Source: Numidum massiliense (GTDB taxonomy: Bacteria > Bacillota > Bacilli > Thermoactinomycetales > Novibacillaceae). From it: DNA of 64,000 nt. Position 1 is the first letter of the stretch, and every line of letters begins with the position of its first letter. The notes beneath the pieces are model-generated. The model saw nothing but the letters and a program-made list of their open reading frames with translations. It ran no database searches and was not told where the DNA came from. The stretch lies in contig NZ_CTDZ01000009.1 of assembly GCF_001375555.1 (NCBI RefSeq), positions 1,419,758-1,483,757 on the forward strand, given 5' to 3'. Positions 1 through 64,000 of this stretch are shown one piece after another. Position numbers and translations under genes: made by a program.

Positions 1-99
1 CCACGGATGCGACGCATGAGCGTTGGCGGAAGCGAGCTGCTCCACTTTTTGCATGATCGTCGCGGGGTTCACATGCTCCATCTCATTATGACACGTCAT
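1..99 (-). CDS. hypothetical protein, N-terminal 33 codons (runs off the left edge)
   Basis: An open frame starts with ATG at 99 on the minus strand and stays open to the edge of the window. A good ribosome binding site, AGAAGGAGA, sits eight bases upstream of the ATG. The start lies 48 bases after the stop of the HTH gene at 148-627, so both are probably in one operon. The first residues are MTCHNEMEHVNPATIMQKVE. I do not recognise the family, and with only 33 residues no function can be proposed. Confidence 0.55.
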   Translation of the reverse strand, partial: MTCHNEMEHVNPATIMQKVEQLASANAHASHPW

Positions 100-147
100 C
101 ACTTGTTCTCCTTCTAAATACGCCATGTGGGATCGTAATCTACGACT

Positions 148-627
148 TTAACCTTCACGATGATCGTCTTCTTTCTCACCGATCGCCGATAACACTTTCC
201 CGATAAACAGCGGTTTGCCCCACAAAATGTAACGTCCTTTCTCCGCTTCGCCGTCGTAGTGGTATTGAAATTTCGCCTTGCCGCGCGCGGGATCTTCCGC
301 ATTCATGTAAGTAATGATAATATCCGCGATCCGCTTCGCTTCCTCTGTCGTCCCGTAGCAATCGAGCACAGAACAAACAGTTAGTTCCCCCGCTTGCCCG
401 CTACTTTCCCCCGTCAGGTAAGACGTTACCTCGTCCAGTGCATGTTGCTGCAGTTCGCCGCCTTTCATGCCGATGAACGCTTCAGCGTCTTCGCGCCGAA
501 TGCGCCATTCCCCGCCAATTTTCGTCGCTGCGAGCTTTCCTTCGCGAATGTAGCGGCGAATCGTGCGCGGGTGCATAGAGACGATTTGTGCCAGTTGATC
601 TACGGAAAACAAATCGTGTTCACTCAT
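148..627 (-). CDS. small helix-turn-helix (excisionase/MerR-like) DNA-binding protein
   Basis: This is a 159-residue cytoplasmic protein. Residues about 5-52 form a helix-turn-helix of the excisionase/MerR type, with the typical pattern of a 'FSVDQLAQIVSMHPRTIRRY' recognition unit, then a wing ending in GEWRIRREDAEAFI. The remaining about 100 residues have no domain I recognise; they contain one cysteine pair region (VCSVLDC) and may form an effector-binding or dimerisation domain. It is the first gene of a leftward operon with the truncated gene at 1-99. Its own promoter region carries a tandem repeat (733-783) overlapping the -10 box, which suggests autoregulation. DNA binding is well supported by the motif; the regulon and ligand are unknown. 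Confidence 0.75.
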   Translation of the reverse strand: MSEHDLFSVDQLAQIVSMHPRTIRRYIREGKLAATKIGGEWRIRREDAEAFIGMKGGELQQHALDEVTSYLTGESSGQAGELTVCSVLDCYGTTEEAKRIADIIITYMNAEDPARGKAKFQYHYDGEAEKGRYILWGKPLFIGKVLSAIGEKEDDHREG

Positions 628-732
628 ATGCTAGTCACCCCTTACAAAATAAAAATCGCCTATGTTAGCCCCATACCCTTAAATGACTCATTACCGAGTG
701 TTACCCTTCAACATTAAAACGAAGGTCTTTCT

Positions 733-783
733 ATTACCTTTAGTTACATTTAGACCGAATTAGTACGTATGATTACATTTTAG
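733..783. repeat. short tandem repeats over the HTH gene promoter, putative operator
   Basis: Three related units are visible on the plus strand: ATTACCTTTAG at 733-743, GTTACATTTAG at 743-753 and ATTACATTTTAG at 772-783. The first two start exactly 10 bp apart, one helical turn. They lie over and just downstream of the predicted -10 box of the HTH gene, where a repressor would act. Confidence 0.4.
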
Positions 784-804
784 CACATCATTACCGATAT
801 GCAA
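777..804 (-). promoter_or_regulatory. putative sigma-A promoter of the HTH gene
   Basis: On the minus strand TTGCAT (804-799) is followed after 16 bases by TAAAAT (782-777). It would give a leader of about 140 bases before the ATG at 627. A further TCATTACCGA copy at 788-797 overlaps the -35 to spacer region, with an identical TCATTACCGA 100 bp away at 688-697. Confidence 0.4.
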
Positions 805-938
805 CATTTACTTTTTCCTTCGCGAATAAACGGACGGTTATAATCGCTGAAATGCTACCGTATAAAAATGGTCCGCTCTGGAAAGATGAATAAGACATCG
901 CTTATCGATCGAATCGAAGAAAAGGAGTGTTAACCGAC

Positions 939-1808
939 ATGCCGACACATACAAATCTCGGCCCCCCGTTTCCGCCACAGCACCAAAACGATCAACCCGG
1001 TCTCGAATCACTAATGAACCCGCGCCCGACGTACGACGATCCAAATCTCATCGGCTGCGGCAAATTAAAAGGGAAAGTGGCTATTGTTACCGGCGGCGAC
1101 AGCGGGATCGGGCGAGCCGTTTGCGTCGCTTTTGCCAAGGAAGGTGCCGATGTCGCTATTGTCTACCTCAACGAGCACAGCGACGCGGCAGAAACGAAAC
1201 GGGCGGTTGAACAATTAGGGCACCGCTGTCTAACGATCGCAGGAGACGTTGGAGATGAGTCGTTTTGTCAGCAAGCTGTAACCGAAACGGTTACCGCTCT
1301 TGGTCGGCTTGATATTGTCGTTAACAACGCCGCCGAACAACACGTGCAAACAGCTTTCGAAAACATCTCGGCGGAGCAATTGCAACGTACCTTCGCGACG
1401 AACGTCTTCGCTGCCTTTTATTTGACGAAAGCAGCGCTACCCTATTTACAGCCTGGCAGCGCGATCATTAACACAGCTTCTGTTACCGCCTACGAAGGAA
1501 ACGAGCAGTTAATTGACTACTCAGCGACAAAAGGTGCACTCGTTACATTTACGCGCTCTCTCGCTAAAGCGCTCGTCGGACGAGGCATTCGCGTCAACGG
1601 AGTCGCCCCGGGGCCAATCTGGACGCCGCTCATTCCGGCGTCGTTTTCCGCACAACAGGTGGCCACATTTGGGAGCGACACCCCGATGAAACGGGCAGGT
1701 CAGCCAGTCGAGGTAGCTCCCGCGTACGTTTTTCTCGCCGCAGACGATGCTTCTTACATAACCGGACAAATGATCCACCCTAACGGTGGCACAGCCGTAA
1801 ACGGATAA
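939..1808 (+). CDS. short-chain dehydrogenase/reductase, general-stress type (YdaD/YhdF/YhxC-like)
   Basis: This is a 289-residue NAD(P)-dependent SDR oxidoreductase. The nucleotide-binding motif TGGDSGIGRA lies near residue 53, followed by the NNAAEQ motif, the catalytic serine in NTASVTAYEG and the YSATKGA motif with the catalytic Tyr and Lys. The proline-rich N-terminal extension of about 45 residues before the Rossmann fold (PPFPPQHQ, GLESLMNPRP) is characteristic of the Bacillus stress proteins YdaD (Gsp39), YhdF and YhxC. I chose ATG 939 because AAAGGAG lies twelve bases upstream; a GTG at 927 would overlap that site. Substrate is unknown in this family. It is transcribed alone, divergent from the HTH gene. 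Confidence 0.85.
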   Translation: MPTHTNLGPPFPPQHQNDQPGLESLMNPRPTYDDPNLIGCGKLKGKVAIVTGGDSGIGRAVCVAFAKEGADVAIVYLNEHSDAAETKRAVEQLGHRCLTIAGDVGDESFCQQAVTETVTALGRLDIVVNNAAEQHVQTAFENISAEQLQRTFATNVFAAFYLTKAALPYLQPGSAIINTASVTAYEGNEQLIDYSATKGALVTFTRSLAKALVGRGIRVNGVAPGPIWTPLIPASFSAQQVATFGSDTPMKRAGQPVEVAPAYVFLAADDASYITGQMIHPNGGTAVNG

Positions 1809-1853
1809 GCACGAAAAGTACCTGTACGGTACGATCCGGCTTTCTGCGCGTAC

Positions 1854-1918
1854 GCGATTAAGCGAGATCGGTACGCGCACGCCACGCTTAATCCCGCTTA
1901 TACTAAAAAGTATTTTTT
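1854..1918. terminator. weak hairpins between convergent genes
   Basis: ATTAAGCG (1857-1864) can pair with CGCTTAAT (1885-1892), and a shorter hairpin ATACT-aaaa-AGTAT (1900-1913) is followed by TTTTTT on the plus strand. This lies between the convergent stops at 1808 and 1951. The stems are modest, so the call is tentative. Confidence 0.35.
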
Positions 1919-1950
1919 GGTCGTCTACCATCGGTCCACAGATACGTAAC

Positions 1951-2724
1951 CTATTGCTTTTCGGCGATCCAAATCGTCCAGCGGTCTTTCTCGCGGATCG
2001 ACTCCCTGTCACCGAGCTGCCGTGCAATGAAATCGCACAGATCCGATAACTCGCGATCCGTCAATTCGTGTAAAATCGATCTGCCTGTACGCTGCATTAA
2101 ATCCGCTTTCAATTGTGCGAAGTTATCATATACTTTGCGCGTTTCCCAATACGACGTTTCGGGTATTACCTTTAAGCCATTATCTTCGAGTCCTCGCGTT
2201 ACTTTCCTCTGCGAATGACGCCGCTGCAACTCGATGTCCAAAAGACGTGGATACTTCTCAAAAAAATACCCTCTCAGGTGCATAGGACTACCCGGTAGCG
2301 CGCAATCTTCCGGCGTTCGGTCTTGGATGATCAGCCTTCCCTTACTTTTCAACACTCTGTTCGCTTCGCGAAAGCATCTGTCTAAATCGCGCAAGTGATG
2401 AATGAGGGCGCGTTCTAGTACAATATGGAACGATTTCGCCTCACATCCGGTGTGCAAGGCGTCTCCTTGGATCAATCGGACATTACTAAGTCTACGGCAA
2501 TTTTCCGCGGCTCCGCGCAGCATTTCTGCGGAATAGTCTACCCCTGTTACACGCCCCCCCGCTTGCGCTAACGCCTTTGTATAGATCCCTCCGCCGCAAC
2601 CGACATCGAGGATGTAGCTATCTTGAATGTGACAATAGCGATCGATTAGCTCTATCCATTCGTTCGCCGCCCTTCGCGCAGCGTAAGATTCTCGGTTTTT
2701 TCGATCGTGAAAATCGATAGACAT
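1951..2724 (-). CDS. class I SAM-dependent methyltransferase
   Basis: This is a 257-residue protein with a Methyltransf_11/25-type Rossmann fold. Motif I is ILDVGCGGGIYTKAL (around residue 40), followed by an acidic residue in VTGVDYSAEML, and motif IV/V regions GDALHTG and HIVLERALIHHL. The substrate cannot be told from sequence; relatives act on small molecules or cofactors. ATG 2724 is chosen because it follows the TAG of the upstream gene by one base and has a GGAG nine bases before it; longer frames would read into the neighbouring gene. The tight junction implies co-transcription and possible translational coupling with the DUF6886-like gene. Confidence 0.8.
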   Translation of the reverse strand: MSIDFHDRKNRESYAARRAANEWIELIDRYCHIQDSYILDVGCGGGIYTKALAQAGGRVTGVDYSAEMLRGAAENCRRLSNVRLIQGDALHTGCEAKSFHIVLERALIHHLRDLDRCFREANRVLKSKGRLIIQDRTPEDCALPGSPMHLRGYFFEKYPRLLDIELQRRHSQRKVTRGLEDNGLKVIPETSYWETRKVYDNFAQLKADLMQRTGRSILHELTDRELSDLCDFIARQLGDRESIREKDRWTIWIAEKQ

Positions 2725-2725
2725 A

Positions 2726-3241
2726 CTAATGCTCCGTATTCCGAAACCGAATAATCGAAAACTGGCGTAACGTCGAGTTGACGAGTGCATCGCGCAAGCG
2801 GTATAAATTCGGGGTAAAACGAAGGTCGACCCCTGTCCGCACAATCGCCTGTATTAAATCCCCCATCGGTTCGACTGCCAGTGGCCGTACTGTGCTATTA
2901 GAGACGTAATAGCCAGCGATCTCGTCACACAGCTGAAAATTGCGTCCGTCAAACGTATATTTATAAAGCGTCGTCGACCGGATCGCCTCATACCACTTAC
3001 TTTCTACAGTAATCACCGTATGCGCTTCTGTATGGCCAAAAAACCGTTCCTCATCTTCCCGACTAATATTTGTTGTGCGCGAGTAGACGATGCGCGGACA
3101 GTCGCGTGGGAAGTAATAGTTGACCGCATGAGCCGCGTCAATCGCCCACACGACTGGCTCTAAATGTTTCCGAGAATTAGTCGCGCGCGGGACAAATTCG
3201 TCGATATGTGGGTCCTCGCTAAAATGGTATAAGACGTTCAT
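2726..3241 (-). CDS. conserved hypothetical protein, DUF6886-like
   Basis: This is a 171-residue protein beginning MNVLYHFSEDPHIDEFVPR. Proteins starting with this LYHFSEDP..I..F.PR pattern form a conserved Bacillales family (DUF6886 from memory) that resembles small-molecule or nucleotide-handling folds, with a later VWAIDAAHAVNYYFPRDCPRI block; no activity is established. The ATG at 3241 is preceded by AAGGGGTG. It is the first gene of a two-gene leftward operon with the methyltransferase. A TATAAT-like box lies at 3313-3318 on the minus strand, with no convincing -35. Confidence 0.7.
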   Translation of the reverse strand: MNVLYHFSEDPHIDEFVPRATNSRKHLEPVVWAIDAAHAVNYYFPRDCPRIVYSRTTNISREDEERFFGHTEAHTVITVESKWYEAIRSTTLYKYTFDGRNFQLCDEIAGYYVSNSTVRPLAVEPMGDLIQAIVRTGVDLRFTPNLYRLRDALVNSTLRQFSIIRFRNTEH

Positions 3242-3409
3242 AACGTAGCACCCCTTCGCTTCCTTATAAACATAAGCATACTGCAGTTTCTGCATAAGTA
3301 AATAACAAATAAATTATACGATATGATAAGAAATACTTATGTATCTTGTCATGTATCTCATGATCATGTCCTTGCTATCGTCTCACTCCTTTTATGCGTA
3401 CGGCGATGA

Positions 3410-4321
3410 TCACTCCTCGTCTATATCTATGTCTTTGTCCGGAAACGTCGCCTGTGCCATATGTTTTGTCAAATATGTCCAGCCATCCTCCTGATACACC
3501 TTACGCTCTTTCAGCAACTTACCGAGTGCGCGTTTGAACGCTGCTTTACTGATGTGAAAGACGCGTTTAATATCGGCGGGATCGCTTTTGTCGCCGTACG
3601 GCATTCGCCCTCTTTGCGCGATGAGATAGTCTAAAATCGCCTGTGCATCATCGGCGTAGGCGTGCTCTTTGCGGGGCAACTGCGAAATGTTTACCCGCCC
3701 GTCGCCCCGCACGTAGGCGATGCGTCCTGTTACCTTCTCCCCTAAGCGCACGCCACCCGTCATTTCCTCGCGGTGCAAAAAAGCGATGTAATGTTGATCT
3801 GTAAACAAAAAAGCGCCGTCGGCAATGAGTTTGTAGACGGACCCGGTCACCCAATCGTTTAACGCCGTGGACGGTGCCTCGCGCATGAGCGCTGCAAATT
3901 CACTTTCTTCCGCTAGGGCAATCAAGAGGCGCCCTTTGCGATCGTCTTTTAAACTGCAGTACAGGTTGTCTTCTACTTGTGGCCACTTCCTGCGGTCGCG
4001 CGGCAAGTCGTCTTTGGACAAGAGCACGTCTTTTTGGATGCCAATATTGATGAATGCCCCGAGATGCGGTTCGACCCCGACGACTTTCGCCCACGCAAAG
4101 TTGGTAAAAGTCACCTCCGGGATCGTCATCGTCGCCGCCAGGCGGCCGCTGTGGTCGTGATACAAAAACACCTCCACCGTCTCACCTTCTTCCAAGGTGC
4201 GCACCGCTTCGTTTTGGTGCAGTAACACATCTTGCGTGCCGTCCGTCAAAAAATAGCCAAAGTCGCTTTTACGCGCCACCTCTAGGTCGACTATTTCTCC
4301 CGCTAACAACGTCGTCGTCAT
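3410..4321 (-). CDS. cvfB: S1-like RNA-binding protein CvfB/YitL
   Basis: This 303-residue protein matches CvfB (conserved virulence factor B; YitL in B. subtilis) in length and layout. Three S1-like OB folds follow one another (residues about 5-65, 70-135 and 145-220, e.g. ATMTIPEVTF then KVVGVEPHLGAFINIGIQKDVLL), then a C-terminal winged helix near 225-290 (DPADIKRVFHISKAAFKRALGKLLKERKV). CvfB binds RNA and affects virulence-gene expression in staphylococci; the molecular role in spore formers is unsettled. ATG 4321 follows AGAAGGAAC with ideal spacing, so upstream in-frame codons were not used. It is a single-gene unit. Confidence 0.88.
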   Translation of the reverse strand: MTTTLLAGEIVDLEVARKSDFGYFLTDGTQDVLLHQNEAVRTLEEGETVEVFLYHDHSGRLAATMTIPEVTFTNFAWAKVVGVEPHLGAFINIGIQKDVLLSKDDLPRDRRKWPQVEDNLYCSLKDDRKGRLLIALAEESEFAALMREAPSTALNDWVTGSVYKLIADGAFLFTDQHYIAFLHREEMTGGVRLGEKVTGRIAYVRGDGRVNISQLPRKEHAYADDAQAILDYLIAQRGRMPYGDKSDPADIKRVFHISKAAFKRALGKLLKERKVYQEDGWTYLTKHMAQATFPDKDIDIDEE

Positions 4322-4431
4322 CGTTTGTTCCTTCTTTCTTGTTTTAATCAACGTTTATCGCCGATTGATCGGCAAATATGTATAACCCGCACTTATTGTA
4401 CCACAGCACGGCGACGATCCATGCACATCCA

Positions 4432-4460
4432 TTGACAAGTTTCATCACCTTAAAGATAAG
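4432..4460 (+). promoter_or_regulatory. candidate plus-strand promoter of an unannotated transcript
   Basis: TTGACA (4432-4437) is followed after 17 bases by GATAAG (4455-4460). A transcript from it would start near 4467 and run through the natB-like 33-mer on the strand complementary to natB mRNA. No protein-coding frame follows. Confidence 0.35.
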
Positions 4461-4496
4461 AAAAAAATCTTCAAGAGACACAGGAATAAAACACCA

Positions 4497-4529
4497 CTTA
4501 TGATCCCTAAAGTAGCGATCGCTAGCCAC
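4497..4529. repeat. 33-bp perfect copy of an internal natB segment
   Basis: These 33 bases are identical to 7095-7127 inside the natB-like permease gene, and the match extends to 36 of 37 (4493-4529 against 7091-7127). The core contains the palindrome TAGCGATCGCTA. Read on the minus strand in the natB frame it gives WLAIATLGIIS followed by GVLF instead of GIFS, then a stop. Confidence 0.9.
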
Positions 4530-4762
4530 CAAATGGCATTTTTAAACTGTCTAGAGGTAAATCATATGAAAGGAAGGATAATTAAGGTTATCTAGATTGT
4601 CGAGTGGAAACTGTTAAAGCTAACTGATTTTTGTTAAACTGAATCTACGTCAATCTTTTGACATGGATACTGTAGATAATGGTCTATCTGCTTAATAGTA
4701 TTTTTCATTAATCATAGGTCATCTTCTGCATATCCTCCGGAATAATTATAATATATAATAAG

Positions 4763-4791
4763 AATGCCCATTTTTGATACAAATGGGCATT
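4763..4791 (-). terminator. rho-independent terminator of the receptor/pro-peptide operon
   Basis: AATGCCCATTT (4763-4773) pairs perfectly with AAATGGGCATT (4781-4791) around a 7-base loop. In the leftward direction it is followed by a T-rich run (TTCTTATTATATATT). It lies 10 bases beyond the stop of the pro-peptide gene, as expected for the end of that operon. Confidence 0.8.
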
Positions 4792-4801
4792 TGTCATATT
4801 C

Positions 4802-4921
4802 TTACTTACCCTGCTGGGTCGAGTTTGCACGCACAATAGGTTTAGCATCATCAACAGCAAATGCAGACACTGGGATAGAGAGAACAGCAACAACTACGAC
4901 GGCAAACAATAGCTTTTTCAA
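4802..4921 (-). CDS. secreted signalling pro-peptide (Phr/NprX-like), partner of the adjacent RRNPP regulator
   Basis: This 39-codon gene starts with TTG at 4921, seven to nine bases after a strong GAGGAGG site that lies inside the last codons of the upstream regulator; only two bases separate the regulator stop from this start. The product has a canonical signal peptide: two lysines, then a hydrophobic core LLFAVVVVAVLSIPV and an SAFA cleavage site near residue 22. The exported tail is VDDAKPIVRANSTQQGK. Size, export signal, position and coupling match Phr, NprX and PapR pre-peptides, whose short C-terminal pieces are re-imported and bind the TPR receptor. Candidate mature pieces lie within KPIVRANST, but the processing site cannot be read from sequence. 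A terminator follows directly. Confidence 0.8.
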   Translation of the reverse strand: MKKLLFAVVVVAVLSIPVSAFAVDDAKPIVRANSTQQGK

Positions 4922-4923
4922 GT

Positions 4924-6243
4924 TTACAGTCCTCCTCTACTCATTGTTTCAACCAGCATAATCCCCTTCATTGCATCAAGGCACTTGTCCTTATCTCCAA
5001 TTTTATCGTAATATTGACTTAAAAGGAAGTGCAAATCTTTTGCTTGGTCGTGGAGATCGTGCGTGTCAGCAAGACCGAGTCCTATTTCGCACGTTTCAAC
5101 ATTCGACTTGCCGCTATGCAATTCCATACGCGCCTTAAATACTAGCAAATGTAGATAATCCCTTGGCGTGGTCAAATAACGTTGAAATTCATGCGCTTTC
5201 TCCAAGCATTCTTTTGCACGATCATACACCTTTTGATGAAAGTACATTTCACCACACGCAACATAAGCTAATGCCCTACGTTCCTTGTTACCTGTAAGCT
5301 TACATAGATCGTGAACAATGCAAAAACATAGTTCTGAATCTTTCCAACGCCGCATAGTCGCATATGCATAACCCATATTTAAATACAGTCTGCTGGCTAA
5401 GTCGTTGTCATTATGACATAGGTCAATTCCTTGTCGAAATGCGTCAAGTGCCTGCTCATACACCCCCTGCCGTCTTAAAATAATCCCCTCTAAATTGTAT
5501 GCGCTCACAATCGTCTGCATGTCATAATATTGCTCACACAAACCTTTAAGTTGAAGCAAACAATGGTACGCACTAGCGTCTTTTCCAGCATGGAACAAAT
5601 AAATACTCTTGTTAAAGATAGCGTCACCTTTGAGGTATGGCCGAAATCCTTCCGGATCGAACACCTCTAATGCCTTGTCTGCATAGTTCACAGCTTGCAT
5701 GAAATCATTATCACCATAGAAAGCACAGGCGGACAAACGATTATAAGCAAGCGTCATCACGTTTAACCCAGGGGACGTTCCATATTCCTCCACATCGCTA
5801 ATAACATCGGTCAATTGAGCATAAGCCTTCTTCCATTCTAGCTGACGACATAGGAGAGACGCATACGCGAGGTTGATACGAATCTTTAAACCCTCATCTT
5901 CAACCGCTACTTCATTGCGTTCCAATTGGCAAATTAGTTTTTCCGCACGCTCACAAAGACCACTAGCAATCAGTTGTTCGATGAGCGACAACGTGGACTC
6001 AATTTCCCGTTTCGCATCTTTACCGGGAGACATCCTTTCCTTTAATGTGTCTTCATCAAGCCTTAAAGCGTTCATGACATACCGAACCTTGTCACTGCTG
6101 GCATTTTGCACAATGCCACGTTCGATGTTGCTAATTGTAGGTACGGAAATACGTTCACTTGCTAGGTCGCTAAGAGTTAATCCCAACTCCTTGCGACGCT
6201 GACGAATAATCCTACCAAGCTCAATTCCGTCAATGTTTTTCAC
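4924..6243 (-). CDS. RRNPP-family Xre/TPR peptide-responsive regulator
   Basis: This is a 439-residue cytoplasmic protein. Residues about 8-62 are an Xre-type helix-turn-helix (GRIIRQRRKELGLTLSDLA, SVPTISNIERG). The rest, about 75-435, is all-helical and built of tetratricopeptide repeats, for example around ACAFYGDNDFMQAVNYADKALEVF and GVYEQALDAFRQGIDLC. This is the architecture of NprR, PlcR and other RRNPP receptors that bind an imported oligopeptide. The pro-peptide gene begins two bases after its stop, which strongly supports that role. I chose GTG 6243, seven bases after GGGGGAG; a GTG at 6249 is too close to that site. This GTG overlaps the TGA of a 17-aa upstream ORF (GTGA). The DNA target and regulated process are not visible; a self-regulated operon is likely. 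Confidence 0.85.
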   Translation of the reverse strand: MKNIDGIELGRIIRQRRKELGLTLSDLASERISVPTISNIERGIVQNASSDKVRYVMNALRLDEDTLKERMSPGKDAKREIESTLSLIEQLIASGLCERAEKLICQLERNEVAVEDEGLKIRINLAYASLLCRQLEWKKAYAQLTDVISDVEEYGTSPGLNVMTLAYNRLSACAFYGDNDFMQAVNYADKALEVFDPEGFRPYLKGDAIFNKSIYLFHAGKDASAYHCLLQLKGLCEQYYDMQTIVSAYNLEGIILRRQGVYEQALDAFRQGIDLCHNDNDLASRLYLNMGYAYATMRRWKDSELCFCIVHDLCKLTGNKERRALAYVACGEMYFHQKVYDRAKECLEKAHEFQRYLTTPRDYLHLLVFKARMELHSGKSNVETCEIGLGLADTHDLHDQAKDLHFLLSQYYDKIGDKDKCLDAMKGIMLVETMSRGGL

Positions 6244-6293
6244 TTCCACACTCCCCCTTTAATGACCTGATGAATGTAATATTCGACACGCAT
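6240..6293 (-). CDS. 17-aa upstream ORF overlapping the RRNPP regulator start
   Basis: ATG 6293 follows AAAGGAGAAGG with a nine-base gap, a stronger site than that of many full genes here. The frame encodes MRVEYYIHQVIKGGVWK and its TGA (6242-6240) overlaps the GTG start of the regulator. The arrangement fits a leader ORF that couples translation to the regulator. It could instead be an unrelated micro-protein; no signal peptide or motif is present. Confidence 0.5.
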   Translation of the reverse strand: MRVEYYIHQVIKGGVWK

Positions 6294-6637
6294 CAAAATA
6301 ATCCTTCTCCTTTTTTAAATAAAATCGTGATCGTAGACAAATATTTAACAATATGGAGATGCGTGACTCAGCTCCTTGTATAAGGCAAACCATGTTGTAC
6401 TCACATCGGGATTTTAAGCCACATGCACACTACATACTGCTTGCTAATTAAAAACATGGATGAAAATTTCCCTAGTATACACAGGGATGCAGTCATTTAA
6501 TGTATTTAACGTATTTCGACACGAGCGGCACCATGTCTGTGCCATACACGAAACGGAGGTTTCGCCCAGCGAGAACCTCCGTTTCCGTTCACCCCAACAG
6601 CCTGTATACGACGGTCTTGCTACAGATTAAGACAAGA
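6294..6637. other. intergenic region of 344 bp between the RRNPP operon and natB
   Basis: This must hold the leftward promoter of the RRNPP operon, but I could not single out a convincing -35/-10 pair. A long perfect inverted repeat lies at 6550-6585 near the natB stop. No gene is visible. Confidence 0.5.
6550..6585. repeat. perfect 12-bp inverted repeat downstream of natB
   Basis: GAAACGGAGGTT (6550-6561) and AACCTCCGTTTC (6574-6585) are separated by 12 bases. It lies after the natB stop, so it may act as a terminator or mRNA-stabilising hairpin for natAB, but no T-run follows in either direction. Confidence 0.6.
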
Positions 6638-7804
6638 TTAAGACTTGCCGAGTACCCACTTCCCTTTTTTGAACATCGCATAGGCGATGCCGAACGTGAG
6701 ACCGATAAAGACGAGCGAACTGGCAACGACGTAGACGACACTCGTCACATCGTACACGCCGAAAATCAACTGCTTAATTAAGGCACACACGTTCATCACC
6801 GGAATGAGGAAGTGGTAGGTCGCCAATTCGTTAACCGACGTATTGATGAGTAAAAAGTACGGCACCATGACGAGCATCGAGATCGGTGCGATATAGTTTT
6901 GCGCTTCCTTCATCGTATTCGCGGCAAGGCTGGCGATCATTTCGATGCTGGCGAGTAAAAAGGCGAGTGCCACAATGCCGATGAGTAACGTCCCGATGAA
7001 GGGGAACAAACTGTCGTCTAACTTTAACGCCGCCGATAATTTTTCCGTAAAAAAGGTCACCGATACGATTAACGTTACGACGGAGAAGATACCGCTTATG
7101 ATCCCTAAAGTAGCGATCGCTAGCCACTTGCCGACGATGAGGTGCAGCCGTTTCACCGGAGTCATGAGTAACGCCTCCATCGTCTTCCGCTCCTTCTCTC
7201 CGGCGAACAAATCGTTCGCCGCTGGCATGCCGCCCATGAGTACCGCAAACACGATGACCATCTGTGCAAACATGCCAAGCATCATGAGCGAGGCGTGTTC
7301 TTCTTCGCCGCCGATATTCTTTTGGGCAAGCTGAAACGGTTCAATCGTCTTTACATCAATATTGTTTGCCGCGAGGCGTTCGTAAATGAGCGTTTGTTTT
7401 TTTCCTGCAAAATAACTGCCTAACAGTTCTGCGGCTTCATTCCCCTTTTGGCTTCCCGGATCAATGACGGTAGCGATTTCCGGAGTTTCGTTCGCCGCCA
7501 TTTTTTTCGCAAAATTGGACGGCACCTTGACAGCAATTGCCGCTTCTCCGTCTTTTACTCGCTGTACGGGGTCACTAACTGCGGTGACACGAAACTTATC
7601 TGATTCTTTCAGCCATTCGTGCACCGGGGTGTTGCCTTTGCTCACCGCAACCTTGATCTGATCCGTACTGTCCGCGAACATCACGAACTCAAACAAGAAA
7701 ATAAGCCCGACCATGAACATAATAGGAAACATAATGCTAAGCAGAAGTGTTTTGCGGTCGCGCATCGTATCGACCATTTCCTTGTAGTAAACGTGCCCCG
7801 TCAT
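6638..7804 (-). CDS. natB: ABC-2 type exporter permease, NatB-like
   Basis: This 388-residue membrane protein has one N-terminal membrane helix (LLLSIMFPIMFMVGLIFLF), a large extracytoplasmic loop of about 150 residues and five or six C-terminal helices, the layout of NatB/ABC2_membrane_3 proteins. The conserved GEKERKTMEALLMTPV segment is the coupling region of the family. NatAB of B. subtilis exports sodium; other members export drugs or peptides, so the substrate here is inferred only. ATG 7804 overlaps the natA stop (ATGA) and follows GAGGGGGGC. Codons 7127-7095 are duplicated in the intergenic region at 4497-4529. Confidence 0.85.
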   Translation of the reverse strand: MTGHVYYKEMVDTMRDRKTLLLSIMFPIMFMVGLIFLFEFVMFADSTDQIKVAVSKGNTPVHEWLKESDKFRVTAVSDPVQRVKDGEAAIAVKVPSNFAKKMAANETPEIATVIDPGSQKGNEAAELLGSYFAGKKQTLIYERLAANNIDVKTIEPFQLAQKNIGGEEEHASLMMLGMFAQMVIVFAVLMGGMPAANDLFAGEKERKTMEALLMTPVKRLHLIVGKWLAIATLGIISGIFSVVTLIVSVTFFTEKLSAALKLDDSLFPFIGTLLIGIVALAFLLASIEMIASLAANTMKEAQNYIAPISMLVMVPYFLLINTSVNELATYHFLIPVMNVCALIKQLIFGVYDVTSVVYVVASSLVFIGLTFGIAYAMFKKGKWVLGKS

Positions 7805-8544
7805 GCGGTAGCCCCCCTCACGAGTCTCGACATGAAAATGTAGTTCAGATCGTCGCTCTCTTCTTGCCGGAACAGCTCGGCCTTCGTGCCACTGTACACG
7901 AGACGCCCTTTGTGGATCATGACGAGAGACTCGCATAGCTGCTCGACTTCGTCCATGATGTGGCTGGAAAAAATAATTGTTTTCCCTTCTTTGCGCAAGC
8001 GGTGAATCACTTCGCGAAACATGTTCGCCGACGTGATGTCGAGCCCAGTCGTCGGCTCGTCGAGCAAAATGACGTCTGGATCGTGTAGCAACGTACGCGC
8101 GATGGTCACCTTTTGCCGCATCCCTTTGGAAAAGCCGCCGACTTTGCGGTCGAGGTAGTCTTTCATCCCGAAGCGGATCGCCAAGTCGTTAATGCGCACA
8201 TTCGTTTCGTGCTTACTCAACCCGTACATTTTCGCAAAGTACTTTAAGTTTTCCCGCGCCGTCAGTCGGTCGTACAACCCGGTTTCACTTCCGAACAGCA
8301 CGCCGATGCGCCGTTTAATTTTTTCTGGCGCACGCGTCACGTCGACGCCGCCTATGGCGATCGTCCCCGCGCTGGGCTCGAGCACCGTCGAGATCATGCG
8401 CAGCAGCGTCGTTTTGCCGGCGCCGTTTTCGCCGAGCAACCCGACGACCTCCCCTCGCTTCACTGTAAACGACACGTCTTGTACGGCGTGAATCGTTTTA
8501 TTTTTCTCCCGGAACTGTCGGGAAACACCGTTAACTTCGATCAC
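7801..8544 (-). CDS. natA: ABC exporter ATP-binding protein, NatA-like
   Basis: This is a 247-residue ABC ATPase. Walker A is GLLGENGAGKTTLL near residue 35, the signature reads GGFSKGMRQKVTIAR, and Walker B is VILLDEPTTGLD followed by the H-loop SSHIMDEVEQL. It pairs with the permease gene that overlaps its stop by four bases. The start is GTG 8544, with GGGGAGG upstream. The pair is divergent from a LytTR response regulator and kinase, the same association as natKR-natAB in B. subtilis, suggesting that the two-component system controls this exporter. Confidence 0.88.
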   Translation of the reverse strand: MIEVNGVSRQFREKNKTIHAVQDVSFTVKRGEVVGLLGENGAGKTTLLRMISTVLEPSAGTIAIGGVDVTRAPEKIKRRIGVLFGSETGLYDRLTARENLKYFAKMYGLSKHETNVRINDLAIRFGMKDYLDRKVGGFSKGMRQKVTIARTLLHDPDVILLDEPTTGLDITSANMFREVIHRLRKEGKTIIFSSHIMDEVEQLCESLVMIHKGRLVYSGTKAELFRQEESDDLNYIFMSRLVRGATA

Positions 8545-8687
8545 GCGAATCGCCTCCCCTGCGGAAAAATGTCCCGCATTATTTTTACGTCGTTAATTTT
8601 TTTTCCTTCGGTTTGCGTCCTTAACAACGCGTTTTGAGCTGTCTTCATTATATAAAAGAGCCACTCTAGGGGCTGCGATCCTGTCGC

Positions 8688-8701
8688 GAAAAGGCCTTTT
8701 C
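8688..8701. promoter_or_regulatory. palindrome between divergent natAB and natRK
   Basis: GAAAAGGCCTTTTC is a perfect 14-bp palindrome flanked on both sides by GTCGCGAA (8683-8690 and 8704-8711). It lies in the shared 275-bp control region, so it is a candidate regulator site. LytTR proteins usually bind direct repeats, and the flanking GTCGCGAA pair would fit that better than the palindrome. Confidence 0.35.
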
Positions 8702-8819
8702 TCGTCGCGAATGCGCCAGATGCCGTCGAAAACGTGTTAAAATAGTAAAAGGGATATCCTATAAGTAATAGACGTATGACAAGCGGAACGATTGAAGTGT
8801 GAATAGGATGACTTAAATA

Positions 8820-9542
8820 GTGAATGGAATGATAGAAGGAACGATTAAAGTCGGCTTAGTTGACGACCACCCGTACGATTTGGAAAAAATGTCGCTTATT
8901 TTGTCTAAGGAAGACGATGTCGACATCGTCTTTGCGACGAGTGACGCGAAAGCAGCTTACGAAAAGCTCAAAACGGCGAACATCGACTTGCTTATTACCG
9001 ACATCGAAATGCCGCACCTATCGGGCTACGAACTCGCCGATTTCATCAACAGTTACGCCCTCGACATAAAAGTGATTTTCGTCACGGGCCACAGCGGTTA
9101 CGCTGTGCACGCCTTTGAGATCGCCGTGCTCGATTACATTATGAAACCTTACTCCAAGGAGCGGCTGTTAAAAGGGATCCAGCGGTTACAACGAACAGAG
9201 CCTACCGCCCGCGAAAGGGATAAACTCGTCTTAAAAAGCAAAACTGACATCGTCTTTATTCGCACAAAGGATATTATATTTATTGAACGGACGGGTCGGC
9301 GGACGACGATTGTCGCAATCGACGGCGAGTATACGACGTATCAATCGCTCAACGAGTTGGAAGAGCAACTGTCGAAGCGAAACTTTTTGCGTGCACACCG
9401 GGGATTCATTATTAATATCCACTTTATAAAAAACTTCTCCTTGTACGCGAAAAATTCGTACACTGTCACCTTTCAACAGACGGATCAAACAGCGATGATT
9501 ACGAAAGCGAATTTGGATAAACTGCAACAGCAATTTTTTTAA
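8820..9542 (+). CDS. LytTR-family response regulator, NatR-like
   Basis: This is a 240-residue response regulator. The receiver domain (residues 8-125) has the acidic pair in VGLVDDHPYD, the phosphoacceptor Asp in LLITDIEMPHLSGYE and the conserved Lys in IMKPYSKERL. Residues about 140-238 are a LytTR DNA-binding domain (TKDIIFIERTGRRTTI, NFLRAHRGFIINIHFIKNF). It is followed after 16 bases by the kinase gene and is divergent from natAB, which it probably controls. The start is GTG 8820 with AGGATG ten bases upstream; ATG 8829 is an alternative with no clear ribosome site. Confidence 0.85.
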   Translation: MNGMIEGTIKVGLVDDHPYDLEKMSLILSKEDDVDIVFATSDAKAAYEKLKTANIDLLITDIEMPHLSGYELADFINSYALDIKVIFVTGHSGYAVHAFEIAVLDYIMKPYSKERLLKGIQRLQRTEPTARERDKLVLKSKTDIVFIRTKDIIFIERTGRRTTIVAIDGEYTTYQSLNELEEQLSKRNFLRAHRGFIINIHFIKNFSLYAKNSYTVTFQQTDQTAMITKANLDKLQQQFF

Positions 9543-9558
9543 GTAGGAGTAATGATTC

Positions 9559-10701
9559 GTGATTTCTACCTTGCATTGGCTGACAATCTTCTTTATTTAC
9601 GCCGGCGCGCTTGCTGCGCTTGCCTTAAACCCGAACATAACGAAATCTGTTTCTGTGCTGGCGAGTGTCTGTACGACGTTCCTCTGTTTTCTATTGTGGT
9701 ACGGACGCCGTTTACGCCAGCTGCACATTTATTTACGCACATTGCCACCGCGGCTTACCGTACCGTTTTTATGTGTGCAGCTCGTCTTTTTGCTTCTGCT
9801 CGCGCTACCCGCACCAACTGCGAGCACACTCGTCAGCTGGTTTGGCCTCCTTCTCGCCGGTGGGTTGCGACAGCAATTGTTTCCACAGTGGTTTCGGGAC
9901 ACCCGTAACGGACAAGCCCTGCGTGCGGAGCAGACTGAGCGCGAGGCGGCGTTTCGCCGCGTGCGCGCCGAGCGGCACGACTTTTTAAAGCACGTTAACG
10001 TCCTGCAACATTTGTTAACTGAACGAAAGCATCGGGAAGCAGAGCAATACATCGACGCGCTCTGCGGGGAGTATACAAAAACGAACGCGTCGCTCAAAGG
10101 GGAGGAAGGACACATAGCCGCTATTTTGCTTCGTTATGCGACGTTGGCCGAGCGACAGCAAATCGCCCTCACTTACGATTTGCGCCTTCCGCTGTCCCAA
10201 TTGCCGCTGCCAGCGGTCGAGCAAAGTAAACTCCTCGCTAACTTGCTAGCTAACAGTTTCGAGGCGGCGGAAAAAGTTGCGGAAGAAGTCGCCAGTAAAG
10301 AAACGAATGAGGGATCCGAATCGGTCGTCGAAACGACAGTAGAAGCTGCTAAGGAATCCGCTTCCGCAGTGACAGCTGAGACAGTGCCGCAAATACAAAT
10401 TGACGACGCACTGGGGGAAACGTCTTTCGTCCGTCCTGCGATTGCTCTCAGCACGGAATACTACAGTGGGATTTACATCTTAACGATTAGCAATACGACT
10501 CTGCCGATCGCGAGCAACCGCCTCGATTCGTTGTTTAAGACGTTTCATCCATCGGAAAAAGGCGGGGAGCACGAGGGGCTCGGCACGTTCATTATCGCCG
10601 ACATCGTCGCCCGCCACAGAGGAAAGCTGTCCTTTACGTACGAACCCCCGCTGTTGACGATAAAAATTAAGTTACCAATCGTCGTTAAAGAGCATCAATA
10701 A
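9559..10701 (+). CDS. sensor histidine kinase of the HPK10/GHKL type, NatK-like
   Basis: This is a 380-residue membrane kinase. Three or four hydrophobic helices fill residues 1-110, followed by a coiled region, the H-box AERHDFLKHVNVL (around 140) with the phospho-accepting His, and a GHKL ATPase domain with N-box LANLLANSFEAAE and G-box GLGTFIIADIV. Between the N- and G-boxes is an extra segment of roughly 45 residues rich in Glu, Ser, Thr and Val (EVASKETNEGSE onwards) that is not part of a normal ATP lid. It starts with GTG 9559, nine bases after AGGAG. It is the partner of the LytTR regulator just upstream. Confidence 0.82.
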   Translation: MISTLHWLTIFFIYAGALAALALNPNITKSVSVLASVCTTFLCFLLWYGRRLRQLHIYLRTLPPRLTVPFLCVQLVFLLLLALPAPTASTLVSWFGLLLAGGLRQQLFPQWFRDTRNGQALRAEQTEREAAFRRVRAERHDFLKHVNVLQHLLTERKHREAEQYIDALCGEYTKTNASLKGEEGHIAAILLRYATLAERQQIALTYDLRLPLSQLPLPAVEQSKLLANLLANSFEAAEKVAEEVASKETNEGSESVVETTVEAAKESASAVTAETVPQIQIDDALGETSFVRPAIALSTEYYSGIYILTISNTTLPIASNRLDSLFKTFHPSEKGGEHEGLGTFIIADIVARHRGKLSFTYEPPLLTIKIKLPIVVKEHQ

Positions 10702-10812
10702 ATCAATAAGGGTCAATCCCACGTTCATGAAATCATGTTGGCAGCCGTACGTTAGGGAGTAAGGTTAGTCGTGCGTGCGTCAAAGGTAACGGTTAAACTC
10801 TGTACGCTTACA

Positions 10813-12330
10813 CTATAACATTGGCGACAACAAACTCGACAAGTTCTCTTTTAAGCGCTGCCGCACTGGTTTGTTCTTCATGTCGTCGATTGTATACTTC
10901 CTACTAGCTGCGAGGTCATTTTCAAAGTCCCGTTTCAACTGTGTGACAGCCTCGTTCTGTTCGTATAGAAAGACCATTAATTCGTGATTTAAGCGAAAAC
11001 TGCGGAAGTCAAAATTGGCCGTCCCGACTGCGGCGCGCTCCTCGTCGATGAGCACAACCTTCGAGTGGATGAACGAATCGTCGCGGTACGCGTACACTTC
11101 TGCTCCCGCGGCGAGCATCGTATCGACGTAGGCGTTACTTCCGTGGAAGGAGGTGAACGCATCACCTTTTCCCGGAAGTAAGAGCTTCACGTCAATCCCG
11201 CTCATCGCGACGCGGCGCAAGACAGCTAACGATTCTTCGTCGGGCACAAAGTAGGGCGACGTGATCCAGACGGACGATTTAGCGGAGTCAATTAAATTGA
11301 GCATTGCGTCGCGCACGCAATGTTCTTTGTCGTAAGGTCCGCCGTACACGACTTGCGCCCAGTCGTCGCCCGCGCGAGTAGGGTTAAAGTAACGCTGTAT
11401 GCCTGCTTCGCTAATAAACGGATCCGCAGCACCCGCTTCGTTCTCCATATAAACCCAGTCGGTTAAGAACGCCTCCTGCAGTCCGCGCACACCGGTTCCC
11501 TCTAGGCGCAAGTGCGTATCGCGCCAAATTGTAAACTCGTCCGTATTGCTACGGTATTCTTCACCGACGTTCAAACCGCCCGTAAAACCGATCTGTCCGT
11601 CGACGACGACCGTTTTGCGGTGGTTGCGAAAGTTGGCCGTACGAGCGACCAAGATAGAGCGAAAGGGATCGAAGGCGTGCACGTCGATGCCAGCTTCGCG
11701 CAGCGGCGCCAAAAACGACTCCGTCAAATGTTTGGAACCTAAGTCGTCGTACATAAAGCGCACCTCGACGCCTGCGCGACTTCGCGCGATCAGTATGTCG
11801 CGTATTTCCGTACCGATCTCATCTTCGCGGTATATGTAAAACTGCATGTGAATATGGTGTCGCGCTTGCTTAAGTGCCTCTAACATGGCGGGAAACGTTT
11901 CTTCGCCATTAGTTAAAAGCTGTACGTCATTGCCATACGCCGCCCGAAATCCCGTTAAATGTTCCATGCGCAGGGCTAGCTCTGGAGCTGTTTTCCCAAA
12001 ATCGCCGCGTGGCAACGCTTGAACAGCGTCCGATAACTTGGCGATCTCTGACGTTTGGTTGACGTGGAAAGGTCGTCGTTGCGGGTTTCGTCCAAAAAAT
12101 AAATAACAGAGCACGCCTATAATCGGTAGAATGAAAATGACGGCAATCCAAGCGACTTTAGAATTCGTACTCCGTTTATCCCAAAGGAGTAGTCGCACGG
12201 TGATGACCATCCCGACGAGTTCAATGACGATTCCTGTCACGTATAAGATAACGTCCGACCATTGTTTTAAAGCATAGCCAACAATGAGTGTCACAATGAC
12301 GATCCCTAACAGTTGGAACCTCTTTTTCAT
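10813..12330 (-). CDS. cls: cardiolipin synthase
   Basis: This 505-residue protein condenses two phosphatidylglycerols to cardiolipin and glycerol at the membrane. Two N-terminal membrane helices (residues 8-55) precede two phospholipase D active sites: HRKTVVVDGQIGFTGG and HSKVVLIDEERAAVGTANFD. The length is typical of Bacillus ClsA. ATG 12330 follows AAAAGGAG. An ECF sigma gene lies 127 bases upstream on the same strand, so cls could be under that factor or co-transcribed with it; no clear terminator separates them. Confidence 0.92.
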   Translation of the reverse strand: MKKRFQLLGIVIVTLIVGYALKQWSDVILYVTGIVIELVGMVITVRLLLWDKRSTNSKVAWIAVIFILPIIGVLCYLFFGRNPQRRPFHVNQTSEIAKLSDAVQALPRGDFGKTAPELALRMEHLTGFRAAYGNDVQLLTNGEETFPAMLEALKQARHHIHMQFYIYREDEIGTEIRDILIARSRAGVEVRFMYDDLGSKHLTESFLAPLREAGIDVHAFDPFRSILVARTANFRNHRKTVVVDGQIGFTGGLNVGEEYRSNTDEFTIWRDTHLRLEGTGVRGLQEAFLTDWVYMENEAGAADPFISEAGIQRYFNPTRAGDDWAQVVYGGPYDKEHCVRDAMLNLIDSAKSSVWITSPYFVPDEESLAVLRRVAMSGIDVKLLLPGKGDAFTSFHGSNAYVDTMLAAGAEVYAYRDDSFIHSKVVLIDEERAAVGTANFDFRSFRLNHELMVFLYEQNEAVTQLKRDFENDLAASRKYTIDDMKNKPVRQRLKENLSSLLSPML

Positions 12331-12457
12331 ACTTACCTGCTCCTTTTCTCAACTCGGCAAGCGTCGTAAGTACGGTTAGACAGTGAACGATTATTTGCAT
12401 AAAAAGTAAAAAGACGCGCCTGAAGGCAACGTCATTTTACCATATAAGGACAAGCGA

Positions 12458-13000
12458 TTAAAGGCTCGCACTGTTCATCATCCGTTTGCGCTGCATCGAG
12501 AGGCGCAACTCTTTTTTTACGCGATACAGTCTCGACTTGACGGTACCGACTTTTAAATCGAGAGCCTCTGCAATCTCGTCGTCTTTTAGTTCGTGTAAAA
12601 ATTTTAGGATCGCGACCGAGCGCGCTTTCGGACGTAGGGTGTCAATTTTGCGGAGGACTTCCTCAACCGTGAACGCATTTTCTACTTGTCGCTCAACCGA
12701 CGAGGCAACTTCGCGCCTCATTGCATTCGCTTCGATTATGGCTGTATCTAAAGGCACAGCGGGTCGCCTGCTTTGCTTGCGGACAAAATCGATTGCCGTG
12801 CGCGAGGCAATCGTCGCTAGCCACGCCCCTGCCTGTTCACCTTCCGGACACCGCTCAATGTGGCGGAATGCTTTTATAAATGTCTCCTGCAACACGTCCT
12901 GCGCTAAGTGGACATCTTTTACGACGTAAAACGCCGTTTGATAGACGCGTTGATAAAACTTTTCAAACATACGCCGCAATTCTTGCTGTTGGTCGTTCAT
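12458..13000 (-). CDS. ECF-type RNA polymerase sigma factor
   Basis: This is a 180-residue sigma-70 family protein with region 2 (residues about 10-80, KDVHLAQDVLQETFIKAFRH, then AWLATIASRTAIDFVRK) and region 4 (about 118-170, LRPKARSVAILKFLHELKDDEIAEALDLKVGTVKSRLYRVKKEL). It lacks region 1.1/3, as ECF factors do. The ATG follows AAAGGAGGTTA. Membrane anti-sigma genes usually follow directly, but here the next gene is cls. How its activity is restrained is therefore not visible. Confidence 0.88.
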   Translation of the reverse strand: MNDQQQELRRMFEKFYQRVYQTAFYVVKDVHLAQDVLQETFIKAFRHIERCPEGEQAGAWLATIASRTAIDFVRKQSRRPAVPLDTAIIEANAMRREVASSVERQVENAFTVEEVLRKIDTLRPKARSVAILKFLHELKDDEIAEALDLKVGTVKSRLYRVKKELRLSMQRKRMMNSASL

Positions 13001-13110
13001 GACGGTAACCTCCTTTGTGCCCTACTAACGAATGGACGCCTCACTTTATATGGCATGGACATGGACGCGTCCGCGAACAGGCAACTGCTTCCTATCGGAC
13101 ATTTACTCCT

Positions 13111-13124
13111 ACGTCCCCGGACGT
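13111..13124. repeat. short palindrome upstream of the ECF sigma gene
   Basis: ACGTCC-CC-GGACGT forms an inverted repeat about 110 bases upstream of the sigma start, in the 224-bp gap after the yhc operon. It could be an operator or part of a terminator for yhcI; no T-run follows. Confidence 0.3.
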
Positions 13125-13224
13125 CGGTTTCGCATAACGTCTATATAACATCTATGTTTTCTTTCGTCTACGTAGCGACTAACGCGACTAAACAGTACGC
13201 AAGACGAGACAGTGACGGCAATGA

Positions 13225-14214
13225 CTACGCGGCGACGTCGCGTTTTTTAAACACGAGCAGCGACGTGACGAAAAAGACAGCAAAGTAGATGAGCAGGACG
13301 GTGACGGAAAAGCCGAGCGTCATCCCTTCGACGATGGGCTGGCCGTCAAAGTACACGCTAAGATCCGTATTGGCGAACAAAATGTATTTCACCCACTCGT
13401 ACTTACTTAAGCTGAAGACGAGTGTGTTACCGGTAAACATGAGAAAGATGGACAAGCCAATCGCCAGCGCATCCGTGCGAAACACAGTCGAGATCATGAA
13501 CGCGAACGTCACCATCATCACGAGACTGACACATTCGAGACTGTACTTCGTGAACAAGTGTCCGACCATGCTCTTTTCGACGACCTTGCCGTCGACGAAG
13601 GCGAGATACGGATCCCCCAAACCGCTAAAGCCGAAGAAGATCGCGCCGATAAGGAAGGTTGCTACACATAAGACGATGAGCAGCGTCAGGGCGAACATCA
13701 ATGTCGCCGCATATTTCGCTAGCAATATTTTCGTCCGCCGCACCGGGCGAATGAGCAACAACTTAACGGTTCCCCAAGAAAACTCCGAGGCGACAATGCC
13801 ACCCGCCACGATAATCGTAAACAGTGTCACGAGACTGGTGAGGTCGACGCCGTTGTTCATAAAACCCCACAGTGTCGTTTCCGACGGTGGGATGTCGTGT
13901 TCGAGGCGGTAGTTGTTTATGGCATACATATGTTGGTCGAAGGCGTCCATGTTATCGCCGATCGCCGCTTCGCCCCCAGCTTCACTTGCTTGACCACCTT
14001 CGACTTCGGCTGCCTCTTCCTGTGTCCTCTCCTCAATCTCCTTATTTTGTTCGCGCAATTCTGTTTTCCAATCTCCAGTTTGCTCTTCAAAAAACTTATG
14101 GATCATCCCGACGCCGATGACGGCGAGGACGAGTAAGCCAATCATGACATACGTACCGAGACGGCGGTACAGTTTCATATTTTCATTGCGTACGAGTGAA
14201 AAGAAATTAGACAA
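13225..14214 (-). CDS. yhcI: ABC transporter permease, YhcI-like
   Basis: This is a 329-residue ABC-2 permease. After one membrane helix (residues 20-40) comes a hydrophilic loop of about 70 residues rich in Glu and Gln, then five helices starting near residue 110 (LVTLFTIIVAGGIVASEFSWGTVKLLLIRPVRR). The VASEFSWGT...LLIRPV motif is typical of BcrB/YhcI permeases. It is the last gene of a five-gene operon and its start overlaps the upstream ATPase by eight bases. Orthology to B. subtilis yhcI rests on gene order (yhcE-F-G-H-I), length and family. Confidence 0.82.
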   Translation of the reverse strand: MSNFFSLVRNENMKLYRRLGTYVMIGLLVLAVIGVGMIHKFFEEQTGDWKTELREQNKEIEERTQEEAAEVEGGQASEAGGEAAIGDNMDAFDQHMYAINNYRLEHDIPPSETTLWGFMNNGVDLTSLVTLFTIIVAGGIVASEFSWGTVKLLLIRPVRRTKILLAKYAATLMFALTLLIVLCVATFLIGAIFFGFSGLGDPYLAFVDGKVVEKSMVGHLFTKYSLECVSLVMMVTFAFMISTVFRTDALAIGLSIFLMFTGNTLVFSLSKYEWVKYILFANTDLSVYFDGQPIVEGMTLGFSVTVLLIYFAVFFVTSLLVFKKRDVAA

Positions 14215-15133
14215 CTTGTTTCCCTCCCGTCACTTCGATAAACTTGTCTTCTAACGATTTTTTCACCGTGGCGATTCCGTAGACGCGCACACCTGCTTGC
14301 ACGAGCTGTGTAGTCAGTTGCGGGATTTGTTCCCGTTCCAGTTCGACGACAAGCGCGCTTTGCTCGCGCTGCACCGTATGTTTCGGGAACGACTGCTGCA
14401 CGACTTTTTGCGCTTCCGCGAGTGGCTCCACGTTGAACGTTACCGCCATTTGCTGTTCTTCGCTGACGAACGCTTGCACCGTCTGCACGTCGATGAGCCG
14501 CCCGTTTTGGATGACGGCGATGCGGTCACACATTAACTCCATTTCCGAGAGCAAGTGACTGGACACGAGCACAGCGACGTTTTCTTCGTGAGCCAGTTTG
14601 CGCAAGTACTCGCGAATTTCGCGGATTCCGGCCGGGTCGAGGCCGTTCGTCGGCTCGTCGAGGATGAGCAGTTTCGGCGAGTGAAGCAGTGCCTGGGCCA
14701 ACCCGAGCCGCTGTCGCATCCCGAGGGAATACGTCTTCACCTTTTCTTTAATTCGCTTCTCGAGCCCGACGAGGCGGATGACTTCGTCGATACGCCGCTT
14801 GTCGATCCCCTTAATCATACGCCCATAGTGGACGAGGTTCTGATATCCGCTTAGAAATTTATACATTTCCGGGTTTTCGACGATCGCCCCGACGTGCGCT
14901 GCTGCTTGCACGTACTGCTTTTCGATACTGTAGCCGTTAATGACGATATCGCCTCTCGTCAGCCCCATAAGGCCGACGATCATGCGGATCGTCGTCGTCT
15001 TCCCAGCGCCGTTCGGACCCAACAGACCGAGTACTTCTCCTGGATAAATGTCGAAGGACAAGTCGTCGATAATTGTCTTACTGCCGATTTTTTTAGTGAC
15101 GTGTGTCAATTGAACGATTGGTTTAACTGGCAT
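14207..15133 (-). CDS. yhcH: ABC transporter ATP-binding protein, YhcH-like
   Basis: This 308-residue ABC ATPase belongs to the BcrA group. Walker A is GLLGPNGAGKTTTIRM, the signature is TYSLGMRQRLGLAQAL, and Walker B is LLILDEPTNGLDPAGI followed by the H-loop SSHLLSEME. The C-terminal 80 residues form the extra domain common in bacitracin-type exporters. It overlaps yhcG by 11 bases and yhcI by eight, so translation is coupled. It probably energises the YhcI permease. Confidence 0.85.
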   Translation of the reverse strand: MPVKPIVQLTHVTKKIGSKTIIDDLSFDIYPGEVLGLLGPNGAGKTTTIRMIVGLMGLTRGDIVINGYSIEKQYVQAAAHVGAIVENPEMYKFLSGYQNLVHYGRMIKGIDKRRIDEVIRLVGLEKRIKEKVKTYSLGMRQRLGLAQALLHSPKLLILDEPTNGLDPAGIREIREYLRKLAHEENVAVLVSSHLLSEMELMCDRIAVIQNGRLIDVQTVQAFVSEEQQMAVTFNVEPLAEAQKVVQQSFPKHTVQREQSALVVELEREQIPQLTTQLVQAGVRVYGIATVKKSLEDKFIEVTGGKQVV

Positions 15134-15851
15134 CGTTGCGCCCTCCTAACCCATTTGTTTTTGTTTCATACACATTTTTTAACCAAGCGACTAAACTTTG
15201 CCCTGCCACTTCGCGCACCGTTTCCACATCGGACATCGCGACGATCTTTCCGGCGCGAATCGCGACGACGACGTCGAGAATCGTCTCTAACTCCATCAAT
15301 TCATGGGTCGTCAAGATGACCGTTTGTTTTTCTAAATCGAGAAAGGAAAGTAAACTTTCAACGATGGCACTGCGCACGAATTGGTCGAGCCCAGAGAGCG
15401 GTTCATCGAGTAAAATGACCGGCACGTCGCGTGCGAGGACGAGTGCCATCTTTAAGCGGCCGCGGTGTCCTTTTGACAAGTGCGATACTTTTTTTTGCGG
15501 GTCGAGTTGCATAAAGTGCATGAGCTCGGTCGCTTTTTGCAAATTAAAGTCACGAAATTGGCTGGCGAAAAAATTGACCGTCTCCGCAATCGTAAACTGG
15601 CGGTACAACGTTTCCGACTCGGATAGGTAAGCGACCGTATCGCTAATGCGCCGCGTCGCGGGGCGGCCGCTGATCGTCACCGTTCCTTTGGACGGGCGGA
15701 TGAGGCCGGCCATTAACTTCAGCAGCGTCGATTTGCCACTGCCGTTTTCCCCGATGACGCCGACGATTTTTCCTGTAGGAAACGTCGCGGTCACATCGTC
15801 GACGACGACTTTCGTCAAATACGTCTTCGTCACGTGCTCTAGCTGGATCAT
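15123..15851 (-). CDS. yhcG: ABC transporter ATP-binding protein, YhcG-like
   Basis: This is a 242-residue ABC ATPase with Walker A VIGENGSGKSTLLKL, the degenerate signature HLSKGHRGRLKMAL and Walker B VILLDEPLSGLD. The signature differs from LSGGQ as in YtrB/YhcG proteins that follow a GntR gene. Its start overlaps the yhcF stop (ATGA). It may pair with the first-gene membrane protein YhcE, giving two half-transporters in one operon; this pairing is inferred from order only. Confidence 0.83.
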   Translation of the reverse strand: MIQLEHVTKTYLTKVVVDDVTATFPTGKIVGVIGENGSGKSTLLKLMAGLIRPSKGTVTISGRPATRRISDTVAYLSESETLYRQFTIAETVNFFASQFRDFNLQKATELMHFMQLDPQKKVSHLSKGHRGRLKMALVLARDVPVILLDEPLSGLDQFVRSAIVESLLSFLDLEKQTVILTTHELMELETILDVVVAIRAGKIVAMSDVETVREVAGQSLVAWLKNVYETKTNGLGGRNDAS

Positions 15852-16228
15852 CTGTCTCCCTCCCCATAGGCGTCACGTACAATGCGCATCGCTTCCTCGA
15901 AGCCGACGCCCATCTCTTTCATGTCGTTAACGAACATGTTTACATGCTCGCGCTTGAGCTGTTCGCGAAGCTCGGCGAGGATAGCTTCATCGCTCGTCAC
16001 AAATGTGCCTTGGCCCCGTCTCGTCGCCACAATTTCCATCCTTTCCAATTCGCTGTACGTCCGTTGAATCGTGTTCGGATTGACTTTAAATTGCAGCGCC
16101 AATTCGCGCACGGAGGGCAATTTGCTACCCGGTTGCAGATGGCCGCGCACAATTTTCTTCATCACCCGTTCAGCGATTTGCAAGTAGATCGGCTTTGAAG
16201 TAATGAACTGTTCCCCCATCGCATTCAC
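15848..16228 (-). CDS. yhcF: GntR-family repressor, YhcF/YtrA subfamily
   Basis: This is a 126-residue short GntR protein. The winged helix spans residues 10-78 (PIYLQIAERVMKKIVRGHLQPG, LPSVRELALQFKVNPNTIQRTYSELERMEI) and only about 45 residues follow, as in the YtrA subgroup that lacks a full effector domain. It is embedded between the first membrane protein and the ATPases and overlaps both by four bases. YtrA-type repressors bind AGTGTA...TACACT inverted repeats; two such sites lie upstream of this operon (17032-17055 and 17191-17230), so autoregulation is very likely. Confidence 0.88.
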   Translation of the reverse strand: MNAMGEQFITSKPIYLQIAERVMKKIVRGHLQPGSKLPSVRELALQFKVNPNTIQRTYSELERMEIVATRRGQGTFVTSDEAILAELREQLKREHVNMFVNDMKEMGVGFEEAMRIVRDAYGEGDR

Positions 16229-17004
16229 ACCTCTACCGCGTTGTCGATCAACCAGCTGGAGATCGCGAATAAAATGGCGCTCACGAAAATCTGGTAGACG
16301 ATGTACGGTGCGTTTAACGACATGTTTAAATCGAGCAAGAGGTGAAAATGATCGCCAGATATTTTTAAGGCGGCCTTGTTCATTTCACTTTCCGTGGCGG
16401 CGAACAATTGCTCAAATAGAGGCAACGTTTCTAACTTAATAAACAACCAGCCGAGCAAAATCATGAAGGCCAGTGTGAGCCAAAAGCTCCAGCGACCGAA
16501 CCGCTTGCGCAGCACACAGTAAAACGACCACGCAAATACGTACCAAATGGCGCATCCCACGGAAGCGAGGATAAAGACTGCTCCCGTTTCAAACAAAAAC
16601 GTTCCCCCACCGACTTTCGCCAGCCAGTCTTCCTCCCAATACTTGCTGATCAACAAGTGCAACAAATATACGCCAGAGATAATAAAGACGAGACCCTTCC
16701 CTGTCGCTACGAGTAGTTTGACTGCGAGCAGCTTCCACGCCGGCTGCGGGTTGTGTAGCCATAGTTGCAGCTGTTTCCGCTCTTCGCCGAGGCTTTTCAC
16801 CGTGAATACAGTGACGATAAACATGCACACCAGCAAAATGACAAAGGAGCCGAGCATTAAAAAGATTTCCGCCCGCGTGCTCCCTTTCGCTATTGGCCAG
16901 CTAAAAAGTGTGAGCGCACCGAGCAAGTAAACGCCTGCGAGAAAGAAAAACACATTGCGCGTTAAACGTAATTCTTTACGTAACAGACCAGAAAAAGGGT
17001 GCAT
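16225..17004 (-). CDS. yhcE: polytopic membrane protein, YhcE-like
   Basis: This is a 259-residue protein with six or seven hydrophobic helices, for example VFFFLAGVYLLGALTLF near residue 20, VILLVCMFIVTVFTV near 55 and WSFWLTLAFMILLGWLFI near 170. It is the first gene of the yhcEFGHI operon, as in B. subtilis, and its stop overlaps the GntR start. It is probably the permease half for one of the two ATPases. ATG 17004 has GTAGGTGG upstream. One operator lies only 28-51 bases before the start codon, within the leader. Confidence 0.78.
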   Translation of the reverse strand: MHPFSGLLRKELRLTRNVFFFLAGVYLLGALTLFSWPIAKGSTRAEIFLMLGSFVILLVCMFIVTVFTVKSLGEERKQLQLWLHNPQPAWKLLAVKLLVATGKGLVFIISGVYLLHLLISKYWEEDWLAKVGGGTFLFETGAVFILASVGCAIWYVFAWSFYCVLRKRFGRWSFWLTLAFMILLGWLFIKLETLPLFEQLFAATESEMNKAALKISGDHFHLLLDLNMSLNAPYIVYQIFVSAILFAISSWLIDNAVEV

Positions 17005-17031
17005 TATACCACCTACTTTCCAAAATGAGTG

Positions 17032-17055
17032 AGTGTATTAGTAGCCTCATACACT
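17032..17055. promoter_or_regulatory. GntR (YhcF/YtrA-type) operator, proximal copy
   Basis: AGTGTA (17032-17037) and TACACT (17050-17055) are inverted with a 12-base spacer. The same half-sites and spacer length recur at the distal operator. It sits inside the predicted leader of the yhc operon. Confidence 0.7.
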
Positions 17056-17190
17056 AGATCGTTAAAAAAGTGCACTTGACGTGCAGCACGTTACGTGTCG
17101 CACGCGTGTCGTGTGCAATGCGAGCAGCGATTAGCATTTGGACGGAAGACAGTATGTAGATCTGCGTGTTCGATCAGCTGCTGTGTCAGC

Positions 17191-17230
17191 ACTGTATGAG
17201 TGTACTATTTGTATAATACACTCATACAGT
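17191..17230. promoter_or_regulatory. GntR operator, distal copy with perfect 14-bp arms
   Basis: ACTGTATGAGTGTA (17191-17204) and TACACTCATACAGT (17217-17230) are exact inverted repeats around a 12-base spacer. The core AGTGTA-N12-TACACT equals the proximal operator. The site covers the -10 box of the predicted leftward promoter, an ideal repressor position. Confidence 0.8.
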
Positions 17231-17242
17231 TCTAGTTGTCAA
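17213..17242 (-). promoter_or_regulatory. sigma-A promoter of the yhcEFGHI operon
   Basis: On the minus strand TTGACA (17242-17237) is followed after 18 bases by TATTAT (17218-17213). The -10 lies inside the distal operator. Transcription would start near 17205, leaving a leader of about 200 bases that contains the second operator. Confidence 0.7.
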
Positions 17243-17365
17243 CTGCTTTTTTGCACGATTTTCGAAAGAGGTGGTTTATATCCTCTCCTACGTCTTTAAC
17301 TGTTTGTTCCACCATGGACTATAGCAGTCATCTTAATAATTGTTATAATATTAGGAGGTTATTAT

Positions 17366-17641
17366 GTGAAGAGTAATGTGATGATTGACAAAAAAATTGC
17401 CGAGAAGGCCAAAGAGAGTGTTGAGAAGCATATTCGAAAAAAATACGAGGGTATAGAAACAGTCGAATTTATACGTGTTAAGAGGAGTTCACTGGGTGGA
17501 CTAATGGTCGAAGGAATTGTAAATGGTAATGGAGGGTTTTCGGCAAGTGTCGACGAATTGAGCGGTTGTCGAGTTGGCAGTATAGGCGCAAAAAAAAGAT
17601 TCCCCCAATTGAAGGAAGAGTACTTGGAGGAGGACAGTTAA
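17366..17641 (+). CDS. small conserved-looking hypothetical protein
   Basis: This 91-residue charged protein begins with GTG 17366, seven bases after AGGAGG. An ATG two bases earlier (17364) is followed at once by TGA, giving ATGTGA, so that frame cannot be used. The N-terminal 30 residues look helical and lysine-rich; the middle (ETVEFIRVKRSSLGGLMVEGIVNGNGGF) predicts beta strands, a possible alpha/beta fold of the YxiG/DUF1433 kind, but I cannot assign a family. No signal peptide is present. It is the only rightward gene between two leftward operons and is more A+T-rich than they are, which hints at acquisition. A 10-bp inverted repeat spans its stop. Confidence 0.6.
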   Translation: MKSNVMIDKKIAEKAKESVEKHIRKKYEGIETVEFIRVKRSSLGGLMVEGIVNGNGGFSASVDELSGCRVGSIGAKKRFPQLKEEYLEEDS

Positions 17642-17667
17642 CAGTTAACAATCAATGACTGTCCTCC
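17629..17667 (+). terminator. inverted repeat spanning the stop codon of the 91-aa gene
   Basis: GGAGGACAGT (17629-17638) pairs with ACTGTCCTCC (17658-17667). The left arm is within the final codons. Only TTC follows, so it is a weak terminator at best and may instead protect or sequester the mRNA end. Confidence 0.4.
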
Positions 17668-17732
17668 TTCGTTGACGATCTAAAAAAGCACGGCTTCTTG
17701 TGTAATTATTGGAATGAACTAATTAGTGTACG

Positions 17733-18611
17733 TCACAAAAACTGGGCGTAGTCGCGGGCGATGAAACGGCGCATGTACGCCGCGACGTCGCGCATAAACC
17801 CACGCGTCAACTTTTGTCCGACTTGTCTTGCAAACGCATCGACCCAAACGCTCAAGTGTTGCGCTAAAAACGCATGTTGCAACGTGTGTAACTGGGGGCT
17901 TTTTTTCGCCTCGCCGTTTACTAAGCTGGCGATCTCGCCTTCGATCAAGAAGTGCATGAACGCTAGTTCGCAGCCGATGTGATCCAACCGCTCCAGTTGG
18001 GTAAACGGAAAGTGAAAACCGACCGACGTATAAAACTGACTGAGCTGCTCATACCCTTCCCACGACTCAAGGCGATGGTGTGCTTCAAACGGCGGGACGT
18101 AGTGCGGCCCGGGTGCAACGAACAAATTGTCATACTGCAGTTTCAAGTCGAACAGCGACGTGACCTTTAGTTGCCGCACAAGTTTAAGTAAGTCTTGCTC
18201 TTCTCGTTCAAGCACGACCGCTAGCGGCTTGGCCGCCTCAACTAACGGTTCGAAGTTGCCAAAAAACGTTTGCGCGAGCAGGAGATAGACGTGACTGCGT
18301 GCCCGAAGTATTTCCAAGCGATCGTCGTCGTCAGCTTCTGTCACTTCCTCCCCTTTCCTGCCAGACGCACGACTCCCGTGCAACTTGCTTTCCTTCCCAC
18401 AGCTTTCCTTCCCGTAGCTTTTCTTCCCATAGTTTTTCTTCTTATGGTCTACGATCTTATGGCCAACTTCCTCGTGGCCTACGTTCACTGTGCACCCGGG
18501 TGTACGACCAGTGCTTTCTCTACTTTTCGTCCCACACGCCACTTCCGGCCAAGTGCCGTTCATCTCATCACTACCATCTATAATAGCAGTTCCTGCATTT
18601 ATACGTTTCAC
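17733..18611 (-). CDS. TorD/DmsD-family chaperone of the molybdoenzyme
   Basis: This 292-residue protein has a C-terminal TorD/DmsD-like domain (residues about 95-290) with the hallmarks of the family: RSHVYLLLAQTFF, the LQYDNLFVAPGPHYVPPFE motif and CELAFMHFLIEGE. Such chaperones bind the Tat signal of the Mo subunit and help cofactor insertion before export. It starts with GTG 18611, overlapping the stop of the Mo catalytic gene (GTGA). The N-terminal 95 residues are unusual: they are hydrophilic, contain an NYGKK-SYGKE-SCGKE repeat encoded by 15-bp units, and have no counterpart in known chaperones. The real start could lie further in, but no better ribosome site was found. Confidence 0.8.
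   Translation of the reverse strand: MKRINAGTAIIDGSDEMNGTWPEVACGTKSRESTGRTPGCTVNVGHEEVGHKIVDHKKKNYGKKSYGKESCGKESKLHGSRASGRKGEEVTEADDDDRLEILRARSHVYLLLAQTFFGNFEPLVEAAKPLAVVLEREEQDLLKLVRQLKVTSLFDLKLQYDNLFVAPGPHYVPPFEAHHRLESWEGYEQLSQFYTSVGFHFPFTQLERLDHIGCELAFMHFLIEGEIASLVNGEAKKSPQLHTLQHAFLAQHLSVWVDAFARQVGQKLTRGFMRDVAAYMRRFIARDYAQFL
18387..18431. repeat. three 15-bp tandem units in the chaperone gene
   Basis: The units at 18387-18401, 18402-18416 and 18417-18431 read GCTTTCCTTCCCACA, GCTTTCCTTCCCGTA and GCTTTTCTTCCCATA. They keep the reading frame and encode the (S/N)(Y/C)GK(K/E) repeats. Confidence 0.85.
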
Positions 18612-21600
18612 GCCTTCTTCACCTCCACCCGGGTAAACAGTTGCGCCGCTGCGCCTCCAATCGGGTCAAACATCGCGTTGTTGCCGAGGCTCGGATCGAT
18701 GCTCAATAAGTTGTTGGCGGAAAAGCCGGTGTCGCGCCCTTGCGCGTATTGACGCACCTCGTGCATCGGCTTGGAAAACTCAAACGACGTATGCCCGTAC
18801 CGCTTCGCCGCTCCGGTCCAGTTGCCGTCGATTTTCACCGGTTTGGAGCCGTAGGCGAAGTGCCCGAAGTTGTAGCTACAGCCGATGACACCAGGTCGGA
18901 TCCCTTCCGTCACCATCACTTCTCCTTTGGCGGTGAAGCTGTCGGACTTAATTTCAATCCCATCGCCGTTTTTAAGGCCGCGCTGCTTAGCGTCGCGCGG
19001 ATTCATCCACACTGGGTTAGCGGAGCGAATTTCTCGCAGCCAAGCGGAAGAAATGTTGCGGTGAGTGCCGACGTGGCGCGCCTTCCAGTTCGTCATAATT
19101 AACGGGTACTTGCTCTCGTACGCATCGCCGTCGTACATTTTAATTTGTTCCACGAGGGGAATGCCGCTGTAGTACTCCCCGCTGAAGGAATGTTTTTGTC
19201 CGGCCACTTTTTCGTCGTAAAAGTCCGCTTGCCCCGCAAACTGGTACTTCAGTTTCTCCCCGACGTATTCGTTGCCCGCCGCTTCAAATCGCCCGCCGCG
19301 GTTTAACACGTAGACGACCTTCGCCCACTCTTCCGGCTTCACCGCTTTTTTCCATCGCTCGTCGTCGAAGTAGTTGCCGAGCGCTTTTTGCCGCGCCTTC
19401 GCAAACAGTTTGATTTCTTCGCTGTTTGCATCAGGCACCGGTTCGTCGTTGTAGGCGATGTTGGCGGCCATTTTTAAGTAAAAGTCTGCGGCGGAGTCGA
19501 GGGGACTGCCGTCCGTAAAGGCGCCCTTGCCGACGCCTGGCAATTTCATTTCCTTTAACAAGTCGATAAAGACGTCTTCGACTGCACGCGCTTCTTTGAC
19601 GACGCGCGTCACCGGCTGCATCACACTGCTGAGCTTCAGCGGGAGGTTCGGGTAGATCGTCTCTTGCCCCCACCGTTCGAGATACGTCAAGTCGGGTAGC
19701 ACGTAGTCCGCGTATTTTGCCCCTTCGCTAAGCGTGACGTCAAGTGAGACGAGTAGCGGAATTTTTTGCTGATCCCGTAGCACGTCGATGTTTTTATGGC
19801 CAGCTGGCATGGATAAAATCGGGTTCATGCGGTAAATGAACAGTGCCTTCAGCCCGTACGGATAGCCTTCGCCAGCGCTCGGAATGAGTTCGTGGGACGA
19901 GTTCCCCGTCGTCGGGAACCACGGCCGGAGCGCCGGATACCCGCCGTCGCGTGCATAGACAGAGCTGTTTTCATACGCTGACTGTTTGCGCGTGATCGGA
20001 ATGCCCCATGGCGCATGCCCGTTCGGCACGTTTAATAAGTCGTAGTTGCCTTCGAACGGCGCATAATCAGCGCCCCCGGACAAACTGCCGCCCTTCCAGT
20101 CGTAGTTGCCGATCAAGTGGTTGAGGCAGTTGATCGCCCGCGTGTTGTAATAGCCGTTCGTATGCATCGCCGGGCCGCGGTACAGCCAGGCGACCGCTTT
20201 TTTGCCGTAGGACGTAAATTGTTTCGCCAACTCGATAATTTGCGCCTTACTTATGCCGGTAATTTTGGCGTATTCCGCGAGTGATTTTTTCATCACTTCT
20301 TCTTTGTACAGCGCAAAAACTGATTTGACGCGCATCCCTTTGACTGTCGTATCGACTTCCAGCGTGCCCTCCGCCGCTTTGTCACTTACCGTTGGCTTAC
20401 CGCCTGAAAGGACGACAAACTGTTCCTCTGTGCCGATTCCTAAATCGGAAGCGCGTAATTTCGGCCGCTTCTCGTCGCTCAAATTGACTAAGTGGGTCGC
20501 GTCGCTCCACGTCGGTTCGCCGTCTTTCGTCGCTGCCTCGGCATTCGGATTCGTCAAATACCGCTCGTCGAATTTTTTGTGCTCGATCATCCAACGAGCA
20601 ATCGCGTGTGCCAGTGCCCCGTCCGTCCCGGGAATGATTGGCACCCAAATGTCCGCTTTTTCCGCCGTTTTACTCATGCGCGAGTCGACGACCGCCATCT
20701 TCATGCCGCGCTGTTTCGCATTCATCGTTTTCGGGGTCAGCCACGTCGGCCCTTTGTTCGCCACGAGTGGGTTCGTGCCGAAGACGAGCATGAACTCCGC
20801 GTTGTCCAAGTCGGCGTACGTGCGCCGCTTACGGTTGACGCTGAACGAGTTTTGGTTGCCGATGACGCTGCTCACACCGCATATGGACCCGTGGTCGTCA
20901 AAGTTGACGCTGCCGAACCCTTGTGCCCAAATGCGCTCTTGCATGAAGTCGCGCCGATCGCCGCCGAGGCAAGCGATTTGGTTCGCTTTTGGCCCGAAGT
21001 CGGGGTGCTTCGTGTCAATTAGCACATCGCTGTATTTTTTATCGAAGGCTTCTTGCGTCATCTTGCCCTCTTTCACTTTTTCCCAGTCGGCCATCACTTT
21101 ATCTTCCGGCGCGTACGCCCATAACTGTTTCAAGCCAGGCGTACCGAGGTCGGGACTGCCTTCGAGAATTTCTTTGTACGCTTGCTCCCAACTAATGCTG
21201 ATCCACTTTTCACTGCCTCGCGGGCCAACCCGCTTCAGCGGCGTGCGGACGCGAAAGGCGTCGTAAGCCGTCTGAATGCCTGCCTGCCCTTTCAAACACG
21301 TCCGGCCACCGCGAAACCCTCTTCCCGCTACGGCGACGCTACCCCCGCCGAGCGCCGCTTTGGCGATGGGAGTGTCGTAGTCGATTTGTCCGAACGGTAC
21401 CATATTGAGTGGACTGTACGGGTTGCCAGCGATTTTGCGTACGAGTGATGTGTGCCCGTTTCGTTTATTTTCCATAATGTACGTTTTGATTGTGCAGTGG
21501 GTGTTACATTGCTCGCACGTCGTGTACAGCACGTTTTCCGCCGTGTAATCTTGGTAACTCGTGCCGATGCCGTGATCTTTATCTTCCCACACATTGTGCG

Positions 21601-21775
21601 TCAACTGGCGCAGCGGACTCGTAAAGAACGGGGAGACGAGCGCCATCGCCCCTAAAATACCGGCCCCTTTAATAAAGGAACGACGCGACATTTTTTTGTC
21701 CGACTTCCCGTCATTCTCGACAAGTTCTTGTAGCACACCGTCTGGCGTTTGTTTACGATTGTGTTGATCAGCCAC
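18608..21775 (-). CDS. Tat-exported molybdopterin oxidoreductase catalytic subunit (tetrathionate/selenate/polysulfide-reductase-like)
   Basis: This is a 1055-residue CISM-type catalytic subunit. A twin-arginine signal SRRSFIKGAG lies at residues 30-39 and is followed by a hydrophobic stretch, so it acts outside the membrane. A [4Fe-4S] site is formed by C87, C90, C94 and C160. C299 in DDHGSICGVSS is placed as the molybdenum ligand, and the C-terminal part has the molydop-binding domain (NPVWMNPRDAKQRGLKNGD). Length, Cys ligand and the Fe-S / NrfD / Mo gene order match TtrBCA tetrathionate reductase and SrdBCA selenate reductase; thiosulfate/polysulfide reductases are shorter. The true electron acceptor is not decidable from sequence. 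It overlaps the NrfD gene by eight bases. Confidence 0.85.
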   Translation of the reverse strand: MADQHNRKQTPDGVLQELVENDGKSDKKMSRRSFIKGAGILGAMALVSPFFTSPLRQLTHNVWEDKDHGIGTSYQDYTAENVLYTTCEQCNTHCTIKTYIMENKRNGHTSLVRKIAGNPYSPLNMVPFGQIDYDTPIAKAALGGGSVAVAGRGFRGGRTCLKGQAGIQTAYDAFRVRTPLKRVGPRGSEKWISISWEQAYKEILEGSPDLGTPGLKQLWAYAPEDKVMADWEKVKEGKMTQEAFDKKYSDVLIDTKHPDFGPKANQIACLGGDRRDFMQERIWAQGFGSVNFDDHGSICGVSSVIGNQNSFSVNRKRRTYADLDNAEFMLVFGTNPLVANKGPTWLTPKTMNAKQRGMKMAVVDSRMSKTAEKADIWVPIIPGTDGALAHAIARWMIEHKKFDERYLTNPNAEAATKDGEPTWSDATHLVNLSDEKRPKLRASDLGIGTEEQFVVLSGGKPTVSDKAAEGTLEVDTTVKGMRVKSVFALYKEEVMKKSLAEYAKITGISKAQIIELAKQFTSYGKKAVAWLYRGPAMHTNGYYNTRAINCLNHLIGNYDWKGGSLSGGADYAPFEGNYDLLNVPNGHAPWGIPITRKQSAYENSSVYARDGGYPALRPWFPTTGNSSHELIPSAGEGYPYGLKALFIYRMNPILSMPAGHKNIDVLRDQQKIPLLVSLDVTLSEGAKYADYVLPDLTYLERWGQETIYPNLPLKLSSVMQPVTRVVKEARAVEDVFIDLLKEMKLPGVGKGAFTDGSPLDSAADFYLKMAANIAYNDEPVPDANSEEIKLFAKARQKALGNYFDDERWKKAVKPEEWAKVVYVLNRGGRFEAAGNEYVGEKLKYQFAGQADFYDEKVAGQKHSFSGEYYSGIPLVEQIKMYDGDAYESKYPLIMTNWKARHVGTHRNISSAWLREIRSANPVWMNPRDAKQRGLKNGDGIEIKSDSFTAKGEVMVTEGIRPGVIGCSYNFGHFAYGSKPVKIDGNWTGAAKRYGHTSFEFSKPMHEVRQYAQGRDTGFSANNLLSIDPSLGNNAMFDPIGGAAAQLFTRVEVKKA

Positions 21776-23225
21776 GGGTCATCACCTCTTCCTCTTCCGC
21801 TTTATCTTCCACTTCTAGCGGCAACCACTTCGCACCAAACGAGTAAATGATTAAACCCATTGCCACGACACCGATCGACGCTAGCCACTCGACGAGGTTC
21901 GGGCTGTAGTACCCGTGCGGCATTCCTTCTAGCGGGTGTACGATTTGCGTCGGGACGACGATGTTGAAGCGCACTCCGATGATGCCGATGACGATGAGGA
22001 TCGCTGCCGCCATAAGCCACCACACGTTGTCGCGCAATTTTTTGCTGGCGACGATGACGATCGGGACGACGGAACCGAGCAATATTTGTACCCCCCAGAA
22101 CGACCACGAGAACGGTCCGGTAAACATTACTTTAAAAATTGCCATTTCCGCTGGTTCCAAGTTGTAAAAGCCGACGAGAAACTCGTAAAACTCGAGCAGT
22201 AAGTCGATTGCTAGGAAAAAAACCATTAAGTTCGCTAACCCTTTGACCATTGGCACGTCGACTTCGCGGCCGCGCACTTTATTTTGAATGACGTACATCG
22301 CTGTAAGTAGCGCCGTGCCGGAAACGAGAGCGGAGACGACGAAGACGATCGGGAAAAGGGCGCTGTTCCAGTACGGCTGTGCTTTGACGAAGGCGAACAG
22401 CGTCCCTGTGCCGCCGTGCACGCCGATGATCGCGATCGGAATGCCTAAAATGCCGAGAATTTTCATCCAACGGTGATCTTTCTTCTGCGATTCCTCGGAC
22501 GTGTCGGTACTGCCGAGTGTCAACCATTTACTGAGCTTCGCCACCCATCCGGTACCTTCGCGGGAACGCGTAATTAAATCGACGCGCATGGAGAAGTACA
22601 ACTCCGTCATGAGCAGTACGACGTACACAAGGTAAAAGCGCACTTCCCACGACAGCATGCTAAGTATGTTCCAATAAGCGAGTGAGTGCCAAAACCGTTC
22701 CATCCGCCCGATGTCGAGAAAGACGAAGGTGAGCGCGACGATCATGCAGACAAAAGCGGTAAATAAAGCGTAACGCCCCACTTTTTCATACTGCTCCATC
22801 CCGAATACGAAGATGAGCGTCGACAATAGAAAAGCGCCTGCGCTCAAGCCGACGAAAAAGATGTAAAAAACGATCCACGCACCCCACGGCACGAATTGGT
22901 TCAAATTAGTGACGGAAAGCCCTTCGACTAAGCGGTACACGATGGCGCTGCCGCCGATGACGAACAGGACGGCTAGCACAGCGATCCACAGTTTAAAGCC
23001 TCGCTGCCCTTTCCGAGACTGAACCGCTTCGGCCTGCTGTGCTTTAGTTCCTGTCACGGTAGACGGCTGCACGCCCGCACCGTTCCTCGTAGACGGCTCT
23101 GCCTCGGATGGCTTCTCGGATCGCTTCGCAGCTGGCTCGCTCATTGCCGTGTCCTTCGTTCCGGGGCGCCTTAACCCCCGCATTTTTACACTATCCGTTG
23201 TGGACACGTTAATCGCTCCTTTCAT
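21768..23225 (-). CDS. NrfD/PsrC-type membrane anchor, quinol-oxidising subunit
   Basis: This 485-residue protein has a hydrophilic N-terminal tail of about 75 residues and then roughly nine membrane helices, from FKLWIAVLAVLFVIGGSAIVY to GVVAMGLIIYSFGAKWLPL. The helical part matches the NrfD (polysulfide reductase NrfD) family, which takes electrons from menaquinol and passes them to the Fe-S subunit. The N-tail contains several possible starts (for example M at MSEPAAKRSEK), so the true start is uncertain; I kept the first, 13 bases after the Fe-S gene. The tail is rich in Ser, Glu, Thr and Gln and likely disordered. Confidence 0.85.
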   Translation of the reverse strand: MKGAINVSTTDSVKMRGLRRPGTKDTAMSEPAAKRSEKPSEAEPSTRNGAGVQPSTVTGTKAQQAEAVQSRKGQRGFKLWIAVLAVLFVIGGSAIVYRLVEGLSVTNLNQFVPWGAWIVFYIFFVGLSAGAFLLSTLIFVFGMEQYEKVGRYALFTAFVCMIVALTFVFLDIGRMERFWHSLAYWNILSMLSWEVRFYLVYVVLLMTELYFSMRVDLITRSREGTGWVAKLSKWLTLGSTDTSEESQKKDHRWMKILGILGIPIAIIGVHGGTGTLFAFVKAQPYWNSALFPIVFVVSALVSGTALLTAMYVIQNKVRGREVDVPMVKGLANLMVFFLAIDLLLEFYEFLVGFYNLEPAEMAIFKVMFTGPFSWSFWGVQILLGSVVPIVIVASKKLRDNVWWLMAAAILIVIGIIGVRFNIVVPTQIVHPLEGMPHGYYSPNLVEWLASIGVVAMGLIIYSFGAKWLPLEVEDKAEEEEVMTRG

Positions 23226-23237
23226 TCGTTAATTTGT

Positions 23238-24095
23238 TCACATTAAGTAAATGACGCGCGGTTCTGTGCCTAACTCTTCCTTCAGGCGGAAGGCGCGCGG
23301 GCTGTTGGCCAACTTGGACACGACGCTGTTCGGGTCGTCGAGGTCGCCGAAATAACGGGCGTCGCCGATGCACGTCTCTACACAAGCCGGTTCTTCGCCG
23401 CGCTGCAAGCGGTGGAAACAAAATGAACATTTGCGCACGGTGCCAATCGGCGTTTTGTTTTTCTTCCGCTCGCCGCGCTCCATGCCGTACTCCGGCGCCT
23501 GTACCGCGTCAAAGCTCGTCATCTCTTCTTCGTAACTGTCGCCGAAATCGTACGTGCGCGCGCCGTACGGGCAGGCGACCATGCAATAGCGGCAGCCGAT
23601 ACAACGGTCGTTGTCGATAGCGACGATCCCGTCTTCGCGCTTATACGTAGCGCGCACGGGACAGACGGCGACACACGGCGGTTTGTCGCACTGCATGCAC
23701 GGCCGTGGCAAGTTGACGCGGCTGACGTTCGGAAACGTCCCCGTCTCCTCTTCTAACACGACGTTGTAGGACACGCCGGGCGGGGTGCGGTTTTCCGCTT
23801 TACACGACACTGTACACGTGTCGCAGCCGACACACTTTTGTAAATCGATCACCATTCCCCAGCGCGGCCCTTTCCGCTTCGACTCTTCTACTAGCTGGAG
23901 ACGTTCGCCGAACTCTTTTTTCACTTGTGAGTCGTACTTTTTAACAAATTGCTCGCGCGTCATTTTCCCACTTGATAGACGGCGTGCATCTTCGGCCATA
24001 TTTAAGCCGAGGGCGGTGCTGTACGGCGAGTCGGCGAGAATTTCTTGTGCCCCTTGCACGAAATTGTTCAAAAGGCGATGATAAACGTCCTTCAT
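23238..24095 (-). CDS. four-cluster [4Fe-4S] electron-transfer subunit
   Basis: This is a 285-residue ferredoxin-like subunit of the DmsB/TtrB/PsrB type. Four cysteine groups can be read: [37 protein letters not shown] and CSFCFHRL...CVETC, giving sixteen ligands for four clusters. It would shuttle electrons from the NrfD subunit to the Mo subunit. No Tat signal is present, so it is probably carried out together with the Mo subunit. About 75 residues precede the first cluster, longer than in typical DmsB. Its start overlaps the tatA stop (ATGA). Confidence 0.88.
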
Positions 24096-24280
24096 CGTTT
24101 ATCTTCCCCCTCTTTTTGTGACTTGTCGCTGTCGTCCGCGGTCAGCTCACGCGTGGCGCGCTTAAATTCTTTCAGCGTCGTCCCGACGGCGCGACCGAGT
24201 TCCGGCAACTTACTCGGACCGAATAGAAGTAAGGCGACAACTAATATAATGATCAAACCAGGAACACCGATGCTCGGCAT
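24092..24280 (-). CDS. tatA: Sec-independent translocase component TatA
   Basis: This 62-residue protein has the TatA pattern: a short N-terminus, one membrane helix ([18 protein letters not shown]), the [14 protein letters not shown] hinge and amphipathic helix, and a charged tail. TatA forms the protein-conducting part of the twin-arginine pathway. ATG 24280 is chosen because GGAGGG lies six bases upstream. It is the first gene of the molybdoenzyme operon, whose catalytic subunit carries a Tat signal, so it is likely a dedicated or induced TatA. No tatC is in the window. Confidence 0.92.
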
Positions 24281-24325
24281 GTGTGATCCCTCCATCACCT
24301 GTTTTTGAACGGCTCACCCTATAAC

Positions 24326-24343
24326 AAGCAAGTCGTGTGCCAA
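24326..24343 (-). promoter_or_regulatory. sigma-54 (-24/-12) promoter of the tatA-molybdoenzyme operon
   Basis: On the minus strand TTGGCAC (24343-24337), five bases, then TTGCTT (24331-24326) fits the sigma-54 consensus TGGCAC-N5-TTGCW exactly. The GG and GC pairs are 12 bases apart, as required. Transcription would start near 24316, 36 bases before the tatA ATG. No competing sigma-A promoter was found. Confidence 0.8.
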
Positions 24344-24406
24344 GTGCTAAAACAGCTGTATACGCAATGTGTTAGCGCTTTATAACATCCTCGCGATGCC
24401 CCACCC

Positions 24407-24442
24407 TGACAAAATGTCACAGTGCGGTATGACATAATGGCG
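24407..24442. promoter_or_regulatory. putative upstream activator sites of the sigma-54 promoter
   Basis: TGACA-AAA-TGTCA (24407-24419) is a palindrome centred about 97 bases upstream of the predicted start. A partial copy, TGACATAATGGCG (24430-24442), starts 23 bp further up, about two helical turns. Position and pairing suit binding of an NtrC-type activator. Confidence 0.5.
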
Positions 24443-24600
24443 TATGGACAACTTCCGTTGTTTACGATAGATGGACATAAGGATGTGTACGGGGAAGGGA
24501 TGCCTTTCACGCAAGATGTGTTGGTAAATGCGTCGGAAAATGGTAAAATGAAAGGAATGATGCTACAAGTTAAACAACGTCGCGATTGGAGGTTGAAACG

Positions 24601-27462
24601 ATGAGCGAATCTGACCGGATCGCAAACATCGAAAAACAGTTGTCAGCGATCCGCCAAGATCAAGCAGAAATTGTCAATGCGATCAAAGGGTTAGAACAAT
24701 TTGTTCGCGCAGCGGTTGCCCAAGGGAAAAGCAGTGGCGCCGTGCCTAACCGTAGCATACCGCTGTCGTCCCCCGGCCAGCAGTCGCCTGTCGACGCGGT
24801 ACGGGGACAGCCAGTTGTTCCGCCGCACAGACACGCAGACGATACGCATCCGATCCCGCCGCACGGACAAGCAGGCGATGCGAGAGACGGGCATCCAACC
24901 CCGCCACATAGGCAGCCGGGCGATGCGAGACACCGACATCCGGCTCCGCCACCACGAGAACGACCGGGTGACGTTATGTACGGACATCCAAAACAACCGT
25001 CTCATGAGCGACCAGTAGATAACAGGGACGGAAAACAAGTGGTGCCACCAGGTGGGCAGCCGCATGATCCGAGACGTGAACAGCCAATCGTACCACCACA
25101 AGGTAAACTAGCGGAGCACCAAGGACAACAACCTGTGAAGCCAGGGCAACAGCTTGCTCAACAAAGGCAACATCCCGCACAGCCATCTAAGCGAGATGAA
25201 CGTCATGTGGCAGCGACTGGACAGCAAGTCCAGCACATGCAGAAACGCGAGCAACAGCCTGTACAGCAAGAGCCACCGCAAGCCGTGCAGCAAAGGCAAC
25301 AGGCTATGCAACAAGTGTCATCGACTGCCCAGCAAACCGGACGCGCACAGCAGACGCAACGCGTCACACAACAAAAAGATAAGCCGAAGCAAAACTGGGA
25401 ACAGCGCATCGGTGGAATTTGGCTTAACCGCATCGGCGCGTTTGCCGTCGTCGTCGGACTCGCGTTTTTCCTGAAGTATTCGATCGACCAAAACTGGATC
25501 GGTCCAGTCGGACGTGTCCTAATCGGCATCTTTACGGGTCTTGCGATGAACGGGCTCGGGGAAAAATTGGGCAAACGCTACCCGTTGTACGCGCAAGGGC
25601 TATTCGGCGGCGGAAGCCTTGCACTGTTCTTTTCCGTCTATGCAGCCTACAACTTTTACGGGTTCATCTCCCCACCTTTCGCCTTTATTTTTTTCGTCTT
25701 CATTATGGCGTTCACTGTGTTTATGGCGATTAGACACGATGCGTTACCGATCGGAATTTTAGGGATCGTTGGCGGGTATACGACGCCGTTTCTGATCGGC
25801 GGTTTACAAAACCAAGGGCTGCTGTTCGGCTACTTGATCTTGTTGACACTAGGCGTGTTGGCTGTTTCTATTTACAAAAAGTGGGCTTCATTCGTCCATC
25901 TTAGCTTTGTTTTCAACCAACTGATCATTTTTGTCGTCTATGCAGCGGACTTCTTGTTCGTGTTCTGGAGGGAACGAGGGCCGATCGGATCGCTATTGAC
26001 GTTCGTTACGGTCATTTACGCCCTGTATTGGCTCATCGCGAGCGGGTACAACTTCTTACGGAAGAAAAATGCGTCACTCGGGGACATCGTCTTATCGGTA
26101 GCCAACCCGGCCATGTTCGTCGTGTGGGCGATGTCGTTGTTTGACAGCTCGCCATTTTTGTCCGACTACAAAGGGGTGTTCGCCGCGTTCTTCGGGCTGA
26201 CGTACATCGTGTTCGCCCGTCTAGCAGCGCGCCTACTCCCGAAAGATAAGCGCCTGCGCGAAACGTTTTACGGCATTGCCATCGTCCTGTTTACTATCGC
26301 TCCACCGCTACACTTTGGCGCATGGTTGGCGAAACTGTTCAGCTTTTTAACGGCTGGCACACTAGCGTCACTCATCGTCTGTATGTATAAAAAGCGGCGC
26401 GACTTAGTTATTTTAAGTGCCTATATCACTTTCGTCGTCAACTACTACGCCTTTTTCGCGGTACGGAGCTGGATCACGTTCCACAACCGTTTAGATTTAG
26501 GCACGATGTTCTCTTTCTTAGTCGTCATTTTTGCCGCTTACACTGTCTCCGTAACGGGTTATGGCATTTATAAACAAAAGACGCCCGTTTCTAAAGAAGT
26601 TGTGGTCTTTTCGATATTCAATGCGTTCGCCTTCGTGTTCGGCAGTACGCTGTTACTCGGCGAGACGTTTATGGCCGGTAACAAAGGCATTTGGATCGCC
26701 TTGTGGGCAGTTTTCTACGGCTATCTCGCCTACAGCTGTCACACGCGCCTCCCGCAGGACAAACAACACTTTTATGCACTTGGGGGTACAGCGTTAACCT
26801 TCTTAACCGTCTCTATTCCGATGCAATTTGACGGCGCTGTCATCGGCATTGGTTGGGCGATCGAAGCAGTGGCCCTGCTCCTTATACTATACAAAATTGC
26901 CGATCGGTACTTGGCTAACAGTGCGCTTGGCATTCTAGCCCTTGCGATGTTGACCGCATTCACCTATTTGGTTGAGTTGTATAGGGAAAGTCGCTTCTTT
27001 CTCAATGAGCCGACGTTCCTTTGGTTGGTCGCCTCCGTCGCGCTATATGTGTTTAGTAAAGGCTTAGAACGCGCAAAAGCAAACGTGTACGCGGACTTGA
27101 AAGTCGACATTGTCTTCCTTTTACGGGGAGTGCTCCTGTTTTTCATCTTTATCGGACTGTCGTTCCAAAATAACCACTTCTTTACGCTCAAGACGTTCAA
27201 GGCACTCGTTTCGCCGGAGCAATTGACGCTCAGTGTGATTTGGCTGACGTACGCGTTCATTTTGTTCGTCCTCGGCGTACGCAAACGGCTTAACTATTTG
27301 CGCTACGTCGCCCTCGCACTGTTTGCTCTCGTCATCGTCAAAGCGTTTCTCGTCGACTTGTCCAGTGTCGATACGGTCTTGAAAATCGCGCTATTTTCTT
27401 TGCTTGGCGGTTGTCTATTAATCGTTTCTTTCGTCTACCAGAAGAAGAATGACTCGCTGTAG
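24601..27462 (+). CDS. DUF2339 polytopic membrane protein
   Basis: This is a 953-residue protein. Residues 1-45 form a short coiled coil (IANIEKQLSAIRQDQAEIVNAIKGLE). Residues about 60-270 are a low-complexity cytoplasmic region rich in Pro, His, Gln, Arg and Asp, with repeated PPH.Q.GDAR.GHP and later glutamine-rich stretches. From about residue 285 (IGGIWLNRIGAFAVVVGLAFFLKYS) there follow over twenty hydrophobic helices, matching DUF2339 membrane proteins. Function is unknown; some relatives are linked to cell envelope or transport. ATG 24601 follows GGAGGT. It is a single rightward gene, divergent from the molybdoenzyme operon. Confidence 0.85.
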   Translation: MSESDRIANIEKQLSAIRQDQAEIVNAIKGLEQFVRAAVAQGKSSGAVPNRSIPLSSPGQQSPVDAVRGQPVVPPHRHADDTHPIPPHGQAGDARDGHPTPPHRQPGDARHRHPAPPPRERPGDVMYGHPKQPSHERPVDNRDGKQVVPPGGQPHDPRREQPIVPPQGKLAEHQGQQPVKPGQQLAQQRQHPAQPSKRDERHVAATGQQVQHMQKREQQPVQQEPPQAVQQRQQAMQQVSSTAQQTGRAQQTQRVTQQKDKPKQNWEQRIGGIWLNRIGAFAVVVGLAFFLKYSIDQNWIGPVGRVLIGIFTGLAMNGLGEKLGKRYPLYAQGLFGGGSLALFFSVYAAYNFYGFISPPFAFIFFVFIMAFTVFMAIRHDALPIGILGIVGGYTTPFLIGGLQNQGLLFGYLILLTLGVLAVSIYKKWASFVHLSFVFNQLIIFVVYAADFLFVFWRERGPIGSLLTFVTVIYALYWLIASGYNFLRKKNASLGDIVLSVANPAMFVVWAMSLFDSSPFLSDYKGVFAAFFGLTYIVFARLAARLLPKDKRLRETFYGIAIVLFTIAPPLHFGAWLAKLFSFLTAGTLASLIVCMYKKRRDLVILSAYITFVVNYYAFFAVRSWITFHNRLDLGTMFSFLVVIFAAYTVSVTGYGIYKQKTPVSKEVVVFSIFNAFAFVFGSTLLLGETFMAGNKGIWIALWAVFYGYLAYSCHTRLPQDKQHFYALGGTALTFLTVSIPMQFDGAVIGIGWAIEAVALLLILYKIADRYLANSALGILALAMLTAFTYLVELYRESRFFLNEPTFLWLVASVALYVFSKGLERAKANVYADLKVDIVFLLRGVLLFFIFIGLSFQNNHFFTLKTFKALVSPEQLTLSVIWLTYAFILFVLGVRKRLNYLRYVALALFALVIVKAFLVDLSSVDTVLKIALFSLLGGCLLIVSFVYQKKNDSL

Positions 27463-27515
27463 GGGCAGCCGAGAGGTACGGTGTCCGAAATACAGTGTCT
27501 AATGAGACGATAAAA

Positions 27516-27549
27516 GGAGATACTTGTCTAAAATGCGACAAGTATCTCC
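27516..27549 (-). terminator. strong leftward terminator
   Basis: GGAGATACTTGTC (27516-27528) pairs perfectly with GACAAGTATCTCC (27537-27549). TTTTATCG follows in the leftward direction, whereas the rightward side has no T-run. It therefore served a leftward gene, of which only the remnant at 27528-27716 is left. Confidence 0.7.
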
Positions 27550-27716
27550 CCACTTATGCTAACAGGATGGTTAGCTTCGATCCTTTGGATGTAGTCTTCT
27601 GAATGACCTTTGGCACTAGTCATTAGGCCGCTCCATTTCTTTTTCTCGTTGTGTTTCAAATGTTTCATGAAACCAAACCCGTAGCTGGTCTTCTCGGCAC
27701 CTAGTATGTGTAACAT
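27528..27716 (-). pseudogene. remnant of a leftward gene cut by the insertion sequence
   Basis: A leftward frame ends exactly at a strong terminator whose stem overlaps its stop codon, suggesting a genuine gene end. It reads ...KHLKHNEKKKWSGLMTSAKG, then HSEDYIQRIEANHPVSISGE and ILVAF. The first four codons lie inside the IS end. Rejoining the sequence across the 9-bp target duplication gives an in-frame TAA just upstream, so the gene was already broken or began at the internal ATG at 27668. I do not recognise the family. Confidence 0.4.
27695..27703. repeat. left target-site duplication of the IS
   Basis: CGGCACCTA here is repeated exactly at 29320-29328, directly outside the right end of the element. 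Confidence 0.9.
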
Positions 27717-29319
27717 TTCTCTCGAAGGGTTTTAGCAGGAATTTGGAGGGAGAATATAGAAAAGGAAGACCTAAATAGTACTCCTAACCACCACGAAAGG
27801 AGAGGTCTTCCTTGAAAACCATTATACCAGAAATCGCTACTATCTTGGAACAGTCTACAGATATGTTGTCGTTTTGGGAAAGCTTACGTATTCGCCTGAT
27901 GGAAGTGATGGCTGATCTGTTCGGAGAATTTTTGGAGCAGCTCGATCAGATGATGACGACGCATTACAAGGAAAAATACGGTTGGAAAAGTGAGCGATTG
28001 GACAGCCGGGAGTTCACCAGTTTTTTTGGGACAGTGTCCTATAAACGCCACTTGATGTACGACCGAAACGGAAACGCACATTACCCTGTCGATGAGGCAA
28101 TCGGTTTAAAACGCCGTAAAAGATACAGCCCAGACCTTATGATGCTCGGAGCAGAGTTAGCTGCAGCGCCGGGAATGACCTACCGCCTCGCCTCAGAGGT
28201 CACGCAAAAACTTGCCGGTATAACGATCAGCCATACGACGTTTCAGCGCTTAGTAAAAGAAGCAGGTGAAGCTCAAGCTGTCATGGATGCTGAAAAAAGG
28301 GATCGAATTTTTGAGGATACGGTAATTCCTAACTCTCCGTCCGTTAAGCACTTATATTGCGAAGCAGATGGCTTATACGTCAAAGGGAGAGGCAAAGGAA
28401 TAGAGATCAAAAATATGCTTGCCTATACCGGGTGGGAGCAAAACGGACAGCGTGTCTCGTTAACAGATCGTCACGTCTTTTCTACCGTTGAATCGGTGGA
28501 TGACTTTTGGGAAATAGGTTATGCAGCGATTCGACATCGTTGGGATCTCTCACATACACATGTGGCGACTAATGCGGATGCGGCTTCATGGATCTCTGAG
28601 GAACGCGTTCAAAATACCTTTTCTGAAGCGACATCGGTTGTCCGCCAATTGGATCCTTTTCACGTAAAGAGGAGTATTCGTCGCGGGTTGAGCCGCCAGC
28701 CAAGGCTCATTCCTCAAATTGAAAAGGCAATATCCGAAAAAAATAAGGATAGGTTTAAAGCGGTGATTGATACGGCACAGGGAAATGCAGAGACGGAGCG
28801 AGAGGAAAAGCGTATCGAGAACATGCAGAAGTATCTTGAAGGGCACTGGGAGATCCTCTGCGACTGGCGTGAGGTTAGTCCAGACGTGCCAAAAAATGCT
28901 CGTAGGATGGGATGCATGGAATCGAACCAGAGACGTCTGGCATACCGCATGAAACGTCGTGGCATGTACTGGAGTGAAGAAGGGGCTCAAGCCATCGCCA
29001 AAGTACAACAAGGCGTTACCAATGGGACGTTGAGACAGGCATTATTAACTGTCTGGCCCAACCGCCAAGTGACACAAAAACTAAAACGCCATGCGAGGCG
29101 AATAGGTAAGTCGGATCACATTGGGGTTCAAGTTGGCAGGATCCAAGTAGGTGCCGCATCAGCTTCAAGTGCTATTGGGTATTTGGATAAGGTGGTTAAT
29201 CGCCGTCCTTGAAGAGTTAACTCCTCAAGGGCGGACAACAAGTGAACGTTAGGGAATGACATATTTAGGTCTTTAAATCCTTGATCCTGTAAGGTCGTCG
29301 AGTAAAGCTTGACACATAC
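27704..29319 (+). mobile_element. ISLre2-family insertion sequence, 1616 bp, complete
   Basis: The left end begins GTATGTGTAAC and the right end finishes with the inverse ACACATAC; the two ends match imperfectly over about 36 bases (shared GTATGTGT, TTT, CTCGA, CAGGA blocks). A perfect 9-bp duplication CGGCACCTA flanks both sides. The single long frame inside encodes an intact ISLre2-type transposase. Intact ends, intact frame and a perfect duplication point to a recent, possibly active insertion. Confidence 0.88.
27812..29212 (+). CDS. ISLre2-family transposase (UPF0236)
   Basis: This 466-residue protein matches the ISLre2/UPF0236 transposase family: an N-terminal all-helical region, the YKRHLMYDRNGNAHYPVDEAIGL block, CEADGLYVKGRGKGIEIKNM with acidic residues of a DDE-like core, LDPFHVKRSIRRG and a C-terminal MESNQRRLAYRMKRRGMYWSEEG block with the last acidic residues. 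The frame is uninterrupted. The start, TTG 27812, follows AAAGGAGAGG. Left and right ends of the element lie 108 and 107 bases beyond the frame. Confidence 0.92.
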   Translation: MKTIIPEIATILEQSTDMLSFWESLRIRLMEVMADLFGEFLEQLDQMMTTHYKEKYGWKSERLDSREFTSFFGTVSYKRHLMYDRNGNAHYPVDEAIGLKRRKRYSPDLMMLGAELAAAPGMTYRLASEVTQKLAGITISHTTFQRLVKEAGEAQAVMDAEKRDRIFEDTVIPNSPSVKHLYCEADGLYVKGRGKGIEIKNMLAYTGWEQNGQRVSLTDRHVFSTVESVDDFWEIGYAAIRHRWDLSHTHVATNADAASWISEERVQNTFSEATSVVRQLDPFHVKRSIRRGLSRQPRLIPQIEKAISEKNKDRFKAVIDTAQGNAETEREEKRIENMQKYLEGHWEILCDWREVSPDVPKNARRMGCMESNQRRLAYRMKRRGMYWSEEGAQAIAKVQQGVTNGTLRQALLTVWPNRQVTQKLKRHARRIGKSDHIGVQVGRIQVGAASASSAIGYLDKVVNRRP

Positions 29320-29328
29320 CGGCACCTA
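29320..29328. repeat. right target-site duplication of the IS
   Basis: CGGCACCTA, identical to 27695-27703. Confidence 0.9.
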
Positions 29329-29335
29329 AAATTTA

Positions 29336-29364
29336 TTCAAATCGTATTTTTCTTATGGTATAAT
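29336..29364 (+). promoter_or_regulatory. sigma-A promoter of the zinc-ribbon gene
   Basis: TTCAAA (29336-29341), 17 bases, TATAAT (29359-29364). It lies just outside the IS, so the downstream gene kept its promoter after the insertion. Confidence 0.6.
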
Positions 29365-29404
29365 AAGACGGATTCGCTAATAAAGAGGAAAGGGAGTTGA
29401 TGTT

Positions 29405-29610
29405 ATGACGTGTGGTAATTGTGGTAACGAGTTAATGAAAGCGGATACACTGTGTCCGCAATGCGGACATGCCGTTAATCAAACTGCAATTATTGCAGCA
29501 GAGGAGCAAGTGCCTTCGGATCTGTTACAACAGGAATGCTTGTCTGTTTATGTAGGAGAGAAGTATCCGTACTACGCGAAAAAGTGGACGCGTGCAGAAA
29601 CTAAAAACGG
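29405..29610 (+). pseudogene. zinc-ribbon DUF2628 protein, 3'-truncated
   Basis: ATG 29405 follows AAAGGGAG. Residues 1-25 are a zinc ribbon (CGNCGNEL...CPQCGH), and residues about 45-62 (SVYVGEKYPYYAKKW) are the beginning of a DUF2628-like domain, which should continue for 60 or more residues with membrane helices. Instead the frame runs into the terminator of the convergent regulator at 29609 and stops at 29683 inside that gene's 3' end. The distal part appears deleted, leaving a fusion to the neighbour's terminator. The promoter and ribosome site remain intact, so a short zinc-ribbon peptide may still be made. Confidence 0.6.
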
Positions 29611-29628
29611 GGGATCCCCGGATCCCCC
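29609..29628 (-). terminator. terminator of the sigma-54 activator operon
   Basis: GGGGGATC (29609-29616) pairs with GATCCCCC (29621-29628) around four bases; leftward it is followed by GTTTTTAG. It ends transcription 16 bases past the response regulator stop. Confidence 0.8.
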
Positions 29629-29644
29629 TCACCAACCTTGCATC

Positions 29645-31036
29645 TCATTCCTTCAATTCATACTGCTCGATTTTGCGGTATAAGTTACGCACGCTGACCC
29701 CTAATATTTGCGCTGCCTCCGTCTTGTTCCACTCGGTATGACGCAACACTTGCCGGATGTGCTCCCGCTCGAGCTCAGCTAAGGAACGGTGGGCGTCATT
29801 GGCATCGGCGCCTGCGCCTGCCCCCGCACCTGCGCGCGTGCCAGCAGCTCCTCCGACCGCCTGCTGGGGCAACAAATCGGCAGCTTCGACGGTATCGCCG
29901 CGGGCGAGTAAAAAACCGCGTTCCAACAAATGGAACAGTTCTCGGACGTTACCCGGAAAGTCATACGCTTGCAAGGCGGAAAGGGCACTTGGGGAGATGC
30001 GTTTCCCTTTCCAGCGCGCCTTGTTGGCAACGTAGTAGTCGACGAGTTCCGGAATGTCTTCCTTGCGCTCGCGCAGTGGAGGCACGACGATTTTGATCAC
30101 GTTTAAGCGGTAGTACAAATCTTCGCGGAAGCGCCCGGCCGCCACTTCCTCCGCCATGTTGCGATTCGTCGCTGTGACGACGCGCACGTTGACGTGCCGC
30201 AGTCGTACGTCGCCGACGCGGCGAAACTCGCCAGATTCTAAAAAGCGCAGTAGCTTCACTTGCACCGTAGGTGGCATTTCACCGAGCTCGTCCAAAAACA
30301 ACGTCCCCCCTGAAGCGACCTCCACTAATCCTTTTTTGGCCTGTTGCGCACCAGTAAACGCCCCTTTCACGTGGCCGAACAATTCGCTCTCGAGTAGTTG
30401 TTCTGGCAATGCGCCGGCGTTAACAGTGACGAACGGTTCGTCCTTGCGGTAACTCCAGTAGTGCAGTGCTTTGGCAAACAGTTCTTTGCCCGTACCCGTC
30501 TCTCCTTCGATGGCGATCGGCACGTCACTGTCCGCCACTTGTTTTGTCAATCCTTTAACTTCGCGCATCGGCGCGCTCTCGCCGACGATGTGAAACCCAG
30601 ACTCTTTCGTCTCGATCAGTTGCTTCATATCTTCATTTTTCTCGCGCAGCCGCTTTTTCTCATACGCTTTGCCGATCACAACCTCCAACTCAGACAAGTT
30701 GTACGGTTTCGTCAAGTAATCGTAAGCGCCTAACTTCATCGCCTCGATCGCCGTATCGATTGTGCCGTGCCCCGTGAGCATCAACACTTCCACTTCTGGT
30801 TGCAGCACTTTTGTCTTTTTTAGGAGCTGCATGCCGTCCATTTTTTCGAGGCGAATGTCGTAAATCGCGACATCGAACGTTTCGTTTTTTATGAATGGCA
30901 GCGCTTCTTCCGCTGAAGTGACCCCTTTGGCCTGAAAACCTTTACGGTTGAGGCGTCGCACTAACAACTGCAGTAGATCAAATTCATCGTCGACGATGAG
31001 GATGCGAACATTCTCCGTCTGTCCTTTATCTCCCAT
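29645..31036 (-). CDS. NtrC-family response regulator, sigma-54 activator
   Basis: This is a 463-residue protein. The receiver domain (residues 10-125) has the acidic pair DD16-17 and the phosphoacceptor D60 in VAIYDIRLEKMDG. The AAA+ domain follows with Walker A GETGTGKELFAKAL, the sigma-54 contact loop GAFTGA (GHVKGAFTGAQQ) and Walker B GGTLFLDELGEM. The C-terminus is a Fis-type helix-turn-helix (KTEAAQILGVSVRNLYRKI) after an Ala/Gly-rich linker (AGAGAGAGADAN). It is the third gene of a leftward operon with its kinase and a binding protein. ATG 31036 follows TGGAGGTT. The sigma-54 promoter at 24326-24343 is the only one I found in the window and is its most likely target. Confidence 0.93.
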   Translation of the reverse strand: MGDKGQTENVRILIVDDEFDLLQLLVRRLNRKGFQAKGVTSAEEALPFIKNETFDVAIYDIRLEKMDGMQLLKKTKVLQPEVEVLMLTGHGTIDTAIEAMKLGAYDYLTKPYNLSELEVVIGKAYEKKRLREKNEDMKQLIETKESGFHIVGESAPMREVKGLTKQVADSDVPIAIEGETGTGKELFAKALHYWSYRKDEPFVTVNAGALPEQLLESELFGHVKGAFTGAQQAKKGLVEVASGGTLFLDELGEMPPTVQVKLLRFLESGEFRRVGDVRLRHVNVRVVTATNRNMAEEVAAGRFREDLYYRLNVIKIVVPPLRERKEDIPELVDYYVANKARWKGKRISPSALSALQAYDFPGNVRELFHLLERGFLLARGDTVEAADLLPQQAVGGAAGTRAGAGAGAGADANDAHRSLAELEREHIRQVLRHTEWNKTEAAQILGVSVRNLYRKIEQYELKE

Positions 31037-31114
31037 ATGCGTAACCTCCATCCATTAAGCATCGATCAAGCATCCATCGAGACATCTTGCAGATTAATCG
31101 TCTTCCACCTGAGA

Positions 31115-33214
31115 TTATGCGGGGATGCGGATGTCCACTGTCGTCCCCTCGCCAAACTCGCTGTCGATGAGAATCGTCCCGCGAAACTGTTGGATGACAC
31201 CGTAACAGACCGATAACCCGAGTCCGGTTCCTTTGCCGACCGGCTTCGTCGTATAAAACGGATCGTACAGTTTCGGTAAATGCTCTTTCGGGATGCCGAT
31301 GCCGGTATCGGCGACGCGAATCGCAATTTCTCCCGCCGCGAACGATGTCGCAACCGTTAATGTGCCGCCGCCCTCCTCCATCGCATCGAGCGCGTTATTC
31401 AGCACATTGACGATCACTTGCGTCAATTTGAGCGAATCGCCGGCGACGAACGGCACATCGGGTGCAAGCTCAGTGTAGAGCGTCACCTTGTACCGCGCGA
31501 GCACGTAGTGTACCATCGCGATACTATCGCGTACGACTTGATTGACGTCGACTTCGCTCTCCCTCCACTCCGCCTTGCGGGAAAAGTTTAACAAGTTGGT
31601 CGTAATGTCTTTACAGCGATCCGTATTGTCTTTAATGACCCGTAAGTAGTCGTCTAACTCGCCGGAGCGGAACAGCGTGTCCCCTTCTTCAACGAGGCGG
31701 TCAGCCAAATCTTCGGCGTACACTTTAATCGTGGCGAGCGGGTTGTTCACTTCGTGTGCGAAATTGGAGGCCATCAACCCGAGCGCGCTCAATTTGTCAG
31801 TCTGCAATAGGTTCTCCTCCATCTGCCGCTGTTCGGTAATGTCTTCGATGACGATGAGTGCCTCCTTCTCGCCGTCCGACGGATGTTTTAACGGGTAGAC
31901 GCGGTGTCGGAAAATGCGTTTCTCCCCGTTTGGCTGCATTTTCGTCATGGTGCGGTCGATGTCACACACATCGCTTGCGCCGAAGCCTGGGCAATCTGCA
32001 CAAGGCGCCGCTCTGTCGTTAAAGAGGGCATAACAAGGGACGTCCGTATCGGATTGCAACCAACTTTGCAGTAGCGGATTCATCCACGTCACGCGGTAAT
32101 CGTCGCGCACGATCGCCAGCCCAGCGCCGATTCCACCGACAATAATGTCGAGCCGCTCTTTTTCTTGCAGTAACCGTTCAGATTTATTTTTTAGTTCGAC
32201 GCTCATTTCGTTAAAAGAATGTGCCAGCTCGCCGAATTCGTCGCTGCGGTTCACCTCGACCCGTTTTGGCCATTCGCCCGCTTTTACCCGCCGCATCGCC
32301 TGTTGTAGGGTGACGATCGGACGCGTAAAATAGAGCCCTGCGTATACGCTAATTAGGCTGACGGTCAAAATGACGAGTAGTACCGCCAACACACTTCGCT
32401 TTACCATCTCGTAGATCGGAGAAAACGCCTCCCGCGTCGGCTGTTCCATCACTAACTCCCAATTAAAATCGTCGAGCGTCGTGTGCACGCCTAACATTTT
32501 TTCTCCGTTATCCCCTGTTTGCACCGCTTGTGCGACATGCTGTAGGTTGGAAGGGCCTGATGTGTCGGAAATAACGCGTCCCTGTTCGTCCCGTAAATAG
32601 ATGCGCTCACCTTTTTGGACGTGTTGCGAAGAGATTTCGCCAACGAGCTTTTGCAACTGCAGTTTAACCCCGATACTGCCCATTAAGCGGTGACCATCGG
32701 TGGAGTGAACGGGAACGGCCCATTTCATAACCGGTTGCCCGAAGTCATTCAACTCGATCGGACCGTGTACGCGCTCGCGCTGTTTAATTTTGCGCATCAT
32801 CTGCTGCTCGAGCCATTGTTCGCCGCTGCCCGCTTCGTTTAACGAGAAGCGAGACACTTTTCGCGCAACGCGTCCTTTCGCGTCGAGTAACACGATTTCT
32901 TCGATCGACTCACTTTGGCGGAGTACATCGTAAAACAGCGCCCGCTGTTCATCGATGTGCCTCGCAGTCGATAAAAACGTCATCCGGTTCGACATTTCAT
33001 TTAGCTCCATTGTCAATTGGTAGGCGATGTTTTCCACTTTTAACGTCTGCCGCGCCGTAATGTTTTCTTCTAAATCACTATTGATGCGCAGCAAATAGTA
33101 GCCGCTAATAAGGATGAGCGGAACGGTCGACATGAGCAAACCGAATAGTAACACTTTATTGCGTATTTTTGACAATGATGCCAGCTTCTGTGTCAGTTTC
33201 TGTGTCAGTTTCAC
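31115..33214 (-). CDS. Cache/HAMP/PAS sensor histidine kinase
   Basis: This 699-residue membrane kinase has TM1 (VLLFGLLMSTVPLILISGYYLL, residues 22-42), an extracytoplasmic dCache-like domain to about 275, TM2 (VLAVLLVILTVSLISVYAG), a HAMP domain, a PAS domain (about 360-460), the HisKA dimerisation domain with phospho-accepting H487 in FAHEVNNPLATIK, and a HATPase_c domain (N-box VLNNALDAME, G-boxes DTGIGI and GKGTGLGLSV). The PAS carries cysteines C394, C405, C408 and C417, a possible metal or redox site. GTG 33214 follows GGGGAGGG. It lies 14 bases after the binding-protein gene and 78 before the response regulator. Confidence 0.92.
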   Translation of the reverse strand: MKLTQKLTQKLASLSKIRNKVLLFGLLMSTVPLILISGYYLLRINSDLEENITARQTLKVENIAYQLTMELNEMSNRMTFLSTARHIDEQRALFYDVLRQSESIEEIVLLDAKGRVARKVSRFSLNEAGSGEQWLEQQMMRKIKQRERVHGPIELNDFGQPVMKWAVPVHSTDGHRLMGSIGVKLQLQKLVGEISSQHVQKGERIYLRDEQGRVISDTSGPSNLQHVAQAVQTGDNGEKMLGVHTTLDDFNWELVMEQPTREAFSPIYEMVKRSVLAVLLVILTVSLISVYAGLYFTRPIVTLQQAMRRVKAGEWPKRVEVNRSDEFGELAHSFNEMSVELKNKSERLLQEKERLDIIVGGIGAGLAIVRDDYRVTWMNPLLQSWLQSDTDVPCYALFNDRAAPCADCPGFGASDVCDIDRTMTKMQPNGEKRIFRHRVYPLKHPSDGEKEALIVIEDITEQRQMEENLLQTDKLSALGLMASNFAHEVNNPLATIKVYAEDLADRLVEEGDTLFRSGELDDYLRVIKDNTDRCKDITTNLLNFSRKAEWRESEVDVNQVVRDSIAMVHYVLARYKVTLYTELAPDVPFVAGDSLKLTQVIVNVLNNALDAMEEGGGTLTVATSFAAGEIAIRVADTGIGIPKEHLPKLYDPFYTTKPVGKGTGLGLSVCYGVIQQFRGTILIDSEFGEGTTVDIRIPA

Positions 33215-33228
33215 GCCCGACCCTCCCC

Positions 33229-34257
33229 TCAATCGTCTGTCGCAATGTGCGGCACAATGTTGGCCATGCGGATGAGCTCCCCATTAATTCGCACGTCCAA
33301 TCGTTTTCTCACTTCGTCATTCACGCTAAAGGTAATCGTATCCGGCAGTTCGACCGGCACGTCATTCGGGGCACTTCCTTTGACGATCGCGCTCACGTGG
33401 CGCGCCGCCTGGTAACCCAAGCTGTAATACGACGCCCCGTAGCCGAACAAGAAACCGCGCGCCACCTCTTGGTCAAAAATGCCCATTAGCGGGACACCGT
33501 GTTTTAGCGACAAGGCAGCGAGCGCGTCCGTGCGCGCTTCAATGTGGTAACTCGGTAAGACGAGGATCCCGTCGTTTTTCTTTAGCTTGCCTTCAAGTCG
33601 CTTAAGTGCTCCCTCTTCGTCTAAATCGTAGGTGACGATCGGGACACTTAGAGTCTTCGCCGCTTGCCGGGTCGTTTCTAAACTGATGCGGCTCGCCGTC
33701 ACCCCACCGTTGTATAAAATGATGACACGCTCCATATCGGGCAAGAGCTGTACAAACATTTCAAGCCGTTTTGCCGACAAATCTTTGTGGTAGTTGTCGA
33801 CTCCGGTAAAAATGTCGCCCGGATGTTTATAGTCGCTGATTAGACCTAACTCTTTCGGTGCGGCGATACCGGCAAAAACAACGGGGACGGAGCGATCCGC
33901 GCGTGCGAGTTGCCGTTTCACCTCCAACGTTTCCACCGCTCCTAAACTAACGATGACATCGACCTCTTGCTGCACGAGTTGTTCCGCTTTTTGTACGAGT
34001 AGCGTTACGTCATCTCGTGCGTCATACGTGAGAAACTCACAGGAATCACTTGCATACCCTAAATCGCGCAGTCCCGCCTTTAAGCCGTTCAATTTTTCTT
34101 GTCGGCTGTTCCCTGACATTAAAATCCCGATGCGACACGTATCGGCATCCGACGTGCGTAAGTCATTAAATACGAATAGTAGCACGAGTAGCACAATACC
34201 ACTGACTAACAACGTTACACCGATTTTTTTCCTCTGCTTTCTCCTTTTTCCTCGCAT
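33229..34257 (-). CDS. ABC-type substrate-binding protein (ABC_sub_bind family), membrane-anchored
   Basis: This is a 342-residue protein with a very basic N-terminus (RGKRRKQRKK) and one hydrophobic helix (VTLLVSGIVLLVLLFVF) without a lipobox, so it is probably an uncleaved anchor facing outward. The rest is a two-lobed periplasmic-binding fold of the ABC_sub_bind type (TrpX-like): RIGILMSGNSRQEKLNGLKAG, IVSLGAVETL, VVFAGIAAPKELG. No permease or ATPase gene is nearby. It sits first in an operon with a Cache kinase and a sigma-54 activator, so it likely serves as an accessory ligand sensor rather than a transporter part. ATG 34257 lacks a strong ribosome site. Confidence 0.8.
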   Translation of the reverse strand: MRGKRRKQRKKIGVTLLVSGIVLLVLLFVFNDLRTSDADTCRIGILMSGNSRQEKLNGLKAGLRDLGYASDSCEFLTYDARDDVTLLVQKAEQLVQQEVDVIVSLGAVETLEVKRQLARADRSVPVVFAGIAAPKELGLISDYKHPGDIFTGVDNYHKDLSAKRLEMFVQLLPDMERVIILYNGGVTASRISLETTRQAAKTLSVPIVTYDLDEEGALKRLEGKLKKNDGILVLPSYHIEARTDALAALSLKHGVPLMGIFDQEVARGFLFGYGASYYSLGYQAARHVSAIVKGSAPNDVPVELPDTITFSVNDEVRKRLDVRINGELIRMANIVPHIATDD

Positions 34258-34317
34258 GGCGTGGACACAACCTTAAGTGACTTAATGTTATTTAATGTGA
34301 CTATATCGTATCGGCGT

Positions 34318-34453
34318 CTAGTTCGTCACCGTAATAACCCACAATTGTTTGAACGTTTCCTTGTCCGGTGTCTTGTACCGCTGCCATCAACTGGATACGT
34401 TCCTAAATCCTCATAATTCGCTGCCCGAATACCCACTCTAACAAAAAAGATCA
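34318..34453 (-). pseudogene. frameshifted C-terminal gene fragment
   Basis: On the minus strand one frame reads RAANYEDLGTYPVDGSG and, shifted by one base, continues as YKTPDKETFKQLWVITVTN to a TAG at 34318. Each part looks like ordinary coding sequence, and adding one base would join them. The fragment is truncated by the start of the subtilase gene. The family is not recognised. It may be a decayed gene once upstream of the sensory operon. Confidence 0.35.
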
Positions 34454-34471
34454 ATGTTGGGGTGCAAACAC

Positions 34472-35839
34472 ATGCGGAATAAAAGGATCATTGCAGTCGT
34501 CGTCGCGTTTGTATTCGTTGTGGGCATTTTCGCTCTCATCCGTCCCGCAAACCGTGGCAATGAGGCGATCCAGAACAATCGCGCGGTGCAACTAAAGGTG
34601 GAAAACATTCAACAACCCGGAAAGAAACTTCGAAAAGTCCAATCGTTCAGTAACCGCCCGTTAAAAACGCAACTCAATAAACACCCGCAAATTAAAACGA
34701 TTGACCACAATGCACGCGCGCAAAGCCATTACTATGTCAATGAAGTGGCGGTTAAATTCGTCGTTCATCCGAACGAGGCACAAATGGCGAAGATCGCGCG
34801 AGAAATTGACGGAAAACTCGTCAAAAACACTGGTACACTCTGTGTATTCGCCTCCAAAAACACATCTGCTACAGATATGATTCGCTACTTTAATCAAGAC
34901 GACAATGTCGCCTACGTCGAACCCCACTACATTTTGATGAAGCAACAGCCGAATGATGAATTGTATAAACCGTATCAATGGAATTTGCCCGCGATTCAAG
35001 CGGAAGGTGGCTGGCAGTTTACTCGCGGGGCGGACTTCGTAAAAATCGCAATTATCGACACTGGTGTGGAACTCGACCATCCCGATTTGGCGCATCGCTT
35101 GACACGCGGGTACAATGCCGTCGCCGACAACGATCATGCAAACGACGACAACGGACACGGCACGCACGTCGCCGGGATCATTGCCTCGGAAACGAACAAT
35201 CGCCGCGGTACTGCCGGGATCACGTGGCGCAACCGCATTATGCCGGTAAAGGCGATGAACGCCGACGGTTACGGAGGATCATTTGACATTGCGCGGGCGA
35301 TTATTTGGGCGACGGACAACGGGGCAGATATTATTAACATGAGTTTAGGGAACTACCAATCTGCTGCAGTCATAAAAGACGCCATCGACTACGCCTTCGC
35401 TAACGACGTCGTCGTGATTGCCGCCTCGGGGAACGACAGTACGGATCAACCGAGTTACCCGGCAGCCTACCCGGAAGTGCTCAGCGTATCGGCCGTCGAC
35501 TGGGACGGAAAACGCGCCGATTTTTCCAATTTCGGAAAATATGTCGATGTCGCTGCACCTGGGGTAGACATTCCGAGTACGTACCTGGGCAAGCATTATG
35601 CGATGTTGTCCGGCACGTCGATGGCGGCACCGCACGTAACTGCGCTCGCGGGACTGATCCGCTCGCTCAACCCGCAGCTCACGAATACGGAAGTGATGGC
35701 GATCATTAAAAGTACAACGCGGGATTTCGGAGCCGCGGGCATTGATGTGTACTTTGGACGCGGCATCATCGACATCGGACAGGCGCTAAAAACGACGTTC
35801 AAACAAAAATACCCCTTACGTGGAATATTTTTACCCTAG
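34472..35839 (+). CDS. subtilisin-like serine protease (S8 family)
   Basis: This 455-residue secreted or membrane-tethered protease has an N-terminal hydrophobic helix (IIAVVVAFVFVVGIFALI), a linker, a pro-domain of the inhibitor I9/fervidolysin type (EVAVKFVVHPNEAQMAKIAR ... VAYVEPHYIL) and a peptidase S8 domain. The catalytic triad is D196 (IIDTGVELDH), H229 (NGHGTHVAG) and S383 (SGTSMAAPH), with the oxyanion Asn in AASGND. The catalytic core resembles thermitase. ATG 34472 follows GGGGTG; an earlier ATG at 34454 has no ribosome site. It stands alone with its own terminator at 35926-35958. Confidence 0.92.
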   Translation: MRNKRIIAVVVAFVFVVGIFALIRPANRGNEAIQNNRAVQLKVENIQQPGKKLRKVQSFSNRPLKTQLNKHPQIKTIDHNARAQSHYYVNEVAVKFVVHPNEAQMAKIAREIDGKLVKNTGTLCVFASKNTSATDMIRYFNQDDNVAYVEPHYILMKQQPNDELYKPYQWNLPAIQAEGGWQFTRGADFVKIAIIDTGVELDHPDLAHRLTRGYNAVADNDHANDDNGHGTHVAGIIASETNNRRGTAGITWRNRIMPVKAMNADGYGGSFDIARAIIWATDNGADIINMSLGNYQSAAVIKDAIDYAFANDVVVIAASGNDSTDQPSYPAAYPEVLSVSAVDWDGKRADFSNFGKYVDVAAPGVDIPSTYLGKHYAMLSGTSMAAPHVTALAGLIRSLNPQLTNTEVMAIIKSTTRDFGAAGIDVYFGRGIIDIGQALKTTFKQKYPLRGIFLP

Positions 35840-35925
35840 AAAGTGTGACGTAACGATCGCTTATTATGAGGCCGCAATGCTGGGCGCACGAGACGCGATC
35901 AGCATATGTAACGGCGACTGTCTGG

Positions 35926-35958
35926 CCCACCCCTGTTTTGTCTGTCGGGTGGGTTTTT
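35926..35958 (+). terminator. rho-independent terminator of the subtilase gene
   Basis: CCCACC (35926-35931) pairs with GGTGGG (35948-35953), followed by TTTTT. The loop is long (16 bases). It lies about 90 bases after the stop. Confidence 0.65.
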
Positions 35959-36126
35959 CACATATTACAGCCGCTCTCGCTCATCAAACCGCGAGCGCCC
36001 AGCAAGCGACCGCCTCTTTCCACTCCCAGACACAATGATGTATCATTACTTAAGTATGCGATGCTTAAAAGCAAAAGTAATAAAATTACCTATTTTATGA
36101 CATATGGAGAACAGGAGTTATTGGCA

Positions 36127-37401
36127 ATGACTTATGATGTAATTGTAATTGGTGGCGGCCCCTCGGGGCTGATGGCGAGTATCGCTGCCGCGAGGGAGCC
36201 GGGGACGAACGTGCTCCTCGTCGATAAAGGCGACCGTCTCGGACGGAAGCTCGGCATATCCGGCGGCGGTCGCTGTAACGTGACGAATGCGAAACCGATC
36301 GACGAACTAATTAAAAACATCCCCGGCAACGGACGCTTTTTGTACAGTGCGTTAGCCACCTTTAGCAATGCGGACATTATCGCCTTTTTTGAAGGGTTGG
36401 GCATTCAATTAAAGGAAGAAGACCGCGGGCGCATGTTTCCCGTGTCAGACAAAGCGAAGACGGTCGTCCAAGCGTTAATCGCGAAAGTGCGCGCCCAAGG
36501 GGTACATATCCGCGTTAACAGTCCAGTGGAACGCGTCTTATACGGAAAGGGGGGCGTCCAAGGGGTGAAGCTAACGAACGGCGAAAGGATTCACGCCACG
36601 TGTGTCATCGTCGCTTCCGGTGGAAAATCGGTGCCGCAAACGGGCTCGACCGGGGACGGGTACGCGTGGGCAGAGACGGCCGGGCATACCGTCACTGAGC
36701 TGTATCCGACAGAAGTACCGCTTACGTCAGACGAGCCGTTTATCGCCAACCGCGAGCTACAAGGGCTCTCCTTGCGAGACATTACGCTAACCGTTTGGAA
36801 CCCGCGCGGCAAAAAAATCGTCACCCACGAAGGCGACCTCGTGTTTACTCACTTCGGGCTCTCCGGTCCGACCGCGCTACGCTGCAGCCAGTTCGTCGTC
36901 AAGGCACGTAAAACGTTCAATGTACCGACGGTTACGCTGACGATCGATTTATTCCCGCAGCACGCGCTCGATCACCTGCACACGGAATTATCGCATCTAG
37001 CGAAACAAGAGCCAAAAAAATCGCTGAAAAACGCGCTCAAACGGTACATACCGGAACGACTTAGTAACGTCGTCTTGCAACAAGCAGAACTTTCACTCGA
37101 CGTCACTTGCGGCAACGTCGCTAAGCAGAAATGGCTGGAGTTATCACAATTACTAAAAGCTTTTCCGGTGCGAGCAAACGGTACGTTACCGCTGGAAAAA
37201 GCGTTCGTCACTGGCGGCGGAGTGCACCTGAAAGAAATCGATCCGAAGACGATGCAATCGAGGCGAATGCCGGGTTTATTTTTTTGCGGTGAAATTTTAG
37301 ACGTACACGGGTATACAGGTGGCTACAATATTACGGCTGCCTTCACGACTGGCTACAGCGCCGGAAAAAGTGCGGCGGCACAGTGCGCGGCAAACACGTG
37401 A
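36127..37401 (+). CDS. HI0933/YtfP-family FAD-dependent oxidoreductase
   Basis: This is a 424-residue flavoprotein. The FAD-binding motif [14 protein letters not shown] is at residues 5-18, followed by the family-specific [16 protein letters not shown] and the C-terminal [16 protein letters not shown]...[19 protein letters not shown]. This matches the HI0933 (YhiN/YtfP, BaiN) family, which has an inserted beta-barrel domain (residues about 195-330). The substrate is uncertain, possibly flavin-dependent reduction or tRNA/bile-acid-type chemistry. ATG 36127 follows CAGGAG. Confidence 0.88.
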
Positions 37402-37613
37402 GAACCGTTTGCACTACCTGCGGCCCGCGTGACGTACTGCGCACATTATTTCTATAAAGCACCTCGTTACAGTGGCAATGTAGTGCAAATGTACGTTCAT
37501 CGGCATGCACTTATCCGCTCGACAGTTCTTGCGCTTGTCCTGCATCTCGTTTTCCAATATGCTAAACATACAGCAGAAGATGCCACAATGTCTACGAAGG
37601 AGGCGTTCGGCCA
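37402..37613. other. intergenic stretch between flavoprotein and recombinase genes
   Basis: Two hundred and twelve bases with no convincing gene, hairpin or promoter that I can support. The recombinase ribosome site AAGGAGG lies at its right end. Confidence 0.5.
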
Positions 37614-38702
37614 ATGACGACACACCCTTTCTCCCGGCGTCTTTCGGAAAGTGTCAACCGGATCGTCGCCCGCTTCCCAGCGCCGGTGCAAGAGTTTTTT
37701 TATGAAATGATTAGCGCGGAGCGCTCCGAGCGGACGATTGCGAATTACGCCTATGATTTTGACCTCTATTTTACGTATTTAAACGAACAACACGTCGCTT
37801 ACGACGACGTGTCAGCGCAACACATTCGCGGTTTTTTTCGCCATATTGAAAATGGCTATGAACGGACGATCGAAGTGAAAACGACGCACACCGACCGCGT
37901 GACAGGCGAAAAAAAAGAGAAGTGGATCACGCGCACCCACTTTCGGGAAAATACGCGTAGCGGCAAAGCGCGCAAACGGTCTTCCCTCCATTCGCTGTAC
38001 CGCTTTTTAGATAAGAACGGCTACATTTCTCGCAACCCGATGCAGGATTTCGAGGACAGCTCGCTCAAAACGAGTTCGCAAACGCGGGCGCCAGTCTTCC
38101 TCTCTCTCGAGGAAGCGCGGCGCTTAATTCACGCCGTCACTTCCTACTACGACGAAAACGAAGACGACCACCGCTTCCTCCCTGAATTGGCGAGCCGTGA
38201 TCGCGCGATCATGTTGCTCATGTTAAACACGGGCATGCGCGTCTCCGAGCTCGTTCAGCTCGACGTGCATAGTATCCAAAGGAGTGAGAACGAGTCCCAC
38301 GTCACTGTACTCGGCAAAGGGAACAAAGAACGGGTCCTCAAGTTGAACAGTACCGCGACCGGAGCGCTTGCGGCGTATGAGGCGGATCGTGCGACGCTCA
38401 TTCGAGATCGAGAGCAAAAAGCGCTATTCGTCAACCGCTTCGGCCGACGCATGAGTCGAAAAGCTGTGTACGAAGTCGTACAAAAATACGTAGAAGCAGC
38501 TGGTTTACCGCCCAAGTCGGCGAAAATATCGCCGCACAAACTACGCCACACACTCGCGACGTTACTCCTAAAAAACGGAGAAAACTTGCGTGTCGTACAA
38601 GAGATTCTCGGACATTCGAGCATTCAGACGACTGAAATTTATACGCACGTCATTAATACGGAAAAAGATCAAGCACTCGACCAGCTCGACCGCTTCTTTT
38701 AA
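37614..38702 (+). CDS. tyrosine recombinase, XerS-like
   Basis: This 362-residue integrase-family protein has a SAM-like core-binding domain (residues 15-140, RTIANYAYDFDLYFTYL) and a catalytic domain with the conserved Arg in LNTGMRVSELVQLD, HKLRH, the GHSS motif and the nucleophilic Tyr in TEIYTHV. Length and the long inserted KTTHTDRVTGEKKEKW segment recall XerS, the single-recombinase form that resolves chromosome dimers, rather than XerC/XerD. No phage or attachment site lies next to it; it precedes lexA, so a housekeeping role is likely. ATG 37614 follows AAGGAGG. Confidence 0.85.
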   Translation: MTTHPFSRRLSESVNRIVARFPAPVQEFFYEMISAERSERTIANYAYDFDLYFTYLNEQHVAYDDVSAQHIRGFFRHIENGYERTIEVKTTHTDRVTGEKKEKWITRTHFRENTRSGKARKRSSLHSLYRFLDKNGYISRNPMQDFEDSSLKTSSQTRAPVFLSLEEARRLIHAVTSYYDENEDDHRFLPELASRDRAIMLLMLNTGMRVSELVQLDVHSIQRSENESHVTVLGKGNKERVLKLNSTATGALAAYEADRATLIRDREQKALFVNRFGRRMSRKAVYEVVQKYVEAAGLPPKSAKISPHKLRHTLATLLLKNGENLRVVQEILGHSSIQTTEIYTHVINTEKDQALDQLDRFF

Positions 38703-38708
38703 CAATAA

Positions 38709-38747
38709 GAACTTATGTTTGTCCTTTGTCCACGTTTTTGGTATAAT
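38709..38747 (+). promoter_or_regulatory. lexA promoter with overlapping SOS box
   Basis: TTGTCC (38719-38724), 17 bases, TATAAT (38742-38747). GAACTTATGTTT (38709-38720) fits the Bacillus SOS box GAAC-N4-GTTC with one mismatch and overlaps the -35, as expected for LexA autoregulation. Confidence 0.7.
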
Positions 38748-38783
38748 AAAAAAAATGAGCTGCCTCAAGGAGTGTCCACTACA

Positions 38784-39404
38784 ATGACGAATTTGACGCC
38801 GCGCCAGCAAGCGATCCTCGACTTTATCCGCGAGCAAGTGCGCGAGAAAGGCTACCCCCCGTCCGTACGAGAAATTGGCGAAGCAGTCGGACTCGCGTCC
38901 AGTTCGACGGTACATGGCCATCTGTCCCGCTTGGAAAAAAAGGGGGTTCTGCGCCGCGATCCGACGAAGCCGCGCGCGATCGAACTATTGGATGAAGACA
39001 GTGCAGCCGATTTCGATTTACGCGTGACGCGCGTGCCACTACTCGGCAAAGTGACAGCGGGTGAACCGATTACCGCAGTGGAAAATGTCGAAGACTACTA
39101 TTACTTGCCGAGGCGCATGGTCGGAGACGGAGACAACGCCTTTTTACTGCGCGTGCAAGGGGAAAGCATGATCAATATCGGTATTTGTGACGGTGACTAC
39201 GTCGTCGTTCGGCAACAGCACGACGCGATTAACGGAGATGTTGTCGTCGCCATGACTGATGAAGACGAAGTGACGGTCAAACGTTTTTACAAAGAAAAAA
39301 ATCGCATACGCTTGCAACCGGAAAACGATGCGATGGAGCCGATTTTTTTGAGCAACGTGACGATTTTAGGTAAAGTTACTGGACTGTTCCGCACGATTCA
39401 TTGA
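38784..39404 (+). CDS. lexA: SOS repressor LexA
   Basis: This 206-residue repressor has an N-terminal winged helix ([40 protein letters not shown]) and a C-terminal S24 autoprotease domain. The self-cleavage site is Ala-Gly in [10 protein letters not shown], the nucleophile is the Ser of GESMINIGI and the general base is the Lys of VTVKRF. RecA-stimulated self-cleavage induces the SOS genes. ATG 38784 follows CAAGGAG. Its promoter carries an SOS box. In B. subtilis lexA lies elsewhere than next to ynbB, so the local order is a variant. Confidence 0.96.
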
Positions 39405-39442
39405 TGTTTTTTTATAGATGAACACAACCCTGTCAAAAATGA

Positions 39443-39480
39443 AAGGGAGCCCGACATACGGTAAAGCGGCGGGCTCCCTT
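39443..39480. terminator. bidirectional hairpin between lexA and ynbB
   Basis: AAGGGAGCCCG (39443-39453) pairs perfectly with CGGGCTCCCTT (39470-39480). Leftward it is followed by TTTCATTTTTGAC, so it best serves ynbB readout; it also follows the lexA stop by 38 bases. Confidence 0.6.
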
Positions 39481-39533
39481 CAGCAATCTGTTCTTCATTC
39501 CATTCGATTTCCCATGCTTTTCTAGTCACGTGC

Positions 39534-39617
39534 CTCGATATCCTTAATCTCGATATCCTTAATATCGCGTACGATCTTCCCTATCTCGTACGATCTTCAA
39601 TATCGGGTACGATCTTC
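39534..39617. repeat. two nested short tandem repeats
   Basis: CTCGATATCCTTAAT occurs twice in tandem (39534-39548, 39549-39563). Directly after, GTACGATCTTC occurs three times with an exact 19-bp period (39569, 39588, 39607). The gap lies between the ynbB stop and the hairpin at 39443-39480. Confidence 0.85.
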
Positions 39618-39682
39618 TTTACCCGTTCCCACCTCTCTAGAAACCTATTATGTAAGCAACCGCCTCGACAAGTCGTTAACCG

Positions 39683-40954
39683 CTAAATAGTTCCTGCTGG
39701 TACATCCTTTATCTGTCCTTGCGCCGCCATGTGCGCGAGCGCCGTTTCGAGCGCAATTTTCACGTGAGCGTACGTTAGACCGCCTTGCATATACCCGGTG
39801 TGGGGCGGTCGGAGTGGCCCGTCCACTGACAGCTCGATCGTCGACCCTTGCACAAACGTCCCCGCCGCCATAATGACCGGATCTTCATAACCGGGCATTG
39901 GACCAGGAACGGGCACCACATGGGCGTCGATCGGCGAGGCCATCTGAATCCCTTGGCAAAAGGCGACGAGCGCCTCCGCACTGCCAAAATTGATCTGCTG
40001 AATGAGGTCGGTACGCGTATCATGCCACCTCGGACTCGTGTCAAACCCGAGCTTTTCTAACACAGCAGCGGTTAACACTGCACCTTTTAGCGCCTCCCCG
40101 ACGACGTGCGGGGCGAGAAAGAACCCTTGGAAGTAGTCGCGCGTGTATCCGTACATGGCACCGCCTTCCACTCCGACACCCGGCGCAGTTAGGCGCGCGG
40201 CAACTTGTTCGAGCAAGGTACGCTTGCCGGCGATGTACCCGCCGGATTTTGCCAAGCCGCCGCCCGGGTTTTTGATTAAGGAGCCGGCGATTAAGTCTGC
40301 CCCGCGGTGTGGGGGCTCTTCCGTCTCGACAAACTCCCCGTAACAGTTGTCCACAAACACAATGACGTCTCCTTTAATCTCCTTCACGAAGCGGACCATC
40401 TCCGCGATTTCTTCCACGGTGAAGGACGGACGGTCGCTATAGCCGCGCGAACGCTGAATACCGATACACTTCGTCTTCGCACCGATGCTGCGCGAGATTG
40501 CTTCCCAGTCGGGACGCCCCGCTTTTAGGGGTACATCGTTATACACGATGCCGTAATCTCGGAGTGAACCCCTACCGTCACCTTTTTCCCCGATCACTTC
40601 TTCCAGTGTGTCGTACGGCTTCCCGGTTATGTACAACAGTTCGTCACCAGGCCGGAGCACACCGAACAGACTAGCGGCAATGGCGTGAGTCCCCGACGTG
40701 ATGCTCGGGCGTACAATCGCACCTTCAGTCCCGAACACGCGGGCGTACACCGCTTCTAAGGCGTCGCGACCCGTGTCGCCGTAACCGTAACCGGTCGAGG
40801 CCGCGAAATGGAATTCTTGCACGTACTCAGCTTTAAATGCGTCTAACACGCGACGTTGATTTTGTTCGACCTGCTTCGCAATGTGGATAAAAGAGGGTAA
40901 GACTTGTTGCTCGATTCGAGCGACGAATGCGACTAACGATGACTGACTGATCAT
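39683..40954 (-). CDS. ynbB: PLP-dependent methionine gamma-lyase-like protein YnbB
   Basis: This 423-residue protein belongs to the Met_gamma_lyase family (old name: aluminium resistance protein), a fold-type I pyridoxal-phosphate enzyme. Visible are STGYGYGDTGRDALE near the start, VRPSITSGTHAI, VFVDNCYGEFVE with the cofactor Asp, and SLIKNPGGGLAKSGGYI with the Schiff-base Lys. The reaction is not established in Bacillus. ATG 40954 follows AGAAGGAG. It follows spoVK on the same strand, as in B. subtilis (where hflX/ynbA lies between them); here that gene and glnRA are absent. Confidence 0.88.
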   Translation of the reverse strand: MISQSSLVAFVARIEQQVLPSFIHIAKQVEQNQRRVLDAFKAEYVQEFHFAASTGYGYGDTGRDALEAVYARVFGTEGAIVRPSITSGTHAIAASLFGVLRPGDELLYITGKPYDTLEEVIGEKGDGRGSLRDYGIVYNDVPLKAGRPDWEAISRSIGAKTKCIGIQRSRGYSDRPSFTVEEIAEMVRFVKEIKGDVIVFVDNCYGEFVETEEPPHRGADLIAGSLIKNPGGGLAKSGGYIAGKRTLLEQVAARLTAPGVGVEGGAMYGYTRDYFQGFFLAPHVVGEALKGAVLTAAVLEKLGFDTSPRWHDTRTDLIQQINFGSAEALVAFCQGIQMASPIDAHVVPVPGPMPGYEDPVIMAAGTFVQGSTIELSVDGPLRPPHTGYMQGGLTYAHVKIALETALAHMAAQGQIKDVPAGTI

Positions 40955-41068
40955 TTCATTCTCCTTCTGCAATCGATAGATCCATTTATCATATCGTGAT
41001 ATCGTGACATAACAACATCACGCGATAACTTAAATAATCACTTAACCGTTGTGGGCATATATAAAAAA

Positions 41069-41089
41069 ACTCCCCCGCGCAGGAGGAGT
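41069..41089 (-). terminator. terminator of spoVK
   Basis: ACTCCCCCGCGCAGGAGGAGT can fold into a GC-rich hairpin; leftward it is followed by TTTTTTTAT. It lies 10 bases past the spoVK stop. Confidence 0.75.
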
Positions 41090-41099
41090 GTGGCGGACG

Positions 41100-42038
41100 T
41101 CACCTAAGGTCGTTCGCTTCAATTTGCATCAGTTGCTCGCGCGTCGGGACGTCTGTCTGCATGAGTCGGAACGCGTGGCGGCGAATTGCTTTTTCGATTT
41201 GGTTACGAACTTCGCGCGCATTGCCGAAATTGTGCAAGGCGTGCGCACTCGCCAGTTGCAAATACTTCCTGAGCTGCTGTTTGGCTTGCGGCGTCATCCG
41301 GTATTGCCGCTCTTCGAGCATCGCGTCGGCAATACACATTAACTCATCTAGCGCATAGTCGGGAAAAGTGATCTGAACGGGGAAGCGCGATGGCAGCCCG
41401 GGATTGGAGAGTAAGAATTGCTCCATTTCTAACGGGTACCCGGCAAGGATCAATATAAATTTATCTTTTTCATCTTCCATTGCTTTGACGAGCGTGTCAA
41501 CCGCTTCTTTGCCGAAATCTTTCTCGCCGCCGCGGGCGAGCGAATAAGCTTCGTCGATGAACAAAATACCGCCAAGCGCCTTTTTCACCCACTCGCGCGT
41601 CCGTTGCGCCGTGTGGCCGATATACTCCCCCACGAGGTCTGCTCGCTCGACTTCGATTAAATGCCCTTGGCTGAGGACGCCCATATCGCGAAATAAGCGA
41701 CCGAGCACGCGGGCGACTGTCGTCTTACCGGTACCCGGATTCCCTTTAAACACCATGTGGAGCACTTGCTGCTCGGCGGATAACCCCGCAAGTTGCCGCT
41801 TCTGTCCAATTTTGATCAGCGCGTAAATTTCGTACACGAACCGTTTAATCTTTTTTAGCCCGACTAAACAGTTCAACTCTTCCAAGCAGTTTTGCAGCGT
41901 ACGATCTTCTTGCAACATCTTCTGTTCGCGTTCGAACGGAAGGGCGATCGCCCCGTCGCGCGTGGCCGCAGCATCTTTTCCTTGATGCAACACGACGTGA
42001 ATACGGTGTTGTTCACGCGTAATGACGTGCTCGCTCAC
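41100..42038 (-). CDS. spoVK: stage V sporulation protein K, AAA ATPase
   Basis: This 312-residue AAA+ protein has Walker A GNPGTGKTTVARVL, Walker B GILFIDEAYSLARGG, sensor-1 FILILAGYP and the arginine finger region SRFPVQITFPDY, all typical of SpoVK/CbxX-CfqX proteins. In B. subtilis SpoVK is needed for spore maturation and is made in the mother cell under sigma-E. It lies next to hfq as in B. subtilis. It starts with GTG 42038 after GAGGTGAG. A sigma-E promoter is expected in the 87-base gap to hfq but I could not define one with confidence. Confidence 0.93.
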   Translation of the reverse strand: MSEHVITREQHRIHVVLHQGKDAAATRDGAIALPFEREQKMLQEDRTLQNCLEELNCLVGLKKIKRFVYEIYALIKIGQKRQLAGLSAEQQVLHMVFKGNPGTGKTTVARVLGRLFRDMGVLSQGHLIEVERADLVGEYIGHTAQRTREWVKKALGGILFIDEAYSLARGGEKDFGKEAVDTLVKAMEDEKDKFILILAGYPLEMEQFLLSNPGLPSRFPVQITFPDYALDELMCIADAMLEERQYRMTPQAKQQLRKYLQLASAHALHNFGNAREVRNQIEKAIRRHAFRLMQTDVPTREQLMQIEANDLR

Positions 42039-42100
42039 GTGTACTCACCTCAATCGTTGAACTCAACTTAAGTATACGCAAGAGCCCAGATAGAGGTGAA

Positions 42101-42127
42101 AAACCAAGTGATGAAATCACTTGGTTT
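42101..42127 (-). terminator. terminator of hfq
   Basis: AAACCAAGTGAT (42101-42112) pairs perfectly with ATCACTTGGTTT (42116-42127) around a three-base loop, with TTTTTC leftward. The stem includes the hfq stop codon. Confidence 0.85.
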
Positions 42128-42359
42128 ATTCGGTCTTATCTTGTACTAACGACACAGAGCGACTCGGTGTAAAGGTGGAAATCGCGTGCTTGTAAATCAT
42201 TTGTTGTTTTCCGTCACTTTCGATGACAATAGTGAAGTTGTCAAACCCTCTAATGACTCCCCGCAATTGAAAACCGTTTACCAAATGAATGATCACCGGA
42301 ATACTCTCTTTGCGAATTTGATTTAAAAATGTGTCCTGGATGTTAATCTGTTGTTTCAA
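42126..42359 (-). CDS. hfq: RNA chaperone Hfq
   Basis: This 77-residue Sm-like protein forms hexamers that bind small RNAs and mRNAs. Sm1 ([39 protein letters not shown]) and Sm2 ([16 protein letters not shown], with the YKHAIST motif) are complete. The C-terminus is short, as in other Firmicutes. It follows miaA, the near-universal arrangement, and ends in its own terminator. Confidence 0.97.
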
Positions 42360-42403
42360 CGTAGGAACCTCCTATGTATCTTTATATTAGGTGACTATCT
42401 CAC

Positions 42404-43471
42404 TTATTCTTTATGCCCTACTAACTTTCCTGCTACAAACTGACAAATTTGTGCAATCTTTTTTTCTCGCGAAGACTCATCCGTCAGATCCCACCAATAA
42501 ATATCCTTATTGCGGCGGAACCACGACCACTGACGTTTCGCATAACGCCGCGTATTTTGTTTAATCGCTGCGATCGCCTCGCTTAAGCTCCACTCCCCTT
42601 CTAAAAACCCTATAATCTCTTTATACCCTAAACCTTGCATGGATACAAGGTCTAATGCGTATCCTTTTTCTTTCAAAGCGCGAACTTCGTCCACCATACC
42701 CGCTGCGATCATCTGATCGACGCGGTTGTTAATGCGTTCGTACAGGACGGCGCGATCCATCGTGAGCCCGATCCACAGCAAATCGTACGGCGATTTTTTT
42801 TGCTGTGCCGCATGGTACGCGGTCATCGTGTACCCGGTCGTCTCAAAAATTTCTAGCGCGCGTACGATCCGCCGTACGTCGTTCGGATGTAAGCGTGCCG
42901 CTGAATCGGGATCCACTTCGCGCAATTTGTCGTGTAGCGCCTCGTTACCGCGCTGTTCGCGATAGTGGTGCCAGCGCGCGCGAACAACCTCGTTCGCCGT
43001 AGCCTCGGAAAACGCGTACGCCGAGGTGACAGCCTGCACGTACAACCCAGTACCCCCGACGAGAAGCGGCAGTTTTCCGCGCGCGTGGACATCGCTAATC
43101 GCCTCGCGGGCACACTTTTGATACTCCGCCACGGAATACGGGTAATCCGGGTCGACGCAATCGATCAAATGGTGCGGCACTTGTGCGCGCTCGGCCGGCG
43201 ACGCTTTCGCAGTTCCAATATCCATACCGCGATACACTTGCATCGAATCGGCAGAAATGATTTCCCCGGAAAACTTTTTCGCTAGCGTCAGGCTAAGTGC
43301 CGTTTTTCCTACGGCTGTCGGACCGACAAGAACTAACAGTAGCGGCTTATCTCCTCGTTTCTTGTCGTTTTTCACTCGCGTAGGGAGGCGTTCGTCCGTT
43401 TCCTTCACTGACACCTCATTTGCTATTACATTATTTACATTATTCGCTTGTCGTGCTTGTTGTTCCTTCAC
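42404..43471 (-). CDS. miaA: tRNA dimethylallyltransferase MiaA
   Basis: This 355-residue enzyme adds a dimethylallyl group to A37 of tRNAs reading UNN codons; MiaB, also in this window, then methylthiolates it. Motifs include Walker A LVGPTAVGKTALSL, SADSMQVYRGMDIGTAK and LVGGTGLYVQA. The N-terminus carries an extra 40 residues before the usual start at about LLLVLVGPTAV; a GTG at codon 33 (VKNDKKRGDK) is a shorter option. The listed start, GTG 43471, has GAGGAA upstream. It is followed by hfq after 44 bases. Confidence 0.95.
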   Translation of the reverse strand: MKEQQARQANNVNNVIANEVSVKETDERLPTRVKNDKKRGDKPLLLVLVGPTAVGKTALSLTLAKKFSGEIISADSMQVYRGMDIGTAKASPAERAQVPHHLIDCVDPDYPYSVAEYQKCAREAISDVHARGKLPLLVGGTGLYVQAVTSAYAFSEATANEVVRARWHHYREQRGNEALHDKLREVDPDSAARLHPNDVRRIVRALEIFETTGYTMTAYHAAQQKKSPYDLLWIGLTMDRAVLYERINNRVDQMIAAGMVDEVRALKEKGYALDLVSMQGLGYKEIIGFLEGEWSLSEAIAAIKQNTRRYAKRQWSWFRRNKDIYWWDLTDESSREKKIAQICQFVAGKLVGHKE

Positions 43472-43489
43472 TAGTTCCTCAGTTCCTCA

Positions 43490-44254
43490 CTAAATGATAC
43501 CGTAACACACACCGTCTGTTTTCTTTGTCAACAGCTCGAAACCTAAGCGCGTAAACTCACCGCTGGCAACTGTCTCTTTTAAAATGACAGCTCGCCGTGC
43601 CACCCGCCGCGCCTCGCGTACCGCTTCTTCGGACAAAGGGCGGTCGTCGGCTAAGTGGCGGAGCGGGTTCATATGCGCGGACTGTGTGACGCCGCGGCGA
43701 AACATCGGATCAAAATAAACGAAATCATATGCGTTATTAGGGCACTTTCGCAAATAAGAAAGGTGATCCACGGCTCGGATACGCACCCGCTGCATCGCTT
43801 CCGCTACTTCCGGCACCGCCGTAGGATAATGGGTAAGTCCGTACGCGACGACAGCGGCGATCCGCTTTTCGCTCTCCAATCCGACGACCGTGCCGCTCCG
43901 TCCGACGATGTGCGCCGCGGTAATCGCATCGGCCGCAAAGCCACACGTCGCATCGAGCCACGAGTCGCCCGCCCGCAACCCGACGATGTCATAGAACACA
44001 TCCCCTTCGCCGCGCAATAACCGTTTAATGCGCACGACCGACAAACTCGGATGATAAGTGAACGCCTCGTCCACACCGACCCAACGCGCCCCGCTTGCGG
44101 AGAGGACGATTAACTCCTCGGTACCGAACCGCGCACGTATTTGGGGTAAAGAATACTTCTTACGCTGTTCGTAGGGCCAACCCCACGCGGCAGCAAACGC
44201 GCGAGCCTCCTGTTCGAACTGGGGCGTTACGCGATAAGACGTCGTCACAATCAT
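43490..44254 (-). CDS. SAM-dependent methyltransferase, YpiP/RsmJ-like
   Basis: This 254-residue protein resembles the SAM_MT (RsmJ) family, called YpiP in Bacillus. The SAM site is WLDATCGFAADAITAA (around 103), followed by VVGLESEKRIAAVV, and the catalytic-like motif FVYFDPMFRRG. RsmJ methylates G1516 of 16S rRNA in E. coli; whether this shorter Firmicute form does so is unproven. It sits between mutL and miaA. Confidence 0.78.
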   Translation of the reverse strand: MIVTTSYRVTPQFEQEARAFAAAWGWPYEQRKKYSLPQIRARFGTEELIVLSASGARWVGVDEAFTYHPSLSVVRIKRLLRGEGDVFYDIVGLRAGDSWLDATCGFAADAITAAHIVGRSGTVVGLESEKRIAAVVAYGLTHYPTAVPEVAEAMQRVRIRAVDHLSYLRKCPNNAYDFVYFDPMFRRGVTQSAHMNPLRHLADDRPLSEEAVREARRVARRAVILKETVASGEFTRLGFELLTKKTDGVCYGII

Positions 44255-44375
44255 ACCATCACCTATTATGGGCGGTTGGGTTTAACTCCAGTTTACCCAA
44301 AATCGTTTTTATGCATAATCGTACAGTTTCCAATCATAAACGATAGCGACATTTATTGCAAATTAATGCATAACA

Positions 44376-46436
44376 CTACATGACTCGCTTGAACAACTTT
44401 TCCAATTCGTACGCGGTAAATTGGATGAGCACCGGGCGTCCGTGTGGACATGTAAACGGGTTAGCCGCACGTTGCAACTGGGTGAGCAACGAGTCCATTT
44501 CGTCTTGACGCAAGTGTCTGTTCGCTTTAATGGCCGCTTTGCACGCCAGTTGAGCCGCGCTCTCATCGCGCAAGTCGGCAAGTGATAAGCGGCGGTGCTC
44601 GAGCACCCAATCGACGATCTCGCGGATCAGCGCTTCTTCGTGCCCTTGTGGAAACCACGTCGGATGGGAGCGGACGATAAACGTTTTTTCACCGAACGGT
44701 TCGAGTACGACGCCGACCGCCTCCAGCAGCGAACGCTTCTCGTGCAGCACGGCGCTCTCCTCCGCCGTCAATTCAAGTTGCAGCGGAAACAGCAGCTCTT
44801 GTAACCGGCGGTCCTCGTTCGCTAAGCGCCGACGAAAGTATTCGTAGTAGACGCGTTCGTGCGCCGCGTGTTGATCAATGAGGTACAGACTGTCCGCCGA
44901 TTGGGCGACAATATACGTCCCGTGTACTTGGGCCAGTGGCGTTAAGTCGGGAAGGCGCTGCGCGCTTTGCACGGCACTAGCTGGGGCGTCGGACGTGTCT
45001 CCAGTCTGTGTGGCTGCGGAATAACTTTGCGTATGCGATGTCGCCCGTTCGGCATGTTGGTCGTTCACATCGTCAGACGTCGCCTGCCGCACGAGATCAT
45101 CTGTCTGTTCGTGATTCTCTGTCTGTTCGTGATTCTCTGTCTGTGCGCGATCCTCTGTCCGTGTGCCCCCCCAGTCCTTGCGGTTCGCCCTGCTCGATTC
45201 ACTGTCAGTGGCAGCAGTGGGACGATCCGACGCACGCGGTACGGATGAACCTGTACCTTCCCCCGGGTTTATATCGGGCCTTGCGGAAGTCGGCCGTTGC
45301 CTGCTCGCGTTCCCGTTCACCGGCCGAGCGTCGGCCGCAAAATGAGGTTGTTGTTCTTTTATCGCCTCGTGGGTAAATTGGAACTCCGTTTGTACGCTTT
45401 TTTGCTGCCGCGGGGAACTCGTATCGAAACGGAGTTGCGGGATGAGCGATTCTTCCATTAACCGCTCTTTAATCGTTTGCGTTAGCCACTCGGCAAGCGT
45501 TTTTTCTTTGCTGAAGCGCACCTCCAATTTCGTCGGATGGACGTTAACGTCGATGAGGCGCGGATCCATGTGGATGTTCAATACGGCGAGCGGTAGGCGG
45601 TTAATCGGCAACAGTGTATGGTACGCCTCGATAATCGCTTGCGTCAACGCATAGCTGCGCACGTAGCGACCGTTGACGAGTGTCGTCATGTAGTGCCTAG
45701 AGGCGCGCGTGACTTCTGGTTTACAAATAAATCCATCCAACGAAAAATCTAAATGTTCTGCGTGTATGCCCAGCATCGCGCGCGCTACCGTCTGTCCGTA
45801 GATCGCTTGGATGACGTGCAGTAATCTGCCGTCGCCCAACGTGTGCAACAACGTTCGCCCGTCGTGTTCTAAGCGAAAAGAAACTTCGGGGTAGGCGAGC
45901 GCTAAGCGGTTGACCGCATTCACGACGTGACTAATTTCGGTGTTCACCGTCTTTAAATATTTTAAGCGGGCCGGCGTGTTGTAAAATAGGTGGCGTACTT
46001 CGATGTCTGTCCCTTGCGGACATGCGACATCTTCTACTTTTTCACTATTGCCACCGTGGATGACAACTTGTGTGCCGACCACCTCGTCCACTGCTTTCGT
46101 CCGACATTGCAGTTGGGAAACCGAAGCGATGCTCGGTAACGCTTCGCCGCGAAACCCGAGTGAGCGGATGTTAAACAAATCTTTCGCATGGGCGATCTTA
46201 CTCGTCGCATGGCGCATAAAGGCACGTGTAACGTCGCCTTTCGCCATTCCGTCTCCGTCGTCGCGCACGCGGACGAGGGTCAAGCCGCCCTCCTCGAGCG
46301 CAATGTGAATTTTTGTACTGTGTGCATCTAGTGCGTTCTCCACGAGCTCTTTTACGACGGAGGCGGGCCGCTCGACGACTTCCCCGGCGGCGATTTGGTT
46401 CGCCAGCGCCGCGGAGAGCACACGGATCTTTTCCAT
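44376..46436 (-). CDS. mutL: DNA mismatch repair protein MutL
   Basis: This 686-residue protein has an N-terminal GHKL ATPase (residues 1-330: ELVENALDAHST, RDDGDGM, RSLGFRGEAL) and a C-terminal endonuclease domain carrying DQHAAHERVYYEYF, CKAAIKANRHL and CPHGRP, the nicking-endonuclease motifs of bacteria without MutH. The linker (about 380-480) is rich in Gln, Glu, Thr and Ser and contains 18-bp tandem units. ATG 46436 follows AGGAGG. It is downstream of mutS with 128 bases between. Confidence 0.97.
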   Translation of the reverse strand: MEKIRVLSAALANQIAAGEVVERPASVVKELVENALDAHSTKIHIALEEGGLTLVRVRDDGDGMAKGDVTRAFMRHATSKIAHAKDLFNIRSLGFRGEALPSIASVSQLQCRTKAVDEVVGTQVVIHGGNSEKVEDVACPQGTDIEVRHLFYNTPARLKYLKTVNTEISHVVNAVNRLALAYPEVSFRLEHDGRTLLHTLGDGRLLHVIQAIYGQTVARAMLGIHAEHLDFSLDGFICKPEVTRASRHYMTTLVNGRYVRSYALTQAIIEAYHTLLPINRLPLAVLNIHMDPRLIDVNVHPTKLEVRFSKEKTLAEWLTQTIKERLMEESLIPQLRFDTSSPRQQKSVQTEFQFTHEAIKEQQPHFAADARPVNGNASRQRPTSARPDINPGEGTGSSVPRASDRPTAATDSESSRANRKDWGGTRTEDRAQTENHEQTENHEQTDDLVRQATSDDVNDQHAERATSHTQSYSAATQTGDTSDAPASAVQSAQRLPDLTPLAQVHGTYIVAQSADSLYLIDQHAAHERVYYEYFRRRLANEDRRLQELLFPLQLELTAEESAVLHEKRSLLEAVGVVLEPFGEKTFIVRSHPTWFPQGHEEALIREIVDWVLEHRRLSLADLRDESAAQLACKAAIKANRHLRQDEMDSLLTQLQRAANPFTCPHGRPVLIQFTAYELEKLFKRVM
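45101..45154. repeat. 18-bp tandem repeat in the MutL linker
   Basis: Three in-frame units (45101-45118, 45119-45136, 45137-45154) encode TENHEQ, TENHEQ and TEDRAQ. The first two are identical, indicating recent slippage. The frame is kept. Confidence 0.85.
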
Positions 46437-46564
46437 ATAGTGTAACCTCCTGCTTCATTCTTGTACGTCAGCCACCTATGCCTCTCCCCGTATCCTGCCA
46501 GCAAGCGTTTGAAACCAACTTGCCCGCCTTAAGTGACGTTGCAAGCCGCCGACGTCGGGCGCCG

Positions 46565-49228
46565 CTAGCTGTTCAGCTTTTCCCGCATAAGTTTCCGCTG
46601 TAGTTCGCTGACGAGCTGAGCCGTCTCTAGCGGGGTGCGGTTATTTACATCCCAAGCCGTCAATTCCGCCAACACGCCACGGACGCGCGGGTCAGTTTCT
46701 ACGCTTACTTGCCCTGGCGGCGCTGTTAACTGCCGCGCTGGCTCGTCCTCTTGCTCCGTACGACGTTCGGTTTCCGGCTCGGGCCAAGCAAAGCTCAATT
46801 GCCCACGCGTCGTCCCTCCCCCGTAACGCCCCCGTTCGAGGTCCTCTAACACTTCTCGCGCTCGCGCGATTAGCGCGTCCGGCAAACCTGATAGCTCGGC
46901 GACGTGTACCCCGTAGCTGCGGTCGGCGCGCCCCGGTTCGATGCGGTGCAAAAACAACAGTTCGCCGCCGCGCTCCTCGCAACGGGCGTGCACGTTGCGC
47001 ACGCGCGGCAGTTCGTCAGCCAGCTGCGTCAGTTCGTGGTAGTGGGTGGAAAATAACGTCATCGCCCCGACGCGGTCGTGAATGTACTCGACGATGGCGT
47101 GGGCAATCGCCATTCCGTCGTACGTCGATGTGCCGCGGCCGATTTCGTCTAACAAAATGAGGCTGCGCGCCGTCGCTTGTGTCAGCGCCTGTTCCGTCTC
47201 CACCATTTCTACCATAAACGTACTTTGGCCCGAGACGAGGTCGTCTGCTGCGCCGATGCGGGTAAAAATGCGGTCGACGAGCGGTATGCGCGCGGCGCTA
47301 GCCGGGACGAAGCAGCCGATGTGCGCCATTGTGGCAATTAACGCCACTTGCCGCATATACGTACTCTTCCCCGCCATATTCGGTCCGGTAATGAGTAAAA
47401 CTTGCTCTGCTGCCGCATCGAGTGTCGTATCGTTCGCCGTGAAATCACCGCTCGCGATCATCTGTTCGACGACAGGGTGGCGTCCTTCTTTAATTTGCAG
47501 TGGCCCGGAAGGGGCGATTTCCGGGCGCACATAGTCGTTTTTGGCACTAACTGTTGCCAGCGACTGCCACACGTCTAACGTCGCCACCCACTGCGCCAAC
47601 GTTTGCAACCGTTTAATCTCGGTGCCGACCGCTTCGCGCAATTGAATAAACAGGTCGTATTCCACCTCGACGGCCCGCTCTTCCGCTTCTAAAATAAGTG
47701 CCTCCTTCTCCTTCAATTCCGGTGTAATGAACCGCTCCGCGTTTGCTAGCGTCTGCTTCCGCACATAGCGCCCTTCCGGCAGCAAGTGTAAATTGGCTTT
47801 CGTCACTTCCAAGTAGTACCCGAACACGCGGTTATAACCAACTTTTAACGACTTAATGCCAGTAGCGGCGCGTTCTTCTTGTTCTAAGCGCGTGAGCCAC
47901 GCTTTGCCGTCGCGCTTTGCCGTCAATAGCCGATCGAGTTCAGCACGATAGCCTTCGCGAATGAGGCCGCCCTCCTTAACGGAAACAGGGGGGTCATCGA
48001 CAAGGGCAGCCGCTATTTTTTGCTGCACATCTTGGCACAGGTCGGGCACACCTAGCGTCGCGTAAAATGACGGGGCGGCTCGCTTTAGCGTGTTGGCAAG
48101 CGTCGGCAACTGTTCTAGTGATCGCTTCAGCGCATTGAGATCGCGTCCATTGGCGGTGCCGTAGGCGATCCGGCCTGCCAACCGCTCTAAGTCGTACACA
48201 TTCTTTAAAATGTCGCGCACATCTTCCGTAAGCAGCATGTCGTCAACGAACACCTGTACGGCCGTTAACCGTTCTTCAATCGCCTGCACGCTCAAGAGGG
48301 GCTTGTCCAACCATTTCTTCAACAGGCGCCCACCCATCGCTGTCGCCGTATGATCGAGTAACCACAATAAAGACCCGTATCGCTTCCCATCGCGAATCGT
48401 CGCCGTCAACTCCAAATTGCGGCGCGCAAACTGGTCGAGTGCCATAAAGGCGTCCGTTTCATAACGATGAACCGACTGTAAATGAGAGAAGCCCCGTTTT
48501 TGTGTCTTATGTAGATAGTGTAGCAAACAGGCGACTGTCGCATACGCCAGCGGATCGTCGCTCAGTTGTTCGCTCTGAGTTGGAAATTGCGCGTTAAGTA
48601 GCGCGCCTGCTCCTTCGGCCGTCAGTTCGTCTGCCGCCAGCACTGTCAGTGGCGCCGAAAAGTGCGACTTAAGCTGCTCGGCATCGTCGGTTGCAAATTC
48701 GGAACTCGTCACGATTTCGGCTGGCGCGTACGCTGCCACTTCGTCGAGGAGCGCGCGCAGCGACTCAAGCTCCGTATAAGCCACTTCCCCCGTCGATACG
48801 TCGGCCGCGGCCAAACCGTACATATTCCTTCGCTCATCGACAGCTACTAAATAGTTGTTCTGTTTCTCCTCGAGCATTTGGTCTCCTAGCACTGTTCCTG
48901 GCGTGACGACGCGAACGACTTCGCGCCGCACCACCCCTTTTGCTTGTGCTGGATTTTCCGTCTGTTCACAAATAGCCACTTTAAAGCCGCGCGCAATGAG
49001 GCGGGCAATATATGAATCGGCGGAGTGGTAAGGCACTCCGCACATCGGGATGCGTTCTTTTTTACCGCCGTCGCGGCTCGTCAGTGTAATCTCTAACTCT
49101 TGCGACGCGCGGCGTGCATCGTCAAAAAACAGCTCGTAAAAGTCCCCTAGCCGAAAAAAAAGAAAGCAGTCGGGGTAATCTGCCTTAATTTGTAAATATT
49201 GGCGAATCATCGGTGTATAACCGCACAT
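46565..49228 (-). CDS. mutS: DNA mismatch recognition protein MutS
   Basis: This 887-residue protein has the mismatch-binding FYELF motif (LGDFYELFFDDA) near residue 30, the connector and core domains, the ATPase with Walker A ITGPNMAGKSTYMRQ and Walker B SLILLDEIGRGTSTYDG, and a C-terminal helix-rich tail. It recognises mispairs and recruits MutL. ATG 49228 is chosen since GGAGG lies eight bases before it; a GTG two codons earlier overlaps the site. It heads the mutS-mutL pair. Confidence 0.97.
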   Translation of the reverse strand: MCGYTPMIRQYLQIKADYPDCFLFFRLGDFYELFFDDARRASQELEITLTSRDGGKKERIPMCGVPYHSADSYIARLIARGFKVAICEQTENPAQAKGVVRREVVRVVTPGTVLGDQMLEEKQNNYLVAVDERRNMYGLAAADVSTGEVAYTELESLRALLDEVAAYAPAEIVTSSEFATDDAEQLKSHFSAPLTVLAADELTAEGAGALLNAQFPTQSEQLSDDPLAYATVACLLHYLHKTQKRGFSHLQSVHRYETDAFMALDQFARRNLELTATIRDGKRYGSLLWLLDHTATAMGGRLLKKWLDKPLLSVQAIEERLTAVQVFVDDMLLTEDVRDILKNVYDLERLAGRIAYGTANGRDLNALKRSLEQLPTLANTLKRAAPSFYATLGVPDLCQDVQQKIAAALVDDPPVSVKEGGLIREGYRAELDRLLTAKRDGKAWLTRLEQEERAATGIKSLKVGYNRVFGYYLEVTKANLHLLPEGRYVRKQTLANAERFITPELKEKEALILEAEERAVEVEYDLFIQLREAVGTEIKRLQTLAQWVATLDVWQSLATVSAKNDYVRPEIAPSGPLQIKEGRHPVVEQMIASGDFTANDTTLDAAAEQVLLITGPNMAGKSTYMRQVALIATMAHIGCFVPASAARIPLVDRIFTRIGAADDLVSGQSTFMVEMVETEQALTQATARSLILLDEIGRGTSTYDGMAIAHAIVEYIHDRVGAMTLFSTHYHELTQLADELPRVRNVHARCEERGGELLFLHRIEPGRADRSYGVHVAELSGLPDALIARAREVLEDLERGRYGGGTTRGQLSFAWPEPETERRTEQEDEPARQLTAPPGQVSVETDPRVRGVLAELTAWDVNNRTPLETAQLVSELQRKLMREKLNS

Positions 49229-49371
49229 GGGCACATCCTCCGTATTAGGTAAAACGTTTATTCTATTAGTATAGCAGGATATTTACAGGCACAAAAGGCT
49301 CTTATCCCCATCGCCCTTGCCTATCGCCCACCATAACAACGAGTGGCCCTTCACCTACAGTGCGTGACAGC

Positions 49372-50736
49372 TTACAATTTGCGGCTGTGGTGAAACGGCG
49401 GTATGCGCCACTTCTTCCGAATGTCCTCTGTTTCGTCCCACGTCTTTCCGGATGTTAGCAACTGATAGTACGCATCGAGATTTTTTTGTTCTTCACGATA
49501 CGTATCGAATTGTGTAAGCGTCCGCCACAGCCGCGGCACGATGTTGCCGATCACTTCTTTATTTCCGTCGTAGTATGCTTTTTGAACCGCAACGTCGCTA
49601 AGTGGCCAGTCATTGAAATACGGATAATGGCACGCAATCAGTTTAGCTAAGCCAAATACCCCTTTCGTTAGCGTCGGCGAGATCAGCCAGCTCGGCAGTG
49701 TCCGGTATTCGAAGCCGCCGTGCAACTTTTCTCGGAAATCACCGAGAAAGCCGTATTTTGGGCGCCGCTTGCGGCCGCGCCTGTCTTCGACGAGTACGAG
49801 CGGGAGCGCCAAATAGTTGTCGAGGGCGCGTAGGAAAGCAAAAGTGAGTGGCACGCGACTGAAGTGAATGTGCCCGCCGATCGGAAAGCCCGGATATGGA
49901 AGGGCACCAGCTAACCAGCGCACATTAGGGTCGTTAATTTTTTTGGCCGCTAGCAACATGGCGCGGTGCAAGCTAAGCACGAGTTCCCGCGGACTGTTGC
50001 TCGGGCGCGGCCGCAGCTCGACGATCGGCTTATCGGCCCGGTTACTGCCGCGCCAAATCGCATCGCAACCGACGAGTCCGCGGTACGGAAAATAATCGGA
50101 CGCGAGCTTTAACCTTCCCGTGGCGTCGCCCATAATAAATTCCGGGTCAGTCCCGAGGAGGACATCCTTTGACGACGGCACGATGTCCGGCAAGCGCTTC
50201 GCGTAGCTGGCAAACGCCTGCTCAAAAGCGGTCGTCATATAACTCGTTAACTTCGGACGCGCCAACACATCGAGCACGACCGACTTTCCTCCCGTCGCCT
50301 TGCCGAGCCGCACGACGCCGTAATCTAATCCAAGGGCGTACACAGCGCGTTTCGCTAACCGTTCTACCGTGCGCACTTCTTTCGTCCGTTCTGCGCGTTT
50401 GACAACCTTGAAGCGTTCCGGCGTCTGCACTTTACCGCCCGCGAGCCAGTGCGCCCGATCGTGAGACACATAAGCAAACAGTGCACGACATTGAAACACG
50501 CCAATCACGTACTGCCTAACGAGTTGACGGCTCGCGCCGGCATCGGGAACGGGAATCCCGTGTAAGTGTAGGTGTTTGAGGCGGATCAAGCGAGTTGGAA
50601 AGCGGGAAATCGTTTCTTCGCTGTTCAATGTATATAATGAAAAGTGGTAACCTTTTTGCAGGTGATCTAACGCGATCGGCGCAGTTAAGCGGTGATCGTC
50701 AGTCACAAGCGATTGTTCCCTTTGCACTAGCGTCAT
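49372..50736 (-). CDS. putative amidoligase (COOH-NH2 ligase type 2)
   Basis: This is a 454-residue protein. The C-terminal two thirds (from about LLGTDPEFIM near residue 195 to FEYRTLPSWL near 340) match the phage phiEco32-like COOH-NH2 ligase type 2 group of the glutamine-synthetase fold: GTDPEF, CDAIWRGS, VELRPRPSNSP, FPIGGHIHFS and GGFEYRTLPSWL are the expected metal/ATP-site motifs. Such enzymes are predicted to form amide or peptide bonds; none is characterised in Bacillales to my knowledge. It lies between cotE and mutS, which are adjacent in B. subtilis. ATG 50736 follows AAAGGAG. A role in spore-coat or peptide modification is inference from position only. Confidence 0.78.
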   Translation of the reverse strand: MTLVQREQSLVTDDHRLTAPIALDHLQKGYHFSLYTLNSEETISRFPTRLIRLKHLHLHGIPVPDAGASRQLVRQYVIGVFQCRALFAYVSHDRAHWLAGGKVQTPERFKVVKRAERTKEVRTVERLAKRAVYALGLDYGVVRLGKATGGKSVVLDVLARPKLTSYMTTAFEQAFASYAKRLPDIVPSSKDVLLGTDPEFIMGDATGRLKLASDYFPYRGLVGCDAIWRGSNRADKPIVELRPRPSNSPRELVLSLHRAMLLAAKKINDPNVRWLAGALPYPGFPIGGHIHFSRVPLTFAFLRALDNYLALPLVLVEDRRGRKRRPKYGFLGDFREKLHGGFEYRTLPSWLISPTLTKGVFGLAKLIACHYPYFNDWPLSDVAVQKAYYDGNKEVIGNIVPRLWRTLTQFDTYREEQKNLDAYYQLLTSGKTWDETEDIRKKWRIPPFHHSRKL

Positions 50737-50940
50737 GTGGATGCTCCTTTCAGTGAAAAGACGACCCACTTAACGGTGTCTCGTAAACTTTTTGCACTAT
50801 ACTTTTTGCACTATATCGGATAAGTTCAATAGAAAACGGACAGACACATGTTGTGCCTCATAGTGAAAATGACGGTTCGTGTAAAGAAAGTCTCTCGACA
50901 TGTTATGAAGGGAACAATAAGTTGGTGAAAAAAAGGAAAA

Positions 50941-50959
50941 GGAGGCGCCCAGAGCCTCC
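50941..50959 (-). terminator. terminator of cotE
   Basis: GGAGGC (50941-50946) pairs with GCCTCC (50954-50959); leftward comes TTTTCCTTTTTTTC. It lies just past the cotE stop. Confidence 0.8.
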
Positions 50960-50966
50960 CTAGCGG

Positions 50967-51548
50967 TTAGCCGTCCAAGTCGTCGAGGATTAGGTCGGGA
51001 TCGAGATCCTCAAAGTCGGGGCGCTCGTGATCGGTGAACGCTTCCATGCCTAGTTCCTTGTCTTCGTAGCCGTCCAGTTCCCTGTCGACGACGGCGACGT
51101 TCAATTTCGTTTCGCCGACCACTTCTACATGAAATTCCCGCTCGACGCGAACGATGACCATATTGGAGTCGTCAGTAATCGTCGCTTCAATACAGTTTGG
51201 CGGCTGCGTCGCTAGTGCGGTCACTTCCTCCGATCCTTCTCGCACATTTTTGTCGAAGTAACTGAGCGGCACGTGATCGATGTAGGAGACAGTGCGCTTC
51301 ACTACGTCGGTCTTCGTGTTTTTTTGGTACGAATACCAAATGTTGATGTCATAATTCCCCGCAATTTCTATGACATCCCCCGCTTTGGTCGCTTCGAAGG
51401 AGTGGTTGATAATCCAGGCCCCCAAAATGGTCGAGATCGAATCAGGCGGAGCTAACTGGTGCGCATCCTGTGAAAACTTACGACCTTTGCCACAGACGGC
51501 TTTCGTAAGCACTTCCCGGAAGCTAAAATCTGTATCTGTATTCGCCAT
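50967..51548 (-). CDS. cotE: outer spore coat morphogenetic protein CotE
   Basis: This 193-residue protein matches CotE, which directs assembly of the outer spore coat around the SpoIVA/SpoVID layer. The N-terminal half (FREVLTKAVCGKGRKFSQDAH, ILGAWIINHSFEA, YDINIWYSYQKNT) and the EVTALATQPPNCIEA block are conserved, and the tail is acidic (DFEDLDPDLILDDLDG) as usual. It follows ricA after a terminator, the B. subtilis order miaB-ricA-cotE. ATG 51548 follows GGAGGAGG. Its promoter should be sigma-E/K type; I could not define it in the 138-base gap. Confidence 0.95.
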   Translation of the reverse strand: MANTDTDFSFREVLTKAVCGKGRKFSQDAHQLAPPDSISTILGAWIINHSFEATKAGDVIEIAGNYDINIWYSYQKNTKTDVVKRTVSYIDHVPLSYFDKNVREGSEEVTALATQPPNCIEATITDDSNMVIVRVEREFHVEVVGETKLNVAVVDRELDGYEDKELGMEAFTDHERPDFEDLDPDLILDDLDG

Positions 51549-51617
51549 AATGTTACCTCCTCCAACGTTCGTTCAGTAACATGTTTATGCAGGGCGAATA
51601 ACTACGGTGCAAAAAAA

Positions 51618-51640
51618 ACCTACAGAAAGATTCTGTAGGT
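51618..51640 (-). terminator. terminator of miaB-ricA
   Basis: ACCTACAGAA (51618-51627) pairs with TTCTGTAGGT (51631-51640), followed leftward by TTTTTTTT. It separates ricA from cotE. Confidence 0.9.
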
Positions 51641-51686
51641 TAGTCAATATGCATACACTAATTGATTGCAAGAGTTGCCTCTATGA

Positions 51687-52127
51687 TCAGCTTTTACAGC
51701 CACAAGGGCCGCCGCTGCCACAACCGCTCCGCACCTCGCCACCTGTTTCTACCTCGAGTGCTTGCGACACGCCGGAGGCGATCGTATGTTGGATTAGTTG
51801 CAACAGATCGTTCATTTCCACTTGACTCTGCTGGTACTCCCGCACGATCGGCAAGTTGTCCAACTCGTCGTTCAGCTGGGCGAGTTTTTGTTCTAATCGC
51901 TGCTTGTAGCCAGGCTTTACGTAATGTTCGGCGTGGACGAGCTCTTTTTGCGTCCGTTTGATGTCCGCGATTAACTGCTGCACGCGTGCACTGTCGTTTA
52001 CGCTTCGCTCAGCGGTGCGAAAGCGGCTCACCTCATCCGTCAGCTGCAGTTTTTGCGCAAACTGCTCCACCCGAGCCAACACATGCGCGTGTCCACCCGC
52101 ATGATCCAGACCACGTTCCCGTACCAT
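51687..52127 (-). CDS. ricA: RicA (YmcA), subunit of the RicAFT complex
   Basis: This 146-residue helical protein belongs to the YlbF/YmcA family. With RicF (YlbF) and RicT (YaaT) it affects Spo0A phosphorylation, biofilm, competence and RNase Y specificity in B. subtilis; the complex carries Fe-S clusters. The C-terminal CGSGGPCGC motif is a plausible ligand site. It directly follows miaB: the miaB TGA (52131-52129) and the chosen ATG 52127 are one base apart. A longer frame to 52154 would overlap miaB and has no advantage. Its functional partner rny is also in the window. Confidence 0.92.
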   Translation of the reverse strand: MVRERGLDHAGGHAHVLARVEQFAQKLQLTDEVSRFRTAERSVNDSARVQQLIADIKRTQKELVHAEHYVKPGYKQRLEQKLAQLNDELDNLPIVREYQQSQVEMNDLLQLIQHTIASGVSQALEVETGGEVRSGCGSGGPCGCKS

Positions 52128-52128
52128 C

Positions 52129-53604
52129 TCATAGCGCCTCTCTTTGCGCGTCACAGACGAGTGTACCGCCGAGCGTATACGTCTTCGGTTCGGTAATGCG
52201 CACCTCGGCGAACTGGCCGATCAACGTTTTTGATCCCCGGAAGTTGACGAGTTTATTCGAACGCGTCCGTCCAGAAAGCACGTCGGCGTTCTTCTTACTT
52301 TCACCCTCGACGAGTACTTCGACGACTTCGCCTCGCAGTTGCTCGTTTTTGCGCAAGCTGATCGCGTCTTGTATTTCGTTCAACTGCAGCAACCGCTCTT
52401 TCTTCACTTCCGGCGGTGTCGTATCTTCCCACTTCGCTGCAGGGGTGCCTTCGCGCGGCGAATAAATGAACGTAAACGCCGAGTCGTACGCCACTTCGCG
52501 CATGAGCGATAGCGTGTCAGCGAACTGTTCGTCCGTTTCTCCCGGGAAGCCGACAATAATGTCGGTCGTCAGTACGACGTTCGGAATCGCCTTTTTTATT
52601 TTTTCGACTAAGCGCATGTAGTCGTCGCGCGTATATTTGCGCGCCATCCGCTTTAACATGAGCGAGTTGCCCGACTGCGCCGGCAGGTGGATGTGCTCGA
52701 CCAAGTTGCCCCCTTGCGCTAATACTTCGATTAGGTGGTCGTCAAAGTCGCGCGGGTGACTCGTCGTAAAGCGCACGCGCGGAACAGCGATTTTCGCGAT
52801 GTCGTCCATGAGATGCCCGAAGCGGTAGTCGATGTCGGTCAAGTCCTTGCCGTACGCATTCACGTTTTGCCCGAGGAGCGTCACTTCTTTATAGCCGAGG
52901 CGGGCCAAGTCGCGCACCTCGGCGAGCACGTCTTGCGGTAGGCGGCTGCGTTCTTTGCCGCGCGTGTACGGAACAATACAGTACGTGCAAAACTTGTCGC
53001 ACCCGTACATAATGTTTACCCAAGCCTTTAAGCGGTTCGCTCGCGCTTTCGGCATGTTTTCGACGACGTCGCCTTCTTTCGACCACACCTCGACAACCAT
53101 CTCTTTCGCAAACAGCGCCTCTTTCAATAAATGCGGCAGGCGGTGAATGTTGTGCGTGCCGAAAATGAGATCGACGTGTTGGTGTTTTTGTAAAATGCGG
53201 TTAACGACCGATTCTTCTTGCGACATACAGCCACACACGCCGAGAATTAAATCCGGATTCTCGATTTTGAGCGGTTTAATGCGTCCGATTTCACCGAACA
53301 CTTTGTCCTCGGCGTTTTCCCGAATCGCGCACGTGTTAAACAAAATGACGTCGGCGCTCTTTTCGTCGTCGGTCGCCGCATAGCCCATCTGTTCGAGAAT
53401 GCCGGCGATCGTCTCCGTATCGTGTTCGTTCATTTGACAGCCATACGTTTTAATCAAATATTTTTTTCCGACGCCGATGTGCCGTACGTCTTCCGGAATT
53501 TGTTCAAAGTCCAAAATTTCGATGTCTTCTTTATATCGTTTCCGCGCTTTTTTTAAGTTAGGCGCGGTAAAGTATTTCGCATAGTCAATCGTACGTTTCG
53601 TCAC
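52129..53604 (-). CDS. miaB: tRNA-2-methylthio-N6-dimethylallyladenosine synthase MiaB
   Basis: This 491-residue radical-SAM methylthiotransferase has an N-terminal UPF0004 domain with three cluster cysteines ([28 protein letters not shown]), the radical-SAM motif CDKFCTYC and a C-terminal TRAM domain ([15 protein letters not shown] ... [16 protein letters not shown]). It modifies i6A37 made by MiaA. The 60-residue N-terminal extension before [10 protein letters not shown] is normal for Bacillus. The ATG lies at 53604. Confidence 0.97.
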
Positions 53605-53753
53605 TGCTAAAAACTCCTCTCAAGCAACCTCACCGCTATTGTAACATATTTTCGCCGTGTTTTCGCCGTGCATGATCGTTCTCGGACAAGCGAACAAGGT
53701 GCCTTCGGCATGCGACCGGCATGCGGCACTTTGCTCTACAGAAATCGTGCCGC

Positions 53754-54542
53754 TTACTGGAAGACGGCCATCACTTCTTGCACGTGGCGCGGTACTTTCA
53801 CCTTGTGAATCGTCCCGTAAAAGCCGTCGCGCGCCGGCTGCAACGTGATGTGAGCGATTATTAAGCCGGCATGTTCGAGGTGGCTAATGTAGCCGAGTAC
53901 GGTCGCTTCGACGTCTAAGTCTTGTCCACTCAAACGCGTGCGATCGATCCAGTCGTACGTCGCTAAAAATTGAGCCACTTGGTAGAAAGAAATGTCGTCG
54001 CGTCGGTAGTGATGTAAAAATTGCAACACAGACAGCAAGATCGGCTTGGCCGTAAATAAACGGTAAATCGACAGCTGCTCCAGCAAGTGCGCTTGCTCAG
54101 CAGTATCGCTCGCACGATTGACGCGCTCGAGCAAATTGTGCTGCCATTCGTCAACTGTCGCGGGATCCGCTCCTTCCTCGGTCGGCGAGGTGTGCGTTGC
54201 AGTCGCATATGTAACGACCGGGTGGGCGTGTCTAGTGAAAGCTGTATAGCGCACTTTGTTCAGTACTTGATATAAATCCCCCGTCTTGATCAACCAAATA
54301 CAGACGATCAGTACGAGACCGACGGGACTGAACACAGCTTCAGCGACAAATAAGACGATGTCCTCGATGGAGGTGAGAAACGTCACGAGCCATTTGCCGA
54401 AAAAGTTTTGCGGTGTCCCGATCGTTTTTAATAATGCATATAAAATTAAAACGACCATTACCACAAAGATCCCTTTTTTTCCTTTTGATTTTAACCAAGA
54501 GAAGCGAAACGTCTTTTTTAATTTTTTCTTCTGCCTTTCCAT
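53754..54542 (-). CDS. membrane protein of unknown function with C-terminal helical domain
   Basis: This 262-residue protein has a very basic N-terminus (RQKKKLKKTFRFSWLKSKGKK), two membrane helices (IFVVMVVLILYALL near 27 and VGLVLIVCIWLIKTG near 75) and a cytoplasmic C-terminal half of helical segments ending DGFYGTIHKVKVPRHVQEV. The last 100 residues (YRRDDISFYQVAQFLATYDW, LGYISHLEHAGLI) have a faint winged-helix look. I do not recognise the family. It lies between miaB and a dipeptidase, where B. subtilis has kbl-tdh. ATG 54542 follows GGAGGACGAGC. Confidence 0.7.
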   Translation of the reverse strand: MERQKKKLKKTFRFSWLKSKGKKGIFVVMVVLILYALLKTIGTPQNFFGKWLVTFLTSIEDIVLFVAEAVFSPVGLVLIVCIWLIKTGDLYQVLNKVRYTAFTRHAHPVVTYATATHTSPTEEGADPATVDEWQHNLLERVNRASDTAEQAHLLEQLSIYRLFTAKPILLSVLQFLHHYRRDDISFYQVAQFLATYDWIDRTRLSGQDLDVEATVLGYISHLEHAGLIIAHITLQPARDGFYGTIHKVKVPRHVQEVMAVFQ

Positions 54543-54607
54543 GCTCGTCCTCCTTTGCTAGCTCTAGTTTAGCGAAAAACAGGCGGTGTGGGAATAGGCT
54601 AAACGCT

Positions 54608-55570
54608 TTAAAGAAAATCGTGGTAAAACCGCAGCCAATTGTCAGACATAAACCGTTTGACTTGCGCCTCCGAGTAATGCTTAAGCAACATCTCGCGTAA
54701 ATAGGCGCTATCACTCGCATCGATGAGGTTGTCCATTTTCGGTGTGAAGCCGTCAAAGTCAGAGCCGAACGCTACATGATGTTCCCCACCTAAACTGCAA
54801 ATGTGGTCGATATGTTTTAACAACGTCGTCGCCTGTGCGCGATTGTCGTTTTCCGTACACCGATCGTCGACGAACCAAGGGACGAAGGTCAGGCCGATGA
54901 CACCGCCTCGCGCGATAATCGCTTTAATTTGCGCGTCGTCCAAATTGCGCGGATGGGAACACATGCGGCGTGCGTTCCCGTGTGAGGTGTAAACGGCAAG
55001 CGGTTCCCCTAGCTCGAGTACGTCCCAAAAACCTCGTTCCGATAAGTGTGCCACGTCGAGCAGCACGCTTAGGCGCGCCATTTCCCGCACGAACTGCCGT
55101 CCGAACCGCGTCAAACCGCCGCCGCGAGCCTCTTCCACGCCGTCCGCAACTTCGTTCGCCCAGTTCCACGTCAAGCCGATCGACCGTACGCCTAGCCGGG
55201 CAACGGTTCGCAAGTTGTACAGTTCGCCCTCTAGGGCGTCGGCTCCCTCGAGGTGGAGCAGTGCCGCTATCTTCCCCTCTTGCCTGGCGACCGCGGCCAG
55301 TTCACCGTACGAGGTAACAGCTGTCACTTTGCTTCCATCGCCGACGATGCGCTCATAGAACATATCGATCATTGCTAGCATGGCATGTAACCGCCCGCCG
55401 CGCGGAACGTGCGGGGGCACGAACACGGCAAACGTCTGCATAAAGTAATTAGCAGCGATCGCCTTATCATAAGTGACATCGAGTGGGCTAGCGGGATCGT
55501 AAAAAGATACTTTTCCTTGTCGTTCGTACATTTTCCATAACACGTCACAGTGCCCGTCAATGTATTTCAC
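54608..55570 (-). CDS. membrane dipeptidase (renal dipeptidase family, M19)
   Basis: This is a 320-residue zinc dipeptidase of the amidohydrolase fold. The metal site begins with IDGHCDVLW (HxD), then the bridging Glu in LLHLEGADAL, the His of DVAHLSERGF, the TSHGNARRMCSHPRNL block and the Asp of FGSDFDGF. Such enzymes cleave dipeptides, including D-configured and cysteinyl-glycine types. GTG 55570 follows GGAAGGAG; longer in-frame sequence upstream lies in the spoVS terminator and is rejected. It may release amino acids during sporulation or peptide turnover. Confidence 0.92.
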   Translation of the reverse strand: MKYIDGHCDVLWKMYERQGKVSFYDPASPLDVTYDKAIAANYFMQTFAVFVPPHVPRGGRLHAMLAMIDMFYERIVGDGSKVTAVTSYGELAAVARQEGKIAALLHLEGADALEGELYNLRTVARLGVRSIGLTWNWANEVADGVEEARGGGLTRFGRQFVREMARLSVLLDVAHLSERGFWDVLELGEPLAVYTSHGNARRMCSHPRNLDDAQIKAIIARGGVIGLTFVPWFVDDRCTENDNRAQATTLLKHIDHICSLGGEHHVAFGSDFDGFTPKMDNLIDASDSAYLREMLLKHYSEAQVKRFMSDNWLRFYHDFL

Positions 55571-55598
55571 ACTAACTCCTTCCTTTCTGTACAAAGAA

Positions 55599-55621
55599 AA
55601 CCCGGGGTGGCATCCCAGGTT
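55599..55621 (-). terminator. terminator of spoVS
   Basis: AACCCGGG (55599-55606) pairs with CCCAGGTT (55614-55621), with TTTTCTTTG leftward. Confidence 0.75.
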
Positions 55622-55702
55622 TGTCCGTTTGCAAAATATTTCATATGCGACCCTATTATTTGTACGCAAACCTGCCGAACTGCCATGAATCGTGCCGCCA
55701 AG

Positions 55703-55963
55703 TTAGCGCGGTTCGACGATTAACTTAATCGCCGTCCGCTCTTCGCCGTCGATGACGATGTCGGTAAAGGCAGGAATACAGATGAGGTCAACACCACTTG
55801 GTGCTACAAACCCGCGGGCAATCGCTACTGCTTTAACAGCCTGATTTAAAGCACCGGCGCCAATCGCCTGTATTTCAGCAGAACCGCGTTCGCGTAACAC
55901 TCCAGCAAGTGCGCCGGCAACCGAATTAGGGTTAGACTTTGCTGAAACTTTTAATATATCCAT
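55703..55963 (-). CDS. spoVS: stage V sporulation protein S
   Basis: This 86-residue AlbA-like protein is nearly identical in pattern to SpoVS: ILKVSAKSNPNSVAGALAGVL, then EIQAIGAGALNQAVKA, IARGFVAPSGVDL and CIPAFTDI. It is a conserved nucleic-acid-binding-like protein needed for late sporulation in B. subtilis. ATG 55963 follows CAAGGAGGT. A sigma-H-type promoter lies 50-80 bases upstream. Order rny-ymdB-spoVS is as in B. subtilis. Confidence 0.97.
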   Translation of the reverse strand: MDILKVSAKSNPNSVAGALAGVLRERGSAEIQAIGAGALNQAVKAVAIARGFVAPSGVDLICIPAFTDIVIDGEERTAIKLIVEPR

Positions 55964-56014
55964 GGTTGTACCTCCTTGAATAATGGCAATGCTACCACTT
56001 CTCTAACCATGTAT

Positions 56015-56042
56015 ATTCGCGTTGGCGGTATGTAATTCCTGC
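56015..56042 (-). promoter_or_regulatory. sigma-H promoter of spoVS
   Basis: On the minus strand GCAGGAATT (56042-56034), 12 bases, then CGCGAAT (56021-56015). It fits the consensus RNAGGAWWW-N11-12-RNNGAAT with one mismatch. spoVS is sigma-H-dependent in B. subtilis. Confidence 0.65.
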
Positions 56043-56047
56043 AATGT

Positions 56048-56845
56048 TCAATCCATCCACGGGTGGTCGTCGTCGATGCGGATACGGCGGATACTTTCAG
56101 CCTGTCCCGTGTCTTTGTTAAGGTCGATGAGGACAGCGTTCAGTTGCCAACGCCCTGTCTGCACCTGGAAGCGCACCGGCAATTGTGTCAAAAACTTCGT
56201 GCGTACGACGTCGCGGTCTATGCCGATGACGCCGTCGTAGGCCCCTACCATGCCAACGTCGGATATGAACGCCGTGCCGTTCGGCAAAATGCGCTCATCC
56301 GCCGTCTGCACGTGCGTATGTGTACCGACGATCGCCGAGACGCGACCGTCTAAATGCCACGCCATCGCGATTTTTTCTGCTGAAGCTTCGGCGTGGAAAT
56401 CGACGATAATGTGTGACGTTTTCGGACGTAGTTTATCGATTAATTCGTCTGCTTTGCGAAACGGGCAATCTAGCGGTGGCAAAAAGGATCGCCCCATTAA
56501 ATTGCAGACAGCAATCGTACGGTTGTCCCGTTCGATGAGCACGTAGCCGACGCCTGGAGTCCCTTCGGGGTAGTTGGCCGGTCGCACGATGCGCGTCTCG
56601 CGGTCGAGGAAATCGAATATTTCCTTTTGATCCCATGCGTGATTGCCGAGTGTAATAACGTCAATACCCATTTGATAAAACGAGTGAACAATTTCTCGCG
56701 TGATACCTTTACCACTCACATGCGCATTTTCCCCGTTCGCAATGACGAGATCCGGTTTTAACGACTGCGTCAGCTGCTTAAGCATTTGCTTTAACGCGGT
56801 CATTCCCGGTTGTCCGACGACATCACCTAAAAATAAGCAACGCAC
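56048..56845 (-). CDS. ymdB: YmdB-family metallophosphodiesterase
   Basis: This 265-residue enzyme of the TIGR00282 family hydrolyses 2',3'-cyclic nucleotides and influences biofilm versus motility in B. subtilis. Motifs are LFLGDVVGQPG (metal Asp), VIANGENAH (Asn/Glu), TLGNHAWDQ, VDFHAEASAEK and VGTHTHVQTAD. GTG 56845 is chosen; it follows GGAGGGG by ten bases and gives the family length of about 264. It lies downstream of rny with a hairpin between. Confidence 0.95.
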   Translation of the reverse strand: MRCLFLGDVVGQPGMTALKQMLKQLTQSLKPDLVIANGENAHVSGKGITREIVHSFYQMGIDVITLGNHAWDQKEIFDFLDRETRIVRPANYPEGTPGVGYVLIERDNRTIAVCNLMGRSFLPPLDCPFRKADELIDKLRPKTSHIIVDFHAEASAEKIAMAWHLDGRVSAIVGTHTHVQTADERILPNGTAFISDVGMVGAYDGVIGIDRDVVRTKFLTQLPVRFQVQTGRWQLNAVLIDLNKDTGQAESIRRIRIDDDHPWMD

Positions 56846-56885
56846 AACGTACAATCCCCTCCTTTCCAGCAATTTTAAAAAAGAA

Positions 56886-56905
56886 AGTGGCGAAAAATCG
56901 CCACT
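56886..56905 (-). terminator. terminator or processing hairpin after rny
   Basis: AGTGGCGA (56886-56893) pairs with TCGCCACT (56898-56905), and TTTCTTTTTT follows leftward. ymdB begins only 41 bases on, so some read-through is expected. Confidence 0.75.
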
Positions 56906-58459
56906 CTATTTCGCGTATTCAACTGCACGCGTTTCGCGGATGACAGTCACTTTAATGTGACCAGGGTAGTCTAATTCGTTTTCTATCCGTTTCGTAACCT
57001 CACGCGCCAAGCGGATCGATTCAATGTCGTCGACCTTATCGGGACTGACCATAATTCGAATCTCCCGACCGGCTTGAATAGCATAAGATTTCTCGACGCC
57101 TTCAAACGAATTCGAAATGTCTTCTAGTTTTTCGAGGCGACGAATATACGTCTCTAACGTTTCGCGCCGCGCCCCAGGCCGAGCAGCCGACAACGCGTCA
57201 GCAGCACAGACTAAGGCAGCAATCACCGATGTCGTCTCGTAGTTTCCGTGGTGAGACCCGATGCCGTTTAACACGGGTTCCGGTTCGTTGTACCTCTTGG
57301 CGAGTTCAATACCGATTTCCACGTGAGACCCTTCCACTTCGTGGTCAATCGCTTTGCCGATATCGTGTAACAAACCAGCTCGCTTGGCCAAGTTGACGTC
57401 CTCGCCTAATTCACTGGCCATGAGACCAGCCAAGTGGGCGACTTCCATAGAATGGAGTAACGCATTTTGGCCGTAGCTCGTACGGAATTTTAAACGGCCG
57501 ACAATTTTGATTAAATCGGGGTGTAAGCCGTATACGCCCGTGTCGAATACCGCCTGTTCGCCGTATTCGCGAATGCGCTCGTCGACTTCACGGCGCGATT
57601 TATCCACCATTTCCTCAATGCGTGCCGGGTGAATCCGCCCGTCCGCTACTAGTTTCTCCAAGGCTGTTCGAGCAATTTCACGACGCACCGGATCAAATCC
57701 GGACAAAATGACAGCCTCCGGCGTATCGTCAATAATTAAATCAATACCCGTCAGCGTCTCTAACGTGCGGATGTTTCGACCTTCCCGCCCGATGATCCGC
57801 CCCTTCATTTCATCGTTGGGCAACGTGACGACTGACACGGTCGTCTCCGCCACGTGTTCAGCCGCAAACCGCTGGATGGCGATCGATAAAATTTCCTTGG
57901 CGCGTTTGTCTGCTTCTTCCCGCGCGCGAAGTTCCGTCTCGCGAATCATTTGCGCGGTTTCGTGTTTGATCTCGTCTTCCACGTTTTTAAGCAGGACTTG
58001 CTTCGCCTCGTCGCGCGTCATCCCGGATACGCGTTCGAGTTCAGCTTTCTGTTCGTGATAGAGCTGATCCACTTTGCGCTGTCTGTCGCGCATTGACGAT
58101 TCTTTGTGGCTTAAGTTTTCTTCGCGTTTCTCTAGGGTTTCTAATTTCCGATCTAAACTCTCTTCTTTCTGTACCAGCCGCCGCTCTTGCCGCTGCACTT
58201 CGTTGCGACGGTCGCGGATTTCGCGGTCCGCTTCTACACGTAAGCGATGAATATCGTCCTTCGCCTCTAACACCGCTTCTTTTTTCTCGGCAGCAGCTTC
58301 TTTGCGCGCGTCCTCCAAAATCCCTTGCGCAGCTTCTTCTGCACTCGAAATTTTCGCTTCAGCTAAACGCTTCCTTATAACATAGCCGATTCCGACACCT
58401 ACAGCAGCACTGGCAAGGAGTTTGAGGATTTCGATTAAGCCCTCAGTCACGTCTTTCAC
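56906..58459 (-). CDS. rny: ribonuclease Y
   Basis: This is a 517-residue membrane-bound endoribonuclease that starts bulk mRNA decay. An N-terminal helix ([17 protein letters not shown]) anchors it; residues 40-200 are a long coiled coil, then comes a KH domain ([27 protein letters not shown]) and the HD catalytic domain with [10 protein letters not shown] and [10 protein letters not shown]. The RicAFT complex, of which RicA is also encoded here, modulates its cleavage in B. subtilis. ATG 58459 follows GAGGAGGTG. A clear promoter lies upstream at 58626-58655. Confidence 0.97.
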
Positions 58460-58625
58460 CTCCTCGCCTATAACGTTTTTCTCATGGAACAGTTCATGCG
58501 AACGGGAGTTTCCATCCCGTCTTCATCGGTCCTCACGTTCAATCATCGGTTAAAATCCAGCTTTTTGTTTGCCGATTGTGTTCGCTGTATCTTCACATAG
58601 GTTAAAAATGAATAGATACAAAATT

Positions 58626-58655
58626 ATTGTATACGTTCAGGAGACGTGTTGTCAA
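58626..58655 (-). promoter_or_regulatory. sigma-A promoter of rny
   Basis: On the minus strand TTGACA (58655-58650), 18 bases, TACAAT (58631-58626). Confidence 0.75.
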
Positions 58656-58706
58656 GATACACCAATTTTTACGGCCATCTATCCAATTTAATGCCATCAC
58701 GGAAAA

Positions 58707-58730
58707 ACCCCGGTCTGCTGTGACCGAGGT
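58707..58730 (-). terminator. terminator of sdhCAB
   Basis: ACCCCGGTC (58707-58715) pairs with GACCGAGGT (58722-58730), followed leftward by TTTTTCC. Confidence 0.8.
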
Positions 58731-58802
58731 GTAAGGTGTACACATTCAAAAGATTCGCTGTAACTTAATTGTCATTTTAACGTTGACACGGAGTTTTTAC
58801 CG

Positions 58803-59564
58803 TTAATAAAAGCTGCCAAAGAAATTTTTAAACGACTGCCGCACCGTTTGCCGGTTGAGGTCGGCGAGTGACGTCGTGAGCGAAATTTCTTTCGGGCAGA
58901 CGCGGACACAGTTTTGTGCGTTGCCACATCCGGTTATGCCGTCTTGGCCCATAATCGTCTGCAACCGTTCTTCCTTATGCATGGCCCCGGTCGGGTGTGC
59001 GTTAAACAGGCGTACTTGCGATAGCGGCGCTGGCCCGATAAACGGCGACTTGTCGTTGTAGTTCGGACACGATTCCAAGCATAAACCGCACGTCATACAC
59101 TTCGACAGCTCGTACGCCCACTGGCGCTTGCGCTCGGGGAAGCGCGGTCCGGCGCCTAGATCGTGTGTGCCGTCAATCGGAATCCACGCCTTCACTTGTT
59201 TAAGCGCATCAAACATGCGGGAGCGATCGACTTTCAAATCGCGTATGACCGGAAATTTTGACAGCGGGGCGAGGCGGATCGGTTGTTCCAGTTGATCGAC
59301 GAGAGCCGAACACGCTTGACGCGGCTCGCCGTTAATGCGCATCGAACAGGCGCCGCACACTTCTTCTAAACAGACTGCTTCCCATTCGACAGGCGACGTC
59401 ACTTCGCCCGCCGCATTGACCGGATGTTTGCGAATCGCCATAAGTGCCGAGACGACATTCATGCTCGGACGGTACGGAATGACAAACCGCTCCTCGTACG
59501 GCTGCGCCGTTTCATTCTGCTGCCGCGTGACGATCAACTCAATCGTCTGTTTATTGTCTGCCAC
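58803..59564 (-). CDS. sdhB: succinate dehydrogenase/fumarate reductase iron-sulfur subunit
   Basis: This 253-residue subunit carries three clusters. The [2Fe-2S] ligands are in CLEEVCGACSMRINGEPRQAC, and two further groups, CMTCGLCLESCP and CGNAQNCVRVCP, hold the [4Fe-4S] and [3Fe-4S] centres. It passes electrons between SdhA and the membrane cytochrome SdhC. It starts with GTG 59564 after GAAGGAGGG and overlaps the sdhA end by 14 bases. It is the last gene of sdhCAB and a terminator follows. Confidence 0.96.
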   Translation of the reverse strand: MADNKQTIELIVTRQQNETAQPYEERFVIPYRPSMNVVSALMAIRKHPVNAAGEVTSPVEWEAVCLEEVCGACSMRINGEPRQACSALVDQLEQPIRLAPLSKFPVIRDLKVDRSRMFDALKQVKAWIPIDGTHDLGAGPRFPERKRQWAYELSKCMTCGLCLESCPNYNDKSPFIGPAPLSQVRLFNAHPTGAMHKEERLQTIMGQDGITGCGNAQNCVRVCPKEISLTTSLADLNRQTVRQSFKNFFGSFY

Positions 59565-61329
59565 TGTTATTTCCCTCCTTCTTATCGACAGAGTAGTCGC
59601 GCTTACGCGGTGCGATCAACGACGTATCGACCGCTTCATACGAAAACTCGGGGCCGTTTTTCTTACTGTTGTACGTAGCGATCGTCGTCTTCAACCACTC
59701 GTCGTCGTCGCGTTCCGGATACTCTGGTTTGTAGTGAGAGCCGCGGCTTTCATTGCGCAAGTACGCGCCCTGCGCGACGATGCGCGCCAACTGTAGCATG
59801 TATTTTAACTGGCGCGCAAACGATACGCTGCTGTTGCTAAACGTCGTCGTATCGTTAATGTTAATGTGTGCGAAACGCGCCATCAGTTCCTCAATTTGTT
59901 CGTCTGCGGCGCGTAGGCGCTTGTTTTCGCGCACGACGCCGACGTGACTCGTCATGACGCGACCGAGTGCATCGTGTAAGGCGAAAACATTTTCCGTCCC
60001 GTCAAGGCGGAGCAGCTCCTCGTATGCGTCTGTTTCGCGCCTTAGCTCGCGTTCAAAGACAGATACCGGAATCGCCTCTGCCGTCTTTTCCAACCCGCTC
60101 ACGTAGTTTAAGACGCTCGGACCGGCCACCATCCCACCGAACACAGCCGAAAGCAAAGAGTTCGCCCCGAGTCGGTTCGCCCCATGCAGCGAGTAGTCGC
60201 ATTCTCCTGCGGCGAACAGGCCCGGGATGTTCGTCATTTGTTGCTCATCGACCCAAATGCCGCCCATCGAATAGTGCGGGGCGGGAAAAATTTTCATCGG
60301 TATTTTGCGCGGGTCGTCTCCTGTAAATTTTTGATAAATGTCGAGCAACCCGCCTAACTTCACGTTTAATTCATCGTCCGGGATGTGCGACACGTCCAAG
60401 TACACCGCGTTTTCTCCGTCAATTCCTAAGCCGAGATCGACACACACGTGGAAAATCTCCCTAGCGGCGATGTCCCGCGGCACGAGGTTACCGTATGCGG
60501 GGTATTTTTCCTCTAGGAAGTACCACGGCTTCCCGTCTTTGTACGTCCAAATGCGGCCCCCTTCGCCGCGCGCCGACTCGCTCATGAGGCGGTTTTTGTC
60601 ATCGCCCGGCACCGCTGTCGGGTGGAATTGAATAAATTCGCCGTTCGCGTAATGAGCGCCTTGCGTGTACACTTTCGCCGCGGCATAGCCGGTATTAATC
60701 GTCGAATTCGTCGATTTTCCGTAAATGAGTCCTGGACCGCCGGTAGCAATAATGACCGCGTCGGCCGGAAAACTAACGATTTCCATCGTGCGTAAGTTTT
60801 GCGCGACGATGCCGCGACACACTCCAGCGTCGTCGATGACGACGGACAGAAACTCCCAGTTTTCATACTTGTTGACGAGGCCGTTCACTTCAGCCCGTCG
60901 CACTTGTTCGTCTAACGCATACATAAGCTGTTGACCGGTCGTCGCCCCAGCGAATGCGGTGCGACGATGCTTCGTACCGCCGAAGCGGCGTAAATCGATG
61001 AGCCCTTCCGGGGTGCGATTAAACATAACCCCCATGCGGTCGAATAAATAAATGATTTTTGGCGCTGCCTCACACATCGCCTTAACCGGCTTCTGGTTCG
61101 CTAAAAAATCGCCGCCGTAAATCGTATCGTCGAAATGTATGTCAGGTGAGTCGTTTTCCCCTTTCGTATTGATGGCGCCGTTAATGCCTCCCTGTGCACA
61201 TACGGAATGGGACCGTTTCACCGGAACGAGCGAAAACAAGTCGACGGTCACGCCCGCCTCCGTCAGTTTCAGCGTACTCATTAACCCAGCCAAACCTCCG
61301 CCGACAACGACAACTCTTCCTTTGCTCAC
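59551..61329 (-). CDS. sdhA: succinate dehydrogenase/fumarate reductase flavoprotein subunit
   Basis: This 592-residue subunit oxidises succinate to fumarate with covalently bound FAD. The FAD motif VVVGGGLAGLMSTLK is at residues 5-19, the flavinylation His is in KRSHSVCAQGGINGA, substrate residues lie in HPTAVPGDDKNRLMSE and the active-site Arg in NLVPRDIAAR; HYSMGGIWVDE and DYSLHGANRLGANSL follow. Length and pattern are those of the Bacillus type B enzyme. It starts with GTG 61329, after GTAGGAGGAG. A 39-bp tandem duplication separates it from sdhC. Confidence 0.97.
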   Translation of the reverse strand: MSKGRVVVVGGGLAGLMSTLKLTEAGVTVDLFSLVPVKRSHSVCAQGGINGAINTKGENDSPDIHFDDTIYGGDFLANQKPVKAMCEAAPKIIYLFDRMGVMFNRTPEGLIDLRRFGGTKHRRTAFAGATTGQQLMYALDEQVRRAEVNGLVNKYENWEFLSVVIDDAGVCRGIVAQNLRTMEIVSFPADAVIIATGGPGLIYGKSTNSTINTGYAAAKVYTQGAHYANGEFIQFHPTAVPGDDKNRLMSESARGEGGRIWTYKDGKPWYFLEEKYPAYGNLVPRDIAAREIFHVCVDLGLGIDGENAVYLDVSHIPDDELNVKLGGLLDIYQKFTGDDPRKIPMKIFPAPHYSMGGIWVDEQQMTNIPGLFAAGECDYSLHGANRLGANSLLSAVFGGMVAGPSVLNYVSGLEKTAEAIPVSVFERELRRETDAYEELLRLDGTENVFALHDALGRVMTSHVGVVRENKRLRAADEQIEELMARFAHININDTTTFSNSSVSFARQLKYMLQLARIVAQGAYLRNESRGSHYKPEYPERDDDEWLKTTIATYNSKKNGPEFSYEAVDTSLIAPRKRDYSVDKKEGNNSGRQ

Positions 61330-61363
61330 GATCGTCTCCTCCTACACAATTACTCGCTTCCTT

Positions 61364-61441
61364 GACTAGGACCTTCGTTGAACACGTTTTCCCCTACACG
61401 AAGACTAGGACCCCCGTTGAACACGTTTTCCACTACACGAA
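61364..61441. repeat. 39-bp tandem duplication between sdhC and sdhA
   Basis: 61364-61402 and 61403-61441 are near-identical copies (about three differences), both starting GACTAGGACC and ending CTACACGAA. The right copy contains the sdhC stop codon and last codons, so the duplication copied the sdhC 3' end and pushed sdhA further away. Confidence 0.9.
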
Positions 61442-62038
61442 TGCGAATAACGCCGACAAGCCAAACACTGTTATTGCGACGAAAAAAGCTCCCGAGACGT
61501 ACGCACTCACTTTTTGCGACTGCGGCGTCACCGTGATCCCCCAAGTGATGAAAAAGCCCCACAAACCGTTCGCAAAATGAAACGTCGCCGAAACGACGCC
61601 GATCACGTACAACGTCAAGTAAAGCGGATTGCTCACGATGTTGGCCATCATCTCAAAATTGACGGGTGCGCCCAGCGCCGCCTGTATACGCGTCCCCCAT
61701 ACGTGCCAAACGACGAACAGGAATAAAATAACGCCGCTCACGCGCTGTAACAGAAACATCCAATTGTGGAAAAAGCCATATGTGTTCACGTTTTGCTTCG
61801 CTTGTAGCGCAATGTACACGCCGTAAATCGCATGAAAAAGAAGCGGCAAAAAAATGACGACGACTTCTAAAAAATAGCGCAGCGGCAAATTGCCCATAAA
61901 ATTAGCAGCTGCGTTATAGGCGTCCGGTCCACGCGTTGCAAAAAAGTTGACTGTGAAATGAACGATTAAAAAGACGCCGACAGGTATAACCCCTAATAGC
62001 GAGTGAAGTTTACGGTAAAAAAATTCCCGCTTACCCAT
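61433..62038 (-). CDS. sdhC: succinate dehydrogenase cytochrome b558 subunit
   Basis: This 201-residue membrane subunit has five helices and binds two hemes; it links SdhAB to menaquinone. Conserved pieces include FFYRKLHSLLGVIPVGVFLIVH (heme His), LPLLFHAIYGVYIAL, and LFLFVVWHVWGTRIQ. ATG 62038 is chosen since GGGAGGAG lies directly upstream; the longer frame has no ribosome site. It heads the sdhCAB operon, 158 bases after aspA on the same strand. Confidence 0.95.
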   Translation of the reverse strand: MGKREFFYRKLHSLLGVIPVGVFLIVHFTVNFFATRGPDAYNAAANFMGNLPLRYFLEVVVIFLPLLFHAIYGVYIALQAKQNVNTYGFFHNWMFLLQRVSGVILFLFVVWHVWGTRIQAALGAPVNFEMMANIVSNPLYLTLYVIGVVSATFHFANGLWGFFITWGITVTPQSQKVSAYVSGAFFVAITVFGLSALFAFV

Positions 62039-62196
62039 GTCCTCTCCTCCCATTTTTCCCGATTGCCGCAACCCGACTGCCTCTAACTTTCGCTCCACAT
62101 CCGCCTCAACCGCCTATTAACATAAAAGCCTCTGCGGGACGAACCCTCCCCGCTTTTGCGCGGCAGAAGGGCCCGCTCGCAATCCTTATTTCCCGC

Positions 62197-63657
62197 TTAC
62201 TTTTTCAACAGTTCTTTGCCAGAGATGCCGGGGTGAGTCATCTCATACGGATCTAAAATCGTATGGAGTTCTTCCGCGCTAAGCACGTCACTTTCGAGGC
62301 ACAGGTCACGTACCGAGCGCCCCGTTTCGAGCGCTTGGCCCGCAAGGCGCGAAGCGGTCTCGTAACCGACGTGTGGATTGATCGCGGTGATGACGCCGAC
62401 GCTCCGCTCCACATATTCTTTCATCGTGTCCGCGTTTGCGGTAATACCGTCTAAACAGTACTCATCAAACACGCGTAAGACGTTCGTTAACACTTTAATC
62501 GATTGCAACAAGTTGAACACGAGCACCGGTTCCATCACGTTCAACTCGAACTGCCCTGCTTCCGAAGCTAAGCAAACCGTATGATCGTTACCGATCACTT
62601 GAAACGCGACCTGATTCAACACTTCGGCCATCACCGGGTTCACTTTCCCCGGCATGATCGACGAACCGGGTTGCCGGGCAGGTAGCGTTATTTCTGCCAA
62701 GCCGGCGCGCGGGCCTGAAGACATTAAGCGCAAGTCGTTCGCCATCTTCGATAAATTGATCGCACATATTTTGAGTGCCGCCGACACTTGCACGAGCCCA
62801 TCCGTATTTTGCGTCCCGTCGACGAGGTTGTCTGCCGTCTGGAACGGGTATCCGCTTATTTCTTGCATGTGAACGACGACTCGTTCAATGTACTTAGGGT
62901 CGGCATTTAGCCCAGTACCGACGGCAGTCGCCCCCATATTGACGGCGTACAGCCCGCGGCGTGCTTCTTCTATTCTTGCGATGTCCCGCGCGATCACTTG
63001 TCGGTAAGCGGCAAACTCTTGTCCGAGGCGGATCGGAATGGCGTCTTGCAAATGTGTGCGACCCATCTTAATTAAGCCGTCGAACGCCTGCGCTTTCCGC
63101 TGCAACGTCTGGTCGAGGGCTGCAAGGACCTCGAGTAAGCGGTCGAGCATTTCCAATGCCGCGAAGCGCACAGCTGTCGGAAAGGCGTCATTCGTCGACT
63201 GCGACATGTTGACGTGTGTATTCGGGCTCAACTGCCCGTAACTGCCTTTCGCTTTTCCTAACAGTTCCAACGCCCGGTTGGCGATCACTTCGTTGGCGTT
63301 CATATTGACCGAAGTCCCGGCGCCCCCTTGAATCGGGTCGACGATAAACTGGTCATGCCACTTGCCGTCGATCACTTCTTGCGCCGCTTGCACGATCGCC
63401 TCACCCATCGTCCGCTCCAGTTGCCCGACGTCCATGTTGGCCAGTGCCGCCGCTTTCTTCACGATGGCAATCCCTTTAATGAGTGACGGCTCTAAGGCGT
63501 AACCGGTAATCGGAAAGTTATCGACAGCGCGCAACGTCTGTACCCCGTAGTAAGCGTCTTGCGGTAGCTTGCGCTCACCTAAAAAGTCTTTCTCGATCCG
63601 GTAGTCGCAGTCTGTCGCTAAACGGTCTTCCCGCGCTTTTACCACTGTCTCCGTCAT
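62197..63657 (-). CDS. aspA: aspartate ammonia-lyase
   Basis: This 486-residue enzyme converts aspartate to fumarate and ammonia. The fumarase/aspartase signature GSSIMPGKVNPVMAEV is complete, and YRIEKDFLGERKLPQDAYYGVQTLRAVDNFPI opens the protein as in AspA. ATG 63657 follows GGGAGCGG; upstream in-frame residues were rejected because they overlap the spacer after dcuA. It lies 31 bases after a DcuA-type transporter gene, so aspartate uptake and fumarate supply are coupled, and sdhCAB follows. Confidence 0.95.
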   Translation of the reverse strand: MTETVVKAREDRLATDCDYRIEKDFLGERKLPQDAYYGVQTLRAVDNFPITGYALEPSLIKGIAIVKKAAALANMDVGQLERTMGEAIVQAAQEVIDGKWHDQFIVDPIQGGAGTSVNMNANEVIANRALELLGKAKGSYGQLSPNTHVNMSQSTNDAFPTAVRFAALEMLDRLLEVLAALDQTLQRKAQAFDGLIKMGRTHLQDAIPIRLGQEFAAYRQVIARDIARIEEARRGLYAVNMGATAVGTGLNADPKYIERVVVHMQEISGYPFQTADNLVDGTQNTDGLVQVSAALKICAINLSKMANDLRLMSSGPRAGLAEITLPARQPGSSIMPGKVNPVMAEVLNQVAFQVIGNDHTVCLASEAGQFELNVMEPVLVFNLLQSIKVLTNVLRVFDEYCLDGITANADTMKEYVERSVGVITAINPHVGYETASRLAGQALETGRSVRDLCLESDVLSAEELHTILDPYEMTHPGISGKELLKK

Positions 63658-63688
63658 TTTGGTCCGCTCCCATCCACTAAATATTTTT

Positions 63689-64000
63689 TTAAAACATAAA
63701 CGTAATAAGTAACATCCCAATGACAACTGCCGAAATCGTTGCTACGAGCCCGGGGAGCATGAAACTGTGGTTTAACACATACTTCCCGATACGCGTCGTT
63801 CCGGTGCGGTCAAAGTTGATCGCTGCGACAATCGGCCCGTAGTTCGGGATAAAGAAATACCCGTTGACCGCTGGAAACATCGCAATAAGTAAGGCTGGCG
63901 AAATACCTAGGGCGATCCCTAGTGGCATTAGCGCGCGCACGGTCGCCGCCTGACTGTTCAACAAAATGGAAAGGATAAACAAGGCGATCGCAAATAGCCA
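63689..64000 (-). CDS. anaerobic C4-dicarboxylate transporter DcuA/DcuB, C-terminal 103 residues
   Basis: The frame is open to the right edge of the window. It contains the conserved end of Dcu antiporters: [22 protein letters not shown] followed by [24 protein letters not shown] and a final membrane helix. Dcu carriers exchange aspartate, fumarate or malate for succinate, mainly under anaerobic conditions. Adjacent aspA supports an aspartate-to-fumarate route. DcuA and DcuB cannot be told apart from this end; aspA linkage favours DcuA. Confidence 0.9.

Follow-up and report, generated by a model that had tools for sequence, protein, structure and literature searches.

The window, that is, the whole stretch of 64,000 nucleotides from Numidum massiliense that was analyzed, contains on its minus strand a receptor gene followed by a small gene for a secreted propeptide. 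The features are as follows, with the basis of each assignment in parentheses.

4763 to 4791, minus strand: intrinsic-terminator-like hairpin (sequence)
4802 to 4921, minus strand: propeptide gene with TTG start, 2 bases past the receptor stop (sequence; recurrence in paralogues)
4805 to 4855, minus strand: variable 17-residue tail VDDAKPIVRANSTQQGK (sequence; comparison with paralogues)
4817 to 4840, minus strand: likely pheromone core PIVRANST (alignment with PIVRSNNT of paralogue L007 and PVIRSHST of paralogue L003)
4856 to 4921, minus strand: signal peptide of 22 codons, with the cleavage site behind AFA placed by eye (same length in 10 other propeptides of the genome)
4924 to 6249, minus strand: receptor gene, helix-turn-helix (HTH) plus TPR (ORF, Pfam, AlphaFold2 model)
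4931 to 4935, minus strand: Shine-Dalgarno sequence GGAGG of the propeptide gene, within the receptor gene (sequence)
4936 to 6018, minus strand: TPR superhelix of nine helix pairs, residues ~78 to 438 (AlphaFold2 model; NprR and Rap neighbors)
6043 to 6222, minus strand: XRE-type HTH, residues ~10 to 69 (Pfam and alignment)
6250 to 6259, minus strand: receptor ribosome-binding site AAGGGGGAGT (sequence)
6281 to 6305, minus strand: sigma-H-type promoter AGGATTA-N11-GTCGAAT (no other strict match in the window on either strand; recurs before 10 of 14 receptors)

The receptor ORF runs from a GTG at 6249 to a TAA at 4926 to 4924 and encodes 441 amino acids, and a second in-frame GTG at 6243 would yield a 439-residue protein. 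The preliminary description had reported a 439-residue HTH-plus-TPR protein, with which the coordinates agree, the start being the GTG at either 6249 or 6243. The Pfam cut-offs of HTH_31, HTH_3, TPR_12, TPR_1, and TPR_2 were exceeded in the receptor; no NCBIfam model reached its cut-off for the receptor or the small product. The best-conserved portion of the receptor family in the alignment was the XRE-type HTH.

Only the bases 4923 and 4922 lie between the receptor stop and the small gene, which extends over 39 codons from a TTG at 4921 to a TAA at 4804 to 4802. Its GGAGG (4935 to 4931) is located 9 bases upstream of the TTG, so that the two-base spacing, the 39-codon TTG gene, and the ribosome site inside the receptor gene, all of which had been claimed before, were borne out by the sequence. 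The product is MKKLLFAVVVVAVLSIPVSAFA followed by VDDAKPIVRANSTQQGK, with the first codon taken as M and the cut placed by eye. Judged in the same way, the first part resembles a Sec-type signal, with a basic start, a hydrophobic core, and an AFA end, and is conserved in the paralogues; the Phr_nterm model gave 13.4 bits at a cut-off of 25. The signal peptide and the 17-residue tail of the preliminary description are thus present, and a signal of 22 residues recurs in the paralogous propeptides. The mature signal had been placed within KPIVRANST, and this fits the tails of L007 and L003, in which the corresponding residues are GPIVRSNNT and MPVIRSHST; PIVRANST is most likely the core of the putative pheromone. 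The “perfect” terminator seen earlier has to be qualified. A stem of 11 pairs does exist, but it is followed by CTTATTATAT with an interrupted T run, and two terminator-like sites in the 2.3 kb scanned compare with a mean of 1.7 in shuffled sequences. No Rfam family matched at the gathering threshold in the 64-kb window.

On one side of the cassette is a CvfB-type gene and on the other an ABC-2 exporter, beyond which a LytTR response regulator follows; none of these is a clear target. The regulator and a possible histidine kinase without a Pfam match (8820 to 10701, plus strand) are located upstream of the ABC exporter gene (8544 to 6638), and we assume that they may form a NatRK-like pair.

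A family of cassettes in the genome and in the order

Coupled small ORFs were searched for with a mechanical scan that required a Shine-Dalgarno sequence, a basic start, a hydrophobic core, and a start no more than 60 bases from a stop. Among the 56 ORFs of at least 150 codons in the window, two matched, the propeptide gene and a doubtful one, which leaves 1 of the 55 other ORFs. The genome contains 20 matches to the window receptor, itself included, and 14 of them (L001 to L013 and L015, with L001 being the window cassette) are near full length, although an internal stop is present in each of L008 and L010. A strict coupled ORF was found behind 9 of these 14 (L001, L003, L005, L006, L007, L008, L009, L012, and L013), starting between −4 and +6 bases relative to the receptor stop. 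Because 9 of 14 receptors carry such an ORF compared to 1 of 55 other window ORFs, the window cassette is not a chance arrangement. A chance ORF as the explanation of the small gene was ruled out by this recurrence together with the control scans.

The other five receptors differ among themselves. L010 kept the peptide frame and has no usual start codon, L015 is followed by a doubtful 31-codon ATG ORF at −1, which fails the strict scan, L004 and L011 gave no coupled peptide ORF in the scan of the genome, and no intact propeptide could be recognized behind L002, the closest paralogue with 54% identity. The receptor fragments L016 and L020 still have a signal-peptide ORF alongside. All 11 signals measured in the genome comprise 22 residues and end with FA or LA. 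Ten of the 11 tails have 16 to 26 residues and that of L020 has 35; none contains two cysteines. All 11 end with lysine, and proline occupies the fifth place after the signal in 10 of them but the sixth in the window tail, with the L010 frame obeying both rules. In ten pairs of propeptides compared, the signals were 55 to 100% identical and the tails 38 to 56%; for instance, the signals of L013 and L016 agree at 22 of 22 positions and their aligned tails at 9 of 19.

A tree was built of 42 receptors, in which a starred branch separated the 14 receptors of the genome and the 3 of the sister genome from the rest. A lineage-specific expansion, likewise starred, comprises ten receptors of the genome (L003 and L005 to L013). 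L001 pairs with L002 apart from it, and two pairs, L015 with L051 and L004 with L021, extend across the genomes. L015 and L051 apparently reside in the same gene order, as judged from sequence starts. The window cassette is one of about a dozen pairs in the genome, which indicates that the population is probably monitored via many private peptides; the spore-forming host would thereby sense its own kind through many separate signals.

The promoter was scored in its strict form, AGGAWWW-N11-12-RNNGAAT, within 200 bases upstream of the receptor. SigH promoters are described in PMC12456013 with AGGA and GAAT elements and a spacer of 17 to 18 bases. Among the 17 family receptors (14 from this genome and 3 from the sister genome), 10 possess the strict form and 11 a looser one, which occurred 0.08 times on average and at most twice in 1,000 two-base-block shuffles. 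The strict form marks exactly those 10 of the 14 near-full receptors with a clear peptide frame, L010 counted, and is missing before L002, L004, L011, and L015; in the sister genome, peptide ORFs without the strict promoter occur at L021 and L051. Genome-wide, 41 strict occurrences were found compared to 19 for the reversed control, and 11 of the 41 precede cassettes or a receptor remnant. The SigH gene itself scored above the family cut-off in the genome. As a trait of the whole order, the sigma-H-type promoter has to be rejected, since it preceded 1 of 76 receptors (250 bases upstream) and 1 of 161 control ORFs; for two further receptors the upstream sequence was too short.

Receptor matches at an E value of 1e-20 or better were obtained in 42 of 61 genomes, namely, this one and 41 others of the order, and in none of the 19 genomes of other orders of the class. 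A scan with the single protein returned no close relatives with named records. The only other genome of the family returned, the sister genome, carries a strict coupled ORF behind 2 of its 3 receptors; the two tails end with Glu and Asn, and that of L021 is without the proline at the fifth place. NCBI taxonomy lists Numidum in the Bacillaceae and Novibacillus, like Kroppenstedtia and Melghirimyces, in the Thermoactinomycetaceae. A profile scan yielded 80 receptor loci, 2 of them from an unplaced Bacillota metagenome-assembled genome, and 78 were counted after omission of L104, which runs off its contig, and L149 with 495 residues. Two of these 78 order receptors, L090 and L135, contain an internal stop, and the set is not independent, since a single species contributes many of its members. 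A strict coupled ORF occurred behind 22 of the 78 compared to 0 of 211 other ORFs of at least 200 codons, with the 28-residue match at L131 being doubtful among the 22.

In some order loci, the tails contain repeated units, such as NPGEY four times, AFPGP six times, and SKPGGH, GDPIHT, and DSDPRPA twice each. In the propeptides of L070, L053, L056, L109, L057, L069, and L076, a short unit occurs two to seven times, and a PG-like motif is frequent. Multi-copy pheromones would show such repeats.

The preliminary description had asked whether relatives contain a covarying small ORF or lack it. The ORF does recur behind the 22 of 78 order receptors, 9 of 14 in the genome itself, and 2 of 3 in the sister genome, and where it is present in this genome, its signal is strongly conserved, but the remainder fail the strict scan, with L002, L004, L010, L011, and L015 accounting for 5 of the 14 and 56 lacking it in the order. 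Receptors without a partner are reported to be common in RRNPPA families (PMC9765709).

Receptor fold and interpretation of the cassette

An AlphaFold2 model of the receptor had a mean pLDDT of 93.1 and contained nine helix pairs behind the HTH. Its input was an alignment of 61 rows, the window receptor and 60 order receptors, from which sequences, mostly near-duplicates, had been removed by hand. The TPR superhelix, on which the earlier reading depended, was therefore found in the model, and the comparison with known structures also pointed in the direction suggested there. The best VIA-align neighbor was apo NprR (5dbk; Z 28.3, root mean square deviation 5.2, 348 residues, 12% identity), aligning over model residues 75 to 438, followed by RapI (Z 27.8), Rap-CSF (27.4), and LGN (26.9), with the NprR-NprX complex 4gpk also listed (25.4). 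ComR, Rgg, and PrgX were absent among the VIA-align matches listed, which does not argue against a relationship to them. In Foldseek, the top rank went to eukaryotic LGN TPR proteins, while Rap, PlcR, and NprR had E values of 5e-6 to 4e-5. Since LGN reaches a Z score of 26.9 and tops the Foldseek result, similarity of fold is by itself not specific to the RRNPP proteins. A phmmer search of the PDB with the single receptor sequence gave no RRNPP protein among 9 matches, and the family profile found RapF (4i9e) at 2.3e-11 amid generic TPR proteins within the best 60 of 316 matches.

Positions 2, 5, 9, 12, and 13 of the TPR helices, with registers set by eye, are taken here as lining the groove. 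In the ten-receptor expansion, variability averaged 1.09 bits at these positions, 1.04 in helix B, and 0.75 in the rest of helix A, values that do not demonstrate coevolution of receptor and peptide. Among the 45 most variable sites, 5 were groove positions in the ten-receptor expansion, with 4.1 expected, and 7 in the seven closest receptors.

According to PMC10075063, the gene-level signature of RRNPP systems is a receptor of 250 to 500 residues with TPRs and an optional HTH, and a propeptide of 10 to 100 residues at −60 to 400 bp. Here, the receptor has 441 residues with both TPRs and HTH, and the propeptide has 39 residues at +2 bp. RRNPP propeptides are further expected to begin with a Sec-type signal, which was judged by eye in this case. 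The RRNPP-type reading of the preliminary description is thus supported at the level of the genes and, with apo NprR as best neighbor, of the fold. The window pair is very probably a peptide quorum-sensing cassette of two genes that belongs to the RRNPP systems, has a receptor resembling NprR, and is presumably transcribed by sigma-H. Most likely, this receptor works like NprR, and it is assigned as NprR-like, not to NprR proper.

In such a cassette, sigma-H would transcribe the receptor and propeptide genes together as growth ends. The propeptide would be exported by Sec and cleaved by signal peptidase after AFA, and the tail may be trimmed by proteases, leaving a short peptide around PIVRANST. 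Re-import of this peptide would be the task of an oligopeptide permease; SBP_bac_5, the importer-type binding protein, has 8 matches in the genome. Binding to the concave face of the TPR domain may then change the oligomeric state and DNA binding of the receptor, and target genes would switch with cell density.

Three other explanations have to be considered. The receptor may act alone or eavesdrop on the peptides of other cells, with the small ORF being a relic in the process of being lost, as with the closest paralogue. Receptors such as L002 without an intact partner, L004 and L011 without any, and L015 with a doubtful one point in this direction, as do the 56 of 78 order receptors without a strict coupled ORF. 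L001, however, is complete from start and ribosome site through signal and tail to terminator, and it has the strict promoter, which is missing before just those four receptors, making this explanation quite unlikely for the window cassette. Somewhat less probable still is a secreted effector, an antimicrobial or surface peptide under control of the HTH-TPR protein instead of its ligand. A Sec-type product, the close coupling, and diversified tails would agree with such a function, and lysine-rich tails do occur, for example in L006, but the tails are mostly 16 to 26 residues long and none has two cysteines. Moreover, the tails are paired one to one with TPR proteins, the model of the window receptor has an NprR- and Rap-like fold, and the short units repeated in tails of other loci of the order agree with pheromones. 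Enterococcal sex pheromones derive from cleaved signal peptides, and what is conserved in the product here is the signal, but an active fragment of the signal peptide with a spare tail is very improbable, because near-identical signals would give one message for many cassettes and the tail is what varies.

Under the preferred reading, an RRNPP-type cassette with an NprR-like receptor, the locus may represent a new subfamily within a known class of systems. The window pair had been called undescribed-looking, which holds in the literature searched, although the kind of system is already known; among the papers listed for Numidum massiliense, none appears to deal with quorum-sensing cassettes. 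Four biosynthetic clusters of Thermoactinomycetaceae adjoin candidate RRNPP systems (PMC10075063), and the systems of the sister genome may already be tabulated in the supplement of that paper. New here are the sigma-H-type promoter, the ten-receptor expansion, and the defense genes near expansion cassettes. Sporulation, virulence, and the fate of phages are under the control of RRNPP systems, and examples in which many receptor-peptide pairs of common origin diverge within a single genome are rare. With about a dozen cassettes that have near-alike HTHs and signals and differing tails, specificity, cross-talk, and the choice of the mature peptide become directly testable.

Phage-defense genes near the expansion cassettes

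Several cassettes of the host sit beside phage-defense genes. This link is unexpected and concerns the expansion, not the window's own cassette. L009 and L010 come after brxA-brxB-brxC-pglX on the same strand and before pglZ, as identified by PADLOC, for brxC from its C-terminal piece. This BREX operon is located on contig C9 of the genome at ~2.265 to 2.286 Mb (L187, L196, and L197), and the interval between L010 and pglZ contains a pglZ-like remnant and genes that resemble IS3-type transposases by eye. Upstream of L005, a stretch of 36 residues matches the pglX end at 89% identity. L003 and L007 adjoin type III res and mod, L006 is positioned behind a decayed ResIII-type remnant, L013, L016, and L017 are near a type I HsdR gene, and L018 and L020 are near an HsdR fragment; these five groups of cassettes, that of L005 included, correspond to the loci L182, L190, L192, L185, and L184. 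In total, 7 of the 10 expansion receptors have a defense-type neighbor or remnant. For L008, L011, and L012, no such neighbor was seen, with 18 selected neighbor proteins scanned by PADLOC in total, and the flanks read of L001, L002, L004, L015, and the sister-genome cassettes gave none either, as judged from sequence starts and, for the window, by Pfam. Near defense loci, an LXG-domain gene identified by Pfam and an LXG look-alike judged by eye are present (L192, 6908 to 8509; L196, 10052 to 11530).

PglX, the type I HsdR domain T1RH-like_C, and the type III-like methylase N6_N4_Mtase each have a single match in the genome, and no N6_Mtase was found in it outside pglX. The genes of these three matches are 0.3 to 3.4 kb from a cassette cluster, with fragments counted as cassettes. 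The probability that three randomly placed points fall within 5 kb of 14 clusters is about 1e-4, a value to be read with the pattern having been noticed post hoc. ResIII (PF04851) has 14 matches in the genome, 12 of them outside the loci examined and probably in part housekeeping helicases. PglX at an E value of 1e-100 or better occurred in 4 of the 42 genomes of the order, and a general link between PglX and the receptors was rejected for this sample, since the three other genomes with PglX had no receptor within ~7.5 to 9 kb. Defense proteins of the types found here were not detected by tblastn beside the 80 order loci in flanks of up to 3 kb.

Shared genomic islands may explain the proximity to defense genes without any regulation. 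A tentative and rather unlikely scenario is that expansion cassettes moved into restriction and BREX loci, each with a private peptide and mostly with a sigma-H-type promoter, so that cell density sets phage defense or its silencing. If functional, the embedding in BREX and restriction loci would tie density sensing to phage defense by a route for which no paper linking RRNPP and BREX was found among the matches listed.

Comparison with known systems

Rap proteins of the Rap-Phr systems of Bacillus subtilis have a TPR fold close to that of the window receptor (Z 22 to 28), and several paralogous pairs exist per genome, as here (PMC5199041). Rap proteins are described in PMC12700828 as being without a DNA-binding domain, and the HTH rules out the window receptor as a Rap protein. 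Most phr genes of B. subtilis are reported to have SigH-dependent promoters (PMC4689505), whereas the sigma-H-type promoter here precedes the receptor gene. PlcR-PapR also combines an HTH-TPR receptor with a secreted propeptide (Foldseek E value of 2e-5), but PlcR is given as a five-TPR fold in PMC12700828, and the nine helix pairs of the model rule out an assignment to PlcR. AimR-AimP and subfamily 08 of the Paenibacillaceae share the nine-TPR fold with the window receptor. For subfamily 08, a DPG motif is reported (PMC12700828), and tails of related order loci often have a similar (D/E)PG-like end. AimR of the arbitrium systems is a phage-borne receptor with a DPG-type peptide; the window tail contains no DPG motif, and the receptor gave no tblastn match in the phage collection, or in the plasmid collection.

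The closest known system is NprR-NprX of the Bacillus cereus group, which likewise comprises an HTH-plus-nine-TPR receptor and an adjacent secreted propeptide. Apo NprR binds Spo0F and inhibits sporulation, and the NprX peptide is SSKPDIVG (PMC4970707); KP and IV are close together in this peptide as well as in KPIVRANST, possibly by chance. Identity to NprR in the structural alignment is 12%, and NprR was not among the phmmer matches in the PDB. Unlike NprR-NprX, the cassette described here has its partner gene two bases past the receptor and a sigma-H-type promoter, and it is one of about a dozen paralogues in the same genome.
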